Assembly (NCBI GenBank): GCA_030684575.1
Contig: JAUXVD010000008.1
Location: 620,001-684,000, forward strand
Source: Nitrospirota bacterium
Lineage (GTDB): Bacteria; Nitrospirota; Nitrospiria; Nitrospirales; Nitrospiraceae
Length of the DNA stretch: 64,000 nucleotides
Reading direction: 5' to 3'
Shown: one piece after another, positions 1-64,000 of the stretch
Layout: every line of letters begins with the position of its first letter
How positions within the stretch are numbered: position 1 is the stretch's first letter
Notes under the pieces: generated by a model
What the model was told of the DNA's origin: nothing
Database searches by the model: none
The model's input: the letters and a program-made list of their open reading frames with translations, nothing else
Program-made: the position numbers and the translations under genes

Positions 1-124
1 TCAGCGCAAGGGCTCCATGCCAGGATTGGGAGTCTGGTATGGCAGCTATCCGTATGGAGATGACCCGAAAGACCAGCAATGGATTCAGCGAGGGATACAA
101 TACTACCGGTGCAAATGTTACTAA
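1..124 (+). CDS. 3' end of a truncated open frame, possibly an RHS-type C-terminal tip
   Basis: An open frame enters from the left edge and stops with TAA at 122-124. The visible 40 residues are rich in Gly, Tyr and Asp (for example GSYPYGDDPKDQQW) and end in RCKCY. I do not recognise a domain. RHS core fragments lie just downstream, and RHS/polymorphic toxin proteins end in short variable tips. The position, directly before a small lipoprotein, therefore fits a toxin tip, but that is inference. It could equally be the end of any secreted protein. Confidence 0.4.
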   Translation, partial: QRKGSMPGLGVWYGSYPYGDDPKDQQWIQRGIQYYRCKCY

Positions 125-129
125 TACTT

Positions 130-573
130 ATGTCTAGTGTTCACCGCTCTGGTCAAGCGCCAGTACTTTCCTGGCTAGGATTCTTGTCTGTAATTACCAT
201 GCTGCTCTTGGGAATTGCTTTGGTTGGATGTCCCGCACGTGAAGGTCGCGAGATTGAACGCCACACATCACTGGATAAGGTCGTAGACGCAGTGGTAGTT
301 GAGCCAAAATCGCATGCGACGGCTCCTATAATGACAGATATATACTTGGTAGCGTCAGGGAAAAATTGGAAGGACGAAATTCCAGTGATCACAGGAGACT
401 ATATAGAGGGGCTGCGAGTACAGTGGGAGCGTCCACGTTTTCTGACAATTCATTATAAGAAAGGTCGTATTCGACATTTTACCAATATTTGGTACACGAA
501 AGACGTTCAGAATTTCGAGTACGTGATTGAACTTCGCTTAGTGCCTGAGACAGATTCTACTCTTCCTAACTAG
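130..573 (+). CDS. small lipoprotein of unknown function (candidate immunity protein)
   Basis: This encodes about 147 residues. The N terminus has a hydrophobic stretch (SVITMLLLGIALVGC) ending in a lipobox LVGC, so the product is probably an outer- or inner-membrane lipoprotein with a periplasmic domain of about 120 residues. I chose the ATG at 130 because it puts the lipobox at about residue 31. In-frame ATGs at 79 and 115 would give an overlong leader. The gene starts 5 bp after the stop of the upstream open frame, suggesting coupled expression. Base composition is more AT-rich than the housekeeping genes, a sign of horizontal origin. No family is recognised. An immunity role is suggested only by position. 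Confidence 0.6.
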   Translation: MSSVHRSGQAPVLSWLGFLSVITMLLLGIALVGCPAREGREIERHTSLDKVVDAVVVEPKSHATAPIMTDIYLVASGKNWKDEIPVITGDYIEGLRVQWERPRFLTIHYKKGRIRHFTNIWYTKDVQNFEYVIELRLVPETDSTLPN

Positions 574-613
574 AGTTACACGCTACCAGTAACCTCCTCT
601 CCGCCACTGATGC

Positions 614-721
614 CAAATTCAACAGACGGTCTACACCTATTCGAATATGAATCGGGCGAGCACGGGCAAAGATCCGCTCCTCAAGACCGAGACCTATACG
701 TACGACAACAATGGGAATGGA
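614..721 (+). pseudogene. RHS/YD-repeat core fragment 1
   Basis: The frame from 614 translates to a stretch containing VYTYSNMNRASTGKDPLLK and then TETYTYDNNGNG, a clear RHS/YD-repeat signature (NMNR, YTYDNNGN). There is no start codon in context, an in-frame stop lies at 608, and the repeat identity is lost at about 721, where the transposon end begins. It is a remnant, not a gene. It appears to be continued by the second fragment near 2.3 kb. Confidence 0.75.
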
Positions 722-733
722 CTAAAAGGGGTC

Positions 734-1623
734 AGGTCTTGCAATCGAACATGGTGAGGGGGTAGCCTCCGCCACATGGCCCGTCCACTTCGCCTTGAGT
801 TCCCTGGAGCCGTCTACCACCTCACCAGTCGGGGCAATGCCCGGCAGGACATTGTGGCGGATGACCGCGATCGAACCGACTTTCTCTCCCTGCTCGCACA
901 TGTGATCGATCGGTACGGCTGGCTCTGTCACGCCTACTGTCTGATGGACAACCACTACCATCTCCTGATTGAAACGCTTCAGCCCAATCTCTCGCTGGGC
1001 ATGCGGCAGCTCAATGGCCGCTATACCCAGGCCTTCAACCGGCGACATGAACGGGTAGGGCATCTCTTTCAAGGGCGGTTCACCGCGATCTTGGTGGAAA
1101 AAGAAGCGCACTTACTGGAGCTCTGTCGCTACGTGGTCCTGAATCCGGTGCGGGCGAAGATGGTCACGCATCCCCGGCAATGGGCGTGGAGCAGTTATCG
1201 GGCGACGGTGGGGGAGACGACGGCTCCGGCTTGGCTGACGACCGATTGGGTGCTCAGTCAATTTGGCCAACGGATGGGACCTGCGCGGGAGCATTATCGG
1301 ACCTTTGTGTCCGAAGGGCGGGGTGGACCGCGACCCTGGGAGCAACTGACGGGGCAGATCTATCTGGGCTCCGAGGCGTTCGTGGCGGAGCACCAGCCCA
1401 ATCGGGTCATTCGCGATGTCCCCCGCAAGCAGACGCAGGCCCAGCGGCCCACATTGCGCGTCCTCTTTCAGCGAAACGACACGGAGGCGTGGCTCATTTA
1501 TATGGCCTATCGACAGTATGGCTATCGATTAGCCGAGATTGCCGACCATGTGGGCGTGCATGCTGCCACGATCAGCCGGAGACTCAAGCGAGCGGAGCAG
1601 TCAATGTCATGATTGCAAGATCT
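734..1623 (+). mobile_element. RAYT-type transposable unit with terminal inverted repeats
   Basis: The transposase gene is bracketed by AGGTCTTGCAATC (734-746) and GATTGCAAGATCT (1611-1623), which are inverted copies matching at 12 of 13 positions. The right copy overlaps the transposase stop codon. The unit sits inside a broken RHS gene, with YD-repeat sequence ending just before the left copy. Boundaries beyond the 13-bp arms are uncertain, and I could not identify a target duplication. Confidence 0.6.
776..1612 (+). CDS. REP-associated tyrosine transposase (Y1/HUH family)
   Basis: This 278-residue protein is a single-strand DNA transposase of the IS200-like Y1 group. Residues 1-130 form the Y1 domain: the HUH metal-binding pair is H60-Y-H62 in the segment DNHYHLLIE, and the likely nucleophile is Tyr119 in LCRYVVLNPVRA. 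The C-terminal 30 residues form a helix-turn-helix (IADHVGVHAATISRRLKRAE), as is usual for this subgroup. A purine-rich AGGGGG lies upstream of the ATG. Family members of this type mobilise short palindromic REP elements in other genomes. Whether this copy acts on the palindromic repeats of this window is not shown. All key residues are present, so it may be active. Confidence 0.9.
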   Translation: MARPLRLEFPGAVYHLTSRGNARQDIVADDRDRTDFLSLLAHVIDRYGWLCHAYCLMDNHYHLLIETLQPNLSLGMRQLNGRYTQAFNRRHERVGHLFQGRFTAILVEKEAHLLELCRYVVLNPVRAKMVTHPRQWAWSSYRATVGETTAPAWLTTDWVLSQFGQRMGPAREHYRTFVSEGRGGPRPWEQLTGQIYLGSEAFVAEHQPNRVIRDVPRKQTQAQRPTLRVLFQRNDTEAWLIYMAYRQYGYRLAEIADHVGVHAATISRRLKRAEQSMS

Positions 1624-1688
1624 CTCCCTAGGTATGTACCCATTTGGGGCCCACAGGCTCAGGTCAACGGTGTTCTCTTCACGTATGA

Positions 1689-2036
1689 TTAACCGAGAAT
1701 TGTGGTGAGGGCGTGCCGGAGGAGGGCTTGTTCGTTGGCAGTCAGCCGTCCGAGTTTCTTGAGTACGAGGGCCGGCTCGATCGTCGTGAGCACCGGTTTG
1801 AGGACGGAGGGTTTCAACAGCCCCGCGCCACGCCAGTCGTGAACCAAGACCTCACCCACGGCGTCCGGGGTAAGGGGCTGACTCGTGACGGCCATGATAA
1901 TCAGATCTGGGCGCTGGCGATGATAGGCCGGGCTACTGATCACGACGGCAGGGCGGCGCTTCGTGGTGGATTGATCGGTGAAGGGGAACGGGACGAGAAC
2001 GATGTCCCCGAACTCATAGCCGGTCATAGTCGGCAT
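1689..2036 (-). CDS. MazF/PemK-family toxin
   Basis: This 115-residue protein has the PemK/MazF SH3-like fold signature: an N-terminal GDIVLVPFPFTDQ, then KRRPAVVIS, and a conserved hydrophobic strand LIIMAVTSQ. The family consists of sequence-specific endoribonucleases that cut mRNA, tRNA or rRNA and arrest growth until neutralised by an antitoxin. The start overlaps the 3' end of the upstream antitoxin gene by 23 bp, so the two are translationally coupled. A second in-frame ATG at 2027 is an alternative start. The pair lies within the decayed RHS locus, consistent with a mobile toxin-antitoxin cassette. Confidence 0.85.
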   Translation of the reverse strand: MPTMTGYEFGDIVLVPFPFTDQSTTKRRPAVVISSPAYHRQRPDLIIMAVTSQPLTPDAVGEVLVHDWRGAGLLKPSVLKPVLTTIEPALVLKKLGRLTANEQALLRHALTTILG

Positions 2037-2220
2037 CGTCGGGGTTGTCCCAGACTCGTGTCAATGCGGCAGTGGCTAGTTGCCCAGCAGCCTGTGTCAG
2101 CCTGCGTTCGTCGGCCAGGCGATGCGCCAGAAAATCGACGAAGTCTTCGACTTCGGATACGCGTTCTGGCGGGAGGTTGCGCAGCTTTTCAAGAATGGTT
2201 TGTTCGTGTACGTTCGTCAT
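2014..2220 (-). CDS. antitoxin of the MazF-type pair (DUF2281/AbrB-like group)
   Basis: This protein of about 68 residues begins MTNVHEQTILEKLRNLPPER and ends DDADYDRL. The pattern LPPERVSEVEDFVDFLAHR is typical of short DUF2281-type antitoxins paired with MazF or VapC toxins. The ATG at 2220 is preceded by GGAG at suitable spacing, which is better than the GTG at 2229. The acidic C terminus probably wraps the toxin. The gene is upstream of and overlaps the toxin, the usual order for antitoxin-first operons, and autoregulation is likely by analogy. Confidence 0.75.
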   Translation of the reverse strand: MTNVHEQTILEKLRNLPPERVSEVEDFVDFLAHRLADERRLTQAAGQLATAALTRVWDNPDDADYDRL

Positions 2221-2320
2221 GTACCTCACTCCATTTTTCTTAGCCTACACTGGCCATATGGCAGAGAGCAATGATTCTCTATCATGCGGCTCGCTGTGAG
2301 GTGGCCCCAGGCCTCCTTGT

Positions 2321-2410
2321 GCAGACAGCGGGACGGCGACGATCACCAGAGCCTATGACGGACTCGATCGGCTGACCCAAGAAGTCACGGCGCAGGGCAT
2401 CGATGTAGGG
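2321..2410 (+). pseudogene. RHS/YD-repeat core fragment 2
   Basis: Translation of this stretch gives ADSGTATITRAYDGLDRLTQ followed by EVTAQGID, an unmistakable RHS core segment (TRxYDGLDRLTQE). Neither side continues the repeat and no start codon fits. In intact RHS proteins this motif usually comes some tens of residues after the YDNNGN motif seen in fragment 1. The two fragments are therefore probably parts of one core, now separated by the transposon and the toxin-antitoxin pair. Confidence 0.7.
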
Positions 2411-2477
2411 GGCAAGCATACGGCGAATGTATGTCCAGAGACTGCAGAGGCGGAGAGAGGAAGGGTGCGTGAGCCTG

Positions 2478-2678
2478 TTAGTGACTACCGCCGGAAATAA
2501 CGGGTCGGATTTCAACCTGATCGGCGTCGTAGAGCATTTCATCTTCAGTGACGAGGTCGTCGCCTTTGATCACGAGATGTGCCTCGACGACGAGGTTCAA
2601 TTCTTTTAAGAGATCTTTGACCTTCTTGGGGCCTTTGACTTCGACGGTTCTTGCTGGATGGCTGAGTTGGACTTGCAT
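2478..2678 (-). CDS. MoaD/ThiS-family sulfur carrier-like protein with a GGSH tail
   Basis: This 66-residue protein has the beta-grasp pattern of ThiS/MoaD: MQVQLSHPARTVEVKGPKKV, then a helix with VKDLLKELNL, and a C-terminal VEIRPVISGGSH. Carriers of this family accept sulfur as a thiocarboxylate on a terminal Gly-Gly. Here two residues, Ser-His, follow the Gly-Gly, so the protein would need trimming before activation. I placed the start at the internal ATG (2678) because the upstream 12 residues are not conserved-looking. The gene follows galT on the same strand. No E1-like or peptidase gene is next to it. Confidence 0.75.
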   Translation of the reverse strand: MQVQLSHPARTVEVKGPKKVKDLLKELNLVVEAHLVIKGDDLVTEDEMLYDADQVEIRPVISGGSH

Positions 2679-2702
2679 GGGAGCATCATAGGCTGGGCGA
2701 CG

Positions 2703-2786
2703 GGCACGAGGCAAGGGGCGAAGGGCACGCTGCGTACGATCAAGGCAAATATCCTTCAGCCCCTAGCCGTTTGCCCCGTGCCGCTC
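2703..2786. repeat. palindromic intergenic repeat, GGCAAGGGGCGA class (copy 1)
   Basis: Between the ThiS-like gene and galT lies GGCAAGGGGCGAAGGGC with an inverted, diverged partner TTTGCCCCGTGCCGCTCGCC. The same motif recurs near 3.8 kb and 12.55 kb, also between minus-strand genes. It is a small REP-like element of unknown role. Confidence 0.45.
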
Positions 2787-2788
2787 GC

Positions 2789-3793
2789 CTAAATAGATGC
2801 TTCGCGCAGGAATTTCGCCGATTCTTCCGGCGCCACAGGATTGATATAGAACCCCGTGCCCCATTCGAAGCCGGCCACCTGGGTCAGCTTGGGAATGATT
2901 TCGATATGCCAATGGTAGTAGTCCCCGGTCTTCTCGTGGAGAGGGGAGCTGTGCAAGATGAAGTTGTAGGAGGGGTTGGCCAGGACCTTGTTCATGCGTC
3001 GGAGTGTTTCGGAGAGAATCGGCGCGAGAAACTCAAATTGAGTTTTTTGGCTTTCTTCGAAGTAGCCGGCATGGCGCTTGGGGAGAATCCACATTTCGAA
3101 GGGAAAGCGTGGCGCAAAGGGCGTGACGCAGACGAACTCCGGATTCTCCGCCACGATGCGGTCGCCATCCGCGAGATCCTGCCGGAGAATATCGCAATAG
3201 ATGCAGCGCTCCTTCTGCTCATAATGAATCCGACAGCCCTCGATTTCTTCCCGAACGCTGGTCGGGGTGATCGGCAGGGCGATGAGTTGCGAATGGCTGT
3301 GCTCCAAGGTGGCGCCGGCTGAGGCGCCGTGGTTCTTGAAAATCAGGATATAGCGCAATCGCAAGTCTTTTTTTAGATCGATCATGCGATCGCGATAGGC
3401 CCACAGGACATCCTCGATCCGCTTCGTCGGCATGTCGGCCAGGCTATCGGTGTGGCTCGGGGTCTCAATGATCACTTCATGGGCGCCGATCCCGTTCATT
3501 CGATCGTAGAGGCCAAAGCCCTCGCGGTCGAGGCCGCCTTCGACTTGGAGCGCGGGGAACTTGTTCGGCACGACACGCACGGTCCAGTTCGGGCCGTTGG
3601 GCTCCAGTGGTTGCGGGCGATAGGCCATGATTTCTTTCGGCGTCAATCGTTCTTGCCCTGGGCAAAATGGGCAGAGGGACGCCGCCAATGGTCGTGCGGC
3701 ATGCACGGGAACGAAGTCGTGTGGCCGGGCATTCCGTTCCGTCGAAATAATGACCCACCGACCGACAATCGGATCACGTCGTAAATCAGGCAT
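2789..3793 (-). CDS. galT: galactose-1-phosphate uridylyltransferase
   Basis: This 334-residue HIT-superfamily enzyme would exchange UMP between UDP-glucose and galactose-1-phosphate in the cytoplasmic Leloir pathway. The start MPDLRRDPIVGRWVIIS is typical of GalT. The active-site segment EHSHSQLIALP supplies the H-S-H nucleophile region, with a zinc-site candidate C-P-F-C near residue 42 and further conserved segments such as YHWHIEIIP near residue 298. Length matches the family. It lies downstream of a GH57 gene on the same strand with a repeat-containing gap of about 100 bp. Bacterial homologues in lithotrophs often act on other sugar phosphates such as ADP-glucose, so the exact substrate is uncertain. 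Confidence 0.88.
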   Translation of the reverse strand: MPDLRRDPIVGRWVIISTERNARPHDFVPVHAARPLAASLCPFCPGQERLTPKEIMAYRPQPLEPNGPNWTVRVVPNKFPALQVEGGLDREGFGLYDRMNGIGAHEVIIETPSHTDSLADMPTKRIEDVLWAYRDRMIDLKKDLRLRYILIFKNHGASAGATLEHSHSQLIALPITPTSVREEIEGCRIHYEQKERCIYCDILRQDLADGDRIVAENPEFVCVTPFAPRFPFEMWILPKRHAGYFEESQKTQFEFLAPILSETLRRMNKVLANPSYNFILHSSPLHEKTGDYYHWHIEIIPKLTQVAGFEWGTGFYINPVAPEESAKFLREASI

Positions 3794-3809
3794 GTCTTCT
3801 CCTCTGAAG

Positions 3810-3886
3810 ATAGGCGAAGGGTACGGGGCGAAGGGCGATAGGCATTAGCATTCTTTTCAGATCTCTCGCCCCTTGCCTCTGGCCGT
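3810..3886. repeat. palindromic intergenic repeat, GGCAAGGGGCGA class (copy 2)
   Basis: The gap between galT and the GH57 gene holds AGGCGAAGGGTACGGGGCGA and, in inverted orientation, CTCGCCCCTTGCCTCTGGCC. It is related to copies at 2.7 and 12.55 kb. It could form a hairpin between the two genes, but there is no T-run, so a classic terminator is not indicated. Confidence 0.45.
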
Positions 3887-3890
3887 CGGT

Positions 3891-6092
3891 TTATACGCGC
3901 CACAGATTCGCTTCAAACTCCGGACCTGGGACGAGAAAGGTCGCGGGCTTGTACTGTGGGTAACGTGCCACTTCCAATTGATGTTCCAGGATCAAAATGG
4001 TCATACGGAGTTCCTGTCCTGGCGTGAGCTGTAAGTCTTTGAACGGCACAGCCAGCTCGAGAATCTGCTTATGACAGATCGATGCGTAGGAGCCGATCTC
4101 CTGCCACGACCCGCCGGCCAGCTTTTGCGAGAGGATAAACTGGTCTGGCCCAGAGGGCGCGAGTGGAGAGGACAACCGATAGAGGTGCTCGGGTGTGTGC
4201 AACTGCAGCTCGACCGTGAGTCCGGCCTGCCGAGGCTGCGATTGCTCGTCCGGATCGAGCCGGAGATAGAGGTGGTCTAGGCTCCAGCCGAATTGAATGT
4301 CGGTGAGTAGGCCTTCGGCTTTCCACATCGCACCGAGCGGCGGCTGTGTCGTGATCCTCCCTGCTCCGCGCCATTCGAAAAAGTCGGTCACGCGCCCGTC
4401 GATGGAGGGGCTCAGCAACGCAAGCGGCGCGGTCACTAGATCTGTTTCCGGCATATCGCGTGGACGACAGATCGGCTGATTCAAGAGGTCAGGCGGCGTT
4501 AGTCCTGCGATCGTCCAGACGTTGCGAAGGTGGGTGCGAAAGAGCCGGTCGAACTCCTCGTTGTAGCCGGAATCGAAATCGTCCCCATACCACCAGAACC
4601 AATCGCTGCCTTCGGCGGCATAGAGTTCATCCCAGGCGGCCTGCGCCCGATCAGGGGGGAGCGTTGAGGAAATCTCGGCGAGGCGAGATCGCGTGTGGCT
4701 CACCAGATCCCATCCCCGATTATCTTCCTGATGGCCGATCCAAATCTTATAGTCCTGATTGATCCAGGAACCAGAATGGAGATGGCTGACTCGTCGAGTA
4801 GCCGGTGCGGCATCGAGCGCGGCAGAAATCGTGGCGGTGGTGGTGCGGAGTTCGTGACCATCGAGGGCGCCGGTCGAGCAGGCCTTGTAGAGGAGCGAGA
4901 GAAACTGCTCGCCTCCCTCGTGGTAATGCTCCCAGGGGTTTTCCCCGTCGAGCACGATGGCGATGGTGACCTGTTCTTGCGGTGCGTCGGTGATGATCTG
5001 ACGCAGCCGGCGCAGCACATCTTCGGCGGCCATCTCGGGCGTCGTTTTGTGGTAGACGAAGCCGAAGGCATCGGAAATCTCCCGATCGCGAAACAGCATC
5101 GTGACCTCATGCCCCTCCGTTCCGACCCGGTAGGGCTGATAGAGATCCCGGCGGCGTTCCCACGGCTCCTGGGCCGCGTTGAGCGAGCGCGCGAGGATGC
5201 CTTCGTCGGTCGCAAGCCAGCGCAGACCGACCTTCGGCAACATGGGAATCAGTTCCGGGCAGACGGAGCCTTCCGACGGCCAGAGGCCTACCGGGGCTCG
5301 GCCGAATGTGGCGGTATGAAATTCGACGGCACGTCGTAGCTGCGTCTCCGCATCTTCCGGCGCATGAAATCGTGAGGGGAGTGGAAGGTCCGGCCTGGCG
5401 CGTCGGGTAAAGTCGGTATCGATGATGAGCGGCAGGATCGGATGAAAGAATGGCGTCGTCGTGAGCTCGATTTGTTCACGCTCCAGCAGTCGTCGATAGA
5501 GCGGCACGATCTCCCGGACTGCGACGAGCTGGAGGGCCAGGACCTCCTGTTTGTCCTCTTCCGTGAAGCCTCGGCCTTTCGCACGTAGAGCGGCCAGGCG
5601 CGGATAGCGACTGACGGTGCCGTAGCCGAACCAGGCGAGGTTGTGCCAGGTCTGCAAGTCCAGCAGATCCTGTGTGGAGAACTGTCGCGCCACCCGCTCC
5701 AGTTCGCGGCCTGCGACGTCCGTTCCGCGCTTCACGAGCAATTCATGGTAGCGCGGGTAGGGGCGTACCATCGTAGCCCAATTGGCGGAGAAAAAATGGC
5801 GGATGAGAAAGGCTTTTTCTTCCGGACGAAGATCCGCCGCCGGGCGTTGGGCATGTTCGAGAAAGAGGTCGCGTACGGCTCCTGATCCGACTTCTTGCAG
5901 CTGTAATAGGAGCGAGGGGGTGAAGTTGAACGTGGCCTTGATCGAGGGGAACTTCTCCAGCCCATAGGCCATGTCGTAGTAGGCCTTGGTGGCATGCAGC
6001 CGCACCCAGGGCATGCTGGCAGACCCCGCGACCGGGTCTGTGTAATAGGGCTGATGCATGTGCCAGAGAAAACAGATTCGGGCAGTCTTCAT
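3891..6092 (-). CDS. glycoside hydrolase family 57 protein
   Basis: This 733-residue protein starts with the GH57 signature ICFLWHMHQPYY (residues 6-17). The presumed nucleophile Glu274 lies in GLWPSEGSVCPE and a second conserved acidic segment is LDGENPWEHY near residue 385. Members cleave or transfer alpha-glucans (amylase, 4-alpha-glucanotransferase, branching or amylopullulanase activity). The C-terminal 170 residues, after the catalytic barrel, are rich in beta-strand and probably form a sandwich domain. There is no signal peptide, so it is probably cytoplasmic and acts on storage glucan. With galT downstream it suggests a sugar or glycogen-related operon. The exact specificity cannot be read from sequence. 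Confidence 0.88.
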   Translation of the reverse strand: MKTARICFLWHMHQPYYTDPVAGSASMPWVRLHATKAYYDMAYGLEKFPSIKATFNFTPSLLLQLQEVGSGAVRDLFLEHAQRPAADLRPEEKAFLIRHFFSANWATMVRPYPRYHELLVKRGTDVAGRELERVARQFSTQDLLDLQTWHNLAWFGYGTVSRYPRLAALRAKGRGFTEEDKQEVLALQLVAVREIVPLYRRLLEREQIELTTTPFFHPILPLIIDTDFTRRARPDLPLPSRFHAPEDAETQLRRAVEFHTATFGRAPVGLWPSEGSVCPELIPMLPKVGLRWLATDEGILARSLNAAQEPWERRRDLYQPYRVGTEGHEVTMLFRDREISDAFGFVYHKTTPEMAAEDVLRRLRQIITDAPQEQVTIAIVLDGENPWEHYHEGGEQFLSLLYKACSTGALDGHELRTTTATISAALDAAPATRRVSHLHSGSWINQDYKIWIGHQEDNRGWDLVSHTRSRLAEISSTLPPDRAQAAWDELYAAEGSDWFWWYGDDFDSGYNEEFDRLFRTHLRNVWTIAGLTPPDLLNQPICRPRDMPETDLVTAPLALLSPSIDGRVTDFFEWRGAGRITTQPPLGAMWKAEGLLTDIQFGWSLDHLYLRLDPDEQSQPRQAGLTVELQLHTPEHLYRLSSPLAPSGPDQFILSQKLAGGSWQEIGSYASICHKQILELAVPFKDLQLTPGQELRMTILILEHQLEVARYPQYKPATFLVPGPEFEANLWRV

Positions 6093-6106
6093 GGTCGAAT
6101 GCTTTA

Positions 6107-6233
6107 GCAGGAGGCTGAAAACGTCCGCCAGCAGCGTTCTCGGCTCAGCGAAATCCTCAACGTACCCGTAAGGGTACGCCTCCGGTTTCGTTTCGCCTGC
6201 GGCCTTGCTGGACGGCCATTTCGAGCCTCCTGC
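6107..6233. repeat. structured intergenic repeat, copy A
   Basis: This 127-bp imperfect palindrome has the outer stem GCAGGAGGCT / AGCCTCCTGC, inner arms GTCCGCCAGC / GCTGGACGGCC, and a central stem GTACC / GGTAC within CCTCAACGTACCCGTAAGG. It lies between the divergent GH57 and VanZ genes, so it is not a shared 3' terminator here. Six related copies (B-G) occur in the window. Confidence 0.75.
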
Positions 6234-6354
6234 CGGAGCGTATTCCTGTTGTTCTAAACGTGCGACCAGTTAAGTCTGGCGTGTTCTATAGTCTTTCCGC
6301 AACCCGTTCGTTATAAGTATCGCATAGGGTCGGAGACGGAGCGAGAGGAAATTC

Positions 6355-6756
6355 ATGTGTGACGTAACTCGGCAAGATACGATGACTCAGGTGCTTTGGT
6401 ATTGGTTGCCGGTGGCCCTGTATGCCGGATTGATTTTTTTTCTGTCGTCCCAGTCGCATCCGGAAGATACCTTGCCATCGTTCTTGTTCAAAGAGGTCAG
6501 TGACAAAGTCTTGCACGCGGTGGAGTATGGCATCTTGGCCGTGCTCTGCTACCGGGCCTTTCGCTGGGCAGCAGGGCCGGCTCTGGCTCGGCAGGCAGTC
6601 GTGTTAGCGATCGTGACAGCCTCGGTGTACGGCATCACGGATGAAGTACATCAAGCCTTCGTCCCTCTCCGCGAGTCCAGTTGGCAGGATTGGCTGGCCG
6701 ATACCATCGGTGCGGTCATCGGGGTGATGAGCTGGCGGTCCATCGGATCGGATTGA
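6355..6756 (+). CDS. VanZ-family membrane protein
   Basis: This 133-residue integral membrane protein has about four hydrophobic segments. The VanZ-type features are an early helix WLPVALYAGLIFFLSSQS and a later motif VSDKVLHAVEYGILAVLCYR, followed by DEVHQAFVPLRESSWQDWLA near the end. VanZ-like proteins are small membrane proteins named after a teicoplanin-resistance accessory protein. Their function in non-resistance settings is unknown. The ATG at 6355 is preceded by GAGAGGA. A second ATG at 6382 would remove nine polar residues and is possible. The gene stands alone between intergenic stretches. Confidence 0.85.
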   Translation: MCDVTRQDTMTQVLWYWLPVALYAGLIFFLSSQSHPEDTLPSFLFKEVSDKVLHAVEYGILAVLCYRAFRWAAGPALARQAVVLAIVTASVYGITDEVHQAFVPLRESSWQDWLADTIGAVIGVMSWRSIGSD

Positions 6757-7026
6757 TGCGGCGGGTGAGAAAGGCTGGACGAGCGAGATCAGCAGGACGG
6801 GCCAAATAGAGAAGGCATGGAGGATTTTTCTCTCCGCATGTCCACTCGGACCCTCCTCTCCAGTTCAATCCCCAGCAAAGCAAGGGCATGAGGAGATTTT
6901 GACTGTGGCCGTCGAGCGAGGCCCGTCTGAGGGCGCGCGCTCCGGGAGCGCAGGAGCTGCCCCAAGTTGCCATTCATTTCCCAGTCTCTTCTGACGTTGA
7001 AGCGGTTGCATCTTTGCAGGAGCTAA

Positions 7027-7257
7027 ATGAGAATGACGGCCATGAGTCAGAAACCGAACCAGTTGGTCGATCTAGCTCAGGCCGACGCGCGGCTCAAACA
7101 ATGGCGCAGCCGGCACAATACCCCGGAGAAGGTGGCGGCGGCTCACCGGAAAGTCCTGCTGGAGCGGGTGAGCCAGTCCATGGCGTTCGAGAACCAGCTG
7201 GTCAGTATTGGGCGTCTCAAGGCCTTAACGTCGACTTCAAAACCCGAAGCGAGCTAG
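7027..7257 (+). CDS. small hypothetical protein
   Basis: This encodes 76 residues, basic and helical in appearance (LVDLAQADARLKQWRSRHN, then PEKVAAAHRKVLLERVSQSM). A good ribosome-binding site AGGAG lies 5 bp before the ATG, which is the main support that it is real. An overlapping frame beginning at 7014 has no such site. No family is recognised. It has no signal peptide or membrane segment. The flanking intergenic stretches are long, so it is probably monocistronic. Confidence 0.55.
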   Translation: MRMTAMSQKPNQLVDLAQADARLKQWRSRHNTPEKVAAAHRKVLLERVSQSMAFENQLVSIGRLKALTSTSKPEAS

Positions 7258-7642
7258 ACAAATAATAGGGAGTATTTTCTCGCCGTAGTGTTCACTACTC
7301 TTCAATCCTCACCCTTGAGGGCAGGTTAGAGGGTCTTCCACTGTGCGCGTCCTCCAACGAGACCTGAACTCAACTCTTTGTCCTCACCCCATCTAGCGAG
7401 GCGGTGAGGTCTCCACTGCGGTCATCGAGCGACCACCGTTTCATCGTGGGGGCTCTGCGAGCATAGAGACCATACCAGTTGCCTCGCCATTCCCTTCTGA
7501 GTCCTCTCGCGTTGCGCGAGCATTGAAGATCATCAGGCTCCATCCCCTCCGCGCTCTGCAAGCAAGAGGGGCACCTGGACGCCCCTTCCCCATCTCTTCT
7601 TCAGGCAGAGAGTGGAGGCATTCATTGACAGGGGCAAGGTCT
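7258..7642. other. gene-free stretch
   Basis: Nothing coding is supported here. The longest minus-strand open frame has no ribosome-binding site or family features. A 7-bp inverted pair CCTCACC / GGTGAGG around 7382-7409 is visible but has no T-run. Confidence 0.5.
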
Positions 7643-7701
7643 AATGATACTTTTCTCGCGAAGAGTATCATTGCGAGCTGAGATGAGAACGGAAGTATCA
7701 T
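7643..7701. promoter_or_regulatory. probable operator upstream of the Fic gene
   Basis: AATGATACT (7643-7651) and AGTATCATT (7664-7672) form a perfect 9-bp inverted repeat around a near-palindromic TCTCGCGAAG centre. A third half-site AGTATCAT lies at 7694-7701. The array ends about 40 bp before the Fic start. The Fic protein itself has a C-terminal winged helix, so autoregulation is a reasonable inference. Confidence 0.6.
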
Positions 7702-7739
7702 AATGAATATCGTATGAGTGTCATCGTGGAGCATGGGCA

Positions 7740-8897
7740 GTGAAAATTGATGATTTTACAGAGAGAAAAGGTGGGCGTCTCATCAAGACGTCGGCAGAGT
7801 ATTGGGCGTTTGTTCCGCATCCGCTCCCTCCTCAGCTCACGCTGACCTGGGAATTGGTGAACCAGCTCTCCGAGGCTGATCGAGCATTGAGTGAATTAGC
7901 GGGGATTGCTCGGACCCTTCCCAATCCTCATCTCCTCATCGGTCCGTTTATCCGGCGTGAAGCGGTGCTTTCAAGCCGCATTGAAGGTACACAGGCGTCG
8001 CTGTCCGATTTGCTGTATTTCGAAGCATCGGGGGCGATCGATCCGAAATCCCCTGATGTCCAAGAGGTCTCGAACTATGTCAGGGCGATGGAGTATGGGC
8101 TGGCTCGGTTGAAGAAGTTTCCCGTCAGCCTGCGCCTCTTTAGAGAATTACACGAGCACTTGATGGCCGGCGTTCGCGGTGATCGCCTGACCCCAGGGGA
8201 ATTTCGGCGCTCTCAGAACTGGATCGGTCCAGCAGGCTGTACGTTGATGGATGCGACCTATGTGCCGCCTCCCGTGGATGAGATGCATGATGCGTTGGGG
8301 CAACTTGAGCAGTATCTCCATGCGCCATCCGCATTGCCGCTTCTGATTCGGCTGGCGGGAATCCACTATCAGTTTGAGGCCATTCATCCGTTCTTGGATG
8401 GCAATGGCAGAATCGGCCGGCTGTTGATGACGCTGCTGTTGTGCAGCGAGGGCGCACTCTCTGAGCCGTTGCTCTATCTCAGCGCCTATTTTGAGCAACG
8501 CCGCGAGGACTACTATCGGCTTCTTCTCGGTGTCAGCCAAGCCGGGCGTTGGGATGACTGGATTTCCTTCTTTCTGCAAGGTGTCGCCGAGCAGTCGAAA
8601 GATGCGATCGGTCGTTCGGAGCAATTGCTCGCCTTATGGCAAACGTATCGCGCGACGCTCCAATCGGCTCGGTCGTCCGCGCTTCAGCTTCAATTAGTCG
8701 ATGAACTGTTTTCATATCCCGCTATTACCATCGGCCAGGCGGCGAAGCGCTTGAACGTGACGCAACGCTCGGCTCAGTTGAACGTTGAAAAGCTGGTTCG
8801 GAAAGGCATCCTTCGGGAAGAGACCGGCAAGAAGCGGAACCGCGTGTTTATGGCTCCTGAGATCATCAAGATCATCGAAGCGTCACGAGCCGGCTGA
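7740..8897 (+). CDS. Fic-family protein with C-terminal winged helix
   Basis: This 385-residue protein contains the full Fic active-site motif HPFLDGNGRIGR (216-227). The family usually transfers AMP to hydroxyl side chains of target proteins. An N-terminal inhibitory helix motif S-x-x-x-E-G (SSRIEG, 78-83) marks it as a class II, self-inhibited Fic. The last 70 residues form a winged-helix DNA-binding domain (TIGQAAKRLNVTQRSAQLNV). Start is a GTG preceded by GGAG with 8 bp spacing, and the frame has no better ATG. An array of inverted half-sites just upstream suggests it controls its own expression. The target is unknown. No separate antitoxin is present, as expected when the inhibitor is built in. 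Confidence 0.9.
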   Translation: MKIDDFTERKGGRLIKTSAEYWAFVPHPLPPQLTLTWELVNQLSEADRALSELAGIARTLPNPHLLIGPFIRREAVLSSRIEGTQASLSDLLYFEASGAIDPKSPDVQEVSNYVRAMEYGLARLKKFPVSLRLFRELHEHLMAGVRGDRLTPGEFRRSQNWIGPAGCTLMDATYVPPPVDEMHDALGQLEQYLHAPSALPLLIRLAGIHYQFEAIHPFLDGNGRIGRLLMTLLLCSEGALSEPLLYLSAYFEQRREDYYRLLLGVSQAGRWDDWISFFLQGVAEQSKDAIGRSEQLLALWQTYRATLQSARSSALQLQLVDELFSYPAITIGQAAKRLNVTQRSAQLNVEKLVRKGILREETGKKRNRVFMAPEIIKIIEASRAG

Positions 8898-9019
8898 GCC
8901 ACCATCACGAGTGCCGGAGGCCTCTTTGCTGCTCGCATCGTTTCTTCGTCTTCTCTTCCCTCTCCCCTTCTCATCCATTTCGTGACAAGGTTTGGCCGCA
9001 TCGGTATAATCCGCAACCT

Positions 9020-10123
9020 ATGGCTACCACTGATCCTGCCGCGCCGAAACAACCTCTGACGTTACCGGACCGCACCCTTGTAGCTGCCACGGTCGAGACC
9101 CGACTACCCTTTCAGGGGCAATTCAAATCCCTTACGCCATTAGCGGGAGATGCCTCCAACCGCCGGTATTTCCGCATCGAGTTGACCGGGTCCGCTGCTC
9201 GTCCTGTCATCCTCATGCAGTTGGCCGAGGCGGAGGCGTTCAAGCAATCGGAAGAAGCGGTCAGCGGGGCGGCACATTCTGTTGCCGAGCTTCCGTTTCT
9301 GAACATCCTTTCCCATCTATCCAAAGCCGGTGTCTCCGTTCCACACCTCTATCATTATGATCAGGCGGCGGGGCTACTCTATCTGGAAGATTTCGGGGAC
9401 CTCACCCTGTCGGACGCCTGTCGTCAGGCGGGTGCGAAGGAAGTGGAAGCGCGTTATACGCAGGCGGTCGATGCCCTCGCACAGATGCAAGCGAAGGCCA
9501 CGGCACCAGCCGATTTGACCTGTCTCGCGTTCCACCGAAGCTTCGATGTGCCGCTCCTGATGTGGGAGTTCGATCATTTCCTCGAGTACGGCATCGAGGC
9601 GCAGCGGGGCACCGCGATCGAGGCCGAGTCTCGACGCACGATTCGCGGCGAGTTCGAGAAGATTGCCGAATCGTTGGCGGGGCAACCGCGCGTCTTTGTT
9701 CACCGGGATTATCACTCGCGCAACTTGATGGTCGATGGCACGCGGTTGGGCGTGATCGACTTTCAGGATGCCTTGATGGGGCCGGCAACCTACGATCTCG
9801 CTTCGTTGCTGCGCGACGCCTATATCGAACTCGACGAGGCGCTCATCGACCGGTTAATCGATCGTTTCCTCGATCGGATGGCAACAGCCGGGCAGGCTCG
9901 GATCAACCGGGAGGCCTTCCGGCGCCTGTTCGATTTTACAAGTATCCAGCGTAACCTCAAAGCAGCCGGGCGCTTCGTCTACATCGATCGCGTCAAAGGC
10001 AATCCCAAGTTTCTCGCCGACATTCCTCGAACGCTGGGCTATGTCCGGCGAAATCTCCAGAAGTATCCGGAGTTGTCCGCGCTACGCGCACAGTTAGTCC
10101 GATATGTGCCGGAGTTGCAGTGA
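9020..10123 (+). CDS. amgK: AmgK-like anomeric sugar kinase (aminoglycoside phosphotransferase fold)
   Basis: This 367-residue cytoplasmic protein has an APH-type kinase fold. The catalytic segment is VFVHRDYHSRNLMV near residues 230-243 and the metal-binding segment is GVIDFQDALMGPATYDLASL. The N-terminal third carries SLTPLAGDASNRRYFRI, characteristic of AmgK-like kinases. In Pseudomonas AmgK phosphorylates N-acetylmuramate and N-acetylglucosamine at the anomeric carbon, feeding MurU in a recycling route that bypasses de novo UDP-MurNAc synthesis. The gene is followed 99 bp later by a MurU-like nucleotidyltransferase, which strongly supports the assignment. Substrate is inferred from that pairing. 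Confidence 0.8.
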   Translation: MATTDPAAPKQPLTLPDRTLVAATVETRLPFQGQFKSLTPLAGDASNRRYFRIELTGSAARPVILMQLAEAEAFKQSEEAVSGAAHSVAELPFLNILSHLSKAGVSVPHLYHYDQAAGLLYLEDFGDLTLSDACRQAGAKEVEARYTQAVDALAQMQAKATAPADLTCLAFHRSFDVPLLMWEFDHFLEYGIEAQRGTAIEAESRRTIRGEFEKIAESLAGQPRVFVHRDYHSRNLMVDGTRLGVIDFQDALMGPATYDLASLLRDAYIELDEALIDRLIDRFLDRMATAGQARINREAFRRLFDFTSIQRNLKAAGRFVYIDRVKGNPKFLADIPRTLGYVRRNLQKYPELSALRAQLVRYVPELQ

Positions 10124-10222
10124 TGAGTGATGCGTAATCTGTGATACGTGATATGCGGAGGGCCACGTGATTCTCGTCGAGTCTGACCCATCACTCATCA
10201 CGCATCACCGTTCACATTCGTC
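10124..10222. repeat. GTGATGAGTGATGCGT-type palindromic spacer
   Basis: The amgK-murU gap contains GTGATGAGTGATGCGTA and, inverted, CCATCACTCATCACGCATCAC near 10188-10208. The two could pair into a hairpin. The element is spliced between two genes that should be co-transcribed. Confidence 0.5.
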
Positions 10223-10963
10223 ATGAAAGCCATGATCCTCGCAGCGGGCTTAGGCACGCGTCTGAGGCCGCTCACCAACTCGATTCCAAAGCCGCTCCTC
10301 CCCATTGCGGGAACCCCCCTGATCGTCTGGAACCTCTTGCTGCTGAAACGGCATGGGTTTCGCGATGTCGTGATCAATCTGCATCACCTCGGACCGATGA
10401 TCGAGCAGGCGCTCGGTAACGGTTCCCGGTATGGGCTGCGGATCATTTACTCGCGCGAGCCGGTGATCCTGGGTACGGGGGGCGCGCTGAAGCAGGCAGA
10501 GCCGCACTTTTGCGGTGAATCGGTCTTGGTGCTCAACGCCGATACCCTCGTCGAGCTCGACCTGGGGGCGCTCTGTGCGTTTCACCAAGAGCGCAATGCC
10601 ATGGCCACGTTGGTCTTGCGCGAAGATCCCGCGGCGGAAGAGTGGGGTCTTGTCGAGATGGATCAGGACCACCGGATTGTGCGGATCACGGGACGTGGAC
10701 GGCCGGATCAGGTGCCGGTCCAGCCTCGTATGTTTGCGGGAATTCATGTGTTCCGTACGCGGCTGCTCCGCGAGGTGCCGAAGGGGGTGGCATCGACCAT
10801 CATCGACCCCTATGTGGCGTCGATTGAGCGGGGAGATATGGTGTTGGGCTACGATTGTACCGGCTATTGGTCGGATGTCGGGACACCTGAGCGTTATGCT
10901 CAGGCTGAACAGGATGCATCGGCGGGTCGTATTACTCTTGCCTCGAGACGGCTACCCATTTAG
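10223..10963 (+). CDS. murU: MurU-like sugar-1-phosphate nucleotidyltransferase
   Basis: This 246-residue protein of the NTP_transferase family has the N-terminal signature MILAAGLGTRLRPLT followed by PKPLLPIAGTPLI, in which the Gly-rich loop and the Lys bind the nucleotide. A conserved NADTLVELDL segment provides the metal-binding Asp. MurU transfers UMP to MurNAc alpha-1-phosphate to make UDP-MurNAc in peptidoglycan recycling. The upstream AmgK-like kinase would supply this substrate. Size fits MurU rather than the longer mannose- or glucose-1-phosphate enzymes. The stop codon is immediately followed by an intergenic repeat region. Confidence 0.78.
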   Translation: MKAMILAAGLGTRLRPLTNSIPKPLLPIAGTPLIVWNLLLLKRHGFRDVVINLHHLGPMIEQALGNGSRYGLRIIYSREPVILGTGGALKQAEPHFCGESVLVLNADTLVELDLGALCAFHQERNAMATLVLREDPAAEEWGLVEMDQDHRIVRITGRGRPDQVPVQPRMFAGIHVFRTRLLREVPKGVASTIIDPYVASIERGDMVLGYDCTGYWSDVGTPERYAQAEQDASAGRITLASRRLPI

Positions 10964-11027
10964 CAGGAGGCTGCAGCCCGAAGGTCGACACTTCCAGGTC
11001 TCGCTCGGCACAACAGGAAAACATTCC

Positions 11028-11160
11028 AGCAGGATGCTCAAAAGGGCCGTCCAGCAAGGCCGCAGGCGAGTCGAAACCGGAGGCGTACCCTCAGGGGTAC
11101 GTTGAGGATTTCGATGAGCCGAGAACGAAGCTGGCGGACGTTTTCAGCAGACTGCTGCTG
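11028..11160. repeat. structured intergenic repeat, copy B
   Basis: This copy, inverted relative to A, carries GGAGGCGTACCCTCAGGGGT, ACGTTGAGGATTTCGATGAG and GAAGCTGGCGGACGTTTTC. It lies between the convergent murU and NtrC-type genes and ends at the latter's stop codon. A decayed flank at 10964-11027 starts with GCAGGAGGCTGCAG, resembling the end of copy A, so two elements may be nested here. Confidence 0.72.
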
Positions 11161-12531
11161 CTATTCCGGCTCTTCTTTTGTCTTCTGCTGTTTGATCAAG
11201 CGGGCGAGGTAGGTGCGCTGGAGCTTGAGGCGGTCTGCGGCTTTGGTCTGATTGCCTTCCGCTTCCTTGATGGCTCGCTCGATGATGTGACGGCTATGTT
11301 CTTCCATCGACTCATGGTACGGGAGTGAGAGGTAGGGGAGGGACTCGCCCGGCGAGGTGCGGCTCATTCCATCGAATGTGAGCATGTCCGGTTCGATCGT
11401 GTCCGACTGGTTCAAGATGACGGCTCGTGCGATCGCGTTGTCCAGCTCGCGAATGTTTCCAGGCCAGCCGTAACGGCCCATAGCGTCCATGGCTGCTGGG
11501 CTGAACATCATGCCGAGACGCTTCGCCTCCTTGGCATGTCGGTTCAAGAAGAACTTGGCCAGGGCAGGCAGGTCATCGGCTCGTTCGCGGAGCGGGGGCA
11601 GGGTCAGGCTGATGACGTTGAGCCGGAAAAAGAGATCCTCGCGAAACTCACCATTTTTCACCGCCTGGCGGAGGTCCTTGTTCGTGGCGGCGATGATTCG
11701 AATATTGACCGACACGAGTTTCGTGCCGCCGACGCGATGAAACTCACGGTCCTGGAGCACGCGCAAGAGTTTGGCTTGCAGCGGGAGCGACATGTCTCCG
11801 ATCTCGTCCAGGAAGATCGTGCCTCCGTCCGCCATCTCCAGCTTGCCTTTTTGCAGCCGATCCGCGCCGGTAAATGCGCCGCGTTCATGCCCGAAGAGTT
11901 CGTTTTCGAGGAGTGTTTCCGTGAGGGCCACACAGTTGATGACCACCAGCGGCATGGCCTGACGCGGACTCCATTGGTGAACGGAGCGGGCAAAGAGTTC
12001 CTTGCCGGTGCCGCTTTCCCCCAGCAGTAAGACGCTGGCATCGGAGTTGGCGGCGCGCTGAGCGGACTCCATCACGGCGCGGATCTTCGTGCTCATGCCC
12101 ACAATCGAGGCGTAACGGCTGTCGACTTCGGATTTGAGACAGGCCACCTGCCGTTTGAGGGTGTTTCGCTCCAGGGCCTTGCTGATCACGATGAGGAGAT
12201 GGTCTTTGTCCAGTGGCTTGGTCAGAAAATCGTAGGCGCCGGTTTTCATGGCTTCGACGGCGGCGTCGATCGAGGCATGCGCGGTCATGACGATCACCGG
12301 AAGATCTTCGGCCGGCCTGACTTTCGGGAGCTGCTTGAGGACCTCCAGGCCGGTCATGCGTGGCATATCCAGATCGAGCAGTATGAGGTGCGGCGCTTCT
12401 TGCTCCACCAGCTCGAGCGCTTCGATCCCGTCCCGTGCGATTACGGTTCCATAGTCGGAGGCCTGCAGGCGGTCCTCCAACATAGTGGCGATGTCGGGAT
12501 CGTCGTCGACGATGAGGATTTTGGCTTTCAT
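11161..12531 (-). CDS. sigma-54-dependent response regulator (NtrC family)
   Basis: This protein of about 456 residues has three domains in order: an N-terminal receiver with the acidic pocket VDDD and likely phospho-acceptor Asp53 in LILLDLDMP; a central AAA+ domain with Walker A GESGTGKE, the sigma-54 contact loop GAFTGA and the Walker B segment GGTIFLDEIGDM; and a C-terminal Fis-type helix-turn-helix (EGNQTKAADRLKLQRTYLAR). It would activate sigma-54 promoters when phosphorylated. The start at 12531 is chosen because MKAKILIVDDD is the canonical receiver beginning and GGAG precedes it. No sensor kinase is adjacent, so its signal and regulon are unknown. Confidence 0.92.
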   Translation of the reverse strand: MKAKILIVDDDPDIATMLEDRLQASDYGTVIARDGIEALELVEQEAPHLILLDLDMPRMTGLEVLKQLPKVRPAEDLPVIVMTAHASIDAAVEAMKTGAYDFLTKPLDKDHLLIVISKALERNTLKRQVACLKSEVDSRYASIVGMSTKIRAVMESAQRAANSDASVLLLGESGTGKELFARSVHQWSPRQAMPLVVINCVALTETLLENELFGHERGAFTGADRLQKGKLEMADGGTIFLDEIGDMSLPLQAKLLRVLQDREFHRVGGTKLVSVNIRIIAATNKDLRQAVKNGEFREDLFFRLNVISLTLPPLRERADDLPALAKFFLNRHAKEAKRLGMMFSPAAMDAMGRYGWPGNIRELDNAIARAVILNQSDTIEPDMLTFDGMSRTSPGESLPYLSLPYHESMEEHSRHIIERAIKEAEGNQTKAADRLKLQRTYLARLIKQQKTKEEPE

Positions 12532-12547
12532 CGCGCTCCAGCGTAGG

Positions 12548-12622
12548 TGAAAGGCATGTGGCAATGGGCGAGTGGCAGAAAGCTTTTATCTTTTCCCTAC
12601 CCCTGGCCGCTTGCCCCTCGCC
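12548..12622. repeat. palindromic intergenic repeat, GGCAAGGGGCGA class (copy 3)
   Basis: GGCAATGGGCGAGTGGC and, inverted, GGCCGCTTGCCCCTCGCCTC flank a short AT-rich centre. The element is related to the copies at 2.7 and 3.8 kb and again sits between consecutive minus-strand genes. Confidence 0.45.
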
Positions 12623-12623
12623 T

Positions 12624-13946
12624 CTAGCCCTCCATCACATTGATGACCAACCCCGTCAGTGGCTTCGGGAAAAAATACGTCGATTTGTGGGGCATACGTT
12701 CGCCGGCGGTCGCGACAGCCTGTACCTCGCTGACCTTGGTGGCGTTGAGCAGCAAGGCTCCGGTTCCCGTTCCCTTCGCCACCCAATCCAAGGCTTCATG
12801 GTCATCCTTCGTGTAGAGGATGGCCTCTTGCTCTTGTTGTGTCGGACAGAGTGCCGTCACGACGAGTTGTTGGAGCAGGGACACGTCGAGCCTGGTGCGG
12901 GGAGAGGCTTGTGCGTTCGGGCGATGTGCGGCTTTCAGCGTCAAGGTGATGTAGCGGCTGTCTCCCTTCAGCGCAAGTCCGAACACCGGCATGGTGCGTC
13001 CATTGGTCCGCATCGCCTCGATAAATGCTGCGCGTGTGGCTGTTTGTGTCGCCGCAGTGAACGGAAATTCCTGCAGGTCGAACATGGCGCCTAGCAAGGT
13101 CTGCACATGGTCATAGGACGGCAGCGCGGTCGTCGTGACCCGATGGGTCGGGAGTACGGTCAAGCCAGGATCTTCGAGGGAGGTCAACAGCATCAGCACG
13201 CCGTCGAACGGCTGGAGGCCTGCCGGTGCCCCGGCCTGTTGCCGGCGGAGCTTCTGATAGTTCAATGCGGTTTCGTAGCGATGGTGGCCGTCTGCAATGA
13301 ACAGCGGCTTGCTGCGGAGGGTATCGACCGCCTGTGTGAGGACGGTTGGGTCCGTCACCGCCCAGAGTTGCTGACGGAATCCTACATCGTCGCGAAAGTC
13401 GATATCAGCCGGCTTCCCTTTGACCGCCGCTTCCAGCAGCCCCAGGACCGTATTTTGAGGATCGGAGTAGAGCGACCAAATGGGGCTGAAGTTGGTCTTG
13501 CAGGCTTCGAGGAGATTCAGCCGATCGGTCTTCGCCGCCGAGCGCGTATTCTCGTGCGGGTAGATGTGGCCCGAGTCGAGCGCTTCCAGTTTGATGGTGG
13601 CGAGAAATCCCTTCAGGGTCTTCGTCGGCGAACCGGCTGGAGCATAGGGCGGCAGGTATTCGATCGTATGGTAGTAGAGGGTCGGCTGCGCATCGCGTTT
13701 GAGCGCCCCGCTCGTGAGCCAGTCGCGAAGCGTCGATGCCGCGCGAGTATATCGATTGTGAGTCGGACCGTCGCCCGGCTGATCGAGGCCGAGTTCCAGA
13801 CGGATGATGTTCTGCGGATGGCGGTCGTACAGCGCCTGTTGTCCGGCTGCATCGATGATGTCGTACGGTGGCGCGACCACCTGTTTCACATCGCCAACAA
13901 CCGTTGTATTGTACCTGGTGCCGTGAAACGGGATGATCGTCGACAT
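12624..13946 (-). CDS. DUF1015-family protein
   Basis: This 440-residue protein matches the DUF1015 family (bacterial proteins of unknown function, sometimes called HTH-domain or SerC-linked proteins). Recognisable family segments are VVAPPYDIIDAAGQQALYDR near the N terminus, a central SLYSDPQNTVLGLLEA, and LFIADGHHRYETALNYQKL, whose GHHRYE is the most conserved motif. The start at 13946 is preceded by GAGG at 8 bp. An upstream extension has no such support. The gene lies between the polyprenyl synthase and the NtrC-type regulator on the same strand. No catalytic role is established for the family. Confidence 0.85.
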   Translation of the reverse strand: MSTIIPFHGTRYNTTVVGDVKQVVAPPYDIIDAAGQQALYDRHPQNIIRLELGLDQPGDGPTHNRYTRAASTLRDWLTSGALKRDAQPTLYYHTIEYLPPYAPAGSPTKTLKGFLATIKLEALDSGHIYPHENTRSAAKTDRLNLLEACKTNFSPIWSLYSDPQNTVLGLLEAAVKGKPADIDFRDDVGFRQQLWAVTDPTVLTQAVDTLRSKPLFIADGHHRYETALNYQKLRRQQAGAPAGLQPFDGVLMLLTSLEDPGLTVLPTHRVTTTALPSYDHVQTLLGAMFDLQEFPFTAATQTATRAAFIEAMRTNGRTMPVFGLALKGDSRYITLTLKAAHRPNAQASPRTRLDVSLLQQLVVTALCPTQQEQEAILYTKDDHEALDWVAKGTGTGALLLNATKVSEVQAVATAGERMPHKSTYFFPKPLTGLVINVMEG

Positions 13947-14069
13947 GGCGAAGTCCTCTACTCCGTAAGTGGTTGAAGCCGTTGCGGCGCAGCGGCCAGA
14001 AGATATGGCGCCGTTCACGCTCCGCGGTGCCTCCCAATGCCTCATGGCGTGGGAACGCGGGAGGAACGG

Positions 14070-15074
14070 CTATCGATCGCGGGTAACCATGTAGTCGGCG
14101 GCCACCGAAAGGGCTCGCTTGGCCGTACTGTCTTCGAACTGACTGAGTTCTTGTTGAGCCGAGGCCACGTAGGTTTGTGCGCGATCCATGGCATGGGTAA
14201 TCGAGCCGAACTCTTCCATGAGGCGAATCAGCCGCCCGAGGTCTCCCTCCGTCAGCGTCCTGGTTTCCATGCGGTCGATGATCATCTGCCGGTCCTGCTC
14301 GGAGCAATGATGCAGCAGATGGAGCAGCGGCAACGTGGCCTTGCCCTGGCGGAGGTCCTGTCCCAGCGTTTTGCCCAACCGTTCGCCGTTGGCCGTGTAG
14401 TCGAGCGTATCGTCGGCGACTTGAAATGCCATCCCGAGATATTGACCAAACCGGAAGAGCGCATCCTGCTGGGCCTCTGTGGCGTCGGCGAGAATAGCGC
14501 CCATGCGGCAGGAGGCGGCAATCAGGCCGGCCGTCTTGTGTTCGACCACTTTGAGATATTCCAATTCCGGCATGGCGGGGTTGCCATTGTAATAGAGCTG
14601 CAGCACTTCGCCTTCCGCCATCTTTTTGCAGGCCTCGGCGAGCACTTCGTTGATCCCCTGGCTCCGGAAGTCGACGATCTGGCAGATGGCCTTGGAATAG
14701 AGGTAGTCGCCGACGAGGATGCTGATTTGGTTGCCCCAGATTTTCCGGGCGGTTCGCTGGCCCCGGCGGATATCCGCGTCGTCGACCACATCGTCGTGGA
14801 GCAGGGTCGCGGTATGAATGAACTCCACCAGACTGCCGAGCTGATGATGGTCGCGGCCGGTATAGCCGCAGAGACGGGCAGAGAGGAGGAGTAAGAGCGG
14901 TCTGATTCGTTTTCCGCCGCTGTTGAGGATATGGGCGGCAACGGTATTGACGAGTGCAACACTGGAGTCGAGGTTCGTTCGGACCTGGCGCTCCACACTG
15001 TCCAGTTCATCGCGGTACGCCTCCCAGACGTCCGCCATGTTGTTGATACTGGAGGTGATTGGGCCTTGGGGCAT
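14070..15074 (-). CDS. polyprenyl diphosphate synthase
   Basis: This 334-residue trans-isoprenyl diphosphate synthase carries both aspartate-rich motifs: the first, LLHDDVVDDADIRRG (DDxxD at 94-99), and the second, VADDTLDYT near residue 220. These bind magnesium and the allylic and homoallylic diphosphates. Small residues before the first motif suggest a long-chain product (heptaprenyl to nonaprenyl), used for the quinone side chain. The chain length cannot be fixed from sequence. An internal ATG at 15038 is an alternative start. It is the first gene of a minus-strand run with DUF1015 and the NtrC-type regulator. Confidence 0.9.
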   Translation of the reverse strand: MPQGPITSSINNMADVWEAYRDELDSVERQVRTNLDSSVALVNTVAAHILNSGGKRIRPLLLLLSARLCGYTGRDHHQLGSLVEFIHTATLLHDDVVDDADIRRGQRTARKIWGNQISILVGDYLYSKAICQIVDFRSQGINEVLAEACKKMAEGEVLQLYYNGNPAMPELEYLKVVEHKTAGLIAASCRMGAILADATEAQQDALFRFGQYLGMAFQVADDTLDYTANGERLGKTLGQDLRQGKATLPLLHLLHHCSEQDRQMIIDRMETRTLTEGDLGRLIRLMEEFGSITHAMDRAQTYVASAQQELSQFEDSTAKRALSVAADYMVTRDR

Positions 15075-15319
15075 GCGGCGGATGGTAGGGCAGAGGGGGA
15101 AACAAAGTCAAGCCAATCACCCCTTTGGGGGGCACGTAGAGATGGAGCAACGGCGGGAGGAGGAATCTTGACAGAAGAATCGTCCTTCTATTAAGGTGAG
15201 CGCTGTTGAGATGAACGGAATAAGCCTTGTGAGTGACGGGGTTATCCATCCCGATTGCCTCTCTGGTGTAGCCTCCGTCTAAGACTCTAACCGCCTACCT
15301 TTTTAACGAGATACGAACG

Positions 15320-18300
15320 ATGAGCATCCCCGGGCTTCCACCGAAGCAAGGCCTCTACGACCCTGAACAGGAGAAGGACTCCTGTGGCGTCGGCTTTGTC
15401 GTCAACATCAAGGGCGAAAAATCCCATACGATTGTGCAGCAGGGGCTGCAGATTCTCGTGAACCTCAGCCATCGGGGGGCGCAAGGCTGCGATCCCTGTA
15501 CGGGGGATGGCGCAGGGATCCTGCTCCAAGTTCCGCACGAATTTCTCCAGCGTGTCACCGGCGATGTGGGGGTCACGTTACCCAATGCCGGGGAATATGG
15601 CGTGGGGATGGTGTTTCTTCCGCCTCAGGTCGATGCGCGGCAACAATGTGAAGCGCTCGTCAGTACAATTATCGGCGAGGAGGGAGCCCGGCTCCTCGGG
15701 TGGCGCGATGTGCCGGTCAAGAGCGATGCGATCGGCCCCGTGGCCCGCAGCACCGAGCCGTTTATGCGGCAGGTCTTCATTGCCCGCGATGTTCTCAACG
15801 AAGGGCAGTTTGAACGGAAGCTCTATGTCATTCGCAAGCGGGTAGAAAAGGCCGTTCGTGAATCGGCGATTCAGGGGCGCGACTACTTCTACATCTCGAG
15901 CCTGTCGGCGAACACCATTGTGTACAAGGGCCTGCTGCTTCCCGAGCAGATGTCGGACTATTACCAGGACTTGAAGGATGAGCGCCTGACGAGCGCGCTG
16001 GCCCTCGTCCATTCCCGCTTCAGCACGAATACGTTCCCCACCTGGCCCCTGGCCCATCCCTATCGCTATATTTGCCATAACGGCGAGATCAATACGCTCA
16101 AGGGCAACGTGAATTGGATGCGCGCTCGGCAAGGCCGGCTCAACTCTGAATTGTTCGGCGAGGATCTGGCCAAGCTCTACCCGATCGTCTCCGAGCAGCA
16201 GAGCGACTCCGCTTGTTTGGACAATGCCGTGGAATTCCTGACCATGGGTGGCCGGTCTCTCCCGCACGTGATGATGATGTTGATTCCCGAACCCTGGGTG
16301 GCGAATCCGCAAATGGATCTCGACCGGCGCGGATTCTACGAGTATCACGCGGCGATGCAGGAGCCCTGGGACGGTCCGGCGGCAGTCTGTTTCACCGACG
16401 GGAAATTCATCGGCGCGACGCTCGATCGCAACGGCCTGCGTCCCTGCCGCTATCAAGTGACGACGGACGGCCTGGTGATCTTGGCGTCGGAAGCCGGTGT
16501 ATTGCCGATGGATCCTCAGAAGATCCGGCAGAAGGGGCGCCTCATGCCGGGCCGGATGTTCATGGTGGATACGGTGAAGGGGCGCATCATCGATGACGAG
16601 GAAGTGAAGGCCGAGATCGTCAGCCGCAAGCCCTACCGGTCCTGGGTCACGCAGTATCGGATTTCGCTCGACGAGTTGCCCGATCCCAGCAATGTGCCGC
16701 AGCCGGATCACCCGACGATCCGCCAGCGTCAGCAGGCCTTCGGCTACACGGTCGAAGAGTTGAAGATGGTCATCACCCCCATGGTGGTGGAGGGGCAGGA
16801 AGCCACCTCGTCGATGGGCACGGATACGCCGTTGGCGGTGCTCTCCGAGCGGCCGCAATTGCTCTTCAAGTATTTCAAGCAGCTGTTCGCCCAGGTCACG
16901 AATCCACCGATCGACCCGATCCGTGAAGAACTGGTCATGTCGCTGACCACCAGCATCGGGCCTAAGCCGAACTTGATGGATGAAAATCCGGAGTCCTGCC
17001 GCCGCATCCGGGTCAAACAGCCGATTCTGACCAACGCCGAGCTCCAGAAGATTCGCGAGATCGCCGATCCGCATTTTAAGAGTAAAACGCTGAAGATGCT
17101 GTTCAGGGTGGCTGAGGGGCCTGAGGGACTCGGAGCTGCCGTCGACGAGCTCTGCCGACAGGCCTCCCAGGCGATTAAAGAAGGCTACAAATTTCTGATT
17201 CTGAGCGATCGCGGGGTCAACGAAGAATGGGCGCCGATTCCGAGCCTCCTGGGCATCGCCTCCGTCCACCATCACCTGGTGCGCGACTGCACGAGGACCG
17301 AAGTCGGCCTCATTGTGGAAACCGGCGAGCCCCGCGATGTGCACCATTTCGCCTGTTTGATCGGCTATGGAGCCGGGACGGTGAATCCCTATCTCCTGTT
17401 CGAATCGATTGTGGACCTGGAGCGCGATGGCTACTTCCCCGAGGGGTTGGATGCGCAGACCGCGGAAGGCAAGTTCATCAAAGCGATTAATAAAGGTCTG
17501 CTCAAGATCTTCTCGAAGATGGGCATCTCGACGGTGCAATCCTACTGCGGCGCGCAGATTTTCGAGGCCATCGGATTGAATCACGACCTCATTGGCCGCT
17601 ACTTCACCGGTACGCCCTCGCGAGTGGAGGGGATCGGCATCCGCGAGGTCGGCGACGAAACATTGCGGCGGCATCGTTTGGCCTATGAACCGGCGCCGAT
17701 CCGACAGTTGGATTTCGGCGGGGAAATTCACTATCGCGTCCAGGGTGAGCATCACAACTGGAATCCTGACACGATTTATAAGCTGCAGCATGCGACGAGG
17801 AGCAACGATCCGAAGACCTTCGCCGAGTTTTCTCAGCTCGTGAACGATGAGAGCAAGCGGCGTTCGAACTTGCGCGGGCTGCTCGAATTCAAGTTCCTGC
17901 CCGAGCCGATTCCGGTCGAGGAAGTGGAATCGGCAAAAGAGATCGTCAAGCGATTCACGACCGGCGCGATGTCCTTCGGCTCGATCAGCAAGGAAGCACA
18001 CGAGACGCTGGCCATTGCGATGAACCGTCTGGGCGCGAAGAGCAACACCGGCGAAGGCGGCGAAGATCCCGAGCGATTCAAGCCGATGCCCAACGGGGAT
18101 TCGAAGAACAGCTATATCAAGCAGGTGGCGTCCGCGCGATTCGGCGTGACGAGTCATTATCTGGTCAATGCGAAAGAACTCCAGATCAAGATGGCGCAGG
18201 GGGCCAAGCCGGGCGAGGGCGGACAGTTGCCGGGGCACAAAGTCGATGAGAACATTGCGAAGTTCCGTTATGCCACGCCTGGCGTGCAGCTCATTTCGCC

Positions 18301-19837
18301 GCCGCCGCACCACGACATCTATTCCATCGAGGATCTGGCGCAGCTCATTTTCGATTTGAAGAATTCCAATCCGGACGCAGCGGTGTCCGTGAAGCTTGTG
18401 TCGGAAGTGGGCGTCGGGACCATTGCGGCCGGGGTCGCCAAGGCCCATGCGGACAAGGTGCTCATCAGCGGCGATTCCGGCGGCACCGGTGCGTCGCCGC
18501 TCTCGTCCATCAAGTATGCGGGAGTGCCGTGGGAACTGGGCCTGGCCGAAACGCATCAGACCCTCGTGCTCAACGATCTCCGTGGCCGCATCCGGGTGGA
18601 GACCGACGGGCAAATGAAGACCGGACGGGACGTGGCGATCGCTACCCTGTTGGGCGCCGAGGAGTTCGGGTTTGCCACCGCGCCCTTGATCGTCGAGGGC
18701 TGCATCATGATGCGGAAATGCCACCTCAATACCTGTCCCGTCGGCATTGCGACTCAGGATCCGGCCCTGCGAAAGAAGTTTGCCGGGCAGCCTGAACATA
18801 TCGTCAATTTCTTCTTCTTCATCGCCGAAGAACTGCGACAGATCATGGCCAAGCTGGGCTTCCGGACCATCAACGAGATGGTCGGGCGTGTCGATAAATT
18901 GAAGGTCCACAAGGCCGTCGACCATTGGAAGGCCAAGGGGCTCGATCTGACCCCTCTCTTGCAGGCTCCCAATGTGGGGCCGGAGGTTGCACGCTACTGT
19001 GTGCAGAAGCAGGATCACGGTCTTGCGGGCGTGCTCGACAACAAACTGATCGAGCTCTGTAAGCCAGCGCTGGAGAAGAAAGAGAAAGTTACACTCGAGC
19101 TACCGATTCGTAATGTGAATCGCACGGTCGGAACGATGCTCTCCAGCCGCGTGGCGAAACGATACGGGCTTGAGGGCCTGCCGGAAGATACCATCACGAT
19201 CAAGTTCACGGGGTCTGCCGGGCAGTCGTTCGGCGCGTTCCTGTCTCGCGGGATCACGCTCATCCTCGAAGGCGAGTCCAACGACTATCTGGGTAAGGGA
19301 CTCTCCGGCGGAAAGATTATTGTCTTTCCCCCGAAGCAGGCGCTGTATGTGCCGGAGGAAACGATCCTCATCGGCAATACCTCGCTCTACGGCGGGACAC
19401 AGGGCGAAGCCTATTGTTACGGCATGGCGGGCGAGCGGTTTGCGGTGCGGAACAGCGGCGTCAGGGCGGTGGTCGAAGGGACCGGCGATCACGGCTGCGA
19501 GTATATGACCGGCGGGGTGGTCGTGGTCTTGGGCCGGACGGGACGCAACTTTGCGGCCGGCATGTCGGGCGGCGTGGCTTTCGTGCTGAACGAACTCGAC
19601 AAGTTTCAGTCCCGCTGCAACCTCGGCATGGTGGAATTAGAGAAGGTCACGACGGCGGAAGACAAGAAGACGCTGCATGAGATGATCACGTCGCACTTTA
19701 TGCATACCGGCAGCCGGAACGCGAAGCGTATTCTGGATAGCTGGGAAGCGATGCTGCCGAAGTTCGAGAAGGTGATGCCGGTCGATTACAAGCGAGTCTT
19801 GGAAGAGCGCAAGAAGAAAGCCGCCTCGATCAAGTAA
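15320..19837 (+). CDS. gltB: glutamate synthase large subunit
   Basis: This 1505-residue enzyme makes two glutamates from glutamine and 2-oxoglutarate. The N-terminal class II glutaminase has its nucleophile Cys in EKDSCGVGF (near residue 22, exposed after propeptide removal). The central and FMN-binding synthase domains span roughly residues 430-1200, with the 3Fe-4S cluster cysteines in [17 protein letters not shown]. The C-terminal third is the GXGXG beta-helix ([13 protein letters not shown] and repeats). Length is normal. The gltD small subunit follows in the same direction 102 bp later, giving an NADPH-dependent GOGAT for ammonia assimilation. Confidence 0.97.
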
Positions 19838-19939
19838 GGGAACGGGGATACAGGGGTAAAGGGATAGCGGAGAGGATCAACTCTCTGCGGTTTGGTCGAA
19901 AGCTGAGTGCTGATAACCGAGAGCTGAAAGCGATAAGAA

Positions 19940-21373
19940 ATGGGTGATCCAAAAGGTTTCATGAAATATGCCCGCGAGGGGCCCAAGCGGAAACCGGTCG
20001 AGCTGCGCGTGCTCGAGTGGAAGGAAATGTACGAGCCGCTCGCCGAGGAGAAGCTCAAGACGCAAGGCGCGCGTTGCATGGATTGCGGCGTCCCCTTCTG
20101 TCAGGGGTCGACCGGCTGTCCAGTCGTGAATCTGATTCCTGAGTGGAACGATCTCGTCTATCGTGGCCGCTGGAAAGACGCGCTCAAGGCGCTCCATACG
20201 ACGAACAATTTCCCCGAGTTCACCGGCCGCCTCTGCCCGGCGCCCTGTGAAGGGGCCTGCGTGCTCGGCATCAACGAAGATCCGGTCTCGATCAGGATTC
20301 TCGAGTGGAACATCATCGACCGTGGCTTCAATGAGGGCTACGTCGAACCGGTTCTTCCCGTGGTGCAGACGGGCAAGACGGTGGCGATTGTCGGGTCAGG
20401 TCCGGCTGGTATGGCCGCGGCGCAGCAGCTCGCGCGCGCCGGCCATCGCGTCACACTCTTCGAGAAGTCCGATCGTATCGGCGGCCTGCTGCGCTACGGC
20501 ATCCCCGATTTTAAAATGGAAAAGTGGGTCATCGACCGTCGGCTGGATCAGATGAAGGCCGAGGGGGTCGAGTTCAAGACCGGCGTGACCATCGGGAAAG
20601 ATATCACGGGTGAGCAGTTGCGGAAGCAGTTCGACGCCGTCGGCCTCACCATGGGTGCAGAGCAGGCCCGCGAGTTACCGATTCCTGGCCGCGAACTCAA
20701 GGGTGTGCATCTCGCGATGGAGTTTTTGACCCAGCAGAACAGACGCACGTCGGGCCTTCCCATTACGGATGAGCCGATCTCGGCGAAGGGCAAGCGCGTC
20801 ATTATCATTGGCGGCGGCGATACCGGCTCGGACTGTCTCGGGACTGCCCATCGGCAGGGTTGCGCCGAAGCCCATCAGTTTGAAGTGCTGCCGGAGCCTC
20901 CTCCAACCCGCGCGGGCTCGACCCCCTGGCCGCTCTGGCCGATGCAGCTTCGCACGTCGCATGCGCATGAAGAGGGCTGCGACCGGCAATGGAGCATCTC
21001 GACCACCAAGTTCACCGGCGAAAATGGCCAGGTGACGAAGCTGCACGGTAATCGCGTGAAGTTCGAGAACGGCAAGTTCACGCCGATTCCCGACAGCGAC
21101 TTCACGATGGATGCGGATTTGATTCTCCTGGCGATGGGCTTCACCGGCCCGGTGAAGAACGGCCTGCTCGACAGCCTGGGCGTGAAGTACGACGCACGCG
21201 GTGCAGTGTCGGTGGACGAAGGCTTCATGACCAACCTCGACGGCGTCTTTGCCGGCGGCGATACCAAGCGCGGGGCCTCGCTCATCGTCTGGGCGATAGC
21301 CGAAGGGCGCAAGATGGCGGCAGGCATGGACAAGTATCTGCAAGCCGGCAAGTCTGCCAAAACAGGCCGCTGA
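19940..21373 (+). CDS. gltD: glutamate synthase small subunit
   Basis: This 477-residue flavoprotein passes electrons from NADPH to the large subunit. The N-terminal domain has two 4Fe-4S cysteine groups (CMDCGVPFCQGSTGCPV and, later, CPAPCEGACV). The FAD-binding loop is VAIVGSGPAGMAAAQQLA near residue 150 and the NADPH loop is VIIIGGGDTGSDCLG near 290. The C-terminal GVFAGGDTKRGASLIVWAI is the second FAD-contact segment. The gene is downstream of gltB, as in most GOGAT operons. Its last codons overlap a structured intergenic repeat. Confidence 0.96.
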   Translation: MGDPKGFMKYAREGPKRKPVELRVLEWKEMYEPLAEEKLKTQGARCMDCGVPFCQGSTGCPVVNLIPEWNDLVYRGRWKDALKALHTTNNFPEFTGRLCPAPCEGACVLGINEDPVSIRILEWNIIDRGFNEGYVEPVLPVVQTGKTVAIVGSGPAGMAAAQQLARAGHRVTLFEKSDRIGGLLRYGIPDFKMEKWVIDRRLDQMKAEGVEFKTGVTIGKDITGEQLRKQFDAVGLTMGAEQARELPIPGRELKGVHLAMEFLTQQNRRTSGLPITDEPISAKGKRVIIIGGGDTGSDCLGTAHRQGCAEAHQFEVLPEPPPTRAGSTPWPLWPMQLRTSHAHEEGCDRQWSISTTKFTGENGQVTKLHGNRVKFENGKFTPIPDSDFTMDADLILLAMGFTGPVKNGLLDSLGVKYDARGAVSVDEGFMTNLDGVFAGGDTKRGASLIVWAIAEGRKMAAGMDKYLQAGKSAKTGR

Positions 21374-21482
21374 AACGGCCTTCAACTGCGTTCTCGCTTC
21401 TCTTAAACCCTCAACGTACTTAAAACAGTACGCCTCGGGCTTTCGCTCGCTGCGGCCTTGTTGGAAGACCGTTTTGAGCGGC
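21366..21482. repeat. structured intergenic repeat, copy C
   Basis: The outer stem GCCGCTGAAACGG / CCGTTTTGAGCGGC begins inside the last codons of gltD. The centre is CCTCAACGTACTTAAAACAG then TACGCCTCGGG. The central stem is GTACT / AGTAC, a change from GTACC / GGTAC in other copies that preserves pairing. Confidence 0.72.
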
Positions 21483-21595
21483 TTAAAATTAATTCAGCCT
21501 ACGGGTATGAGTTGACAGCCAATTCGAACGCAAAGTAGCCTCCTCGATGTTGCAATATTCATATCCCTCTTAACCTAGGATCAGAAGAATCGGTT

Positions 21596-22357
21596 ATGGC
21601 AGAGCAAAACATTATTTCTGATCTAGCTTCACTTGAGAAAGCCATTTTGCTGATGGAGTCAAAGTTCAGCAGTACACCAGATTTCTGGTGGCGAGGTCAC
21701 TCTTTGCTGGAGTGGGATCTGGTCCCAAGCGTCTATAGGTTGGGACGAGATGTCGACGAGCATAACTACGCATGGACATTTCTCCAGTATGCGCCATCTA
21801 GGTATGAACGATGCCCGGCAGAAAAGAATTGGGCTGCATGGCTATTTCTTATGCAGCACTACGGTGTACCGACCAGACTATTGGATTGGACTAAATCTGC
21901 CCTGATAGGTCTTTATTTCGCGGTTGCAGACCCTCAACATGATGAAAAGCCAGGAGCTCTATGGGGGTTGCAGCCGAGTCTTTTGAATAAATTCCAAGCT
22001 TCTATAGATGGTCTAATTCCGGTTGACGATGATCGCGTTAGGAGACTAGCCGAGGACGCTTTTGCCCACATGATGCCGAAAAAGTCGCAGCAAATAATTG
22101 CTGTTCCTACTCAGCAACGCGACGTGAGGCATCTGGTGCAGGAGTCAATGTTTACGTTGCATGGAAGTAGTCAGCCATTAAACAAGTTTGAGATCAGTAA
22201 AGAATATCTTGTTTATTGGGAAATCCCGTCCTCTTCAAAGAGTCGATTGAGATACACTTTAGACAGGATGGGGATGAACGGTGCAAACCTGTTCCCTGAT
22301 CTTGAAAACCTAGCTCGCCACGTTGGCTCCCTGGAATTCCGAAAACCCGATGTTTGA
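21596..22357 (+). CDS. FRG-domain protein
   Basis: This 253-residue protein carries the FRG domain, named after a conserved Phe/Trp-Arg-Gly. The key segment is FWWRGHSLLEWDLVPSVYR near residue 30, followed by WLFLMQHYGVPTRLLDWTKS near 82, the most conserved FRG motif. FRG proteins are of unknown biochemical function and are frequent in mobile and defence-type gene neighbourhoods. The protein has no signal peptide. Base composition is clearly more AT-rich than gltD, marking the start of an accessory island. It has no obvious operon partner, since the next element is a pseudogene. Confidence 0.85.
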   Translation: MAEQNIISDLASLEKAILLMESKFSSTPDFWWRGHSLLEWDLVPSVYRLGRDVDEHNYAWTFLQYAPSRYERCPAEKNWAAWLFLMQHYGVPTRLLDWTKSALIGLYFAVADPQHDEKPGALWGLQPSLLNKFQASIDGLIPVDDDRVRRLAEDAFAHMMPKKSQQIIAVPTQQRDVRHLVQESMFTLHGSSQPLNKFEISKEYLVYWEIPSSSKSRLRYTLDRMGMNGANLFPDLENLARHVGSLEFRKPDV

Positions 22358-22441
22358 GTGAAGAGGGGACTGTCCTCTAGGTTCTACCTGTAATGGCGTG
22401 CTTGGATTGAAGGTTGTTTATCCATAGAGGTATTTATAATG

Positions 22442-22604
22442 ATGACGCAACAAACTTATCCCCGAAGTCCCAAAGCCCTGCTCGGTGGCATTGCCCACTT
22501 GGGGCGGTTTATCGACAAGATTCGTCTGCGGCATGCAGGCTAGATTCAGGACTACAACTACATCACTGCGGGTTCGATAAGTATCTGGTCGATTTTCTAC
22601 AGAT
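22442..22604 (+). pseudogene. broken duplicate of the DUF5069 gene 5' end
   Basis: This stretch matches the first 150 bp or so of the intact DUF5069 gene at 25476 with roughly 92 % identity by eye (for example CCCAAAGCCCTGCTCGGTGG in both). An in-frame TAG at 22541 replaces an AAG codon, and a one-base deletion in CACTGCGGGTTCG shifts the frame further on. The homology ends near 22604. It is a dead partial copy. Together with the intact gene it brackets the accessory segment. Confidence 0.88.
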
Positions 22605-22618
22605 CGAAGAAGATAAAA

Positions 22619-22635
22619 GTTCCAGGAACCATTGA
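22619..22635. repeat. 17-bp direct repeat, left copy, flanking the DUF3800 gene
   Basis: GTTCCAGGAACCATTGA, containing the palindrome GTTCC-A-GGAAC, is repeated exactly at 23691-23707. The two copies enclose the DUF3800 gene in a unit of about 1.07 kb. Confidence 0.7.
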
Positions 22636-22671
22636 CCGGATCGTTGCCCGATTAGACTTCAAGGAAGCGCG

Positions 22672-23601
22672 ATGACCAAGGTGTTCCTCTATTGTGATGA
22701 GTCTGGTGCAAAAGGTTACGCCAACCAGGACGAAACCTACCCTGGAGAGGTCGGAGTCTTCGCTGGAATCATGATTCCAGAGGAATGCATTGCCACCGTG
22801 AAGAGCACCTTTGACCAGCTTGCAGCACGCTACATGCCGACTTCTGGAAAACTTCATATCGCTGATCTTTTGACTGAACAGCAAGGGCGTATACGAAATG
22901 AATTGTTTGCAGAGATAAGACGCACCAAGTTCCCATGCTTCTGGTACGCCATTCACGTTGCGGGATTACATGCACATCACTCGGCTCAGACTGCATTGTT
23001 GAAGCGGAGCGCAGAGGAGTTCCATCTTGCGCGCGGAGGAAACGATCCACGGATCAAGCGAGGTAGTTCGCGTGAAGAACCCGCCTCCATGCATGTAGAG
23101 CTTTTTTCTGGTCTTTACTCGCATCTCGTCGCGTTCTTGGTGGAGCGTGGTCAGGAAGGCGTAGACGTCGAAATTCAAACAGATCATGTGGATACGCCGA
23201 TCATGAAACGCTTTAAGGAAGTTGCAAGCGATCTGCTAAATAACGATCCACGGGTGTCGACACCTACAGGCTTTGATACCGTTGAGAAAAAAGTTGTGGG
23301 TGGTTCAGTCACGTGTTCGGTTCAATGGCCGCCAGAGCTTGACTTTTCGCCTGTAGTGAAGAGTTTGTCTATCGGGACGGTACCTCAGAGCGATGGCCTA
23401 GTGCTTGCCGCGGATGTGTTGGCTAATAGCTTGAACCATCTATTCAAGATTAGAGGCCCAGGCACTTTATACACTCCATTGAACTGCAGAGACGCGGTTG
23501 CTAATCATCCGCTCGCAGAGTATCTCAACGCATTCAGGAGTTGGGGCTCTGGTGATCTCATTGGCGACAGAATCTACCAGCATCCGAAAGCTGGTGCTTG
23601 A
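22672..23601 (+). CDS. DUF3800-domain protein
   Basis: This 309-residue protein begins MTKVFLYCDESGAKG; the DESG motif close to the N terminus is the hallmark of DUF3800, a family with an RNase H-like fold proposed from remote similarity. A second conserved part is GLVLAADVLANSLNHLF near residue 245, where a late Asp is typical. Function is unproven. Homologues are common in prophages and genomic islands. The gene is enclosed by exact 17-bp direct repeats, is AT-richer than the host genes, and has no neighbour in the same operon. Confidence 0.82.
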   Translation: MTKVFLYCDESGAKGYANQDETYPGEVGVFAGIMIPEECIATVKSTFDQLAARYMPTSGKLHIADLLTEQQGRIRNELFAEIRRTKFPCFWYAIHVAGLHAHHSAQTALLKRSAEEFHLARGGNDPRIKRGSSREEPASMHVELFSGLYSHLVAFLVERGQEGVDVEIQTDHVDTPIMKRFKEVASDLLNNDPRVSTPTGFDTVEKKVVGGSVTCSVQWPPELDFSPVVKSLSIGTVPQSDGLVLAADVLANSLNHLFKIRGPGTLYTPLNCRDAVANHPLAEYLNAFRSWGSGDLIGDRIYQHPKAGA

Positions 23602-23657
23602 GCTTCTATTTTTGAACCAGTTACCGTTGTACTTCGCTTGTGAATCGGCGATGCTTA

Positions 23658-23697
23658 TGAGCAGAAAAAGGTTCCAGTGAGCAGAAAAAGGTTCCAG
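23658..23697. repeat. 20-bp tandem duplication
   Basis: The unit TGAGCAGAAAAAGGTTCCAG occurs twice in tandem (23658-23677 and 23678-23697). The second copy runs into the right-hand GGTTCCAGGAACC palindrome, hinting at slippage or repeated insertion at this site. Confidence 0.7.
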
Positions 23698-23707
23698 GAA
23701 CCATTGA
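23691..23707. repeat. 17-bp direct repeat, right copy, flanking the DUF3800 gene
   Basis: This is an exact copy of the 17-mer at 22619-22635. It lies about 90 bp after the DUF3800 stop codon. Confidence 0.7.
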
Positions 23708-23831
23708 TTTGCCATTTGATCGGTGACCTGCGGCAACGCGGCCTCTGGTAATGAAATAACATCCAACCATCCAATTCTGAGACTGCTTCGAGGCGGACGC
23801 TGTAAAGAGGCGTTTGAGTGACAATGAAATC

Positions 23832-24296
23832 ATGAGAGCGAATGCCGCTAACTCCTTCTCGATAGCGTGGTTATTGTTAGCACTCTTGTCGGTAGTGGCT
23901 GCTTGTAGTGATTCGATAGCATCCTGGAATCCTGAGGACAAGAGGAATATTCAGCATTTTTTTGCATCTCAGGCGGCCGATTTGGCTGCGGTGCAGTTAT
24001 CGAACTCGGGTGCATCCTATTCAATCATGTCCGGGATCGTCAAAGAGTGGGGTCGTTGCTTGACTTTGCATCTGGTTGAGCAGGGAAAACAAAGTAATCA
24101 GGCTTCTGTATCTCTCGTGGAGAAAGCAAAGGTGTCAGCCTCAGTTGTTTCTGCCGCGCACCTGCTCGAAAGCGGCTCTGACGTTCGACCCTTTCAGGAG
24201 TTGTTGGGGCATCGTGATGTCAAGCCGACGATGATCTCCATGCATGTGCTCAACCGAGATCCAGGGGGCGTTCGCAGTCCGCTGGATGGATGGTGA
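23832..24296 (+). CDS. chimeric open frame: lipoprotein-like N terminus fused to an integron-integrase C-terminal tail
   Basis: This protein of about 154 residues has two unrelated parts. Residues 1-30 are a lipoprotein signal ([16 protein letters not shown], lipobox VAAC), followed by about 75 residues of no known family. The last 45 residues ([20 protein letters not shown], then [19 protein letters not shown] and VRSPLDG) match the C-terminal end of IntI integron integrases, including the HLLE and ELLGH segments and the usual catalytic-Tyr region. Here the Tyr of the expected IYTHVLNR is replaced (ISMHVLNR), so no recombinase activity is possible. The open frame is probably a product of deletion or cassette rearrangement. 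Its start and expression are uncertain. Confidence 0.65.
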
Positions 24297-24315
24297 ACTC
24301 CCTTTCGGAGGTGGT

Positions 24316-24346
24316 GTTATGCGGACCGGCCTAAACATTGTTAGGC
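24316..24346 (+). other. attI-like integron recombination site
   Basis: The stretch contains GTTATGC (24316-24322) and ends GCCTAAACATTGTTAGGC (24329-24346), in which GTTAGGC fits the integron core GTTRRRY. It resembles from memory the end of the class 1 attI site (CCTAAAACAAAGTTAGGC). It starts 20 bp after the integrase-tail stop and precedes a one-gene cassette. The assignment rests on pattern and position. Confidence 0.5.
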
Positions 24347-24369
24347 AACTCAATCTTCGAGGAGTAAAT

Positions 24370-24642
24370 ATGCGAATTATCATTGCTGCACTTATCTCAC
24401 TGGCACTGTCTGGGTGCGCAACAAATTCAGGCATCGTTGATCTCGGTGGAGGCAACTACGTCTATGCAAAAGAGGATGCATGGGCTTACAACGGAAACGC
24501 AACGAAAGTAGAAATTTTAAAAGAGGCCGCCGCATTCTGTACGAAGCAAGGAATGCAAATGTCAGTACAAAGCTCGGATGCGAAACCTTATATGCCTTAC
24601 TCTTCGTTCGCCGGTGCTGAAGTTCAATTCAGCTGCAAGTGA
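24370..24642 (+). CDS. small lipoprotein, probable integron cassette gene
   Basis: This encodes 90 residues: a classic lipoprotein signal MRIIIAALISLALSGC with lipobox LSGC, then a short domain with GGGNYVYAKEDAWAYNGN and two later Cys that may pair. AGGAG lies 6 bp before the ATG. The gene begins 24 bp after the core-like GTTAGGC and ends 8 bp before GCCTAAC of an attC-like palindrome, exactly the layout of an integron cassette. No functional family is recognised. Confidence 0.72.
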   Translation: MRIIIAALISLALSGCATNSGIVDLGGGNYVYAKEDAWAYNGNATKVEILKEAAAFCTKQGMQMSVQSSDAKPYMPYSSFAGAEVQFSCK

Positions 24643-24644
24643 TT

Positions 24645-24718
24645 CATTTGCCTAACCCTTCGGGCAACCGAACCTGCCTCCGGCAGGCCGGTTACCGCCA
24701 ACGCTAAACCCGCAAATG
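24645..24718. repeat. attC-like imperfect palindrome
   Basis: Directly after the cassette gene, CATTTGC (24645-24651) pairs with GCAAATG (24712-24718). The inverse core GCCTAAC (24650-24656) fits RYYYAAC. An inner hairpin is AACCG-aa-CCTGCC / GGCAGG-c-CGGTT. The expected 3' core GTTRRRY is not found; GCTAAAC lies in its place. The site therefore looks degenerate or is another kind of palindrome. Confidence 0.45.
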
Positions 24719-25275
24719 TGTACGTAAGACTGGCGCTCGGCAAAGAATAGGTTCATGCAAAGAAAAGAATTTACGAACCGTTGATTGCTCCGAGCGCTGG
24801 CATGCTGTCCGCGACCTCACCGGAAGAACGGGGACCCACCGAGGCGCGGCTAGCGCGCTTGATTCATGGGGGCTCGTTACGAAACTGTGGAGACGCCGAG
24901 CGAGACGGGCGCGCGGAGCCCCGAGAGGCCGAGGCGTACTCGAAGCAGTACGTTGAGGTCGGGAGGGGCGAGCCCGCCCGCCAGTATGTATACTATGAGC
25001 ATACTGGCTTGTCGTAGCGGCGTGTCTGCAGTTGCAGTAGAGCTCTCATGAATCATGCGCGCTGGGAAAGCTGGAACTGACTGAGGTACTGCGGTCATCG
25101 ACCGCAGCCGAAGGAATTCCAGAAGGCTTCCGCTCTGCCAAGCCCGCGAGGGTCGTTCTGGGAGGTGGGGAGCAGCGGCAGCATGTCAGCGCTCGTCATT
25201 TTACGGCAGACCGTTTCTGTACATTTCTTTCGCTGATGTGTATGGTTTGTTGTGTAGCAACAGGCGGAAACTTGT
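24719..25275. other. gene-free stretch of the accessory island
   Basis: No supported gene is present. It contains a diverged copy G of the structured repeat, an inverted pair CCAGTATG / CATACTGG (near 24981-25007), and a perfect hairpin CTGCGGTC-atc-GACCGCAG (25089-25107) without a T-run. A degenerate relative of the GGTTCC...GAACC motif lies near 24765-24785. Confidence 0.5.
24907..24980. repeat. structured intergenic repeat, copy G (diverged)
   Basis: The core CCGAGGCGTACTCGAAGCAG then TACGTTGAGGTCGGG matches the centre of copy C in inverted orientation, with GTACT / AGTAC as the inner stem. Outer arms GGGCG / CGCCC are only weakly conserved, so boundaries are approximate. Confidence 0.5.
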
Positions 25276-25479
25276 ATGCGATCCAGCATCGACATCAATA
25301 AGACTCTCTTGCTGAAGGCTCTGAAAGTCACCGGCCTTAGTACCAAAGGGGCAGTTGTTGCAGAAGGTCTTCGTCTGCTTATCAAAGTGAACGGGCAGGG
25401 AAGAATTCGTCGGCTTCGAGGGAAGATCGACTTTGTAGGACATGTGTTAAACGCAAGAATGGAGGATCGAGTTCAATGA
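25276..25479 (+). CDS. VapB-family antitoxin, orphan
   Basis: This 67-residue protein has a ribbon-helix-helix-type start (MRSSIDINKTLLLKALKVTG) followed by KGAVVAEGLRLLIKV and a C-terminal RRLRGKIDF, typical of VapB antitoxins that neutralise PIN-domain VapC ribonucleases. A VapC gene would normally follow. Here the next frame, overlapping by 4 bp, is DUF5069. The antitoxin is therefore a solitary remnant or a recruited regulator. The N terminus is intact, so DNA binding may persist. Confidence 0.75.
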   Translation: MRSSIDINKTLLLKALKVTGLSTKGAVVAEGLRLLIKVNGQGRIRRLRGKIDFVGHVLNARMEDRVQ

Positions 25480-25913
25480 GTGCTCAAACCTATCCCCGTA
25501 GTCCCAAAGCCCTGCTCGGTGGCATTGCCCACTTGGGGCGGTTGATCGATAAGGTTCGTCTGCGGCATGCAGGCAAGATTCAGGACTACAACTACATCAC
25601 CGCCGGGTTCGATAAGTACCTGGTCGATTTTCTGGCGATCGATCCGAAGGCCTTTGAGCAACAAGTATTGGCCGGTGGGACGGATGAGCAATTGCTCGCC
25701 TGGGTTGTGGCGAACGGCAAGCCGCATTCGCACGAGGAGATCGCCCAGTGGTCGCAGGGGCTGCTCTCGTCCGGTCCAAAAGATGACGCCACTCGTGCCA
25801 GGCTTCAGGTTCGGCTGGATGATGTTGCCAAGAAGCGTGGCGTCGCAGTCAGCTCGCTCCCTCCTGCCTCAACATGGGTGGATGCAATCGAACTCGACGA
25901 AGGGCGATTGTAG
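25476..25913 (+). CDS. DUF5069-domain protein
   Basis: This 145-residue soluble protein matches DUF5069 (conserved segments YPRSPKALLGGIAHLGRLID near the start and AGKIQDYNY, then GFDKYLVDFLAIDP). The family is small, unstudied and widespread in environmental bacteria. The ATG overlaps the stop of the VapB-like gene by 4 bp, implying coupled translation, which is unexpected for unrelated partners and probably reflects insertion of the island upstream. A broken copy of its 5' end lies at 22442. The stop codon TAG forms the first bases of repeat copy D. Confidence 0.85.
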   Translation: MSAQTYPRSPKALLGGIAHLGRLIDKVRLRHAGKIQDYNYITAGFDKYLVDFLAIDPKAFEQQVLAGGTDEQLLAWVVANGKPHSHEEIAQWSQGLLSSGPKDDATRARLQVRLDDVAKKRGVAVSSLPPASTWVDAIELDEGRL

Positions 25914-26100
25914 GCTGTTGAAAAAGTCCGCCAGCATCGTTCTCGCATCGTTCAGATCCTCAACGGGGACCCGGCCGCCTCACCACTCGGCGGCGCGCAC
26001 AGACTTGGTGCTCCTTATTCGTCGCACCGTGCGCCCCTGAGGGTACGCCTCCGGTCTTCACTCGCTGCGGCCTTGCTGAACGGCCTTTTTGAACAGCCTA
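25911..26100. repeat. structured intergenic repeat, copy D (with internal insertion)
   Basis: The outer stem TAGGCTGTT / AACAGCCTA begins at the DUF5069 stop codon. Arms AAAAAGTCCGCCAGC and GCTGAACGGCCTTTTT match the family. About 65-75 bp of extra GC-rich sequence separates CCTCAACG from GGGTACGCCTCCGG, making this the longest copy. Confidence 0.75.
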
Positions 26101-26385
26101 GGTGTAGGCTCTCAAATTCGCAGGCTGATTCATCTAGCGTTGAGGGGGTGAAAGCCTTGCCTTACCGTCATCTCACTCGGCTGTTTTCGTTGAGGCGGGA
26201 TGGAGGATAATGCAGCCAGACTGCCTCATTTTTTGTGCGGATTTGTTTTGTGACAGGGATGACCTTCTAGTTTATTGAGAAAATCGCACCGATTTGTAGG
26301 ATAACCGTGGCATCGGCCTTGCTTTAGTTGCGCCAACGGGATGGCTACCATCCCATTATTTGAACTACACCCAGGGAGGATTCGC

Positions 26386-26682
26386 ATGACCAGAACAGTA
26401 GCTTCGTTGACGGCTGCCGCCGTGTTGTACGCCTTTACCGGTGCCTTGGCCCAAGCGCCTGAAGCGGTTCCAGCTCCGGCAGCTCCGGCGCCTGCAGTCT
26501 CGGCTCCGGCAGCCGCTCCTGCTCCAGCGATGGAAGCGCCCAAGGGCGAGGGAGAGAAAGAGAAGCATGGCAAGAGCAAAAAGCACCGGAAAGATGGCGA
26601 GCATAAGAAGGGTGGAAAGCACAAAGAGAAGCACGCCGACAAGGACAAGCACGAAGATGGCGACAAGGGCGAGAAGCACTAA
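26386..26682 (+). CDS. secreted Ala/Pro- then Lys/His-rich protein
   Basis: This 98-residue protein has an N-terminal signal peptide (TRTVASLTAAAVLYAFTGAL, cleavage after ALA-Q expected). Next comes a linker of about 35 residues made of Ala-Pro repeats, then a tail of about 45 residues built from Lys, His, Asp, Glu and Gly (KHGKSKKHRKDGEHKKGGKH). The start at 26386 is set by GGGAGG upstream. The tail contains around ten His and could bind metal or polyanions; neither is shown. A strong terminator follows. No family is recognised. The composition rules out a folded enzyme. Confidence 0.75.
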   Translation: MTRTVASLTAAAVLYAFTGALAQAPEAVPAPAAPAPAVSAPAAAPAPAMEAPKGEGEKEKHGKSKKHRKDGEHKKGGKHKEKHADKDKHEDGDKGEKH

Positions 26683-26719
26683 GCGATAGCTTCATTCGGG
26701 CAGAATAGGTTGAAAACGA

Positions 26720-26759
26720 GGCGGTCGGTCCATCAGGGCCGGCCGCCTTCGTATTTTTA
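26720..26759 (+). terminator. rho-independent terminator
   Basis: A GC-rich hairpin GGCGGTCGGTC / GGGCCGGCCGCC with a CATCA loop is followed by TTCGTATTTTT. It lies 40 bp after the Lys/His-rich gene. Confidence 0.8.
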
Positions 26760-26980
26760 GGCAGGTGAGGGAGATTGCGAGGAAACGACTTCGGCCTTCA
26801 ATTCCGAACATCGAACTTCGGATCACGTCTTTCTCGTGCTTCGCGTTTCACGAGATGCGGGCCTTCCGCCATCGAAAGGGTTTCTATGTCAGAAAAGACT
26901 AGCAGGTTGTGGAAGAACGATACATGCAGGCTACTAGGTCAGTGATGTTCACGTCTGAAACAATAGGAGGCAATTGTGCA

Positions 26981-27100
26981 GGATGCTCAAAAAGTCCGTT
27001 CAGCAAGGCCGCAGCAAGTGAAGACCGGAGGCGTACCCTCAGGGGTACGTTGAGGATCTGAACGATACGAGAACGACGCTGACGGATTTTTTCAGCATCC
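26981..27100. repeat. structured intergenic repeat, copy E
   Basis: The outer stem GGATGCT / AGCATCC, arms AAAAAGTCCGTTCAGC / GCTGACGGATTTTTT and core GGCGTACCCTCAGGGGTACG are present. It ends one base before the stop codon of the convergent PilZ gene. Orientation is as in copy B. Confidence 0.78.
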
Positions 27101-27101
27101 G

Positions 27102-27470
27102 TTACGAGCTGACGGCGCTCAAGGTCGATATCGCGTAATCGGAATGGGCGGCTATTTCTATTGAGGGAAGGGTTTCAACAAGATCGGTGACTCGTTCACG
27201 GTCTCCGTGACTGTACCGGAGAAACTCCACTCCGAAGTGTCCGTCTTTACACCAGCGAACGACCGAGACTTCGACTGCCAGCGGGGATGGTTCCTGAGCC
27301 ACAGCAATCTGCAATGTGAGATAGGCCCCTGCGTTTAACGCGATGTCGCTGCGCAGCCTGCAACCCGTGGGCGAGAGGTCGAGCAACACCCCTTCTCCTG
27401 CGTCGGTATCGCTTTGGATACTGGCGAGGTAACCGACCGGCACTCGAAGGCGACATCGTGGTTTCATCAT
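27102..27470 (-). CDS. PilZ-domain protein
   Basis: This 122-residue protein consists of a single PilZ domain. The N-terminal arginines (MKPRCRLRVPVGY) and the DLSPTGCRL segment form the RxxxR...DxSxxG pattern that binds cyclic di-GMP in this family. A later segment VVRWCKDGHFGVEFL is a typical PilZ strand. It is probably a small cytoplasmic c-di-GMP receptor. Its output partner is unknown. The gene is monocistronic and its stop codon abuts structured repeat E. Confidence 0.82.
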   Translation of the reverse strand: MMKPRCRLRVPVGYLASIQSDTDAGEGVLLDLSPTGCRLRSDIALNAGAYLTLQIAVAQEPSPLAVEVSVVRWCKDGHFGVEFLRYSHGDRERVTDLVETLPSIEIAAHSDYAISTLSAVSS

Positions 27471-27609
27471 AAAAGTCTCCGTATTGCGTACTAGAGAGGA
27501 TATCGGCAGAGGCGAGAAAAACTTGATTTCCGGGCTAGGGAGGGAGGGCGCGACTCAAGTTTTCGGGGCATCTGACGAGGGGCCTGATGGCCCTTAGCTC
27601 GTTTCCGGC

Positions 27610-28242
27610 CTATTTTACTTCCATCCATTCGGTGCTCTGTGAGCGGAATACCAACATGCGAGTCGAGGTCCGGACCATACAGGCGTCGTGTGAGTCTTCC
27701 ACGGACAACACCTGTTCGTCGGTCGACCAGGGGATGGAGAAGATGCCGCCCGTATAAGCCGAAAAGGCCATGGCGCGTTCGGATGTGATCGCCACAGCGA
27801 CATGTCCCCGGCCATGCAGCTGTTTCACGGTCTCTCGGACTCCGAGCGGTTCAGCCGTCCAATGTCCTCGCCCCTCCTGGAATCCATAGACCCGCCGGTC
27901 GCTCTGCGCGAGAATTAATCGCGGTAAGACGTGATGGCGTCCGACCTGTTCCCCGCTGTCCAGCGGTACGTCTGTCCATCGCCGAAGCGCAGAAGAAAAT
28001 CCCAATAGCCGGTTGGAGGTCTGGGCGAATGCGGTATGTCCCCGTGCCTCTGTGACGATGACGGTTTCATTCAGCCCGAGCGATTCCTCCATTCCAGTCC
28101 CGCTGGACGGCAACGCAATGACTTTGCCTTGCATCACTGCGACCGTGACGTCACCGGCATGACTTTGGGTCACAGCCATGCCGGCAAAGAGGCAGAGGCT
28201 GCCGGCCAGGCCACAGAGGAGTCGAAAGGTCAGGAGATTCAT
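27610..28242 (-). CDS. secreted protein of unknown function
   Basis: This protein of about 210 residues has a signal peptide (LLTFRLLCGLAGSLCLFAGM, cleavage near SHA-G). The mature part is beta-rich with repeated segments ending in surface-type strands (GHTAFAQTSNRLLGFSS, GHVAVAITSERAMAFSA, TSTRMLVFRSQ), suggesting about four internal repeats of a propeller- or beta-strand-like unit. The start at 28242 is supported by GGAGG 6 bp upstream; a longer frame exists but lacks such a site. No family is recognised. Confidence 0.7.
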   Translation of the reverse strand: MNLLTFRLLCGLAGSLCLFAGMAVTQSHAGDVTVAVMQGKVIALPSSGTGMEESLGLNETVIVTEARGHTAFAQTSNRLLGFSSALRRWTDVPLDSGEQVGRHHVLPRLILAQSDRRVYGFQEGRGHWTAEPLGVRETVKQLHGRGHVAVAITSERAMAFSAYTGGIFSIPWSTDEQVLSVEDSHDACMVRTSTRMLVFRSQSTEWMEVK

Positions 28243-28370
28243 CGAGGGCCTCCAGGAAGAGGGCATTTTACGATAACACAAGTGTGAACAGGATAGGCCG
28301 AAGGCCCATGGCCTGACGTGCGATGGCGCTGAGGAAGAGAAATATAATGACAGGCGAACGCAGAAGGGAT

Positions 28371-28802
28371 TTACGCGGGGATGTTGGTCAGCAGCTTTTT
28401 GACTTCGACGTGGGCGAAGATGACGTCCGGTTCCCGCTGAAGCGCTTCGTAATAACACCGCTCGAATCCGTCTCCTTCCTCCGAAGGACGGATGAGGGCT
28501 CGGGCTTCTATGAGAAAGTGCTCGACCTCAACGGGCGACAGCTCTGACTCAATGTCGAGCAGGTCGTCGATGCTCACCACGAGTTGAGAGATGGGGTGCA
28601 GCCAGGTAAACCAAGGGTCGTTCAACACCAATTGCAGCAGTTGGCCGCTGGATGCCACGCGGCCATTGATGCGTTCGTAGGTGACTTGTTCTGCCAGAAT
28701 GAGGGCCTTATGGAGCCCCAAGAGTCCTCCTCGTACATTGAGGAGTTTCGTCCGGAGCGGGCAGGATTGCTGGGTTCTAGTTTTGTGCGATACAGACGCC
28801 AT
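28371..28802 (-). CDS. conserved hypothetical protein, paralogue 1
   Basis: This 143-residue soluble helical protein is clearly related to the protein at 28965-29399. Shared segments are AEQVTYERINGRVASS, LVLNDPWFTWLHPISQLV and EGDGFERCYYEAL. The region 28803-28964 separates the two. No known domain can be named, although the DPWFTWL and GDGFERxYYEAL motifs look family-specific. The start region is AT-rich and lacks a strong ribosome-binding site, so the exact N terminus is uncertain. Confidence 0.7.
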   Translation of the reverse strand: MASVSHKTRTQQSCPLRTKLLNVRGGLLGLHKALILAEQVTYERINGRVASSGQLLQLVLNDPWFTWLHPISQLVVSIDDLLDIESELSPVEVEHFLIEARALIRPSEEGDGFERCYYEALQREPDVIFAHVEVKKLLTNIPA

Positions 28803-28964
28803 GAAATTATTTTAGCAGGTTATTCTAAAAATGGTGGCCGTCGAATATTTTTTTCGAAGGCCGCTCTCCGTCATGATGTGCCTATCGGCATATTCACTTC
28901 CACTCTGTAGTGTCATGAACAGATCGTGAGCTGGCGAGAGGCGAGCGGCTTGCGCGGGAGGACG

Positions 28965-29399
28965 TTAGGCGGCTTTGGGTAAGAGAACGCGCGTGACCTG
29001 GAAGTGGGCGAGTACGACATCGGGAGCTCGGTTGAGCGCCTCGTAGTAGGCACGCTCGAATCCGTCTCCCTCAATCGAGGGGCGGGTCAAGGTACGCACC
29101 TCGGACACAAGGTGTTGGACATTTTCACTCGTGATGTCGAAGGCGTCATCTTCGAGCAGTTGATCGATCCGGACCAACAGATCCAGGAGGGGGCAGAGCC
29201 AGGTAAACCAGGGGTCTTTGAGCACCAACCGAATGAGCTCGTCCGTCGAGTCGACGTGGCCATGGATGCGCTCGTAGGTGAGCCGTTCCGCCACAATCAA
29301 CGCGCTATAGAGAGACAACAGTTTCTGATGCACCTCTCGCATCGTGTGGCGCAGAGGATCTGGATGGGGAGCCCGACTGGATCGTGATGCCGTTGCCAT
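28965..29399 (-). CDS. conserved hypothetical protein, paralogue 2
   Basis: This 144-residue protein is paralogous to the gene downstream on the same strand, with the same LVLKDPWFTWLCPLLDLLV and EGDGFERAYYEALNRAPDV motifs. The start at 29399 (MATASRSSRAPHPDP) is chosen because the longer upstream frame overlaps a separate zinc-ribbon gene. It is helical, without signal or membrane segments. The two genes look like a tandem duplication that has diverged; function is unknown. Confidence 0.7.
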   Translation of the reverse strand: MATASRSSRAPHPDPLRHTMREVHQKLLSLYSALIVAERLTYERIHGHVDSTDELIRLVLKDPWFTWLCPLLDLLVRIDQLLEDDAFDITSENVQHLVSEVRTLTRPSIEGDGFERAYYEALNRAPDVVLAHFQVTRVLLPKAA

Positions 29400-29455
29400 A
29401 GTGTAAGTGTAGCAGGCCCCTTGTGCCGGGAGAGATTCCGGGTGGACCAGGATGG

Positions 29456-29620
29456 TTATCCCTCGAAGTAGACCACGACGGTGGTTTTCTGGCACGAACA
29501 GCAGGCACCTTCTTTCGTCATTGGAACCTTGCCGTCGCTCTCCGCCGCTTTGATCTGCGGGTCCTGTACCCGTCCCACCTTGTTGTAACAGTCGCTGCAA
29601 TAGGTTGCTGTCTGTCCCAT
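29456..29620 (-). CDS. small zinc-ribbon-like protein
   Basis: This 54-residue protein is encoded in a frame too short for most gene finders. It starts MGQTATYCSDCYNKVGRVQD and later has EGACCSCQKTTVVVYFEG. The two Cys-x2-Cys pairs (CSDC and CCSC) are the pattern of a zinc ribbon. The ATG is preceded by a strong AAGGAGGG at 3-5 bp. The frame lies inside a longer open frame on the same strand that would start further upstream, but the ribosome-binding site and the Cys pairs favour this one. Confidence 0.72.
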   Translation of the reverse strand: MGQTATYCSDCYNKVGRVQDPQIKAAESDGKVPMTKEGACCSCQKTTVVVYFEG

Positions 29621-29781
29621 CGTCCCTCCTTGGACTCTGTCGCACAGTGAATTGCGCGGCGTTGAACTGCCCGGAATATGGAGCGAATAGGTGCGATGAA
29701 ACAGACAACAATAGTTGAAGTATAGCGCCTGTTGCGGATTTGGCTAGGGAGTGAGGGGCGATACGAGCGATGGATTGGCGT

Positions 29782-30459
29782 TTAGGGGGCTATCCGAGTG
29801 GCGAATTGCGAGAACAATTCGCCCGCGAGGTAGTCGGTATCGGTTGGGTCGACGGCATCCTTGCGGCGAAGATAGTCGTTGAGGATTCGGCCATCGGCGG
29901 TTTTGTGCACGTGCGGGAGGGCGAGATTCATATGATACCGTTCAACGGCGCCGGCTACGCGGCTGATGAAGACGACGGTGCCGTCCTGGTCCTGCCGTTC
30001 GACGATGCCGACGTGCGTCAACGGGTCGTTCACCTTGCCGTCTCTGTTGAAGTCCCAGGTGTTGTCGAAAAATACGAGGTCGCCTGGATGGACCAGGGGG
30101 CCCTGGTGGAACGTGCCTTGTTGGCGTATGTGGGCATGGATGATCCGGACCCCGTTGGCGTGACGGGCGCTGGACCCGCCTTGATAGAGATCGATTCCGT
30201 GCTTGAGATAAATGGCGCGAGTGACTCCGGCGCAGTCGTAGGCGATGCGGCGGCCATTCACGTCGATGGTGCGGGCGCCGATGAGCTGCGTTGCGGTGCG
30301 GACGATGGCCGTTTGCCGGGGCGTCGCGTCCACCGTTCGGCAGCAGTCCTGACCGTCCTGCGCAATTCCTTGCGTGCGATCTCTGGCGACGCCGGCACAG
30401 CCGACGAGCGTCACAATCGCGAGAGTCGTGAGGATGAAGAGGAATCGCATAGGTCTCAC
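29782..30459 (-). CDS. NlpC/P60-like lipoprotein
   Basis: This protein of about 225 residues has a lipoprotein signal (FLFILTTLAIVTLVGC, lipobox LVGC) and an NlpC/P60/CHAP-type papain fold. The likely catalytic Cys is in IAYDCAGVTRAIYL, followed by VHPGDLVFFDNTWD and the His in LTHVGIVERQDQDG. Family members cleave peptidoglycan peptides or act as amidases in the periplasm. The GTG at 30459 overlaps the stop of the upstream ATPase by 4 bp (GTGA); an ATG at 30450 is an alternative. The coupling suggests a shared role with the Ycf46-like ATPase. Confidence 0.78.
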   Translation of the reverse strand: MRPMRFLFILTTLAIVTLVGCAGVARDRTQGIAQDGQDCCRTVDATPRQTAIVRTATQLIGARTIDVNGRRIAYDCAGVTRAIYLKHGIDLYQGGSSARHANGVRIIHAHIRQQGTFHQGPLVHPGDLVFFDNTWDFNRDGKVNDPLTHVGIVERQDQDGTVVFISRVAGAVERYHMNLALPHVHKTADGRILNDYLRRKDAVDPTDTDYLAGELFSQFATRIAP

Positions 30460-32018
30460 CGTACGTTGACGAACCGGCCTTGCGCCATTGTTCTGAGCTG
30501 GTCGATATCCTCGCGTCGAGTGACGGAGAGTGGCACAGTATGGGTCAGTTCTTCAATCAACAGGTCGGTGGTTAACGGTGTTTTTTGATGGAGGGCGCGG
30601 TAGAGAGCCGCGACCACAGCCTGTTCGATTTCCGAGCCGCTGAAGCCATCGCTGGCGCTGACGATTTTCCCCACATCGAATTTCGTGCGATCCTGCTTGC
30701 GAAGGCCGAGGTGGATATTCCAGATAGCCTCTCGTTCGCCGTCGTCCGGCAGGTCCACGAAGAAGATCTCATCGAACCGGCCCTTGCGAAGGAGTTCGGG
30801 GGGAAGCAATGAAAGATTGTTGGCGGTGGCGACGACGAAGACTTCCTGTTTCTTTTCCTGAAGCCAGGTGAGGAATGCGCCGAACAGCCGGCGGCTCAAG
30901 CCTGCATCGGCATCGCCGCTTCCGCCCCCTGAGGCCATCGCCTTTTCGATTTCATCGAGCCAGAGGACGATAGGGGACAGCGACTCAGCCATCTCGATCG
31001 CCTTGCGGAAGTTCTTTTCCGACTCACCGACGAATTTATCGAACAACCGGCCCGCGTCCAGCTTCAGGAGCGGAAGTTGCCATTCCCGCGCAATGGCTTT
31101 GGCCGCCAGCGATTTGCCGCAGCCCGGCACGCCCACCAGCATGATGCCGCGCGGGGGTGTGAGGTTGAGCGCTTTCGCTTCTGCGGTAAAACCGACTTTC
31201 GCGCGTTCCAGCCAGGATTTCAGATTGGCGAACCCGCCCAGTTCGAACCGGTTGTCTTCGAGCGGATAGTATTCAAGCAGGCCGCCGTCTTTAATCGCCT
31301 GCACCTTCCGTTTCAGAATCTTTTGCACGTCGCCGGCGGAGAGGGTGCCGTCTTCGATCACGCATTGCGTGATGACCTGCCGCGCCTGATGGAGCGTCAG
31401 TCCCTGTAACGCGCGGAGGATGGCGTCACGCTCGTCGGCCGATGGCCCCTGGTCCGCCTGCTTGGATTCACTGATGGCGCTGAGCATGCTTTGCACGACG
31501 GTGGTTGACCGGGGGCGACGGGGCGAGGTTCTGGAGTTGAGCGATTGCAGGACGCTCTGGAGCATGGCGAGTAATTCCTGTCGGTCCGGCAGTTGCAAGT
31601 CGAGACGGACGGCGATCTTTTCAATATCGAGCGGCAGAGCAATGGGATGGCCCGTCAGCACGCAGGTGGCACGCGACCGGCCGAAGTGATGACTGACTTC
31701 CCGTAACTGCCGCGCCACAGCGGCATCCTGTAAGTGCGGAACCAGGTCCTTGAGCCAGAAGACTCCTTCCACGGTCAGTCCATTGAGGTGCTGCAGCAGG
31801 GCCAGCGGGGTGGCGGTCATCTTGCTCAGACCGGGACCGTCGTCGGTGCGGGTGAGCCCTCTGGTGACGGACCACTCGAAGAGCGGCATGCGTTCCTGCG
31901 CGGCCACGGATTGCAGCAAGGTGAGGACTCGCTCTTCCTCCACCGTCTCGATGACGATCAGGGGGTGGGACGAGCGGATCAGGGTGCGGAGATCGTGGAC
32001 GCTGGTTGAGAGAGCCAT
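30456..32018 (-). CDS. Ycf46-like AAA+ ATPase
   Basis: This 520-residue protein has a C-terminal AAA+ domain: Walker [16 protein letters not shown], Walker [14 protein letters not shown] with the catalytic Glu, sensor 1 VVATANN and an Arg finger region [11 protein letters not shown]. The N-terminal half (residues 1-240) resembles the Ycf46 family of cyanobacteria and other bacteria ([20 protein letters not shown]). Ycf46 proteins have been linked to stress and photosynthesis-related regulation, but their substrates are unknown. The gene is followed by the NlpC/P60 lipoprotein (4-bp overlap). Confidence 0.88.
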
Positions 32019-32081
32019 AGGAGAGGAATGCTAGCACGCGGCTCGCGCTGCACCAAGGAAAGGGCGCTTTGCTGCGTTGCG

Positions 32082-32981
32082 TTATGGCGTCGTGGCGGCC
32101 GGCGATTGCGCACAACGGAACCCGATAGTCGGGGAACGTTGATCCATGGGTGCCCCGCTGCGTGTGGCGGTGCGGAGCATGATCGCATTGCTTCTCCATG
32201 ACCCGCCGCGCAGGCTCTTGTACCGGCCGCTGGTCGGGCCTGGTGGATTACGTTCCGGCATATAGGCGTAGTAATCGAATCCGAACCAGTCCTGCGTCCA
32301 TTCGGCGACGTTCCCCGCCATATGATGGAGTCCAAAGGGGCTTTTCCCTACTTCGTTCGAATCCACGGCTGCGAGAATAGGGATTTCATGGACGTGGTGC
32401 TGGTCGAACATGGCGCGGGTTTGGTCGGGGTCGGCTTGGCCCCAGGGGAAGAGGCCGCCGTCCTGTCCTCGCGCCGCTTTCTCCCATTCCGCCTCCGTCG
32501 GGAGCCGTTTGCCCGTTGCGGCGCACAATTCTTTGGCCTCAGTCCAGGTGACATAGAGCGCCGGCCACCGGCTGAGGGTCTCGTCTGTCACGGAGTGAAT
32601 CGTGATGACGTGCCAGATGAGCTTTTGCAGCTCGTTCGAGGGATGGAGTTTTCGCTGGTGGAGAAACACGAGATATTCGCCGAGGCTCACTTCATCGCGA
32701 TCGATCGCGTAGGCATCCAGCCAGACTCGATGTTGAGGCAGTTCCGTATCGTCGAACTGCGTCCAATGTCCATAGGGATCGTCGTCGACTCGTTTGCTGC
32801 CGAGCAAGAAGTGACCGGCGGGAATGGTGATCACCGGTGACGGCTTGGCCAGAGCCGCGATTCCGGCCAAATGGCGAGCCAGTTCCGGTGACGACTTTGC
32901 TCCGGCTCCTTCGGCCTGCTGCTGTCCCGCGATGAGGAGGAGGGCGAATGCAGCTACGAGCCCTGGACGAGAGCAGCGCAT
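32082..32981 (-). CDS. formylglycine-generating enzyme-like (SUMF1) lipoprotein or secreted protein
   Basis: This 299-residue protein has an N-terminal hydrophobic signal (SRPGLVAAFALLLIAG) and a SUMF1/FGE-type domain. Diagnostic segments are IPAGHFLLGSKRVDDDPYG, GKRLPTEAEWEKAARG, FGLHHMAGNVAEWTQDW and a C-terminal SLRGGSWRSNA, then GFRCA. Most bacterial members are not sulfatase activators and have diverse roles; no sulfatase lies nearby. The gene is separated by about 60 bp from the Ycf46-like gene downstream and shares a 1-bp overlap (TGATG) with the upstream lipoprotein gene. Confidence 0.88.
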   Translation of the reverse strand: MRCSRPGLVAAFALLLIAGQQQAEGAGAKSSPELARHLAGIAALAKPSPVITIPAGHFLLGSKRVDDDPYGHWTQFDDTELPQHRVWLDAYAIDRDEVSLGEYLVFLHQRKLHPSNELQKLIWHVITIHSVTDETLSRWPALYVTWTEAKELCAATGKRLPTEAEWEKAARGQDGGLFPWGQADPDQTRAMFDQHHVHEIPILAAVDSNEVGKSPFGLHHMAGNVAEWTQDWFGFDYYAYMPERNPPGPTSGRYKSLRGGSWRSNAIMLRTATRSGAPMDQRSPTIGFRCAQSPAATTP

Positions 32982-33751
32982 CAGGTCTTGTTGGCGGCGG
33001 CTAAAGCCTTGTTGATTTCCCCGATGAGGCTCCGCTCGATTTCTGCCGCCTCTTCCGCGCTCACGCTGAGGATGCGTCCACCCTGAGCGAGCTTTTCAAA
33101 ATCGGCCTTGACGCTGAGTCTGGTGATATTCGAGGGCAAGGTCTGGATCGACACGACATATTGATTCCGGAAGCCCGCGACTTCCAACGAGGCCGGAGGG
33201 GAGACTTTCCGCTCCGTGACGTAGACCGCTTTCTGATCGGTCTTGATGCTCACCTTGATGTGGTACCCATGGCGGATGAGGGCCTCTTCCGCCATCTTCG
33301 CGACTGCGCTCAAGGGGCGCGGAATGTCGTCAATCTGGGTTCCTTTTTCCTCAACGTGGATATTCTGCGCGATGTGCGCGGCGGCGGTCTTTTGGACATC
33401 GGCGCTCAGTTTTTTGGTCTGAGCGACTTGTACCGTCAGATTGTCGGCGGCGACTTTGGCCTCGGCCCTGGCACTCTCAGTCGATTTCTTCGCGTCGCGT
33501 AACTCCTGGTTCAGCAGGTCGATCTGTTGCTGCATGACTTTGTTGCCGTCCTGCAGCGAGGTGACCACCGACTCCTGCTTGGCCAGTTGCTTGCGGAGCG
33601 ACTCATTGTCGGCTTTGAACGGCGAGTCGTCCGGCTTGCACCCACTGGTCACGACACAGAGCGCAATCGTTCCGATCCACACCATCCACTGGTTCAACTT
33701 CGGCTTGTTTCGCACAATACGATCCTCCAACGAATGGGTCCGATTATCCAC
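32981..33751 (-). CDS. lipoprotein with coiled coil
   Basis: This protein of up to 256 residues has a signal ending in a lipobox (WIGTIALCVVTSGC, TSGC). A long coiled coil covers roughly residues 45-130 (ESLRKQLAKQESVVTSL, then QQQIDLLNQELRDAKKSTE). The C-terminal half is a mixed alpha/beta domain of no known family (HGYHIKVSIKTDQKAVYVTE). An internal ATG at 33685 would give a more usual signal-peptide length. It is translationally coupled to the FGE-like gene downstream, so the pair probably acts together in the periplasm. Confidence 0.72.
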   Translation of the reverse strand: MDNRTHSLEDRIVRNKPKLNQWMVWIGTIALCVVTSGCKPDDSPFKADNESLRKQLAKQESVVTSLQDGNKVMQQQIDLLNQELRDAKKSTESARAEAKVAADNLTVQVAQTKKLSADVQKTAAAHIAQNIHVEEKGTQIDDIPRPLSAVAKMAEEALIRHGYHIKVSIKTDQKAVYVTERKVSPPASLEVAGFRNQYVVSIQTLPSNITRLSVKADFEKLAQGGRILSVSAEEAAEIERSLIGEINKALAAANKT

Positions 33752-33823
33752 GCTTCACGCTGACTTGTCCACGCCGGAATCCATGAATTGACCCTGTGTC
33801 CTGCAGGACGGTATGCTCGATTC

Positions 33824-34498
33824 ATGATGACTCGCCTGGTCCTGCTCGTGATGGTGCTGCTCTGCGCGGATGTGCTGCTCGGTCTGTCGGGAGCGGTCAC
33901 GGAATCGGATCGCATTCCAGTTGAAGACTACGCGCTCTACGATCAGGTGGTGACGCGCACGTTTCTCACGTCAGCTACGCAGTTGGTCGTGATCGAGCGC
34001 CTGACGAGGCTTCGTCTCTCTCCGGATCAGGAGGAGCCGACGACGATCGGCGCCTTTCAGGAGCAGGAGTATTTCGAGGGCGAACTGCCGGCGGATTTGA
34101 TCCGGGCTTTCATCTCGGTCAATCGGGCATCCAGCCGGCTCGAAGGGCGATTTCACTTTGGGGTCGGCTATCGGTTTGCCACGGGGGATCAGATCGAAGA
34201 ACCTGAAGTGTCGTTGGCCCGTCCCGTGACAGTGGCCCATGCCAGATCGGTCCAAGCCTTGCCGCGGTTGGAGCGCCTGGCCTTTTCTCGCGTGGCGCGA
34301 AACGTCCGCAACGATCAGGCCTTGCAGTATGTCGAAATCCTGCGCCCCGATGGCACCGGAGCGGGATTTCTCGTGTGGTTCCGCCGTCAAGGACAAACCT
34401 GGAGGTTGTTCGATACCGCCGTCGCGTGGACCATCCAGATTGAGGAAGAGAACGAGCAAGAGCAAGAGCCGGAAGGCGAACCGAACCTTGCGCCCTGA
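33824..34498 (+). CDS. secreted protein of unknown function
   Basis: This protein of about 224 residues starts MMTRLVLLVMVLLCADVLLG, a signal peptide. The mature region contains DYALYDQVVTRTFLTSATQL, acidic and basic helices, and a C-terminal VAWTIQIEEENEQEQEPEGE that is very acidic. No family is recognised. The ATG at 33824 is preferred over an upstream in-frame start because it places the hydrophobic core at the N terminus. It is upstream of an MBL-fold hydrolase, with a small intergenic gap. Confidence 0.65.
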   Translation: MMTRLVLLVMVLLCADVLLGLSGAVTESDRIPVEDYALYDQVVTRTFLTSATQLVVIERLTRLRLSPDQEEPTTIGAFQEQEYFEGELPADLIRAFISVNRASSRLEGRFHFGVGYRFATGDQIEEPEVSLARPVTVAHARSVQALPRLERLAFSRVARNVRNDQALQYVEILRPDGTGAGFLVWFRRQGQTWRLFDTAVAWTIQIEEENEQEQEPEGEPNLAP

Positions 34499-34523
34499 GG
34501 GGCGAGAACGAGAGCATGCGACG

Positions 34524-35165
34524 ATGATTCCGCCGATGATCCGAAAAACATTTTCCGTCCCGCCTCTCGGCTGCAATTGCTCCATCATTGGCGATCCGGT
34601 GACGAAACAGGCGATCGTCGTCGATCCCGGCGGCGCGCATGAACGAATCTTGCGCGAGGTGCAGCAGCTCGGTCTAACGGTCACGCATATTCTCCACACC
34701 CATGCCCATTTCGACCATTTTCTCGCATCCGGAGAAATGAAGAAGGCGACGGGGGCGGCGATCTGCCTGCATCAGGACGATCTTGAGCTCTGGAAGAATC
34801 TTGAAATACAATGTCAGATGTTCGGCGTGGCCTATGTGCCGGTTCCGCTGCCGGATTATTGGATCAAGGATGAAGAGAAGCTGTTGGTCGGCCAGATGTC
34901 TGCGGTCGCCATCCATACGCCGGGCCACACGCCCGGCTCCATGAGTTTTCATTTCCCGAACGACAACATGGTTGTCGCCGGCGACACGCTCTTCCGCGGC
35001 AGCATCGGGCGGACTGATCTCTGGGGCGGGAATTTCGATGCCATCGAGCAATCGATTCGAGAACGGCTCTATACCCTGGCTGACACCACGAGGGTGGTGA
35101 CGGGGCATGGACCGGAAACTGAGATCGGAGTGGAAAAAGAGACGAATCAGTTTTTCCGTCTTTAG
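34524..35165 (+). CDS. MBL-fold metallo-hydrolase (glyoxalase II-like)
   Basis: This 213-residue cytoplasmic protein belongs to the metallo-beta-lactamase superfamily. The metal-binding motif is THAHFDHFLASG (HxHxDH), followed by AIHTPGHTPGSMSFH with the third His, a later AGDTLFRGSIGRTDL with the bridging Asp, and VVTGHGPETEIGVEK with the final His. It resembles glyoxalase II-type thioester hydrolases. Substrate is not defined. The ATG at 34524 is chosen over a longer upstream frame that overlaps the preceding gene. The stop codon TAG is 1 bp before repeat copy F. Confidence 0.88.
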   Translation: MIPPMIRKTFSVPPLGCNCSIIGDPVTKQAIVVDPGGAHERILREVQQLGLTVTHILHTHAHFDHFLASGEMKKATGAAICLHQDDLELWKNLEIQCQMFGVAYVPVPLPDYWIKDEEKLLVGQMSAVAIHTPGHTPGSMSFHFPNDNMVVAGDTLFRGSIGRTDLWGGNFDAIEQSIRERLYTLADTTRVVTGHGPETEIGVEKETNQFFRL

Positions 35166-35291
35166 TAGAACGCTGAAAAGTCCTGCCAGCTTCGTTCTCG
35201 GCTCATCGAAATCCTCAACGTGCCACTGAGGGTACGCCTCCGGTTTCGATTCACCTGCGGCCTCGCTGGACAGGATTTTTGAGCGTTCTAC
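35165..35291. repeat. structured intergenic repeat, copy F
   Basis: The outer stem GTAGAACGCT / AGCGTTCTAC starts at the last base of the MBL stop codon. Arms AAAAGTCCTGCCAGC / GCTGGACAGGATTTTT and core CCTCAACGTGCCACTGAGG then GTACGCCTCCGG are present. In the inner arms, a GTCC / GGAC pair is extended by TG / CA, again keeping complementarity. Confidence 0.78.
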
Positions 35292-35353
35292 GGGAGAGCT
35301 TTTCTTCTTGGGCCGCATCTGCGGCTCACCGAAGGCGAGAGACTTGTGAGGAA

Positions 35354-35650
35354 CTATTCTTTTTCCATCCTGATGCGAAGCCGTTCGAGGCGTTTCTGGG
35401 TGGATTGTTTGATGAAAGTCATGTTCTCCGCGAGGTGTTGTTGGGCGTTGATTTTGCCTTCCTCGCGCCGCTTCAGTTGGGCCAGTCCAAACTGTGAGAT
35501 CGAGGGGCCGTCCTCCTGGTTCAACTCTTTCCAGACCGCTGCACATGTGGTCTGCTTGGTCGAGGGATATTTGTCGCAGGGCGGGTCGACAGCCCATGCG
35601 CTGCTCCAACTCACTCCCAGGAGCATTACAGCCAACAGCAGTGCAGTCAT
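35354..35650 (-). CDS. small secreted protein of unknown function
   Basis: This 98-residue protein has a signal peptide (ALLLAVMLLGVSWSSAWA) and a mature portion of about 80 residues starting VDPPCDKYPSTKQTTC, with two Cys that may form a disulfide. The C-terminal half is a basic amphipathic helix (KQSTQKRLERLRIRMEKE). No domain is recognised. It lies between repeat F and a methyltransferase on the opposite strand. Confidence 0.65.
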   Translation of the reverse strand: MTALLLAVMLLGVSWSSAWAVDPPCDKYPSTKQTTCAAVWKELNQEDGPSISQFGLAQLKRREEGKINAQQHLAENMTFIKQSTQKRLERLRIRMEKE

Positions 35651-35672
35651 CGTCTGTGTCCTCGCGATATAA

Positions 35673-36320
35673 ATGGATCTTCGCAGCTCGCCTCACGATA
35701 GCACAACGCAACTGGTCTTGCAGACGATCGCCGCCTATGAACGGTCCGCAACGGACTGTCTTGCCCGGTGGAGCAAACGACGGCATCGACAACCGCCGTT
35801 ACTGGCCGATTGGCTGGCGCATCTGCCTGTCGGTGCGAGATTGCTGGATCTCGGTTGTGGGGGCGGGCAGGATGCAGGCGAGCTTCGGAAGCGTGGGTAC
35901 CGCGTTGTGGGGTTGGATCGTACCAGGGCGTTGCTCGCAGCGGGACGATGCCGAGATCCTTCGTTGCCGTTGGTCCTGGCCGATCTCCGTCAGCTCCCAT
36001 TTCAAGCCATGTCGTTCGATGGCCTCTGGGCTGCCGCTTCGCTGATGCACCTTCCGAAACCGGTTGCACGGCTGGTCCTGACCGATCTGTGCAGGCATGT
36101 TCGTCCAGGCGGCTTCTTGGCCGCGACGGTGACCTATGGCATGAAGAGCGGCATCGTAACGGATGGATGGGTTCCCGGTCGCTATTTCGCTCGTTGGAAG
36201 AAGGACGAACTCGCTCGTGCGATTCGCCGAGCCGGATGGGAAATTCTTGAATTGCGGGTGGTGACGAACTGCGAGCGTAAGGGCCGGTGGCTGAATCTCC
36301 TTGCGCAGAGACTAGGCTAG
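35673..36320 (+). CDS. class I SAM-dependent methyltransferase
   Basis: This 215-residue enzyme has motif I ARLLDLGCGGGQDAGEL near residue 53, motif II with the acidic VVGLDRT that binds the ribose of SAM, and post-motif FDGLWAAASLMHLP. The fold is a UbiE/Methyltransf_11-type Rossmann fold. Its substrate cannot be deduced. The first 20 residues may precede the core fold. It is divergent from the secreted small protein with only a 22-bp gap. No operon partner is evident. Confidence 0.85.
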   Translation: MDLRSSPHDSTTQLVLQTIAAYERSATDCLARWSKRRHRQPPLLADWLAHLPVGARLLDLGCGGGQDAGELRKRGYRVVGLDRTRALLAAGRCRDPSLPLVLADLRQLPFQAMSFDGLWAAASLMHLPKPVARLVLTDLCRHVRPGGFLAATVTYGMKSGIVTDGWVPGRYFARWKKDELARAIRRAGWEILELRVVTNCERKGRWLNLLAQRLG

Positions 36321-36329
36321 CTCGGTCGG

Positions 36330-36749
36330 CTATTTCGATGTGGATGGCGCAGATTCTGCACGGCGTTCAAGCGTCAGATAGATCTTGTCGTCGAAGGTAT
36401 AGTAGCCGCCCTGGTCGATGTCGTTCATGATGCAAATGGGTGAAAAGAAAATAAAGCAGCCGAAGATGTCGCCGAGGACCCACCAGGACCAGGTGCGATC
36501 GATTTTGAACGAGGTCGGTTCATAGCCCTCCTTGTTCACCTGCGCGAGGTGGTTGCCTTTGCGGCTGAGCGTGACGGTGCCTGGCGCGGTGAGGTGCAGA
36601 TAGTCGTCGATAACGACGGTGGTTTCCGGCGGGTTGGTGAAAATGGTGACGGACTGCTTGTCGGAATGCATCCAGGTTCCGCAGCCCGAGAGCCCTCCGA
36701 TGAGGGCGCAGAGGACGAGCCCACCGTGCCACCGTTTGCCGTGCCGCAT
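36330..36749 (-). CDS. lipoprotein with PEGA-like domain
   Basis: This 139-residue protein begins with a signal (LVLCALIGGLSGCG, lipobox LSGC). The segment VTIFTNPPETTVVIDDYLHL followed by APGTVTLSRKGNHLAQVNKE resembles a PEGA-type beta domain (PxxxxVxIDG...TP). A hydrophobic stretch WWVLGDIFGCFIFFSPICIM near residue 90 suggests either a membrane hairpin or a buried strand. The domain often occurs in cell-surface proteins. The gene lies 4 bp after the trpS stop codon on the same strand and may be co-transcribed with it. Confidence 0.72.
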   Translation of the reverse strand: MRHGKRWHGGLVLCALIGGLSGCGTWMHSDKQSVTIFTNPPETTVVIDDYLHLTAPGTVTLSRKGNHLAQVNKEGYEPTSFKIDRTWSWWVLGDIFGCFIFFSPICIMNDIDQGGYYTFDDKIYLTLERRAESAPSTSK

Positions 36750-36752
36750 CGT

Positions 36753-37751
36753 TCACCCCATTGAAATGTTCATCGCTTCGTTCACGTCGTGGAGGGTTGC
36801 TTTGGCGACTTCGCCGGCCTTGCGGCTGCCCTCGGTCACGATGTCGTTCAGATATGCGGGATCTTTGCTCAGGACCGCCCGCGCGTCCCACATCGGCGTC
36901 ATCCGTTCCACGACTCGATCGGCCACAAGCTTCTTGCAGTCGATGCAGCCGATGGCAGCGGTCCGGCATTCCGTATTAATCTGCTCCTGAATCATCGGCA
37001 ATGAAAATATTTTGTGAAAATCGTACACGGGGCAGAGGTCCGGGTTTCCTGGGTCATGGCGCCGGACACGAGCGGGATCGGTGACCATCGTCTTGAGTTT
37101 TTGGCGCACGACCGGTTCGGTGTCGGAGAGATTGATCGTGTTGCCGTAGCTCTTGCTCATCTTCCGGCCGTCCGTGCCGAGCACTTTCGGATACTTGGTC
37201 AGTTGTTCCATGGGTTCCGGGAACACCGGTTTGTAGAGGCCGTTGAAGCGGCGGGCCAGCTCTCTGGTGAGTTCCAAATGCGGGAGTTGGTCTTTCCCTA
37301 CCGGTACGAAATCGGGCTTGTAGAGGAGGATATCCGCGGCTTGCAGGACCGGATAGCCGAGAAATCCGTAGGTGGTCATGTCGCGATCTTTAATCTCTTC
37401 CTGCTTTTCCTTGTAGGTCGGGTTTCGCTCCAGCCAGGAGACGGGCGTCATCATCGAAAGTAAAAGATGCAGCACTGCATGTTCCGGAATCCTCGATTGC
37501 ACGAAGACCGTCGCTTTCGCAGGATCGATGCCCGCGGCCAGCCAGTCGATCAATAACTCCCGGACGAATTCACGGATGCGACTGGTGTCGGCATAGTTCG
37601 ACGAGAGGGCATGCCAGTCTGCGACGAAGAAATAGCATTGGTAGTCGTTCTGAAGGCCTTTCCAGTTCTCCAACGCGCCGAGATAGTTGCCGAGATGGAG
37701 CAGCCCGCTCGGCTGCATGCCGCTGAGGACTCGTTTCTTGGGTGACGTCAT
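36753..37751 (-). CDS. trpS: tryptophanyl-tRNA synthetase
   Basis: This 332-residue class I synthetase charges tRNA-Trp. The HIGH-type motif is in MQPSGLLHLGNYLGALENW near residue 13, and the KMSKS motif is DGRKMSKSYGNTINL near residue 195. The central segments (QAADILLYKPDFVPVGKDQL) match bacterial TrpRS. Length is normal. The start overlaps the stop of the upstream M50 protease gene by 4 bp (ATGA), and a lipoprotein gene follows it. Confidence 0.95.
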   Translation of the reverse strand: MTSPKKRVLSGMQPSGLLHLGNYLGALENWKGLQNDYQCYFFVADWHALSSNYADTSRIREFVRELLIDWLAAGIDPAKATVFVQSRIPEHAVLHLLLSMMTPVSWLERNPTYKEKQEEIKDRDMTTYGFLGYPVLQAADILLYKPDFVPVGKDQLPHLELTRELARRFNGLYKPVFPEPMEQLTKYPKVLGTDGRKMSKSYGNTINLSDTEPVVRQKLKTMVTDPARVRRHDPGNPDLCPVYDFHKIFSLPMIQEQINTECRTAAIGCIDCKKLVADRVVERMTPMWDARAVLSKDPAYLNDIVTEGSRKAGEVAKATLHDVNEAMNISMG

Positions 37752-38491
37752 GGTGTATTTCCTGTGCCGAGACCGACGGCGGTGGAGAGAATCGTGTTGG
37801 ACAGACTATTGGTCAAGGTGCCGGTGACGGTATGGATCAGGTGGATTTGTGGATCCAAGATGATCAATCCCATCAGGATGAACATGCCATAGGGCTCCGC
37901 GCGCATGAGGGCCATCGCTGCCGTGGGCGGGAGCAGACTGGTGAGAATCCTTCCGCCATCCAGGGGCGGCAGCGGCAACAAGTTGAAGAGCATCAAGAGC
38001 ACGTTAATCAAGACGGAGTAGACTGCCATCACGGCGATAGGCAGTAGCAGTTTGCCGCGCCACGTGTCCGGCGAACTGGCCTCTCCCGACGCGGCCCAGT
38101 AGTCTCCGACTGTGGGCTCGATCGACAGGAGGATGGCGAAGAGCAGGGCGCTCACGATGGCCAGCGCGAGATTCATGGCCGGGCCTGCGGCTGCGACGAG
38201 TGCCATATCGCGACGTGGTTGATGCATGCAGCGAGGGTCGACGGGGACCGGTTTGGCCCACCCGAGGAAGAAGCCTCCCGGTATGGCCAGGCAGATCAGC
38301 GGCAGGATGATAGTGCCGAATGGGTCGATATGTGCCAGCGGATTCATCGTGAGCCGGCCTTGGAGTTTGGCGGTTGAATCCCCGCAGCGATAGGCGACCC
38401 AGCCATGGGCATATTCATGCAAGACCATGGCAAGGAGGAGCGGGAGGCCCATGTACGAAAGCGTGTGGAGGATTTGCGGTAAAGAATTCAT
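37748..38491 (-). CDS. site-2 protease family membrane metalloprotease (M50)
   Basis: This 247-residue membrane protein has the HExxH-type motif MVLHEYAHGWVAYRCGD near residue 23 and the second metal-site segment NLLPLPPLDGGRILTSL near residue 165, characteristic of the small M50 (SpoIVFB-like) group that lacks PDZ domains. Several hydrophobic segments surround the active site. Such proteases cut transmembrane substrates. A substrate is not known here. It overlaps trpS by 4 bp, so the two are translationally coupled. Confidence 0.9.
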   Translation of the reverse strand: MNSLPQILHTLSYMGLPLLLAMVLHEYAHGWVAYRCGDSTAKLQGRLTMNPLAHIDPFGTIILPLICLAIPGGFFLGWAKPVPVDPRCMHQPRRDMALVAAAGPAMNLALAIVSALLFAILLSIEPTVGDYWAASGEASSPDTWRGKLLLPIAVMAVYSVLINVLLMLFNLLPLPPLDGGRILTSLLPPTAAMALMRAEPYGMFILMGLIILDPQIHLIHTVTGTLTNSLSNTILSTAVGLGTGNTP

Positions 38492-38505
38492 CGGATAGGG
38501 CTTTC

Positions 38506-40485
38506 TCAGTTTACCTGAAGAAATCGGCCTCGTTTGACTTGCATGAGGAAGAGCGGTCGATTCAAGGTCCCGTCCGGTCCAAACGCGGCTGGACCTGTGA
38601 GGGACGCGAGGTCCGGTTGGGTCAACAGTTGATCGCGGACGGCTTCGCCGGAGGTTGCGCCTTTTCGGATGGCGTCGATCACGAGTTTTGCGGCGTCATA
38701 GCCCTGTGCGGCGAAGAGGGTCGGGCTGGTTTGAAATCGTTTCTTGTATCGTTCGACAAAATCCTGCACCCCGGCGTTGGGGCTATCCACAAAGAAGCCG
38801 TCGACGAACACGGCACCGTCGATCGATGAATCGGCCGTGCGGGCGAAGTCCGGCGAGTTCCATCCATTGGTGCCGAGGAAGGGCACTTTCATGTCGTGGA
38901 AGTTGATCTGGGCCGCGATAAGCCCGGCGTCGGCTGCACGGCCAGGAATAAAGACCGCATCGAAGCCTGGCGTGTAGAGAATCCTCCTGTCCATCTTGGT
39001 CAGTTTTCCGGTCAGCTTGGTCTGATCCACCGGCACGGACAAACCATACCGTTTGAGATCTTCGGCTTTCATGCGCTTGAGCTGCGCACTCACGTCGGCC
39101 TCGCCCTCTTTGTAGGATTCGATGGCGATTACCTCCCCTTCATGCTGGCGTACCTCTTGGGCGAACAGTCTGGCCAATTCGCGGCCGTAGGCCGTATCGG
39201 GATGCAGGATGCAGAATCGCCGGAAGCCTTGTTCCCCGATGGCATAGGCCGCGATGCGTTTGGCTTGGAGCTGATACGTGAGCGAGGTGCTGAAGACATA
39301 GGAGCCGAGCCGCCTGACGTTGGGGACGGTCGCTGTCGGCGTGATCAGCGGGGTATGGGCTCGTCCGGCCAGTTCAGCCATGACTGGTAAATGTTTGGAC
39401 AAGAGCGGGCCGATGACGGCGAGGAGGCGATTGTTGCTCAGGAGTCCGGAAAAATCGTCTAGAAATGACGCGCGATCGGATTCAGAATCCTTGACGATGA
39501 GACCGATCGAAGGGACGCCGGCCTTGTCTTTATGCGCTTCCATGGCCAGCTGAATGCCGTTGAGAGTTTCGGTGGCAAAGGGAGCGAGTTTTCCCGAGAG
39601 CGGCAACACCGAGGCGATGAAGAACTGATGGGCCATGAGTTTGGCTTGGAGCGTCGTGAGCAGCTCTGAGGTGCCGGCCGCCTGCGGGTGTGTCGGGAAG
39701 CTGGAAAGAAATTGCTGGATTTGCCGGACGGCCTGGTGTTCTTCGCCTCGGCCGATATAGACCTCGATGAGGCGGAGCGAGGCGAGATCGCCGGGAAAGC
39801 TGCGAGGGAAGGTTTCCCGGATTCGTTCGAGAGGCTTGCGGTCCGTTGTTTCGTTGACGAACTCGCGGATACGCGTCCTCGCGTCTTCCGCTTGGTCCTC
39901 GGTGCCCAACGCCATTTCATCGAGCCAGGCCTGGATGGCATGGATGGTGTCTTTTTTTTGCGCGTAGAAATCTCCACTCAGGCGCAGGGCTTCGCGTCTG
40001 GTGACGTCATCTTTTGAGAGGGTGCGGAGACTGGTCAGAATGGGGAGCGCCAGGTCGAGGTTGCCCATTGCCGCATGGGTGCGGGCCTGCAGGATCTTGC
40101 CGCGGTCTGAGACCTCGGACTCAGGAAACTCCGTCTGTAGTTGCTGCAAGTATTTGAGGGCCTCACCATACTGTTGCGACCCATAGAGGGCTGCGCCGAG
40201 CAGGAGATAGGTATCGTCGAGCAGGTCGGGTTTCGGAGCGGTCGTCAGGAAACGACGAAGGAGGGTGATGGCTTCCTCCGCCCGTTCTGTATCGATCAGG
40301 CGTTTCGCTTGGGTCAGGGTCGGATGGCTCGCTGTGGCCGGTGTTCCCGTTTGGGCATGGACCGCAGGGCTAAATGCGAACCCTATTGGCCAGAGTAGGA
40401 CGCAGGCAAGGGCGAGCGCCGGACACCGGCATGCCAAGAGGGGCGAGATGCGCTGTGGGGGCGTCGCGATCAACGGGCGGGCCAT
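38506..40485 (-). CDS. LpoA-like protein: TPR domain plus periplasmic ligand-binding domain
   Basis: This 659-residue protein has a signal (LALACVLLWPIGFAFS), then about 220 residues of TPR-like helices (AKRLIDTERAEEAITLLRRF, YGEALKYLQQLQTEF), and from about residue 265 a Leu/Ile/Val-binding-type domain (FIASVLPLSGKLAPFATETL, AVIGPLLSKHLPVMAEL). This N-TPR plus periplasmic-binding layout is the one described for LpoA activators of penicillin-binding proteins, though also found in other families. No lipobox is visible, so it may be periplasmic rather than lipid-anchored. It precedes the M50 gene by 14 bp on the same strand. Confidence 0.75.
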   Translation of the reverse strand: MARPLIATPPQRISPLLACRCPALALACVLLWPIGFAFSPAVHAQTGTPATASHPTLTQAKRLIDTERAEEAITLLRRFLTTAPKPDLLDDTYLLLGAALYGSQQYGEALKYLQQLQTEFPESEVSDRGKILQARTHAAMGNLDLALPILTSLRTLSKDDVTRREALRLSGDFYAQKKDTIHAIQAWLDEMALGTEDQAEDARTRIREFVNETTDRKPLERIRETFPRSFPGDLASLRLIEVYIGRGEEHQAVRQIQQFLSSFPTHPQAAGTSELLTTLQAKLMAHQFFIASVLPLSGKLAPFATETLNGIQLAMEAHKDKAGVPSIGLIVKDSESDRASFLDDFSGLLSNNRLLAVIGPLLSKHLPVMAELAGRAHTPLITPTATVPNVRRLGSYVFSTSLTYQLQAKRIAAYAIGEQGFRRFCILHPDTAYGRELARLFAQEVRQHEGEVIAIESYKEGEADVSAQLKRMKAEDLKRYGLSVPVDQTKLTGKLTKMDRRILYTPGFDAVFIPGRAADAGLIAAQINFHDMKVPFLGTNGWNSPDFARTADSSIDGAVFVDGFFVDSPNAGVQDFVERYKKRFQTSPTLFAAQGYDAAKLVIDAIRKGATSGEAVRDQLLTQPDLASLTGPAAFGPDGTLNRPLFLMQVKRGRFLQVN

Positions 40486-40612
40486 GGGCTCCTAGAGGGG
40501 GTAACGGACTTGTAGCACACAGGTGACTACTATCGGAAACCTTGTGGGGGTGTCAAGGTAAGTCCTCTATGGCTCGTTGTGTTCATGCGCGTGATTGGCT
40601 ATCATCGAACCG

Positions 40613-41530
40613 ATGATGTTGGCCCCGCTGGTCGAGCGATATTTGCGCCATCTTCGAGTAGAAGGTGGTCTCTCCGTCAACACGATCGAAGCCTACCGAC
40701 GCGACCTGAGTAAGTTCCATGCGTATGTGCATCGCACCGGCGCCGTAGGGCTACAACCGCTTACGCCGGCGATGTTGACGGGATTTCTTCGTTCGTTACA
40801 GGAGGCCCGATTGTCTCGTGCCTCCTCCGTCCGCTGTCTGTCGGCAATCCGCGGATGGTTCCGGTTTCTGGTGCAGGAACGAATGATTGAGGACCGTCCT
40901 GCCATCAGTTTGCCCGCGATCACTCGCGGCGTGCGTCTGCCCAAAACTCTGACGCAGCAGGATGTCACCGCGTTATTGGATCTGGCCGCAATCCCTACTC
41001 TTGAAGACCGGCGTGATCGTGCGATGGTGGAGTTGCTCTATGCGACAGGGCTGCGCGTATCTGAATTGGTGACGGCTGAAGTCGCACAGGTGAATCTTGA
41101 TGTCGGCTATCTCCGGGTCACGGGCAAGGGGTCGAAGCAGCGTTTGGTGCCGATGGGAGAAGGGGCCAGGCAATTGCTGCAGGAGTATGTGGGGGCAGCG
41201 CGGCCGCAGCTCCTCAAGCAACGGACTTCGCGGTATCTGTTTGTCTCAAGACGTGGGGGGCCGCTGACGCGGCAAGGGTTTTGGAAACTACTACGAGGGC
41301 GTGCGCAGCGAGCAGGGATCACCCAGGTGATTTCACCGCACATGTTGCGGCATTCGTTTGCCACGCATCTGCTCGAAGGCGGGGCCGATCTTCGTTCCGT
41401 GCAGGTCATGCTCGGCCATGCCAATATCGTGACCACGCAGATTTATACACATGTCGAACGGGGACGTCTGAAGCGGGTGCATGACACCTGTTTTCCTCGG
41501 ACGAGCCGGAGGCCTGGACAGAAAAGATAA
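40613..41530 (+). CDS. xerD: Xer-type tyrosine recombinase
   Basis: This protein of about 305 residues has an N-terminal SAM-like DNA-binding domain (LRHLRVEGGLSVNTIEAYRR) and a C-terminal catalytic domain. Catalytic residues appear in order: Arg in YATGLRVSELV, Lys in VTGKGSKQRLVPMG, HxxR in SPHMLRHSFATHLLEGG, His in MLGHANIV and Tyr in TTQIYTHVERGRLKRVH. Xer recombinases resolve chromosome dimers at dif with FtsK. The C-terminal region resembles XerD more than XerC, but this is judged by eye. The frame extends upstream to a TTG; the ATG at 40613 or 40616 is more likely the start. Confidence 0.85.
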   Translation: MMLAPLVERYLRHLRVEGGLSVNTIEAYRRDLSKFHAYVHRTGAVGLQPLTPAMLTGFLRSLQEARLSRASSVRCLSAIRGWFRFLVQERMIEDRPAISLPAITRGVRLPKTLTQQDVTALLDLAAIPTLEDRRDRAMVELLYATGLRVSELVTAEVAQVNLDVGYLRVTGKGSKQRLVPMGEGARQLLQEYVGAARPQLLKQRTSRYLFVSRRGGPLTRQGFWKLLRGRAQRAGITQVISPHMLRHSFATHLLEGGADLRSVQVMLGHANIVTTQIYTHVERGRLKRVHDTCFPRTSRRPGQKR

Positions 41531-41606
41531 CCGAGAGAAGCTTCGATTCATGGTATGGTGTGGAGCTGGTGATGGCTAAAAAATGCAAGAAGAGTGCGAG
41601 ATTCGG

Positions 41607-41635
41607 TTGACATGGGGAAGTGGACTTGGTAGCAT
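41607..41635 (+). promoter_or_regulatory. sigma-70-like promoter for tRNA-Val
   Basis: TTGACA (41607-41612) and TAGCAT (41630-41635) are separated by 17 bp, and the tRNA starts 24 bp after the -10 hexamer. Confidence 0.6.
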
Positions 41636-41659
41636 CCCGCCCAGCTTGTTAAGAAAATC

Positions 41660-41735
41660 GGGCGGATAGCTCAGTTGGCAGAGCGCCACCTTTACACGGT
41701 GGATGTCGCAGGTTCGATCCCTGTTCCGCCTACCA
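41660..41735 (+). tRNA. tRNA-Val (anticodon TAC)
   Basis: The cloverleaf is complete. The acceptor stem GGGCGGA pairs with TCCGCCT, the D-arm contains AGCTCAGTTGGCAGAGC, the anticodon stem CCACC / GGTGG encloses loop TTTACAC with anticodon TAC (41693-41695), the T-arm is CGCAGGTTCGATCCCTG, and the 3' end ACCA has an encoded CCA. A sigma-70-like promoter lies 25 bp upstream. Confidence 0.97.
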
Positions 41736-41855
41736 GGGAATTGCTGGGATAAGGGGACAGGATAGATACGATACGAAGCATTAAGAACTTCAGACGGGAC
41801 CAACCGCTAGATATCGTCTTGTCATTTACATCTTCCGCTATACGTTGAGTTTCGA

Positions 41856-41932
41856 GGGGCCGTCGTTCAGCTGGTTAGGACGCCAGATTGTCAATCTGGA
41901 GGTCGCGGGTTCAAATCCCGTCGGCCCCGCCA
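41856..41932 (+). tRNA. tRNA-Asp (anticodon GTC)
   Basis: The acceptor stem GGGGCCG pairs with CGGCCCC, the anticodon stem CCAGA / TCTGG encloses TTGTCAA with anticodon GTC (41890-41892), the T-arm is GCGGGTTCAAATCCCGT, and the 3' end GCCA has an encoded CCA. It lies about 120 bp after tRNA-Val. Confidence 0.97.
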
Positions 41933-42008
41933 ATTTTCTCCGGTGAGTGTGTGGACTTCGTAGGCAGGAGGGTGAGTACTTCCTAGAGTCGGGAAAGGTT
42001 ATCGCCGC

Positions 42009-42713
42009 ATGTTTCAGACAGGTCTATCCGGACTGGTCGGCTCGCTTGGTTCGGTGTCAAAAATCGTTCTCTTGCTCCTGCTCGTATTTTCCGTCATTTC
42101 CTGGGCTGTAATTTTCTCTAAATGGCGAGCCTTCCGCATCGCCGATCGAGAGGATCGGCGGTTTCTTGCGCTCTTAGCCAAAACACACGACCTCGATGAG
42201 TTGTATCGGCAAGTTCGGCGAATCGAGGGGAGTCCCAGTGCTGCTGTGTTCGAAGGTGTGATGGAGCGTGTGGGACCTGGGCGCGCCGAGGGGCGGAACG
42301 GCTCCAGTGCGGGACCGGTGGATCAGCATGTAATCGAGCGGACGGCAGCCCATCTCGGGCAAAGCCAGCTCTCGCGGCTTGAGACCTATCTCCCCTTTCT
42401 TGCCACAACGGGAAATATTACGCCATTTGTCGGACTCCTCGGGACCGTGATGGGAATCATCGATGCGTTTCGTGAGATCGGCACGCAAGGAACCGCCAGT
42501 ATTTCCGCTGTCGCGCCTGGCGTGGCGGAGGCCCTCGTCGCGACGGCAGCGGGTCTGTTCACCGCCATTCCCGCCGTTATCGCCTATAATTACTTTCTTA
42601 TCCGGATTCGCAATACGGCATTCCGGTTGGATTCGGTAACCCTCGAGCTGTTGGCCTCCCTCGCGACTACTGCATCCAAGTCGAAACCTGCTCCGGTCGG
42701 AGCTCAAGGATGA
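42009..42713 (+). CDS. tolQ: TolQ/ExbB-family proton channel subunit
   Basis: This 234-residue membrane protein has three hydrophobic segments: KIVLLLLLVFSVISWAVIFS near the N terminus, then LPFLATTGNITPFVGLLGTV and AEALVATAAGLFTAIPAVIA toward the C terminus. It matches MotA/TolQ/ExbB channel proteins, which form a proton-driven pentamer around TolR. The gene overlaps tolR by 4 bp (ATGA) and heads the Tol-Pal run that follows. The Tol setting favours TolQ over ExbB. Confidence 0.93.
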   Translation: MFQTGLSGLVGSLGSVSKIVLLLLLVFSVISWAVIFSKWRAFRIADREDRRFLALLAKTHDLDELYRQVRRIEGSPSAAVFEGVMERVGPGRAEGRNGSSAGPVDQHVIERTAAHLGQSQLSRLETYLPFLATTGNITPFVGLLGTVMGIIDAFREIGTQGTASISAVAPGVAEALVATAAGLFTAIPAVIAYNYFLIRIRNTAFRLDSVTLELLASLATTASKSKPAPVGAQG

Positions 42714-43162
42714 CCCTTGAGTCTCGGCACCGCCGGTTTCTGGCCGAAATCAATGTGATCCCTCTCGTCGACGTGGTCCTCGTCCTGCTGGTGATTTTCA
42801 TGGTCACGGCGCCGATGCTGTATCGAGGGATGGATATCAAGCTGCCGACCTCTGCCACGAATACGATCAAGCCGGAAATGCGTACGGTGCTCACGATCGA
42901 AAAAGACCAGCGGCTCTATCTCGACAAAGATCCGGTCGGCGTGGCTCAGCTGGAACAGAAATTGAAGCTGTTGAAGCGGGACCACCCCGATGTGTCGCTC
43001 TATCTGAGGGCGGATCGCGATGTGCCCTATGGTATCGTGGTTCAAGTGATGGACGGTGTGAAAAAAGCCGGCATCGAGAAGATCGGGATGGTGACGGAGC
43101 CGGCCGGTCCCGAGCATGTGACCGCGCCGCAAGTCCCGCGTCTGCCGCCGCGAAAGAATTGA
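42710..43162 (+). CDS. tolR: TolR/ExbD-family protein
   Basis: This 150-residue inner-membrane protein has one N-terminal transmembrane helix with the essential Asp (INVIPLVDVVLVLLVIFMVT) and a periplasmic domain ending with GVKKAGIEKIGMVTEP. TolR plugs the TolQ pore and couples proton flow to TolA. Overlap with tolQ and closeness to a TolA-like gene indicate an operon. Length matches the family. Confidence 0.93.
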   Translation: MTLESRHRRFLAEINVIPLVDVVLVLLVIFMVTAPMLYRGMDIKLPTSATNTIKPEMRTVLTIEKDQRLYLDKDPVGVAQLEQKLKLLKRDHPDVSLYLRADRDVPYGIVVQVMDGVKKAGIEKIGMVTEPAGPEHVTAPQVPRLPPRKN

Positions 43163-43190
43163 TGCACCGTGCGTAAGGGGGCTGGTTGTT

Positions 43191-44189
43191 ATGACGTCCC
43201 AGACGTCGGTCCAGTCGAGTCTGTGGTTCGACCAGGACGAATCCGGTATGAACGCTCGCCTCAAGCGAACGCTGGCGTTGTCGTTCGGCCTGCACGTCGC
43301 GCTGTTGCTTGTGATCACCGGGCTTAGACTTCCATCACAAGGTGAGCGCCCGCTGACGTCGGTGGAAGTGTCGCTGGTCAGTCTGCCGGCACCTGTGAGG
43401 CCGGCCGAGCCGTCGAAGCCGGTTGAGTCAGTGAAAACTGCAGATCCGAAGCCGGTCCCTGCGCCATTGGTTAAGACGATGACCGCACGAGCTGCCCCTT
43501 CCGTTGCGCCTCCTAAGGGCGAGGTAAGGAGGGATTTGCTCCGGGATCTTCAGCTCCCGCCGGATGCACCGAAGTTCGGCGATTTGAGCCCTGCAAAAAA
43601 AATAGCAGCTCAATCCCAGCAGGCGGCGAAGGTGAAGGCCTTCGATATTCCACGTGTTCCCGATGTGGCGCCGGACCCGGATGCCAAGCCTTTGCAGCGG
43701 TCTTCAGTCAGCGACGATTTGAATCGTGAACTGGAAGAAGAGTTGAAGAAGATTAAGCAGTTTCAGCCTGCCGCGAAGCTGGATATCCTGAAAGAGGTGA
43801 AGCCGAGCGAGGCGCAAGTGAAACCGGCTCCTCAGCAAGAGGCAAAAGTTTCGTCGGTGAAGACCCCGGATACGGCGCTGAAGATTTCCGGTACGACCGG
43901 GTCGAATCCCTATTGGGCTCGCGTGCAGGCTGTCATCAGCAGTCATTGGGAGCCGCCGCCGATCGATATGGCAGGACAGGCCTATACCATGGTTGTGAAG
44001 TTTCGGCTCCAGCGGGATGGGACGATCAAGGACGTGGTTGTGCAACAGTCGTCAGGGAATGCCTACTATGATCTGGCAGGCCAGCGGGCCGTGCTGAAGC
44101 CGCGTATGGTGCCGGCTTTTCCTGCCGATATGACAGACAGTTATAAGGATGTCGAGATGGTCTTTCGAGTGGGAGAATCGGCCGGATGA
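43191..44189 (+). CDS. TolA-like protein with TonB C-terminal domain
   Basis: This 332-residue protein has a single N-terminal membrane segment (LSFGLHVALLLVITGLRL), a long Pro/Lys/Glu-rich periplasmic stalk (EPSKPVESVKTADPKPVPAP) and a C-terminal TonB-type domain (PYWARVQAVISSHWEPPPID, then LQRDGTIKDVVVQQSSG). TolA bridges TolQR and TolB-Pal during envelope constriction. Its position between tolR and tolB supports this, though the C-terminal domain is of TonB_C kind. It overlaps tolB by 4 bp. A second in-frame ATG lies at 43248. Confidence 0.85.
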   Translation: MTSQTSVQSSLWFDQDESGMNARLKRTLALSFGLHVALLLVITGLRLPSQGERPLTSVEVSLVSLPAPVRPAEPSKPVESVKTADPKPVPAPLVKTMTARAAPSVAPPKGEVRRDLLRDLQLPPDAPKFGDLSPAKKIAAQSQQAAKVKAFDIPRVPDVAPDPDAKPLQRSSVSDDLNRELEEELKKIKQFQPAAKLDILKEVKPSEAQVKPAPQQEAKVSSVKTPDTALKISGTTGSNPYWARVQAVISSHWEPPPIDMAGQAYTMVVKFRLQRDGTIKDVVVQQSSGNAYYDLAGQRAVLKPRMVPAFPADMTDSYKDVEMVFRVGESAG

Positions 44190-45526
44190 CACAAGTGAAA
44201 TTGATCAGTGCGTTGGTCGGCGGGCTGCTGCTGATTGCCGGTGCGATCGGTATTCTGGAGTCCGGCGCGGCAGATGTCTTCCTGGAGGCCACGCGCCCGG
44301 ACTTTCAGAAAATATCGCTGGCGGTCGCGGGGATACAAAATGCCGGCGGCCCCGATTGGTTGGGGGGACGGATCGAAGAAGTCCTCAAGAAAGATGTCAA
44401 ACGCTCCCTGGTCTTTGATTTGTTGGATCTGCCCAGTCTTGGGATTAAGACGTCTGCTATCGGTAACGGGACGGAAGCCGGCTCTAAGGCCGTATTTAAG
44501 CAGGCAGCCGAGAAGGGTGTCTCGGTGCTGGTCTGGGGAAAAGCGGGCCTGAAGGAGGCGGACAAAGATGCCGACGTGAACATGGAAGGCTTCGTCTATG
44601 ACAGCGGCAGCGACGAAGTCGTGGGGGGCAAGCGGTATGCAGGATCCCCCTCGGTGGTGCGGCTGATGGCGCATCGATTTGCCGACGAGCTCGTGTTTCG
44701 GTACACGGGCGAGCCTGGTATTGCGCGGACGAAGATTGCCTATGTGGCCGAACATGGGTCTGCCCGAGAGTTGTTCGTGATGGATTATGATGGATATGAT
44801 ACACGCCAGTTGACGGCCGATGGATTCCTGAATCTTATGCCGCGATGGTCTCCGGATCGCCGGTTTCTCGTGTTTACGGCCTATCGCAACCGGAATTCAC
44901 AGGACATCGATATGATTGAGTTGGCGACGGGTAAGCGATGGACCGTGATTTCCCTGGGGGGGCTGAATATCACTCCGGCGTTGTCTCCTGATGGAAATTT
45001 TCTGGCGTTTGCCTCCAGCCACGAAGGCAATTCGGAACTCTATCGGTTGGATACCAGGACGAAAGCGATCCAGCGCCTGACATCAAATCCGTCCGGCGAC
45101 TTGTCTCCCTCCTGGTCTCCGAACGGGAGAGAGCTGGTGTTTGTGTCGGATCGAGGGGGCGGGCCGCAGTTGTTCCTGATGGGGGCGGACGGTTCGAACG
45201 TGCGTCGTCTGACGTTTGAAGGCGACTATAATGCGGCGCCGGTCTGGTCACCGCGCGGCAACTGGATTGCCTATGTCTGCCGGGCTCGTCGGGAGTATAA
45301 GCTCTGCCTCATTTCGCCCGACGGACAGAAGCGGATGCAATTGACGACAGGACCGGGCGTCGACGATTCACCCTCCTGGTCTCCGGATGGCCGGCATCTG
45401 GTGTTCAGTTCGACGTCCGATGGCAAGAGCCACATTTATATGATCAATGCCGATGGGAAGGATATCGAGCGGCTGACCTTTGAGGGGACGCACAATAGCG
45501 CCCCTTCCTGGTCCCCGGCATCGTGA
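44186..45526 (+). CDS. tolB: Tol-Pal system protein TolB
   Basis: This 446-residue periplasmic protein has a TolB N-terminal domain (about residues 30-170), followed by a beta-propeller made of repeated WSPDRRFLVFTAYRN, LSPDGNFLAFASSHEGNSEL and WSPDGRHLVFSSTSDGKSHI units (TolB/PD40 repeats). TolB binds Pal and TolA. The N-terminal signal is hydrophobic (LISALVGGLLLIAGAIGIL). It follows the TolA-like gene with a 4-bp overlap and precedes pal by 80 bp. Length is normal. Confidence 0.93.
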   Translation: MTQVKLISALVGGLLLIAGAIGILESGAADVFLEATRPDFQKISLAVAGIQNAGGPDWLGGRIEEVLKKDVKRSLVFDLLDLPSLGIKTSAIGNGTEAGSKAVFKQAAEKGVSVLVWGKAGLKEADKDADVNMEGFVYDSGSDEVVGGKRYAGSPSVVRLMAHRFADELVFRYTGEPGIARTKIAYVAEHGSARELFVMDYDGYDTRQLTADGFLNLMPRWSPDRRFLVFTAYRNRNSQDIDMIELATGKRWTVISLGGLNITPALSPDGNFLAFASSHEGNSELYRLDTRTKAIQRLTSNPSGDLSPSWSPNGRELVFVSDRGGGPQLFLMGADGSNVRRLTFEGDYNAAPVWSPRGNWIAYVCRARREYKLCLISPDGQKRMQLTTGPGVDDSPSWSPDGRHLVFSSTSDGKSHIYMINADGKDIERLTFEGTHNSAPSWSPAS

Positions 45527-45606
45527 GAGGGCCCGTACGATTTCAGCAAGTGAGTACACGCATATCAACGATTGAGATGACTTATATAGAAAGAGGAGAA
45601 GGATTT

Positions 45607-46290
45607 ATGAAGAAGACGTTGTGTGCCTGCGGCGTGACGCTCGTGGCGAGCCTGGCGTTGATGAGTATGTCGGGCTGTTCCAAGAAGTCTGTGCAATCGG
45701 GCGGTGATTCCCAGGCCACTCAAGGCATGGCAAAGGGAGGAAGTGCAGGAAGTTCAGATAGCTCGAAGTCCGGGGTGGGCAGTTTCCCGGACACGAGTCT
45801 TCAGTCCAGTGGGGGAGGACTTCATGGGATCAACAAGAATCCTTCGGAAGAGCGAATCGGTGGCGGTACGTTGTTGGCAAAAGCCGATCCTTCCGGCAGC
45901 GACGGGCGGCAAATGGATGAGATCCGTGCCGAGCAAGCGGCTTCGGCCGCAGCAGGCTTGCGAGATGTATTTTTCGGCTACGATAGCTGGACCATTTCCG
46001 AGGATGGGCGCCAAGCGCTGGGCCGCGACGCCGAATGGATGAAAAGCAATGCCAGTGCGCAGGTCAAGGTCGAAGGGCATTGCGACGAGCGCGGGACCTC
46101 TGCCTACAATCTCGTCCTCGGGGAAAAACGGGCGAAAGCGGCGCGGAATTATCTGGTCGAACTCGGTGTCGGCGCCAATCGTTTGTCCGTGGTGTCGTAT
46201 GGGAAAGAGCGGCCTTCTTGCAATGAACGTACGGAGGCCTGTTATCAGCAGAACCGGCGCGGACATCTTGCGTTAAAGGCCGGGAAGTAA
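45607..46290 (+). CDS. pal: peptidoglycan-associated lipoprotein Pal
   Basis: This 227-residue outer-membrane lipoprotein has the signal LCACGVTLVASLALMSMSGC (lipobox MSGC), a Ser/Gly-rich linker and a C-terminal OmpA-like domain. The peptidoglycan-contacting segment VKVEGHCDERGTSAYNLVLG and LGEKRAKAARNYLVELGV are typical Pal sequences. Start at 45607 is supported by GAGGAGAAGG. Pal anchors the outer membrane to peptidoglycan and is part of the Tol system encoded upstream. Confidence 0.93.
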   Translation: MKKTLCACGVTLVASLALMSMSGCSKKSVQSGGDSQATQGMAKGGSAGSSDSSKSGVGSFPDTSLQSSGGGLHGINKNPSEERIGGGTLLAKADPSGSDGRQMDEIRAEQAASAAAGLRDVFFGYDSWTISEDGRQALGRDAEWMKSNASAQVKVEGHCDERGTSAYNLVLGEKRAKAARNYLVELGVGANRLSVVSYGKERPSCNERTEACYQQNRRGHLALKAGK

Positions 46291-46375
46291 GCGGTATGCT
46301 CGTTGTTGTGATGGGTAGGGCTCCGTTGTCCGTGAAGCAAGTGCAGGGAATTCCTTTATCATAGTGGGTGAAACG

Positions 46376-47830
46376 ATGTGGAACCATTCGGATACAAGGG
46401 GAACCTGGACGACGATCAGTCTCATCTGTGCGCTGCTGTCTGCCGGTTGCGTTGCGCAACAAGCGGATCTCAAGCAGACAGAAAAGAGTCTTCAGCGCAG
46501 CATCAAGCAGACGAGCGATGAGTCGGCGCAGACCCGTGCACGACAGAGTCAGGAAATTTCGGTGCTTCGGGAGCAGGAGTTGCCGCAGTTGCGTGGTGAA
46601 TTGGAGCGGGCATTGCATCAGGCCCAGGAGCTCCAGGGTAAGCAGGAGGACTTGAAGCAACGTTCGGCGATACTTGAACAGCAAACCAAGAAATTGGAAC
46701 ACCTGGCGGGGAAACTGGACACAGAGAACGCCAATCGCTATGCGCAGGTTCGCGAAAGCCTGAATGCACAGGATGTGAAGACCAAAGGGGATCGTGACCA
46801 GTTCAGGACCGAGATGAACAGCCGCCTCGACGACGTCAATAAGCAGATGGAGATTCTGCGAAAAGAATTGATCGAGGCGGTGCAGAAGACCAACGGCGCA
46901 CTCATGAAGAATGTGGATGCCCGTCTTGAGGAGCAGCGCAAGGCTGCGGCGGACAGTCAAAACCGCCAGGACCAATTGGCCGCCAAGTTCGCGCAGTTCA
47001 GTCAGTCCTTGACGGGGTTCAGGGATTCGTTGACAGGATTGAGCGAGCGGGTTGGTCAAGAAGAGCAGACGAATAAAGCCTCGACTGCCCATATCAACGA
47101 GATGAATAAATCCGTGACCAGTCACTTAGGCGAGGTCAATAAGAGCGTTGCGTCTGTTGCGCAGAAGTTCGCAGCTCGTTTCGATGAGCAGGACCGCCGT
47201 CTAGATGCCCTCTCCACAGCCGTCGATCAGGCGGCCCAGAACACACATGTGCGTGGAGGAAACAAGGCTGGTGCTCGTCAGCCAGCGTCGAAGACGTCTC
47301 CTCGATCGGCGCCGATGCTGTCGTCCGATACCGCAACAGTTGAGCCGGTTGCGCCGTCGGCGGCACTTCCTGTGCAGACCGAGGCGGCGGCATCAACAAG
47401 CGAATCCGAGGAGTCGCCGCGTCCACAAGTTAGCCAGAACGTGGAGCATGCCGACAAGCTTGAGTACGAACGGCTGCTGGCCCTCTTTCGTGATGGGAAC
47501 CTCGATGGAGCCCGGCAGGGATTTGCCGCATTTTTACGTGACTATCCAAGCTCGGATCTCTCTCCCAACGCGCGGTATTGGCTGGGTGAGTCGCATTACG
47601 GCAAGAAGGATTATCGGCAGGCGATCGATTCGTACGATCGTGTCGAGCTGGATTTTCCCCAGAGCGAGAAAGTCCCGGCAGCGATTTTGAAGAAGGGCTA
47701 TGCGTACTTGGCGATGAAAGATAAGAAGCGCGCCTCTTCGGCCTTCAAACAGGTGGTGACGTTGTATCCACGGAGTCCGGAGGCAGGTAAAGCGTCCGAT
47801 AAACTATCCCAGTTGAAGGAGTCGCGATAA
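46376..47830 (+). CDS. CpoB/YbgF-like tol-pal system protein 1
   Basis: This protein of about 484 residues has a lipoprotein signal (TTISLICALLSAGC, lipobox SAGC), a long coiled coil over residues 30-250 (SQEISVLREQELPQLRGELE) and a C-terminal TPR domain with YERLLALFRDGNLDGARQGF and ESHYGKKDYRQAIDSYDRVE. CpoB (YbgF) coordinates Tol activity with peptidoglycan synthesis in E. coli; there it is about 260 residues, so this protein is about twice the usual length because of its coiled coil. Start at the ATG 46376 puts the signal peptide at the N terminus. Confidence 0.85.
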   Translation: MWNHSDTRGTWTTISLICALLSAGCVAQQADLKQTEKSLQRSIKQTSDESAQTRARQSQEISVLREQELPQLRGELERALHQAQELQGKQEDLKQRSAILEQQTKKLEHLAGKLDTENANRYAQVRESLNAQDVKTKGDRDQFRTEMNSRLDDVNKQMEILRKELIEAVQKTNGALMKNVDARLEEQRKAAADSQNRQDQLAAKFAQFSQSLTGFRDSLTGLSERVGQEEQTNKASTAHINEMNKSVTSHLGEVNKSVASVAQKFAARFDEQDRRLDALSTAVDQAAQNTHVRGGNKAGARQPASKTSPRSAPMLSSDTATVEPVAPSAALPVQTEAAASTSESEESPRPQVSQNVEHADKLEYERLLALFRDGNLDGARQGFAAFLRDYPSSDLSPNARYWLGESHYGKKDYRQAIDSYDRVELDFPQSEKVPAAILKKGYAYLAMKDKKRASSAFKQVVTLYPRSPEAGKASDKLSQLKESR

Positions 47831-47835
47831 CCGTG

Positions 47836-48612
47836 ATGCGCAAGAACATACAGTGTGTAGGGTTGGTGGTGATGCTGTGGCTCGGTGGCTGTGCGAAACA
47901 TGCTGACTTTGTCGAGTTACGTGATAATTTGTCGACGGTGTCGAAGTCGCAAGATCAGGATCAAAAACGGTTGGATGCTCTGCAACGACGGTTGGAGTCG
48001 CTGGAACGGGTGAAGGATAGCGAATCGGGCAAGTCGAAGGGCGATCCGAAAATCGATGAGTTGTCTGCGCGGGTCCAAAAGTTAGAAAGCCGGATGGCTG
48101 CCAAACCAGAGGAGATACCGAGTGCACCGGCTGCGCCCAAGATGGAACCGGCTCCAGGAGAGCCGGTCCGTCCCTCCAAACCGCAGAAGCCCGCGTCGGC
48201 ATCGGATGTGCCGACGATGATGCCCGGTGTCCCGACGATTACCCCGACGTCGGCGTTCAATCTGGCGTACAACGATTATCTCAATGGGAAATACGATCTT
48301 GCCGTGGCGGGCTTTCAGCGATTTGTGAAAGACTTCCCCGGCACGTCGCTGACGCCGAACGGTTATTACTGGCTGGGCGAGTCGTCCTATCAGCAGAAAG
48401 ACTATGTGCGCGCGATCCAAGCATTCGAGTATCTTACGACAGAGTTTCCGGGCAATGAGAAGGTGCCGGCAGCGCTCTTTAAGTCGGGACTTGCGGCGGG
48501 CGAGACCGGAGATCTCGTGAAATCGAAGAAGCATCTCAAACGCGTCATCGAAGAGTTTCCTACGTCGGACGAGGCGAAGTTGGCCAAGAGCAAGCTCGCA
48601 GAAATTCGATGA
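47836..48612 (+). CDS. CpoB/YbgF-like tol-pal system protein 2
   Basis: This protein of about 258 residues, the normal CpoB length, has a lipoprotein-type signal (GLVVMLWLGGCAKHADF, lipobox LGGC), a coiled coil (VSKSQDQDQKRLDALQRRLE) for trimerisation and a C-terminal TPR region with AFNLAYNDYLNGKYDLAVAG and SYQQKDYVRAIQAFEYL. It starts 5 bp after the first cpoB-like gene, whose TPR half is similar, which suggests an old tandem duplication followed by expansion of the first copy's coiled coil. Confidence 0.85.
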   Translation: MRKNIQCVGLVVMLWLGGCAKHADFVELRDNLSTVSKSQDQDQKRLDALQRRLESLERVKDSESGKSKGDPKIDELSARVQKLESRMAAKPEEIPSAPAAPKMEPAPGEPVRPSKPQKPASASDVPTMMPGVPTITPTSAFNLAYNDYLNGKYDLAVAGFQRFVKDFPGTSLTPNGYYWLGESSYQQKDYVRAIQAFEYLTTEFPGNEKVPAALFKSGLAAGETGDLVKSKKHLKRVIEEFPTSDEAKLAKSKLAEIR

Positions 48613-48678
48613 CCGGACGGTTCTCAAAACCGTTCGCCGGCGCTCCCTTGTTGCCGGCGTCCCCTGGAGCCTAGCCCC

Positions 48679-50511
48679 ATGCCCGCGGCCAGTTGCACCG
48701 CTAAAATCCAGGTTCTTCCAGACGATGTAATCAGCCGCATTGCGGCCGGCGAGGTCGTCGAGCGCCCTGCCGCCGTCGTCAAAGAGCTGCTGGAGAATAG
48801 TCTCGATGCCGGCGGCCTGCATATCACGATCGATGTGAAAGATGGCGGACTTGCCCTCATTCGTGTGACGGATGACGGAGAGGGCATCAGCCGTGCGGAC
48901 CTTCCCCGTGCCTTCGAGCGGCATGCCACCAGCAAGCTCCGGTCAGATCGGGATCTGGCTACGGTGACGACGATGGGCTTTCGCGGCGAGGCCCTTCCGA
49001 GCATCGCGTCCGTGTCTCACGTGCTGGTGACGACGTCGACTAGGCAGGATACGGTGGGCGCACAGCTCACCCTGATCGCAGGCGCGGGCAGCGCAATTCT
49101 CGACGCGCCTGCCGTACCTGGCACCAGGATCGAAGTTTCCAACCTGTTTTTCAATCAACCGGCGAGAAAGAAGTTCCTCAAGACGACCACAACTGAGTTT
49201 TCCCATATCAATCATGTCGTGCAGCTCGCAGGTCTGGCCTGGCCGTCGGTGCACTTTCGTCTCACCCATAACGGCCAAGAGATCCTCAATTACCCCGCGG
49301 TGGCGTCGGATCGGGATCGAATCCTCCAAGTCTATCGCCCGGCGTTTCTTGACCGAACCATTGAGGTGAGGGGCCGGGCAGGGGGCCTCGCGATTCGCGG
49401 CGTCATGGTCGATCCTGTTCATGCACGGTCCTCGAAGATGCCGCAGGAATTGTTTGTGAACCGGCGTCCGGTCCGTAACGCAACCGTCTTTCATGCGGTC
49501 ATGGACGGGTATGGATCGTTTCTTCCCAAGGGATCACACCCGACGTTCGTCCTCTTTTTGGATATCGAGCCGGATCGACTGGATGTCAACGTACATCCCA
49601 CGAAAAAGGAAGTCCGTTTTGCGGACACAGAATCGCTCCATCAGTTGGTGCGCCAGTCCATCCGTCACGCACTCGGGGGGGCCGAACGGACGGCCATAGT
49701 GGGTCTCACGCCGACAGGGCAGTCGGAGAAGGCCACGGAGTTCGTTTCCACGGTCGGGCGAGAAACTCCCTCCTTTCAGGGTTCTCATCAGGCGGCATCG
49801 CTATCAAGCGCTACGCTGGATTTTAGAACTCCTTCGAATGACGCGGTCCCTCGATCAGGCAGCATTGAGGGCAGTCAGTTGGCGTTCGCCCATGAGTCAG
49901 TGGCCGATTATCAGCGGACAGGGAAACCTCATATCGTCCCGTTTGGGCAAATTCGTCAGACCTATCTCGTGGCGCAGGTGGGCGAAGAACTCCAAGTGAT
50001 CGATCAACATACGGCGCACGAGCGGGTCCTTTTTCAACGGCTGTGGCGGGGCTGGCAAAGCCGGAACATTCCGTCGCAGCCGCTCTTGATTCCGGAGCCG
50101 ATTGAGCTGTCAGCCATCCAGAGCACGTTGTTACTGAAGCGGGGTGATGACCTGGAGAAGCTCGGCCTCTTGATTGAGCCGTTTGGTGCCACGGCTGTGG
50201 CGATTCGCGGCGTGCCGGTTGGCCTTGGCAAGGTGGATGTGCCGGCATTGGTGCAGGATCTGCTCGACGATGTGACCGAATGGGACAAGGCTCCGTCGTT
50301 GGACTTGCGAGTACAGCCCGTGCTGGCGTCTCTCGCCTGTCATGGGGCGGTGCGGGCCGGACGAACCATGGCGCTTCCCGAGATTCAACAGTTGATTCAG
50401 GATTGGATGGAAGAGGGCTTGATCACGACGTGCCCGCATGGGCGCCGCACCGCGTTTCGCCTTTCGACCGATGAACTCGCCAAGTTGTTCGGTCGGGTCG
50501 GATGGACATGA
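48679..50511 (+). CDS. mutL: DNA mismatch repair protein MutL
   Basis: This 610-residue protein has a GHKL ATPase domain (EVVERPAAVVKELLENSLDA, RVTDDGEGI, GFRGEALPSIASV, GTRIEVSNLFFNQPA) and a C-terminal dimerisation domain. MutL coordinates mismatch repair with MutS. In endonuclease-type MutL the C-terminal motif is DQHAxxExxxxE; here it reads DQHTAHERVLFQ, with the last Glu replaced by Gln, while the later CPHGRRTAFRL segment is kept. The nicking activity may therefore be reduced or lost. The gene overlaps miaA by 10 bp. Confidence 0.93.
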   Translation: MPAASCTAKIQVLPDDVISRIAAGEVVERPAAVVKELLENSLDAGGLHITIDVKDGGLALIRVTDDGEGISRADLPRAFERHATSKLRSDRDLATVTTMGFRGEALPSIASVSHVLVTTSTRQDTVGAQLTLIAGAGSAILDAPAVPGTRIEVSNLFFNQPARKKFLKTTTTEFSHINHVVQLAGLAWPSVHFRLTHNGQEILNYPAVASDRDRILQVYRPAFLDRTIEVRGRAGGLAIRGVMVDPVHARSSKMPQELFVNRRPVRNATVFHAVMDGYGSFLPKGSHPTFVLFLDIEPDRLDVNVHPTKKEVRFADTESLHQLVRQSIRHALGGAERTAIVGLTPTGQSEKATEFVSTVGRETPSFQGSHQAASLSSATLDFRTPSNDAVPRSGSIEGSQLAFAHESVADYQRTGKPHIVPFGQIRQTYLVAQVGEELQVIDQHTAHERVLFQRLWRGWQSRNIPSQPLLIPEPIELSAIQSTLLLKRGDDLEKLGLLIEPFGATAVAIRGVPVGLGKVDVPALVQDLLDDVTEWDKAPSLDLRVQPVLASLACHGAVRAGRTMALPEIQQLIQDWMEEGLITTCPHGRRTAFRLSTDELAKLFGRVGWT

Positions 50512-51512
50512 TGGCTACTCCGACTCGGGCGATACATCGGCTGTCTGACATACAGGTCTGGTGTAAGCCTGTGGTTGTGATTCTTGGACCGACGGCTGTG
50601 GGGAAGAGCCGTGTTGCGGTCGAGGTCGCGAAGGCGTTCGAGACGGAGGTGCTCACGGCAGATTCCCGGCAAGTCTATCGCGGGATGGATATCGGGACGG
50701 ACAAACCGGCTCAGGAGGAGCGCCAGGAGGTTCCTCACCGTCTGATCGATCTCGTCAATCCCGATGAACCGTTTAATGCAGGACTGTATCGCGGTCAGGC
50801 GGTCGATGAGATAGATCGTCTCTATCGGGATCACCGTCTTCCCTTAGTGGTGGGTGGCACAGGGCTCTACGTGCGGACCCTTCTCAAGGGCTTGTGCGAT
50901 GCTCCACCGGCCGATCCAATGCTGCGGGCGGCCTTGAGGCAGGAGGCAAAGGAGCAGGGGCTCGATCGCCTCTACGCGCGACTCATAGGCGTTGATCCTG
51001 TGGCGGCGGCTCGGCTGCATCCACGGGATGAATCGAAAGTCATTCGCGCGTTGGAGGTGTACCAACTGTCTGGACGTCGCATGTCGGAGTTTCAGCAGGA
51101 GCATGCATTTGCCGAACGGCCATTTTGTGCGTTGATCATCGGTCTGAATCGCGACCGCGATGTGCTGTATCGGCGCATCGAGGAGCGAATCGATTGGCAA
51201 CTGGCTCATGGTTTGATAGAAGAGACGACACACCTTCTCTCCCTGGGGTATCAGCGTGAGAGCTCGGCGATGAAGGGCTTGGGGTATCGACAGGTGGCCG
51301 AACACTTGGCCGGTGAGTACGATGCGGCGGAGATGGTGCGTCGCTTCAAGCGGGATACGAGACATTTTTCCAAGCGACAAATGACCTGGTTTCGAAAGGA
51401 GCCGGGAGTGCAGTGGCTGGCGATCGAGAATTCTGACTCTGTCGCGCACACGGCTGAGTTGGTGATTGGGCAGGTCGAGCGATTTCTTCTGACACTTGAG
51501 GGCCAGGCATGA
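50502..51512 (+). CDS. miaA: tRNA dimethylallyltransferase
   Basis: This 336-residue enzyme adds a dimethylallyl group to A37 of UNN-decoding tRNAs. The P-loop is VILGPTAVGKSRVAVEVA near residue 30, followed by DSRQVYRGMDIGTDKPAQEE and VVGGTGLYVRTLLKGLC. The C-terminal region binds the tRNA. The ATG at 50502 overlaps the mutL 3' end by 10 bp; ATGs at 50508 or 50511 are alternatives. It overlaps mtnP by 4 bp. Confidence 0.94.
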   Translation: MDMMATPTRAIHRLSDIQVWCKPVVVILGPTAVGKSRVAVEVAKAFETEVLTADSRQVYRGMDIGTDKPAQEERQEVPHRLIDLVNPDEPFNAGLYRGQAVDEIDRLYRDHRLPLVVGGTGLYVRTLLKGLCDAPPADPMLRAALRQEAKEQGLDRLYARLIGVDPVAAARLHPRDESKVIRALEVYQLSGRRMSEFQQEHAFAERPFCALIIGLNRDRDVLYRRIEERIDWQLAHGLIEETTHLLSLGYQRESSAMKGLGYRQVAEHLAGEYDAAEMVRRFKRDTRHFSKRQMTWFRKEPGVQWLAIENSDSVAHTAELVIGQVERFLLTLEGQA

Positions 51513-52408
51513 GACGACAGGGACTGGGTACGCGTGCAGACATCGGGATCATTGGGGGGAGCGGGCTCTACGATATCGAAGGGCTTCGGAAGGTGAAGGA
51601 GCTCGCAGTGAAAACCCCCTTCGGCGCTCCTTCCGATAAGGTGGTCCTCGGCGAGCTGGACGGAATTCGTATTGCATTTCTCTCACGGCATGGCCGAGGC
51701 CATCGGATCAATCCGTCCGAAATTAACTACCGTGCGAATATCTATGCCCTGAAGTCGCTCGGGGTGAGTCGGGTGATTTCTGTGAGTGCCGTTGGGAGCA
51801 TGAAGGAGTCGATCAAGCCGGGAGACGTGGTGTTGCCCGATCAATTCATCGATTTCACCAAGCGGCGGGTGTCCACCTTCTTCGAGGGAGGGATTGTCGC
51901 GCATGTGGCATTCGGCGATCCGGTTTGTGCCTCGCTTGGTGCGGCCTTGCTGGAGGCGACCCGCGCGGTTGGCGCCACGGTGCATCAGGGAGGGGTCTAT
52001 CTCTGCATCGAAGGGCCGCAATTTTCGACGAAAGGGGAGTCCCGGCTGTATCGTCAATGGGGTGCGAGCGTCATCGGCATGACGAATCTTCCTGAGGCCA
52101 AGCTGGCACGCGAGGCAGAGCTCTGTTATGCCACGGTGGCCTTGGCGACCGATTACGATTGTTGGCATGAGACGGAAGAGGCCGTCACTGTCGAAGGCAT
52201 CCTGGCGACGCTTCGCCAGAATGTCATGCTGGCCAAGCAACTGTTGCGGACGGTGATGCCTGCGGTGGCCGCCGTCACCTCGTGCCGCTGTCAGCGCGCG
52301 TTACAGGATGCCATTATTACGGCGCCGGATCGGATGCCGGTCGCGCTCAGGCGGAAGCTGGCGTTGTTGATAGATCGGGCTGTTCCAGTGAAGAAAGGAA
52401 CTCGGTGA
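51509..52408 (+). CDS. mtnP: S-methyl-5'-thioadenosine phosphorylase
   Basis: This 299-residue phosphorylase splits methylthioadenosine into adenine and methylthioribose-1-phosphate for methionine salvage. Motifs are IGIIGGSGLYDIEG, the phosphate-binding SRHGRGHRINPSEINYRAN, and IEGPQFSTKGESRLYR. Size fits the MTAP/PNP family of trimers. It overlaps miaA by 4 bp and is followed 3 bp later by a PfkB kinase, so it sits in a compact operon. The rest of the salvage pathway is not in this window. Confidence 0.9.
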   Translation: MRRQGLGTRADIGIIGGSGLYDIEGLRKVKELAVKTPFGAPSDKVVLGELDGIRIAFLSRHGRGHRINPSEINYRANIYALKSLGVSRVISVSAVGSMKESIKPGDVVLPDQFIDFTKRRVSTFFEGGIVAHVAFGDPVCASLGAALLEATRAVGATVHQGGVYLCIEGPQFSTKGESRLYRQWGASVIGMTNLPEAKLAREAELCYATVALATDYDCWHETEEAVTVEGILATLRQNVMLAKQLLRTVMPAVAAVTSCRCQRALQDAIITAPDRMPVALRRKLALLIDRAVPVKKGTR

Positions 52409-52411
52409 GCT

Positions 52412-53326
52412 ATGGGGAAGTTGCTTGTGGTCGGGTCGGTCGCGCTGGATACGGTGAAGACACCCTTCGGAGAAGTCAGTGAGGTGCTGGGAGGGTCGGC
52501 CACCTATTTTTCGACTGCGGCCAGTTACTTTACCAGCGTAGATCTTATCGCTGTTGTGGGGGAAGACTTTCCTCCGCAGCATCTGGCGTTTCTCAAAAGC
52601 CGTGGCATCGATGTGACGGGGTTGGAGCAGCGGCCAGGAGAGACCTTTCGCTGGAAAGGAGAATATACACATCAGCTGAACGAAGCGCATACGCTTGATA
52701 CGAAGCTCAACGTCTTCGAAACGTTTCGTCCCAAGATCCCTGAGGCCTACCGATCCCCGGATCTTTTATTCTTGGGCAATATCGATCCGGAGCTCCAGTT
52801 GGATGTCTTGCAGAAGCTTCCGCGCCCGCCCCTCGTCGCGTGCGATACGATGAATTTCTGGATCAACGGCAAGCGAGACGCGTTGTGGCGGGTCTTGGAG
52901 AAGGTCGATATCCTCATCATCAACGATGGGGAGGCTCGGGCACTCGGCGAACATACGAATCTTGTGAAGGTTGCACAGAAAATACTGGCCCGCGGGCCCA
53001 AGCATCTCATCATCAAGCGTGGAGAATATGGGGTCTTGATGTTCAATCAGAAGCAGATGTTTGGGGCTCCGGCCTTCCCGCTTGAAGATGTGCGTGATCC
53101 AACCGGTGCCGGGGATACCTTTGCCGGAGGATTTTTGGGCTACCTGACGGCGACCGGCAATCGTTCAGTCGAGGCATTTAAACAGGCCATTATCTTCGGG
53201 AGCGTGATGGCGTCATTTACCGTAGAAGCCTTTAGTCTTGACCGTTTGCGAATCCTGGACTACAAAGAGGTGCAAGACCGTTTTCGAGCCTTTAAGCAGT
53301 TGACCCATTTCGAGGACATTTCGTGA
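52412..53326 (+). CDS. PfkB-family sugar kinase
   Basis: This 304-residue ribokinase-like enzyme has the N-terminal Gly-Gly motif (SEVLGGSATYFSTAASYF) and the C-terminal catalytic motif RDPTGAGDTFAGGFLGYL with the base Asp. Substrate is not fixed by sequence. The tight linkage to mtnP suggests a nucleoside or sugar-phosphate step, for example adenosine or ribose recovery, but that is inference. It overlaps the following TPR gene by 4 bp. Confidence 0.85.
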   Translation: MGKLLVVGSVALDTVKTPFGEVSEVLGGSATYFSTAASYFTSVDLIAVVGEDFPPQHLAFLKSRGIDVTGLEQRPGETFRWKGEYTHQLNEAHTLDTKLNVFETFRPKIPEAYRSPDLLFLGNIDPELQLDVLQKLPRPPLVACDTMNFWINGKRDALWRVLEKVDILIINDGEARALGEHTNLVKVAQKILARGPKHLIIKRGEYGVLMFNQKQMFGAPAFPLEDVRDPTGAGDTFAGGFLGYLTATGNRSVEAFKQAIIFGSVMASFTVEAFSLDRLRILDYKEVQDRFRAFKQLTHFEDIS

Positions 53327-54012
53327 CGAATATGGTTTCCATCGTTCCCATGGTTCGAGTACGGGTCTGTTCGCTGGTCGCCTTGGGTCTGGTGATCGGA
53401 TGGCTGCCAGGCTGTGCAATTTCTGACGAGTCGATGCAGAAATCAAAAGGCTATTACCAGGAAGGTATTGCGAGCCTGGAATACGATCAGCAGAAGGCCT
53501 ATGTCTCGTTTCAAAAGGCGTTGAAGCTCAATCCCGACAATAAGGAAGCACGATATGGGCTCGGCCATATTTTAGCGCTGCAGGGGAAATTGCCTCAAGC
53601 GGAAGAAGAGCTCAGGGCTGCGACAGCGCTCGATGAGAATTACTCAGAGGCCTACACGTATCTCGGGCAGGTTCTGCAGAAGCAGGGGCGATGGCGGGAC
53701 GCGATCGCAGCATTTCATCAGGCGTTAGCCAATCCAGTCTATACGACACCGGATCTGGCCCGATTCCATCTCGGTCGGTCGCTGACTCATGAGGGTGACT
53801 ATCAAGGCGCGATGGAAGCGTTCGAAGATGCCTTAGTGGTCAGTCCGCCGAATGTTCCCCCCGCCTTGCTAAATTTGGAGCTGGGACGGGCCTATCACAA
53901 GCTTGGATTCGAGCGACGTTCAAAAGACGCGCTGATCAAGGTGACGACACTCGATAAGGGCGGCGAGTATGCCGCAGCCGCGAAAGAACTGCTGACACGG
54001 CTCAAGCCGTAG
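53323..54012 (+). CDS. TPR-repeat lipoprotein
   Basis: This protein of about 229 residues has a signal with lipobox (SLVALGLVIGWLPGC, LPGC) and then four TPR-like helical repeats, for example YYQEGIASLEYDQQKAYVSF, ALKLNPDNKEARYGLGHIL and YLGQVLQKQGRWRDAIAAFH. Such proteins (PilF/NrfG-like) scaffold envelope complexes. No partner is obvious; the neighbours are a PfkB kinase and a RodZ-like gene. It is coupled to the kinase gene by a 4-bp overlap. Confidence 0.82.
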   Translation: MTNMVSIVPMVRVRVCSLVALGLVIGWLPGCAISDESMQKSKGYYQEGIASLEYDQQKAYVSFQKALKLNPDNKEARYGLGHILALQGKLPQAEEELRAATALDENYSEAYTYLGQVLQKQGRWRDAIAAFHQALANPVYTTPDLARFHLGRSLTHEGDYQGAMEAFEDALVVSPPNVPPALLNLELGRAYHKLGFERRSKDALIKVTTLDKGGEYAAAAKELLTRLKP

Positions 54013-54022
54013 AGAGATATCT

Positions 54023-54961
54023 ATGGAATCGATTGGCGAATTTTTCAAACAGGTGCGAGAGACCAAGGGGCTTACGATCGACGAGGTCGCGGCCAAAACG
54101 CGAATTCGAACCGATTTTGTGAAGGCGTTGGAAGATGGGAATTTCGCCAAGCTGCCGGATCAGGTGTTTGCGCGAGGATTTGTCCGGTCCTATGCCAGGT
54201 CTCTCGGCCTCGATGAGGAGGATGCGATCCACCGATTCGTGCAATCGGCTGGCGCCTTTTACGACAAGCAAATCGAGCGCGAGCGTTTGAAAGTCAGGCA
54301 GGCGGAGGAGGAGCGGAAGCGGCAATCGAATCGAAAGGCTGTTGCAGTTGCCATCGGTATCGCGATTTTCACGCTTATTTTTCTGTTGAGCCGTGAGCAG
54401 TCGTCGCTCTTGGTTCGTCGGTCGAGCTCAGATCTTCCGGCTTCTTCCTCCAAGCGGACCATCCAACCGTCTCAGGAAACTCAGGCCGTACCGCCGCCAA
54501 GCCCGCAGGCAGAAGTGGTGCCTCCATCAGCTCCTAAGCCAAAATCCGTGGAGTCCCCTCTCGTGCCAGCCAAGACAGGTATGGGAAGTACTGTTGGACC
54601 AGTAGCTGGAGCCGTGCCCTTGACGTCATCGATGCCCGAGTCGACCACCCCTGTCCCCTCCTCGTTGGGAAGCGATGGGCCATTGGGAGGGATTTCTCTC
54701 GAAGGGACCGGGGTCACGGACGGACAGTTGGTGTTAGATCTTGAGGCGACTGAACTCAGTTGGGTCGTGGTCCAAATCGATGGGGGGAGCCCGCAAGAGG
54801 CCTTGCTTAGGCCAGGTGAAAAGGGCCGATGGAAGGGGCAGGATCAGTTTATCCTGACGTTGGGTAACGCTGGAGGAGTGAAAGCCGAGCTCAATGGCAA
54901 GCCACAAAAGCCATTCGGCCCGAGTGGTAAAGTCGCTCGCGATATCGTGGTCAAGCGCTAA
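54023..54961 (+). CDS. RodZ-like helix-turn-helix membrane protein
   Basis: This 312-residue protein has an N-terminal HTH_25-type domain (MESIGEFFKQVRETKGLTID, then FARGFVRSYARSLGLDE), a charged linker, one transmembrane helix (AVAVAIGIAIFTLIFLLS) near residue 110, a Pro/Ser-rich periplasmic stretch and a C-terminal DUF4115-type domain (TELSWVVVQIDGGSPQEALL). This is the RodZ architecture, a cell-shape factor that links MreB to the wall. mreB is not in the window. It ends the operon starting at mutL. Confidence 0.88.
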   Translation: MESIGEFFKQVRETKGLTIDEVAAKTRIRTDFVKALEDGNFAKLPDQVFARGFVRSYARSLGLDEEDAIHRFVQSAGAFYDKQIERERLKVRQAEEERKRQSNRKAVAVAIGIAIFTLIFLLSREQSSLLVRRSSSDLPASSSKRTIQPSQETQAVPPPSPQAEVVPPSAPKPKSVESPLVPAKTGMGSTVGPVAGAVPLTSSMPESTTPVPSSLGSDGPLGGISLEGTGVTDGQLVLDLEATELSWVVVQIDGGSPQEALLRPGEKGRWKGQDQFILTLGNAGGVKAELNGKPQKPFGPSGKVARDIVVKR

Positions 54962-55321
54962 CGGTCCTCAAGGTGCTGCCTTTTTTATTGGTTCATCCCA
55001 TTCATATCTCGGTTCAGTGAGAGACGGACGTAGCTGACGAGAAGCTGCGAGTCTTCGGCATACTCCATCGATTGATGGGGCATCGCAGTAGGGACTGAGG
55101 CGCAATGGTGTCACCATTTTTAAGCGTCCAAGATTTTAGGGGTCGCACCTGTCCTAACTAGCTGGAATATCATGCATCATAGAATGTGTGCTCTGGCACG
55201 AGCTTTGAGTAGTGTCTGGTAGAACGAACGATCGCCAGTGGAATCAACGTGAGTATGAAGTGAGGCGCGAGGCCGTGAAAAATTCTCGGAGCGGGAAGGG
55301 GTCGGTGTCGAGCTGGAATGC
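54962..55321. other. gene-free stretch
   Basis: I see no supported gene, tRNA or repeat here. A T-rich CCTTTTTTATTGG near 54979-54991 follows the RodZ-like gene but lacks a convincing hairpin. Confidence 0.5.
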
Positions 55322-55350
55322 TTGACATGGGTGGAAGGCCGTTGTTATAT
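55322..55350 (+). promoter_or_regulatory. sigma-70-like promoter of the cytochrome c gene
   Basis: TTGACA (55322-55327) and TTATAT (55345-55350) are separated by exactly 17 bp. They lie about 85 bp upstream of the cytochrome c start codon. Confidence 0.65.
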
Positions 55351-55433
55351 TCCCCGGCGTTTTGTAGACTTTACATGAATCTTTGAGTCAGAGGCCGAGT
55401 TCACGTGCGGTTAAACACAAAGGAGGACGTCTG

Positions 55434-55880
55434 ATGGGGTATTTCGCTAAGTTCCTGGGAATCAGCGCAGCGCTGATGATGTTGTCGGTCTCAGTGGTCG
55501 GAGCTGAAGAGCGCGAGCCGCTGAAGCCCCGCGTTCCGGCGGATCAGATGAGCGATGCAAAGGCGATGAAGAATCCGGTGGCTGTAACTCCTGAGAGTAT
55601 CGCCAAAGGAAAGGCGTTGTTTGAGGGCAAGGGCACCTGCTTCAACTGTCATGGCAAAGAAGGAAATGGCCAGGGCCCAGCCGGTGCGATTTTGAACCCG
55701 AGCCCCCGCGATTTCACGAATTGCAAGTTCCACAAGAAGCGGAAAGATGGCGAACTCTTCTGGGTGATCAAGAACGGCAGTGCAGGCACGGGGATGGTCT
55801 CCCTGATCCCGGCCGCGATCAACGAAGAAGAAGCCTGGACGATCATCAACTATGAGCGGAGCTTCTGCAAGGGCGAGTAA
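55434..55880 (+). CDS. periplasmic c-type cytochrome, monohaem
   Basis: This 148-residue protein has a signal peptide (FAKFLGISAALMMLSVSVVG, cleavage near VGA-E) and one haem c motif CFNCHG near residue 71. The distal methionine is probably in GTGMVSLIP. The fold is Cytochrome_CBB3/class I type. It is likely a soluble periplasmic electron carrier. AGGAGG precedes the ATG at 55434. Its own promoter and a perfect terminator mark a single-gene transcript, which suggests high expression. Confidence 0.9.
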   Translation: MGYFAKFLGISAALMMLSVSVVGAEEREPLKPRVPADQMSDAKAMKNPVAVTPESIAKGKALFEGKGTCFNCHGKEGNGQGPAGAILNPSPRDFTNCKFHKKRKDGELFWVIKNGSAGTGMVSLIPAAINEEEAWTIINYERSFCKGE

Positions 55881-55903
55881 TTTCGCTGGAGCGTGAGTAG
55901 TGT

Positions 55904-55943
55904 AGGAGGGTGGAGGAGCGAATCCTCCACCCTCCTTTTTTTT
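55904..55943 (+). terminator. strong rho-independent terminator
   Basis: The perfect 13-bp hairpin GGAGGGTGGAGGA / TCCTCCACCCTCC with a 5-base loop (GCGAA) is followed by eight T. It lies about 25 bp after the cytochrome c stop. Confidence 0.95.
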
Positions 55944-56097
55944 CGCTGATCGCGCCATCCCTATTTCGTCGAGCCTGTGCGGAAGAGCAACGCCGCATCT
56001 CACGCGTGGTGGCCATGCATGGGCCGTGAGCATGACGCCCTGAACAGTATGTCGAGTCATGTCTGGGTCTGATGGCTGGTAAGGCGTACGACCGCTT

Positions 56098-57990
56098 CTA
56101 GCGAGCGACCGTTCCCTGGATCGAGGCTGGCTTGGTCAATATCAGGGCAGCAGACGGATCGGTTGAGCGGAGGGGTGGAGCAATCACAGGGCGTTGCTCC
56201 TGGCTCATGTGGGTCTTGGAGGCCCACAATACCTTTTGGCTGAGATAGGCCACCGTTTCGCCGAGCGTCACGTCGCCATCCCGATTCGTATCGGCCTCGC
56301 CGCGCAGTGCCCGCAGCAGATAGTAGGTGAAGAGCCCATGCCGATGCTCGTCGTCTTCTAACCCACGTCCGATCCCGCTGATTCCAATGACACGGAGCGT
56401 TGAGTTTCCAGTGGGGTTCCATTGGGGGAGGACGGGCTTGGTTCGGCTATCCGGTCCCATGCGCGAGACAATCCCATCAAACAGAAACACCGTGTGCTTC
56501 GCTTTGAGGCGGGAGAGCGCTGCCTCCAAGTCCTTGAGTGGGTAGGCTCGTGAGGTGCTTGTCGCGGTCCCATCGTATGGCACCAGGAATATGTCTCCCG
56601 TCGAAGAGACCGAGGCCAGGCCGGCGAAATAGATAATGACGACCGCATCCTTGCTCATGTGAGGCGGCAACCAATCCAACAGGGCTTCGTCGATATCAGG
56701 ACGGAGCGCCTTCCAATCTTGTAACAGTCGAACATTGGAGGCCGGTAAGCCGCCGAGGGATTGAAAATAGGTTGAGACCATTTCAGCATCCAAGGAGGCA
56801 AACTTGCGAGAGGGGACTTGCTGGTCTCGATAGGACCCGATCCCAATTGAGAGCAAATAGGTATGGGGTTGATGAAATCCGGCGGTCACAGCAGGGATCT
56901 GATCCACGTCGTCGGCTTTGATGCCAGTGGGTTGAATCGACAGGGTCAGGGTTTGAGGCGGCGGTTGAGTCTTCTCTCCTGATTCAGACACGGCCACCTG
57001 GAGCTCGGCCTTCTGCTGTTGGACGGCTTGCGGCAACGTCGCCACAAATTCGATCGAGCGGGATTGGCCCGGTTGCAGTCGTCCGACCGCCAGCGTGGTG
57101 GCCGGAAATTGGGCGAGCAACGAGGCGGTTCCCGTTACAGTCGCCGTGACACCCTGAAGCTCCAGCTCTCCTCCGTTTACGAGATCGATGCGGACTCGAA
57201 TCCGCTCGCCTCCCTCAAAAACTAAATTACTGTTCTCGTCCAGCACGGTGGCCTTAAACGAAAGTGCCGAAGGAATGCCTTTGGTCGGTAGAGTCGTTGT
57301 TGGTGTCGCAGGTCTGGTTGGTGAGGCTGCCATTGTGGCGGGTGCCTGGCCAGCAGCCCCGGTCATTTGGGTCCTGGCTGCTCGAATGAATTGCGTCGCG
57401 AGGACGACCCCGGCGTCATGTACGAACTCCCCCATGTTGCCGTAGTCGCAACGGCGCTGGGTTGGTTCCAGAATGAGGCGTTGGTTGTGCGTGATCGAAA
57501 TGGCTTGTTGTCCCAGCTCTTTTCCCGTGGCATTCTTAAAGGTCAAGAGCGCTTCGAGAACCATGTCGGCTGGCACGCGGTCATAGACATTGTCCGCCCA
57601 AAGTTTGAGGCCTGAGCGTTGGAGGGTGACCAGGATTTCGGTGTCGGGTGGAGTTGGCGCGGCCACTCCCCCGGTGACGGTGACGGCCGTAAAGTTTTGG
57701 GCCGCAGCATCGATGAGGGTAGATTCCGTTTCCTCTCCCACGTTGAGCTCATGTGGGCTATTGCATCCATCCGTGTACTGCATCTTGAGGTTGGTGAGGG
57801 AGGGATCGAAAGTCAGCTTGACGGAGTTTGCCAAACGCGGACCCATGTCCGGCAACGGGGTTCGACGAAACCCCGACGTCAGTTTCTCACATCCCCATAG
57901 TCCGCCCACGGTTATCAGGAGACAGAGGAGAATGGCCCATTGTTTCGTGAGCCGTCGAGGTGGAGCCGGTGAGTATTGTGCGATGACCAT
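56098..57990 (-). CDS. caspase-like (C14) lipoprotein without catalytic residues
   Basis: This protein of about 630 residues has a lipoprotein signal (WAILLCLLITVGGLWGC, lipobox LWGC). After about 190 residues and an Ala/Pro/Thr linker comes a beta-rich domain (FEGGERIRVRIDLVNGGELE), then a caspase-like domain (TYLLSIGIGSYRDQQVPSRK). The catalytic His region, normally YFAGHG, reads YFAGLASV, and the Cys region, normally LDACR, reads LFDGIVSRMG. Both catalytic residues are absent. A later DTNRDGDVTLGE resembles an EF-hand loop and may bind calcium. The ATG at 57990 gives a normal-length signal peptide; a GTG at 58047 is possible. Confidence 0.82.
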   Translation of the reverse strand: MVIAQYSPAPPRRLTKQWAILLCLLITVGGLWGCEKLTSGFRRTPLPDMGPRLANSVKLTFDPSLTNLKMQYTDGCNSPHELNVGEETESTLIDAAAQNFTAVTVTGGVAAPTPPDTEILVTLQRSGLKLWADNVYDRVPADMVLEALLTFKNATGKELGQQAISITHNQRLILEPTQRRCDYGNMGEFVHDAGVVLATQFIRAARTQMTGAAGQAPATMAASPTRPATPTTTLPTKGIPSALSFKATVLDENSNLVFEGGERIRVRIDLVNGGELELQGVTATVTGTASLLAQFPATTLAVGRLQPGQSRSIEFVATLPQAVQQQKAELQVAVSESGEKTQPPPQTLTLSIQPTGIKADDVDQIPAVTAGFHQPHTYLLSIGIGSYRDQQVPSRKFASLDAEMVSTYFQSLGGLPASNVRLLQDWKALRPDIDEALLDWLPPHMSKDAVVIIYFAGLASVSSTGDIFLVPYDGTATSTSRAYPLKDLEAALSRLKAKHTVFLFDGIVSRMGPDSRTKPVLPQWNPTGNSTLRVIGISGIGRGLEDDEHRHGLFTYYLLRALRGEADTNRDGDVTLGETVAYLSQKVLWASKTHMSQEQRPVIAPPLRSTDPSAALILTKPASIQGTVAR

Positions 57991-58151
57991 AGTTGGGGAG
58001 TGGTGCCTGTCGTGACCGGTTTGGCTAGAGGAATTCAAGCTCTGCACCGTACCGAAATGTCAGACTGAATGCAACAGGGCGCCGGTGGTCTTGCGAGGCT
58101 GTGAACGCTCAGTTATTCTGCCCTCCTGAATAGGGGAAGGGCGATGCATCA

Positions 58152-59879
58152 ATGCTGATACTCGGGCTCTCGAACATGCGGGATGCTGCTGCGGCGCTGG
58201 TCGAGAATGGCAGAATCATTGCCGCGGCAGAAGAAGAACGGTTCGTCCGGGTGAAACATGTCACGGCGCTGCCGGTACAGGCCATTCGCTATTGTCTCCG
58301 TACGGCTGGTGTGCGGTTGTGTGATGTGGATGCGGTAGCCGTGCCGTGGAAGTATTGGCAAGTCGGTCGGCGTGGAGCGCTGGTTTTTGGGGCGATGATC
58401 CGGTCGCCGCAACTCTGTTGGGTGAAGGGCAAGCGGAGCACAGAGCGGCTGACTCAGGAGTGGAAGGAGCTCTTCTTCCTTCGTCGCTATCTTACCCGGC
58501 TGATTGACGGAACCGCCTGCCCCGAACCAGTCTTTCTGGACCATCATCTCTGTCATGCTGCCAGCTCAGTTCTTGTCTCCCCGTTTGACCGCGCGGCCGT
58601 GCTCATCGTGGATGGGGCGTCGGAAGCCCATACCACCATGCTGGCACGGGCCGACGGCCACGATATTCAAGTGCTACAACGGGTATCGCTTCCCCATTCG
58701 GCAGGACAGTTCTATGCGGCCATGACCGCGTATCTAGGCTTTAAACCGGATCATGATGAATATATTGTGATGGGCTTGGCGGCGTACGGCGAGCCACGGT
58801 TTGCAGCGGCGCTTCGGGAACAGGTCCTCCGTCTGCTCCCCGATGGCGGGTTTGAGTTGAATACGAAGATCTTCGATTTTCACCTGGCCCGGCAGCGGAT
58901 GTTTTCTCCCGCCATCCTTCGACTGTTGGGGCCCAATCGACAGCCAGAGGACGAGGTTACGCAGCGGCATCGAGATCTGGCCGCCAGTGCACAGATGGTT
59001 CTGGAAGAGACGGTGCTCCATCTCGCCCGTCATCTGCAACGCCTGACCGGTCTCGATCGGCTCTGTCTCGCCGGAGGCGTGGCTTATAATTGTGTCGCCA
59101 ACAGTCGCCTGTGGCGGGAGGCTGGATTCCGCGAGATCTATATCCCTTCGGCGGCGGGGGATTCCGGGGCTGCCATGGGGGCGGCTCTGTGGCTGACTCA
59201 CCGGCGCGGAGCGTTGACCGAGCGCATGGTCATGCGATCTGCTTCCTGGGGACCGGAGTTCACCGAGCAGGAGTGCCTGGCTGCGCTCGAACAGGCCGGG
59301 TTGTCAGCCGAACGTCTTCCCGACGATCAACTCTGCGAGAAGGTGGCGGGTGAGCTGGAGAATGGCCGGTTGGTCTGTTGGTTCCAAGGTCGGATGGAAT
59401 GGGGGCCGCGCGGGCTGGGCAATCGCAGTCTGCTGGCCGATCCACGGCGGGAGGATATGCGGGAGTTGATCAATGCCAAGGTGAAACTCCGGGAGCCCTT
59501 TCGACCCTTTGCTCCATCGGTCCTTGAGGAGAAGGCCTCGGAGTATTTCGATCTGCCGGCGCCGTCGCCCTTCATGCTGTTGACGGTTCCGGTCCTCCCC
59601 TCGGCGAAAGGCCTGATCCCTGCCGTCGTCCATGTCGATGGTTCGGCGCGGGTTCAAACGGTGGATGCGATGTCCAATCCGCGCTATCGGTTGCTCCTGG
59701 AAGCGTTTGGTCGTCGGACGGGAATCCCTATACTCCTGAATACCTCGTTCAACGTCAATGAACCCATCGTCTGCACTCCGGAGGAGGCGGTGGATTGCTT
59801 CCTCCGCACGGACGTGGAGTGGCTGGTGTTGGGTAATCTGTTGATCGGCCGCCCCACAGCCGTGAAGGGTGACGCGTGA
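58152..59879 (+). CDS. carbamoyltransferase (NodU/TobZ family)
   Basis: This 575-residue protein starts with a HypF/NodU-type ASKHA fold (ILGLSNMRDAAAALVENGRI, EEERFVRVKH) and contains DHHLCHAASSVLVSPFDRAA, in which the His pair binds metal and carbamoyl-adenylate. The C-terminal carbamoyltransferase domain follows from about residue 400 (WFQGRMEWGPRGLGNRSLLA). Members add a carbamoyl group from carbamoyl phosphate to an acceptor hydroxyl on sugars or antibiotics. It overlaps the following membrane protein by 4 bp. The acceptor is unknown. Confidence 0.92.
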   Translation: MLILGLSNMRDAAAALVENGRIIAAAEEERFVRVKHVTALPVQAIRYCLRTAGVRLCDVDAVAVPWKYWQVGRRGALVFGAMIRSPQLCWVKGKRSTERLTQEWKELFFLRRYLTRLIDGTACPEPVFLDHHLCHAASSVLVSPFDRAAVLIVDGASEAHTTMLARADGHDIQVLQRVSLPHSAGQFYAAMTAYLGFKPDHDEYIVMGLAAYGEPRFAAALREQVLRLLPDGGFELNTKIFDFHLARQRMFSPAILRLLGPNRQPEDEVTQRHRDLAASAQMVLEETVLHLARHLQRLTGLDRLCLAGGVAYNCVANSRLWREAGFREIYIPSAAGDSGAAMGAALWLTHRRGALTERMVMRSASWGPEFTEQECLAALEQAGLSAERLPDDQLCEKVAGELENGRLVCWFQGRMEWGPRGLGNRSLLADPRREDMRELINAKVKLREPFRPFAPSVLEEKASEYFDLPAPSPFMLLTVPVLPSAKGLIPAVVHVDGSARVQTVDAMSNPRYRLLLEAFGRRTGIPILLNTSFNVNEPIVCTPEEAVDCFLRTDVEWLVLGNLLIGRPTAVKGDA

Positions 59880-61381
59880 GGGGTAACCGCCTATTTCCGG
59901 CCTTCGATGCCTTCCTCCTGCTCATCATTCTGAACTTGACGCTGCAGCCTCTGACAGAGCCTGATTTCGGATGGCATCTGAGGACGGGCCTCGATCTCCT
60001 CTGGCAAGGCGGGACCTTGCCGGCTCTCGATCCCTATTCCCACACGATGCCGGACTGGCCCTGGGTTGAACATGCCTGGCTGACCGATTTGATCGTCGGG
60101 GCTATCTATCAGATGTTCGGCGCCTTGGGGGTGATTCTCTTCTTTAGCGCGGTGACGTCAGGCGCTTGGCTGATTGCGAGTTGTTCTGCCCCTTGCAATA
60201 GAACTGCGCGACTGCTCGCCTGTGCCCTATCTTTGTGGGTGGCCTTGCCGTATCTCGGGGCGAGAACCCAAATGGTCACCTTGCTGGGCCTCGCGGTATT
60301 GCTGGTGATTCTTCAGCGAACTCTGAACGGAGAAACCCGTTTGCCATGGCTGATTCCGCCGGTATTTCTGCTCTGGGCCAATCTGCACGGAGGGTTTACG
60401 GCCGGGCTGTTTCTGCTGGGGCTGGTGACGGCCTGTTTTGCAATGATCAAAGGAGTTCTTCATTGGGCACCTGGTCTGGCCCTACATCTTGATGAAAGGC
60501 CCCTCGCATGGCCCACGATTGGAACGTTGATAGTGGTGGGGGGCGTCGCGGCCTTGGGGACTTTGGTGAACCCCTATGGATGGAGGTTGTACGGAGAGAT
60601 CATCGATTCCCTGTCGAACCAATTCATGCTCGATAACTTGCAGGAATGGCAGCCACTGTCCTTGAGTACGTTGGCGGGCCGCAGCTACGCGTTATATCTG
60701 GCTGGATTGGGGCTGGCGGTGGCGGCCTGGTATCGGCGTATCGAGCCGGTGCGATGGGCCGTCTGGCTGGTGTTTTTGTTTCTCTCATTGCGTCATATGC
60801 GAAACATTCCGTTTTTTCTCTTAGTCAGTCTCCCGCTTTGTGCCGAGTTGTTGGCCGAAGGATTTGGCCAGCTGCCAGTCTGGCTCAGTTCGGATTCCGT
60901 TCGTGCCAGGCGATGGGTGTTAGCGGGGACGCTGGCAGGAGGGCTATTCATGGTCTGGTTGGGGCCGGACCATCTTCAGCGGGTGGTGCAGTCCGGTCTT
61001 GAGCCCGCCGAGTATTTCAAGAGCACGTCCTATCCGATTGAGGCGGTGCAGTGGGTTCGCGAGCATCCGGACCTGGTAGGGCAGCGGCTGTATAACGACT
61101 ATGCCTACGGAGGGTTTCTGCTCTGGTGGTTACCGGAAGAGAAAATCTTTATCGATGGGCGTATGCCGGCCTGGCGAAGCGGGGATCGCCTGATTTTTCA
61201 AGACTACGTGGCCCTGAGCCTGACCGACCCTCCGAGGCTTTCTGTTCTGACTGCCTACTCGGTCGATTGGGCGATCGTGAGGAAAAAGAGTCTGTTGGAC
61301 GAGGCGCTTGCAGACGAGCCGACATGGCTACGGGAATATCAAGATGGGAAAGTGTCGATTTATGTACAGACCGTCAAGTGA
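59876..61381 (+). CDS. polytopic membrane protein, conserved hypothetical
   Basis: This 501-residue protein has about ten hydrophobic segments. The early motif PDFGWHLRTGLDLLWQG and DPYSHTMPDWPWVEHAWLTD is typical of a group of GT39/PMT-like membrane proteins in which an acidic residue follows the first helix. A C-terminal soluble part (YNDYAYGGFLLWWLPEEKIF) also resembles that group. It is coupled to the carbamoyltransferase by a 4-bp overlap, so both probably act on the same surface polymer. A catalytic role cannot be assigned. Confidence 0.72.
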   Translation: MRGNRLFPAFDAFLLLIILNLTLQPLTEPDFGWHLRTGLDLLWQGGTLPALDPYSHTMPDWPWVEHAWLTDLIVGAIYQMFGALGVILFFSAVTSGAWLIASCSAPCNRTARLLACALSLWVALPYLGARTQMVTLLGLAVLLVILQRTLNGETRLPWLIPPVFLLWANLHGGFTAGLFLLGLVTACFAMIKGVLHWAPGLALHLDERPLAWPTIGTLIVVGGVAALGTLVNPYGWRLYGEIIDSLSNQFMLDNLQEWQPLSLSTLAGRSYALYLAGLGLAVAAWYRRIEPVRWAVWLVFLFLSLRHMRNIPFFLLVSLPLCAELLAEGFGQLPVWLSSDSVRARRWVLAGTLAGGLFMVWLGPDHLQRVVQSGLEPAEYFKSTSYPIEAVQWVREHPDLVGQRLYNDYAYGGFLLWWLPEEKIFIDGRMPAWRSGDRLIFQDYVALSLTDPPRLSVLTAYSVDWAIVRKKSLLDEALADEPTWLREYQDGKVSIYVQTVK

Positions 61382-61402
61382 TGTGTGGGAGCGCAATCCT
61401 TT

Positions 61403-62212
61403 TTATTGAGGAGGGCGTTCGAGGTGGCCGACTGTTGCTGGATGGAAATTCTGCGCCTGAGAGGAATAGAAACCCTTGGCCCAATTCCGTCTGATCACAG
61501 CCAATTCGCGTAGCATGGCGAGGCCATCGCGGAGGACGCGGACTTTCGAGCCTGGCTGATCGGACCAATTCACCGGTATTTCTGCGATACGGTATCCTCG
61601 TTGTTGCGCCACGTAGAGCAGTTCGAGATCGAAACCATAACCATCGATCGAGGAGACACTAAAGAGGTCGATGGCCACCGGTCGACGGAATAGCTTGAAC
61701 CCGCATTGAGTATCGGTGATTCCTCTGAGGCCGCATTGTTGTACGATGAAATTGAACAGGTTGCCAGAAAGGGTTCGAGTGAAGCGGGCCTGGACTGCAT
61801 AGTCTGGCAAGCGGGACGCCAATGCGCGTGATCCGATAGCCAGGTCGGCACCGCGTGTCAGGGCCTGTTCGAGCCGGGCGAGTTCCTGAATCGGCGTGGC
61901 CCCATCGGCATCGGTAAACAGTTGGAGTTGTCCGGTCGCGGCTTGCATCCCCCGTCGTACGGCGGCCCCTTTTCCTTGTCGTTGTGGAGCTTGGATTAAC
62001 TGAATGTGTGGCAGGGAAGAGGCCGCGGTCTCAACCAGAGTGGCGGTGGTATCGGTGCTACCGTCATCGACCACGAGGACTTCATAGGGCCGTCCTCGGT
62101 CTTGCATGTACGAGGTGATGCTTCGAAGATAGGGAAGGATGCGAGCCGCTTCGTTATGGGCTGGAATGATGATCGACCACTCGATGGAGCCGGAGTTGTT
62201 TCGCAATGACAC
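61403..62212 (-). CDS. family 2 glycosyltransferase (dolichyl/polyprenyl phosphate sugar transferase-like)
   Basis: This 269-residue enzyme has a GT-A fold with WSIIIPAHNEAARILPYL and VLVVDDGSTDTTATLVE, then QLFTDADGATPIQELARLEQ containing the metal-binding DAD. It resembles dolichyl-phosphate beta-glucosyltransferases and is probably membrane-associated with a lipid acceptor. It is convergent with the membrane protein gene, 21 bp apart, so it may belong to the same surface-glycan set. Confidence 0.88.
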   Translation of the reverse strand: MSLRNNSGSIEWSIIIPAHNEAARILPYLRSITSYMQDRGRPYEVLVVDDGSTDTTATLVETAASSLPHIQLIQAPQRQGKGAAVRRGMQAATGQLQLFTDADGATPIQELARLEQALTRGADLAIGSRALASRLPDYAVQARFTRTLSGNLFNFIVQQCGLRGITDTQCGFKLFRRPVAIDLFSVSSIDGYGFDLELLYVAQQRGYRIAEIPVNWSDQPGSKVRVLRDGLAMLRELAVIRRNWAKGFYSSQAQNFHPATVGHLERPPQ

Positions 62213-62403
62213 AGGAACCAGCCTTGTTGGGATGAGCTGCGGCGTCCCCGGACGAGAGGCAGAGGCGTGAGAAAATACGGTAGCCGAGCCATGGGCAGGA
62301 TTGCAAGTGGATGGCTCGGGCTTGACAGATCTATTGCGGGGGAGCGAACGTATATATGTCGTGTGAATCGACAGGCGAGCCTCTCACAGCCAGGAGGTGG
62401 GCG

Positions 62404-63183
62404 ATGCGCAATTTGTTTGCACAGTTGAGTCTGATCGTGAGTGCCGTATTCGTCGTGTCTTGTGCCTCCGCCATTCCGCCGGCACGGATCGGGGATTATG
62501 TGTCGGTAGAGCGCCAGGCCGGCGCCGACGCTCTCGCCAAGATCGATCGGCGGCCGTTGCAAGCGGGGCTGGTCGTCGTGTCGGATACCGCAGATCCTGG
62601 TGCGGCGCCGAATCTGCCGGAGGAAGCGCTGACTCGTCTGACTGAGAGCCTCCAGCAAGATCTCGGTCATGCCATTCCTGTGGTCATTAAAGAGATTATC
62701 CCCGGTCACCATATCAAGCCGCAATCTCATGGCGATTGGGCCCAGTTCGCAGAGCTGGGCCGGCAACGTGGACTCGACTATCTGGCCGTCGTGGTGGTTT
62801 CGAGTACCGAGCAGGAATATCCCGTCACATTGTTCCTTGGATGGACGACCCATGCACAGCCTGGGTTTCGTCGAGATAACTGGTCGTTATTGGAGTTTGT
62901 CCTGCTGGACTTGAAGCACAGCCAGACGTTGATACAGGCCGAAGGCCGGGGTTGGGCCACGCTGGACCGTCCGAGCGCACCGGGGATCGACCAATGGTAT
63001 CCGGCCATCTATCTGCGCCCTCAGGATCAGCGTCGTATCTGGCCCCCGACATACGAGGGCGCTCCCAATACCCTTCGTGTCGTGTCCTTCGAGCAGGCAG
63101 CGAAGCGGCTGGTGGTAAGGCTCCAGAACTCGTGGCTTGGGGTATTGGAAGCCGAGTCGGTGGCTCGGAGAGCCAGTTCGTAG
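62404..63183 (+). CDS. lipoprotein of unknown function
   Basis: This protein of about 259 residues has the signal [16 protein letters not shown] with lipobox VVSC. The mature part is mixed alpha/beta, with [20 protein letters not shown] and [20 protein letters not shown] as core strands. No domain is recognised. The ATG at 62404 is preceded by AGGAGG at about 6 bp, better than an upstream in-frame start. It lies upstream of the htrA gene, with a hairpin between. Confidence 0.7.
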
Positions 63184-63215
63184 AGCTGTTCGATCGTCTT
63201 GCGGGTAGTCCTCTT

Positions 63216-63254
63216 GTCCCCTTTGGGCTCTGTTTCTGGAGAGTCCGAAGGGGA
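63216..63254. repeat. stem-loop between the lipoprotein and htrA genes
   Basis: GTCCCCTTTGGGCTC and GAGAGTCCGAAGGGGAC can pair around TGTTTCTG. There is no T-run, so a rho-independent terminator is unlikely, but a regulatory or transcript-end stem is possible. Confidence 0.45.
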
Positions 63255-63347
63255 CTATTAGTCTTTGAAGCCCTCGGAACGGATAGTGTACAATGCACCG
63301 TTCAGTTGATGCGGTCGCGTCGGTTAACCCTCTGGAGGAACGCTGTT

Positions 63348-64000
63348 ATGGTCATGCGGAGTAAGGGAAGGGATGTTCTGGGTCTTGTCGCAGGTCTTGG
63401 TTTAATTACAAGCACCTTCGCGTTTACTGTCCTACCGAATGAACCGACAGCCTTTGCCGCCGGGGTTCCAGCCGGGCTGACACAGGGTTTTGCAGAGATC
63501 GTCAAGAAGGTGACTCCAGCCGTGGTGAACATTGCGGTGACTGGGGGCGGAGAAGGCAAGGGGCGAGGTCGGAAATCGCCGTTGCCGCCAGGTCCATTTG
63601 GCGGACCTCCCGGTGAAGAAGGGCCAGAGGGCGAACTTCCAACTCCTCCGCCGATGCCTCCTGGTGGAGGGCATGGCCGTCCCGATCAAAGCGCAGGATC
63701 CGGTGTCATTTTTGACTCGAACGGATTTATCGTCACCAACAATCACGTTGTCGAAGGCGCCACGCAGATTACTGTCACGCTCAGCGATCGACGTGAATTC
63801 ACCGCCAAGGTGGTGGGGACCGACCCGAAGACGGACTTGGCTGTGGTCAAAATCGATGCGAAGGATCTTCCATCGTTAAAGTGGGCGGACTATGACAAGT
63901 TGCAGGTCGGCGATATTGTGTTAGCCGTAGGCAGTCCGTTTGGGCTGAGTTCCACCGTGACCCTGGGTATCATTAGTGCGTTAGGCCGCGGCAATGTCGG
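63348..64000 (+). CDS. HtrA/DegP serine protease, 3' end outside the window
   Basis: This 217-residue N-terminal part runs off the right edge. It has a signal ([18 protein letters not shown]), a Gly/Pro-rich insertion ([19 protein letters not shown]) and the start of a trypsin-like domain: [20 protein letters not shown] carries the catalytic His and [13 protein letters not shown] the catalytic Asp. The nucleophilic Ser and any PDZ domains lie beyond the window. HtrA/DegP proteases degrade misfolded periplasmic proteins. GGAGG precedes the ATG. Confidence 0.93.

Follow-up and report, generated by a model that had tools for sequence, protein, structure and literature searches.

An orphan gene bounded by a REP-like junction repeat in the remains of a chromosomal integron from a Nitrospirota bacterium

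Integron cassette arrays and integrase-less attC clusters hold single genes in one orientation. On Acinetobacter plasmids, genes are bounded by a series of short (28-bp) recombination sites, the pdif sites, which are Xer sites and resemble dif. In Neisseria, dRS3 repeats are used as integration sites. For REP sequences, a passage of PMC2817692 gives as the criterion a GT(A/G)G head that precedes the palindrome, and a passage of PMC8266576 has TnpA-REP cutting single-stranded DNA at CT, on the 5' or the 3' side of the REP. Passages of PMC3733652 describe REPs as lying near the 3' end of the ORF upstream.

The arrays of the ca. 34-bp repeat analysed here are like integron arrays in that they hold single genes in one orientation, that 15 of the 61 site-bearing loci have an attI of the same orientation, and that the locus described below is an integron relic. 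Unlike integron arrays, their modules have no attC hairpin between them, and the 34-bp separator is mostly without R''/R' boxes. With the RAYT (TnpA-REP)/REP system, the repeat shares the core GAAAAAGGT--CAGGAACCATTG, which recurs in the end repeats of a RAYT clade of the phylum, and, as passages of PMC3733652 describe for REPs, an intergenic position just after gene ends; unlike that system, its copies are direct and few per genome, have no GTAG head and flank none of the RAYT genes examined. Since the sequence and the place are REP-like while the arrangement and the head are not, the repeat resembles a REP in the first two respects only. By description, it can also be likened to dRS3 (CGTC-1 REP), which passages of PMC3733652 present as REP-class and grouped in mosaic intergenic regions. 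The bounded-gene layout is that of the pdif/Xer modules as well, while the repeat itself, judged by eye, is unlike dif. This arrangement is not described in the titles and abstract openings of open-licence PMC papers on integrons with RAYT or REP sequences and on Nitrospira integrons.

Repeat copies and integron remains between gltD and the DUF5069 gene

The window, the whole stretch of 64,000 nucleotides that was analysed, contains the 17-mer GTTCCAGGAACCATTGA in identical form at 22619-22635 and 23691-23707, and the two copies aligned in register have 25 of 28 bases in common (22608-22635 and 23680-23707). The 23-mer AAAAAGGTTCCAGGAACCATTGA was matched twice in the window with up to 3 mismatches and never in 100 shuffles, and the 12-mer core, one mismatch being allowed, five times as against 0.24 expected by chance. 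Using model R1, which was built from the consensus sites of the repeat family, copy 1 was located at 22604-22639 (+ strand, as all features marked + below; 32.6 bits, E 2.9e-9), where it forms the left border of the module, and copy 2 at 23678-23715 (+; 42.1 bits, E 3e-12). A partial, left-half copy (23654-23677, +; 18.5 bits, E 8.3e-5) stands in tandem with copy 2 at a period of 20, and a 20-bp tandem duplication, TGAGCAGAAAAAGGTTCCAG twice, occupies 23658-23697, 5' of the right copy. At 24754-24789 (+), a third copy scored 17.6, compared with a shuffle maximum of 11.9, and was not reported by R1 at E ≤ 10 in a search of the window. It was taken as a decayed copy because its ortholog at 8428 of L158, from another Nitrospira genome, scores 27.4 and aligns with it collinearly. 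The exact direct repeats, the duplication ahead of the right copy and a degenerate relative near 24765-24785, all noticed in the initial annotation, were thus confirmed.

Between the two good copies lies a single ORF (22672-23601, +; 309 aa), the cargo of the module. It had been annotated as a DUF3800 gene; the enclosure of one ORF holds, and the match to the family (PF12686) is weak, with 15.8 bits against a gathering cut-off of 21 (E 0.024). At the thresholds used, relatives of this ORF were found neither in 394 other Nitrospirota genomes nor in 99 related genomes, and plasmid, phage and viral collections gave no match, which argues against a phage or plasmid origin. Three motif matches in viral contigs, with neither a second copy nor an array, look like chance. 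The structure model of the product was too poor to use (mean pLDDT 37). At the same chromosomal place in other genomes the repeat is present and the content differs. A mobile element of 1.07 kb, as had been proposed, was not demonstrated, the gene being found nowhere else and the unit as a whole having no second copy. The best reading is that the orphan ORF is one gene module among those separated by the junction repeat at integron-type hot spots.

The order in the window is gltD (the name, taken from the sequence, is our assumption), an FRG gene, a DUF5069 fragment, a repeat, the orphan ORF, a repeat, a C-terminal fragment of intI, attI, one cassette, the decayed repeat and the intact DUF5069 gene. 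The 5' fragment of a DUF5069 gene (22451-22607, +), which matches 25485-25642 in two ungapped blocks with 93% and 90% identity, ends exactly at the start of repeat copy 1, and the intact DUF5069 gene (25476-25913, +; Pfam E 8.2e-45) forms the conserved right flank of the locus. The C-terminal fragment of the integron integrase gene (24153-24287, +) corresponds to positions 269-313 of TIGR02249 (E 4.1e-14) and is 87% identical to the intact intI of locus L061; it is followed by an attI-like site (24317-24346, +) which ends in TAAACATTGTTAGGC and has 1 mismatch in 30 to the attI pattern, including an exact 15-mer. A short lipoprotein-like ORF (24370-24642, +; the ATG at 24370 was picked by eye), probably a cassette after attI, had no Pfam match, and 3' of it is an attC-like stretch (24641-24720, +), judged so by eye and not reported by a rough attC finder of low sensitivity. 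While intI is a fragment in the window (relic at 24153-24720), it is intact in L061 and L156 and there reads the same way as the cassettes. In related genomes, other content, including the intact integrons of L061 and L156, is flanked by the gltD side, the DUF5069 side or both. The window carries the remains of a chromosomal integron (gltD - intI fragment - attI - cassette - DUF5069), within which the orphan gene is a presumably mobile module bounded by the REP-like junction repeat.

The attI crossover ACATTGTTAGGC at 24335-24346 and the 3' end of the repeat, CCATTGATTGCC, are alike, possibly by chance. An element with the inverted ends CGAGCGCTGGCATGCTG and CAGCATGTCAGCGCTCG is present at 24780-25200 and recurs partly near DUF5069 in several Nitrospira genomes, and a VapB-like antitoxin ORF was found at 25276-25479 (Pfam E 4.3e-8). 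The FRG-domain gene adjoining gltD (21596-22357) matches the candidate anti-phage family PDC-S15 (E 5e-40).

The repeat family and its arrays

The repeat belongs to a family of ca. 34 bp with the consensus GAGCTGAAAAAGGTTCCAGGAACCATTGATTGCC (GAGCNGAAAAAGGTTCCAGGAACCATTGATTGCC when derived from 36 sites), which is dispersed in Nitrospira and relatives. With at most 2 mismatches allowed, a 21-base core was found in 19 of the 61 genomes searched, the window's own included, and the reversed pattern gave 0 matches; a stricter pattern, searched in named records, hit five stretches of Nitrospira or Nitrospirota MAGs. Model R1 had matches in 26 of 32 genomes of the genus (E ≤ 0.1) and in 46 of 175 genomes of the family, spread over 4 of 22 genera (E ≤ 0.001), counts that take in some copies of a related GGTGTC type. 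The copy number in the 32 genomes ranged from 0 to 16 matches per genome (E ≤ 0.1), and thus a high, REP-like copy number was not seen. The absence of the 17-mer from other places, named in the initial annotation as evidence against its reading, was not observed. This recurrence, the arrangement of the copies and the junctions described below bear out the term cassette-like used there. A target-site duplication, a composite transposon and a terminal inverted repeat were rejected, as the repeat forms a dispersed family that has one consensus and keeps to one orientation.

For the following comparisons, GGTGTC (RAYT type) sites were omitted from a set of 84 sites (score ≥ 19) and a set of 74 sites (score ≥ 24), and GGTGTC and GGTGCC sites from a set of 92 sites (score ≥ 24). 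The loci are not a random sample, because they were fetched for their high scores. All 31 adjacent pairs at most 3 kb apart (92 sites) had the same direction, and there was no inverted pair of the BIME/REPIN kind among them. Repeats fell within an ORF of at least 90 aa at 25 of the 92 sites, as compared to 718 of 920 random points. The same-direction arrays often hold one gene per interval; the longest ORF was co-directional with the repeat in 20 of 27 intervals, and the stop codon of the interval ORF often lay a few tens of bases from the next repeat. The intervals contain methyltransferase, DUF1272, Schlafen/AlbA_2, trypsin-like, FA_hydroxylase, ankyrin and DUF4145 genes, a weak ParE-like match and unknowns. 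The largest array, in L055, has seven repeats, and a second array in the window's own genome (L052) has five. Half-repeat duplications with a period of ca. 20 bp occur in the window and in L222 and, by eye, in L053, L063 and L127.

Junctions at the repeat edge and their relation to integrons

Only 5 of 209 homologies that reach the repeat edge (84 sites) were collinear across it, whereas 18 to 47 were collinear at each of six shifted controls. Since one-sided homologies were frequent at the control shifts as well, it is the proportion of collinear ones that is informative. In pairs of loci sharing the DNA after the repeat, similarity begins at the left edge of the repeat, and orthologous loci diverge just 5' of it. 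DUF1272 follows the repeat in 8 loci, the 800-bp upstream flanks of which are unrelated save for one 40-bp match in 28 pairs. At a locus with a TerC-like downstream gene (presumably so named, from its translation), three genomes have both flanks in common and differ in the length between the attI-like site and the repeat (ca. 0, 1.3 and 3.4 kb). These observations showed that the repeat is a border: the repeat and the DNA following it are stable together, and the DNA preceding it is replaced freely. The opposite polarity was seen at one locus (L224, L231, L233 and L235).

When repeats were grouped by their downstream unit, the identity was 0.744 in the left part of the repeat and 0.886 in the right part, as compared to 0.523 and 0.593, respectively, in random groups. 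Some upstream junctions were near each other and not at the same base, lying ca. 20-30 bp apart (L167/L056 and L056/L144). Both a crossover in the palindromic core and plain homologous exchange between repeats are disfavoured, since the repeat keeps its left part together with the downstream unit and since shared upstream genes have left junctions ca. 20-30 bp apart. The site is a real gene-exchange junction, and we infer an enzyme that made it.

Within 6 kb of the repeat, the attI-like sites of the 15 loci all had its orientation; the attI search with the reversed pattern found none in the 61 loci, and one further match with 8 mismatches, in L227, has the opposite orientation and overlaps a better match in the orientation of the repeat. 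At the other 46 site loci, no attI was found. At L220, L223, L228 and, by eye, L060, the variable DNA has the attI-like site as its left end, and fragments of intI or attI begin directly after repeats in L056, L221 and L225. GTTRR boxes, which are like the R' of attC, abut 5 of 92 repeats (control mean 0.71, maximum 2), and in L136 a whole attC, recognised by eye, stands immediately 5' of a repeat. The rough attC finder reported no attC next to the repeats; it was too insensitive to be decisive, giving 2 sites in L156, where several more are seen by eye, and none in L136. No folding signal was detected before the repeats (mean z 0.008 vs -0.002 and -0.129, n = 86), and the repeat was accordingly rejected as an attC. 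The intact integron of L156, with several cassettes, contains none of these repeats.

Possible origin of the junctions

Nitrospirota RAYT genes carry clade-specific inverted end repeats, which are GAAAAAGGTGTCAGGAACCATTGTT in one clade. Model R1 recognised end repeats of this type in L165 (both), L189, L191 and L193 (E 1e-5 to 3e-3), and the RAYT clades in L189-L217 have inverted end repeats of their own, of the types GGTGTCAGGAACC, GGGGTCGGGAGTC and GGGGACATTCT. No RAYT flanked by inverted copies of the GTTCC version was found in sets of 30 and 31 loci or, by the model, in 28 loci; the GTTCC copy in L167 is single and adjoins another gene. A RAYT in the same genome is not a requirement, since six genomes with strong GTTCC copies had no RAYT match. 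The head of the repeat consensus is GAGC, without the GT(A/G)G that the local RAYT repeats lack too. The flanking of a RAYT transposase, raised in the initial annotation, found no support, and RAYT ends are inverted whereas the repeat copies are direct; from that annotation as a whole the cassette-like character was retained, and a demonstrated mobile unit and RAYT flanking were not. A Y1_Tnp RAYT match lies in the window at 812-1135, with a different REP type, AAAAGGGGTCAGGTCTTGCAATC, ahead of it at 724. Small elements with inverted ends, bounded by the RAYT-clade repeat GGTGTCAGGAACCATTGTT, were seen in L150 (8085-8252), L151 (7764-7931) and L152 (7605-7755).

We tentatively prefer, at a little short of an even chance, a polar-border repeat related to the RAYT-REP system, with HUH-driven joining of repeat and gene modules at integron-type hot spots. 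In this reading, the repeat, a dispersed, ca. 34-bp, one-orientation Nitrospira family, is related in sequence to the end repeats of the RAYT type (HUH, single-tyrosine). An HUH enzyme of the RAYT/IS200 kind, no longer present or active from another place, may nick single-stranded DNA at the repeat's 5' foot, after which pieces consisting of the repeat and a gene may be joined to other DNA ends. Such nick-and-join steps would let single genes, with one repeat each, accumulate at integron-type hot spots, joining being favoured where integron cassettes are already being gained and lost, and the ORF at 22672-23601 would be one such module in the chromosomal integron remains between gltD and the DUF5069 gene. 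The direct orientation of all 31 pairs, the placement mostly outside ORFs, the low collinearity (5 of 209), the similarity starting at the left edge, the linkage of the left part of the repeat to the downstream unit, the divergence of orthologous loci just 5' of the repeat, the DUF1272 loci, the likeness to RAYT repeats and the attI sites at 15 of 61 loci speak for this explanation. Against it stand the lack of a GTTCC-flanked RAYT and of a GTAG head, the six genomes without RAYT, the direct copies, the opposite-polarity locus, the imprecise upstream junctions and the choice of loci by score.

A rather unlikely alternative is that the integron integrase moved everything and that the repeat is the relic of a conserved right-hand array border after the last attC, multiplied by tandem integrons or platform pieces while the attC sites between the remaining genes decayed. 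The attI at the left end of the variable DNA in L220, L223, L228 and L060, the same-orientation attI in 15 of 61 loci, the excess of abutting GTTRR boxes and the attC directly 5' of the repeat in L136 agree with it, and it explains the attI cases as well as or better than the joining of modules by an HUH enzyme. It does not account for the multi-repeat arrays without attI, and the 46 loci in which no attI was found, the missing folding signal and the repeat-free integron of L156 argue against it. That REP-like repeats merely sit after genes in islands rearranged by other means, the enclosed gene being there by chance, is unlikely: REPs generally lie just after gene 3' ends in passages of PMC3733652, as the repeat does here, and several unrelated REP-type repeats occur in the same islands, but passive residence predicts neither breaks coinciding with the repeat edge nor a single direction in 31 of 31 pairs.

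A new cassette system, in which an unknown site-specific recombinase would act on the 34-bp repeat and link single genes in one direction, is improbable. Direct arrays whose intervals hold one gene, with its stop codon often near the next repeat, the palindromic core and the half-repeat duplications of ca. 20-bp period in several loci would suit such a site, whereas no recombinase came to light as a candidate, the downstream unit inherits the entire repeat, which is not split in the core, and the upstream ends are imprecise. There is similarly only a small likelihood of a non-attC cassette system in Nitrospira in which the asymmetric 34-bp repeat with its palindromic core joins 5'-tagged single genes one way by an HUH-type or unknown enzyme, feeding on integron loci.

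The joining of repeat and gene modules by an HUH enzyme predicts that breaks fall at the repeat's 5' foot, which is testable on strain genomes. If it is true, short REP-type repeats would be borders for gene trade and not only passengers, and RAYT and integron, two systems acting on single-strand DNA, would be linked at one place. It would also provide one route to cassette-like arrays without attC and one way for a slow-growing nitrifier to collect orphan genes.
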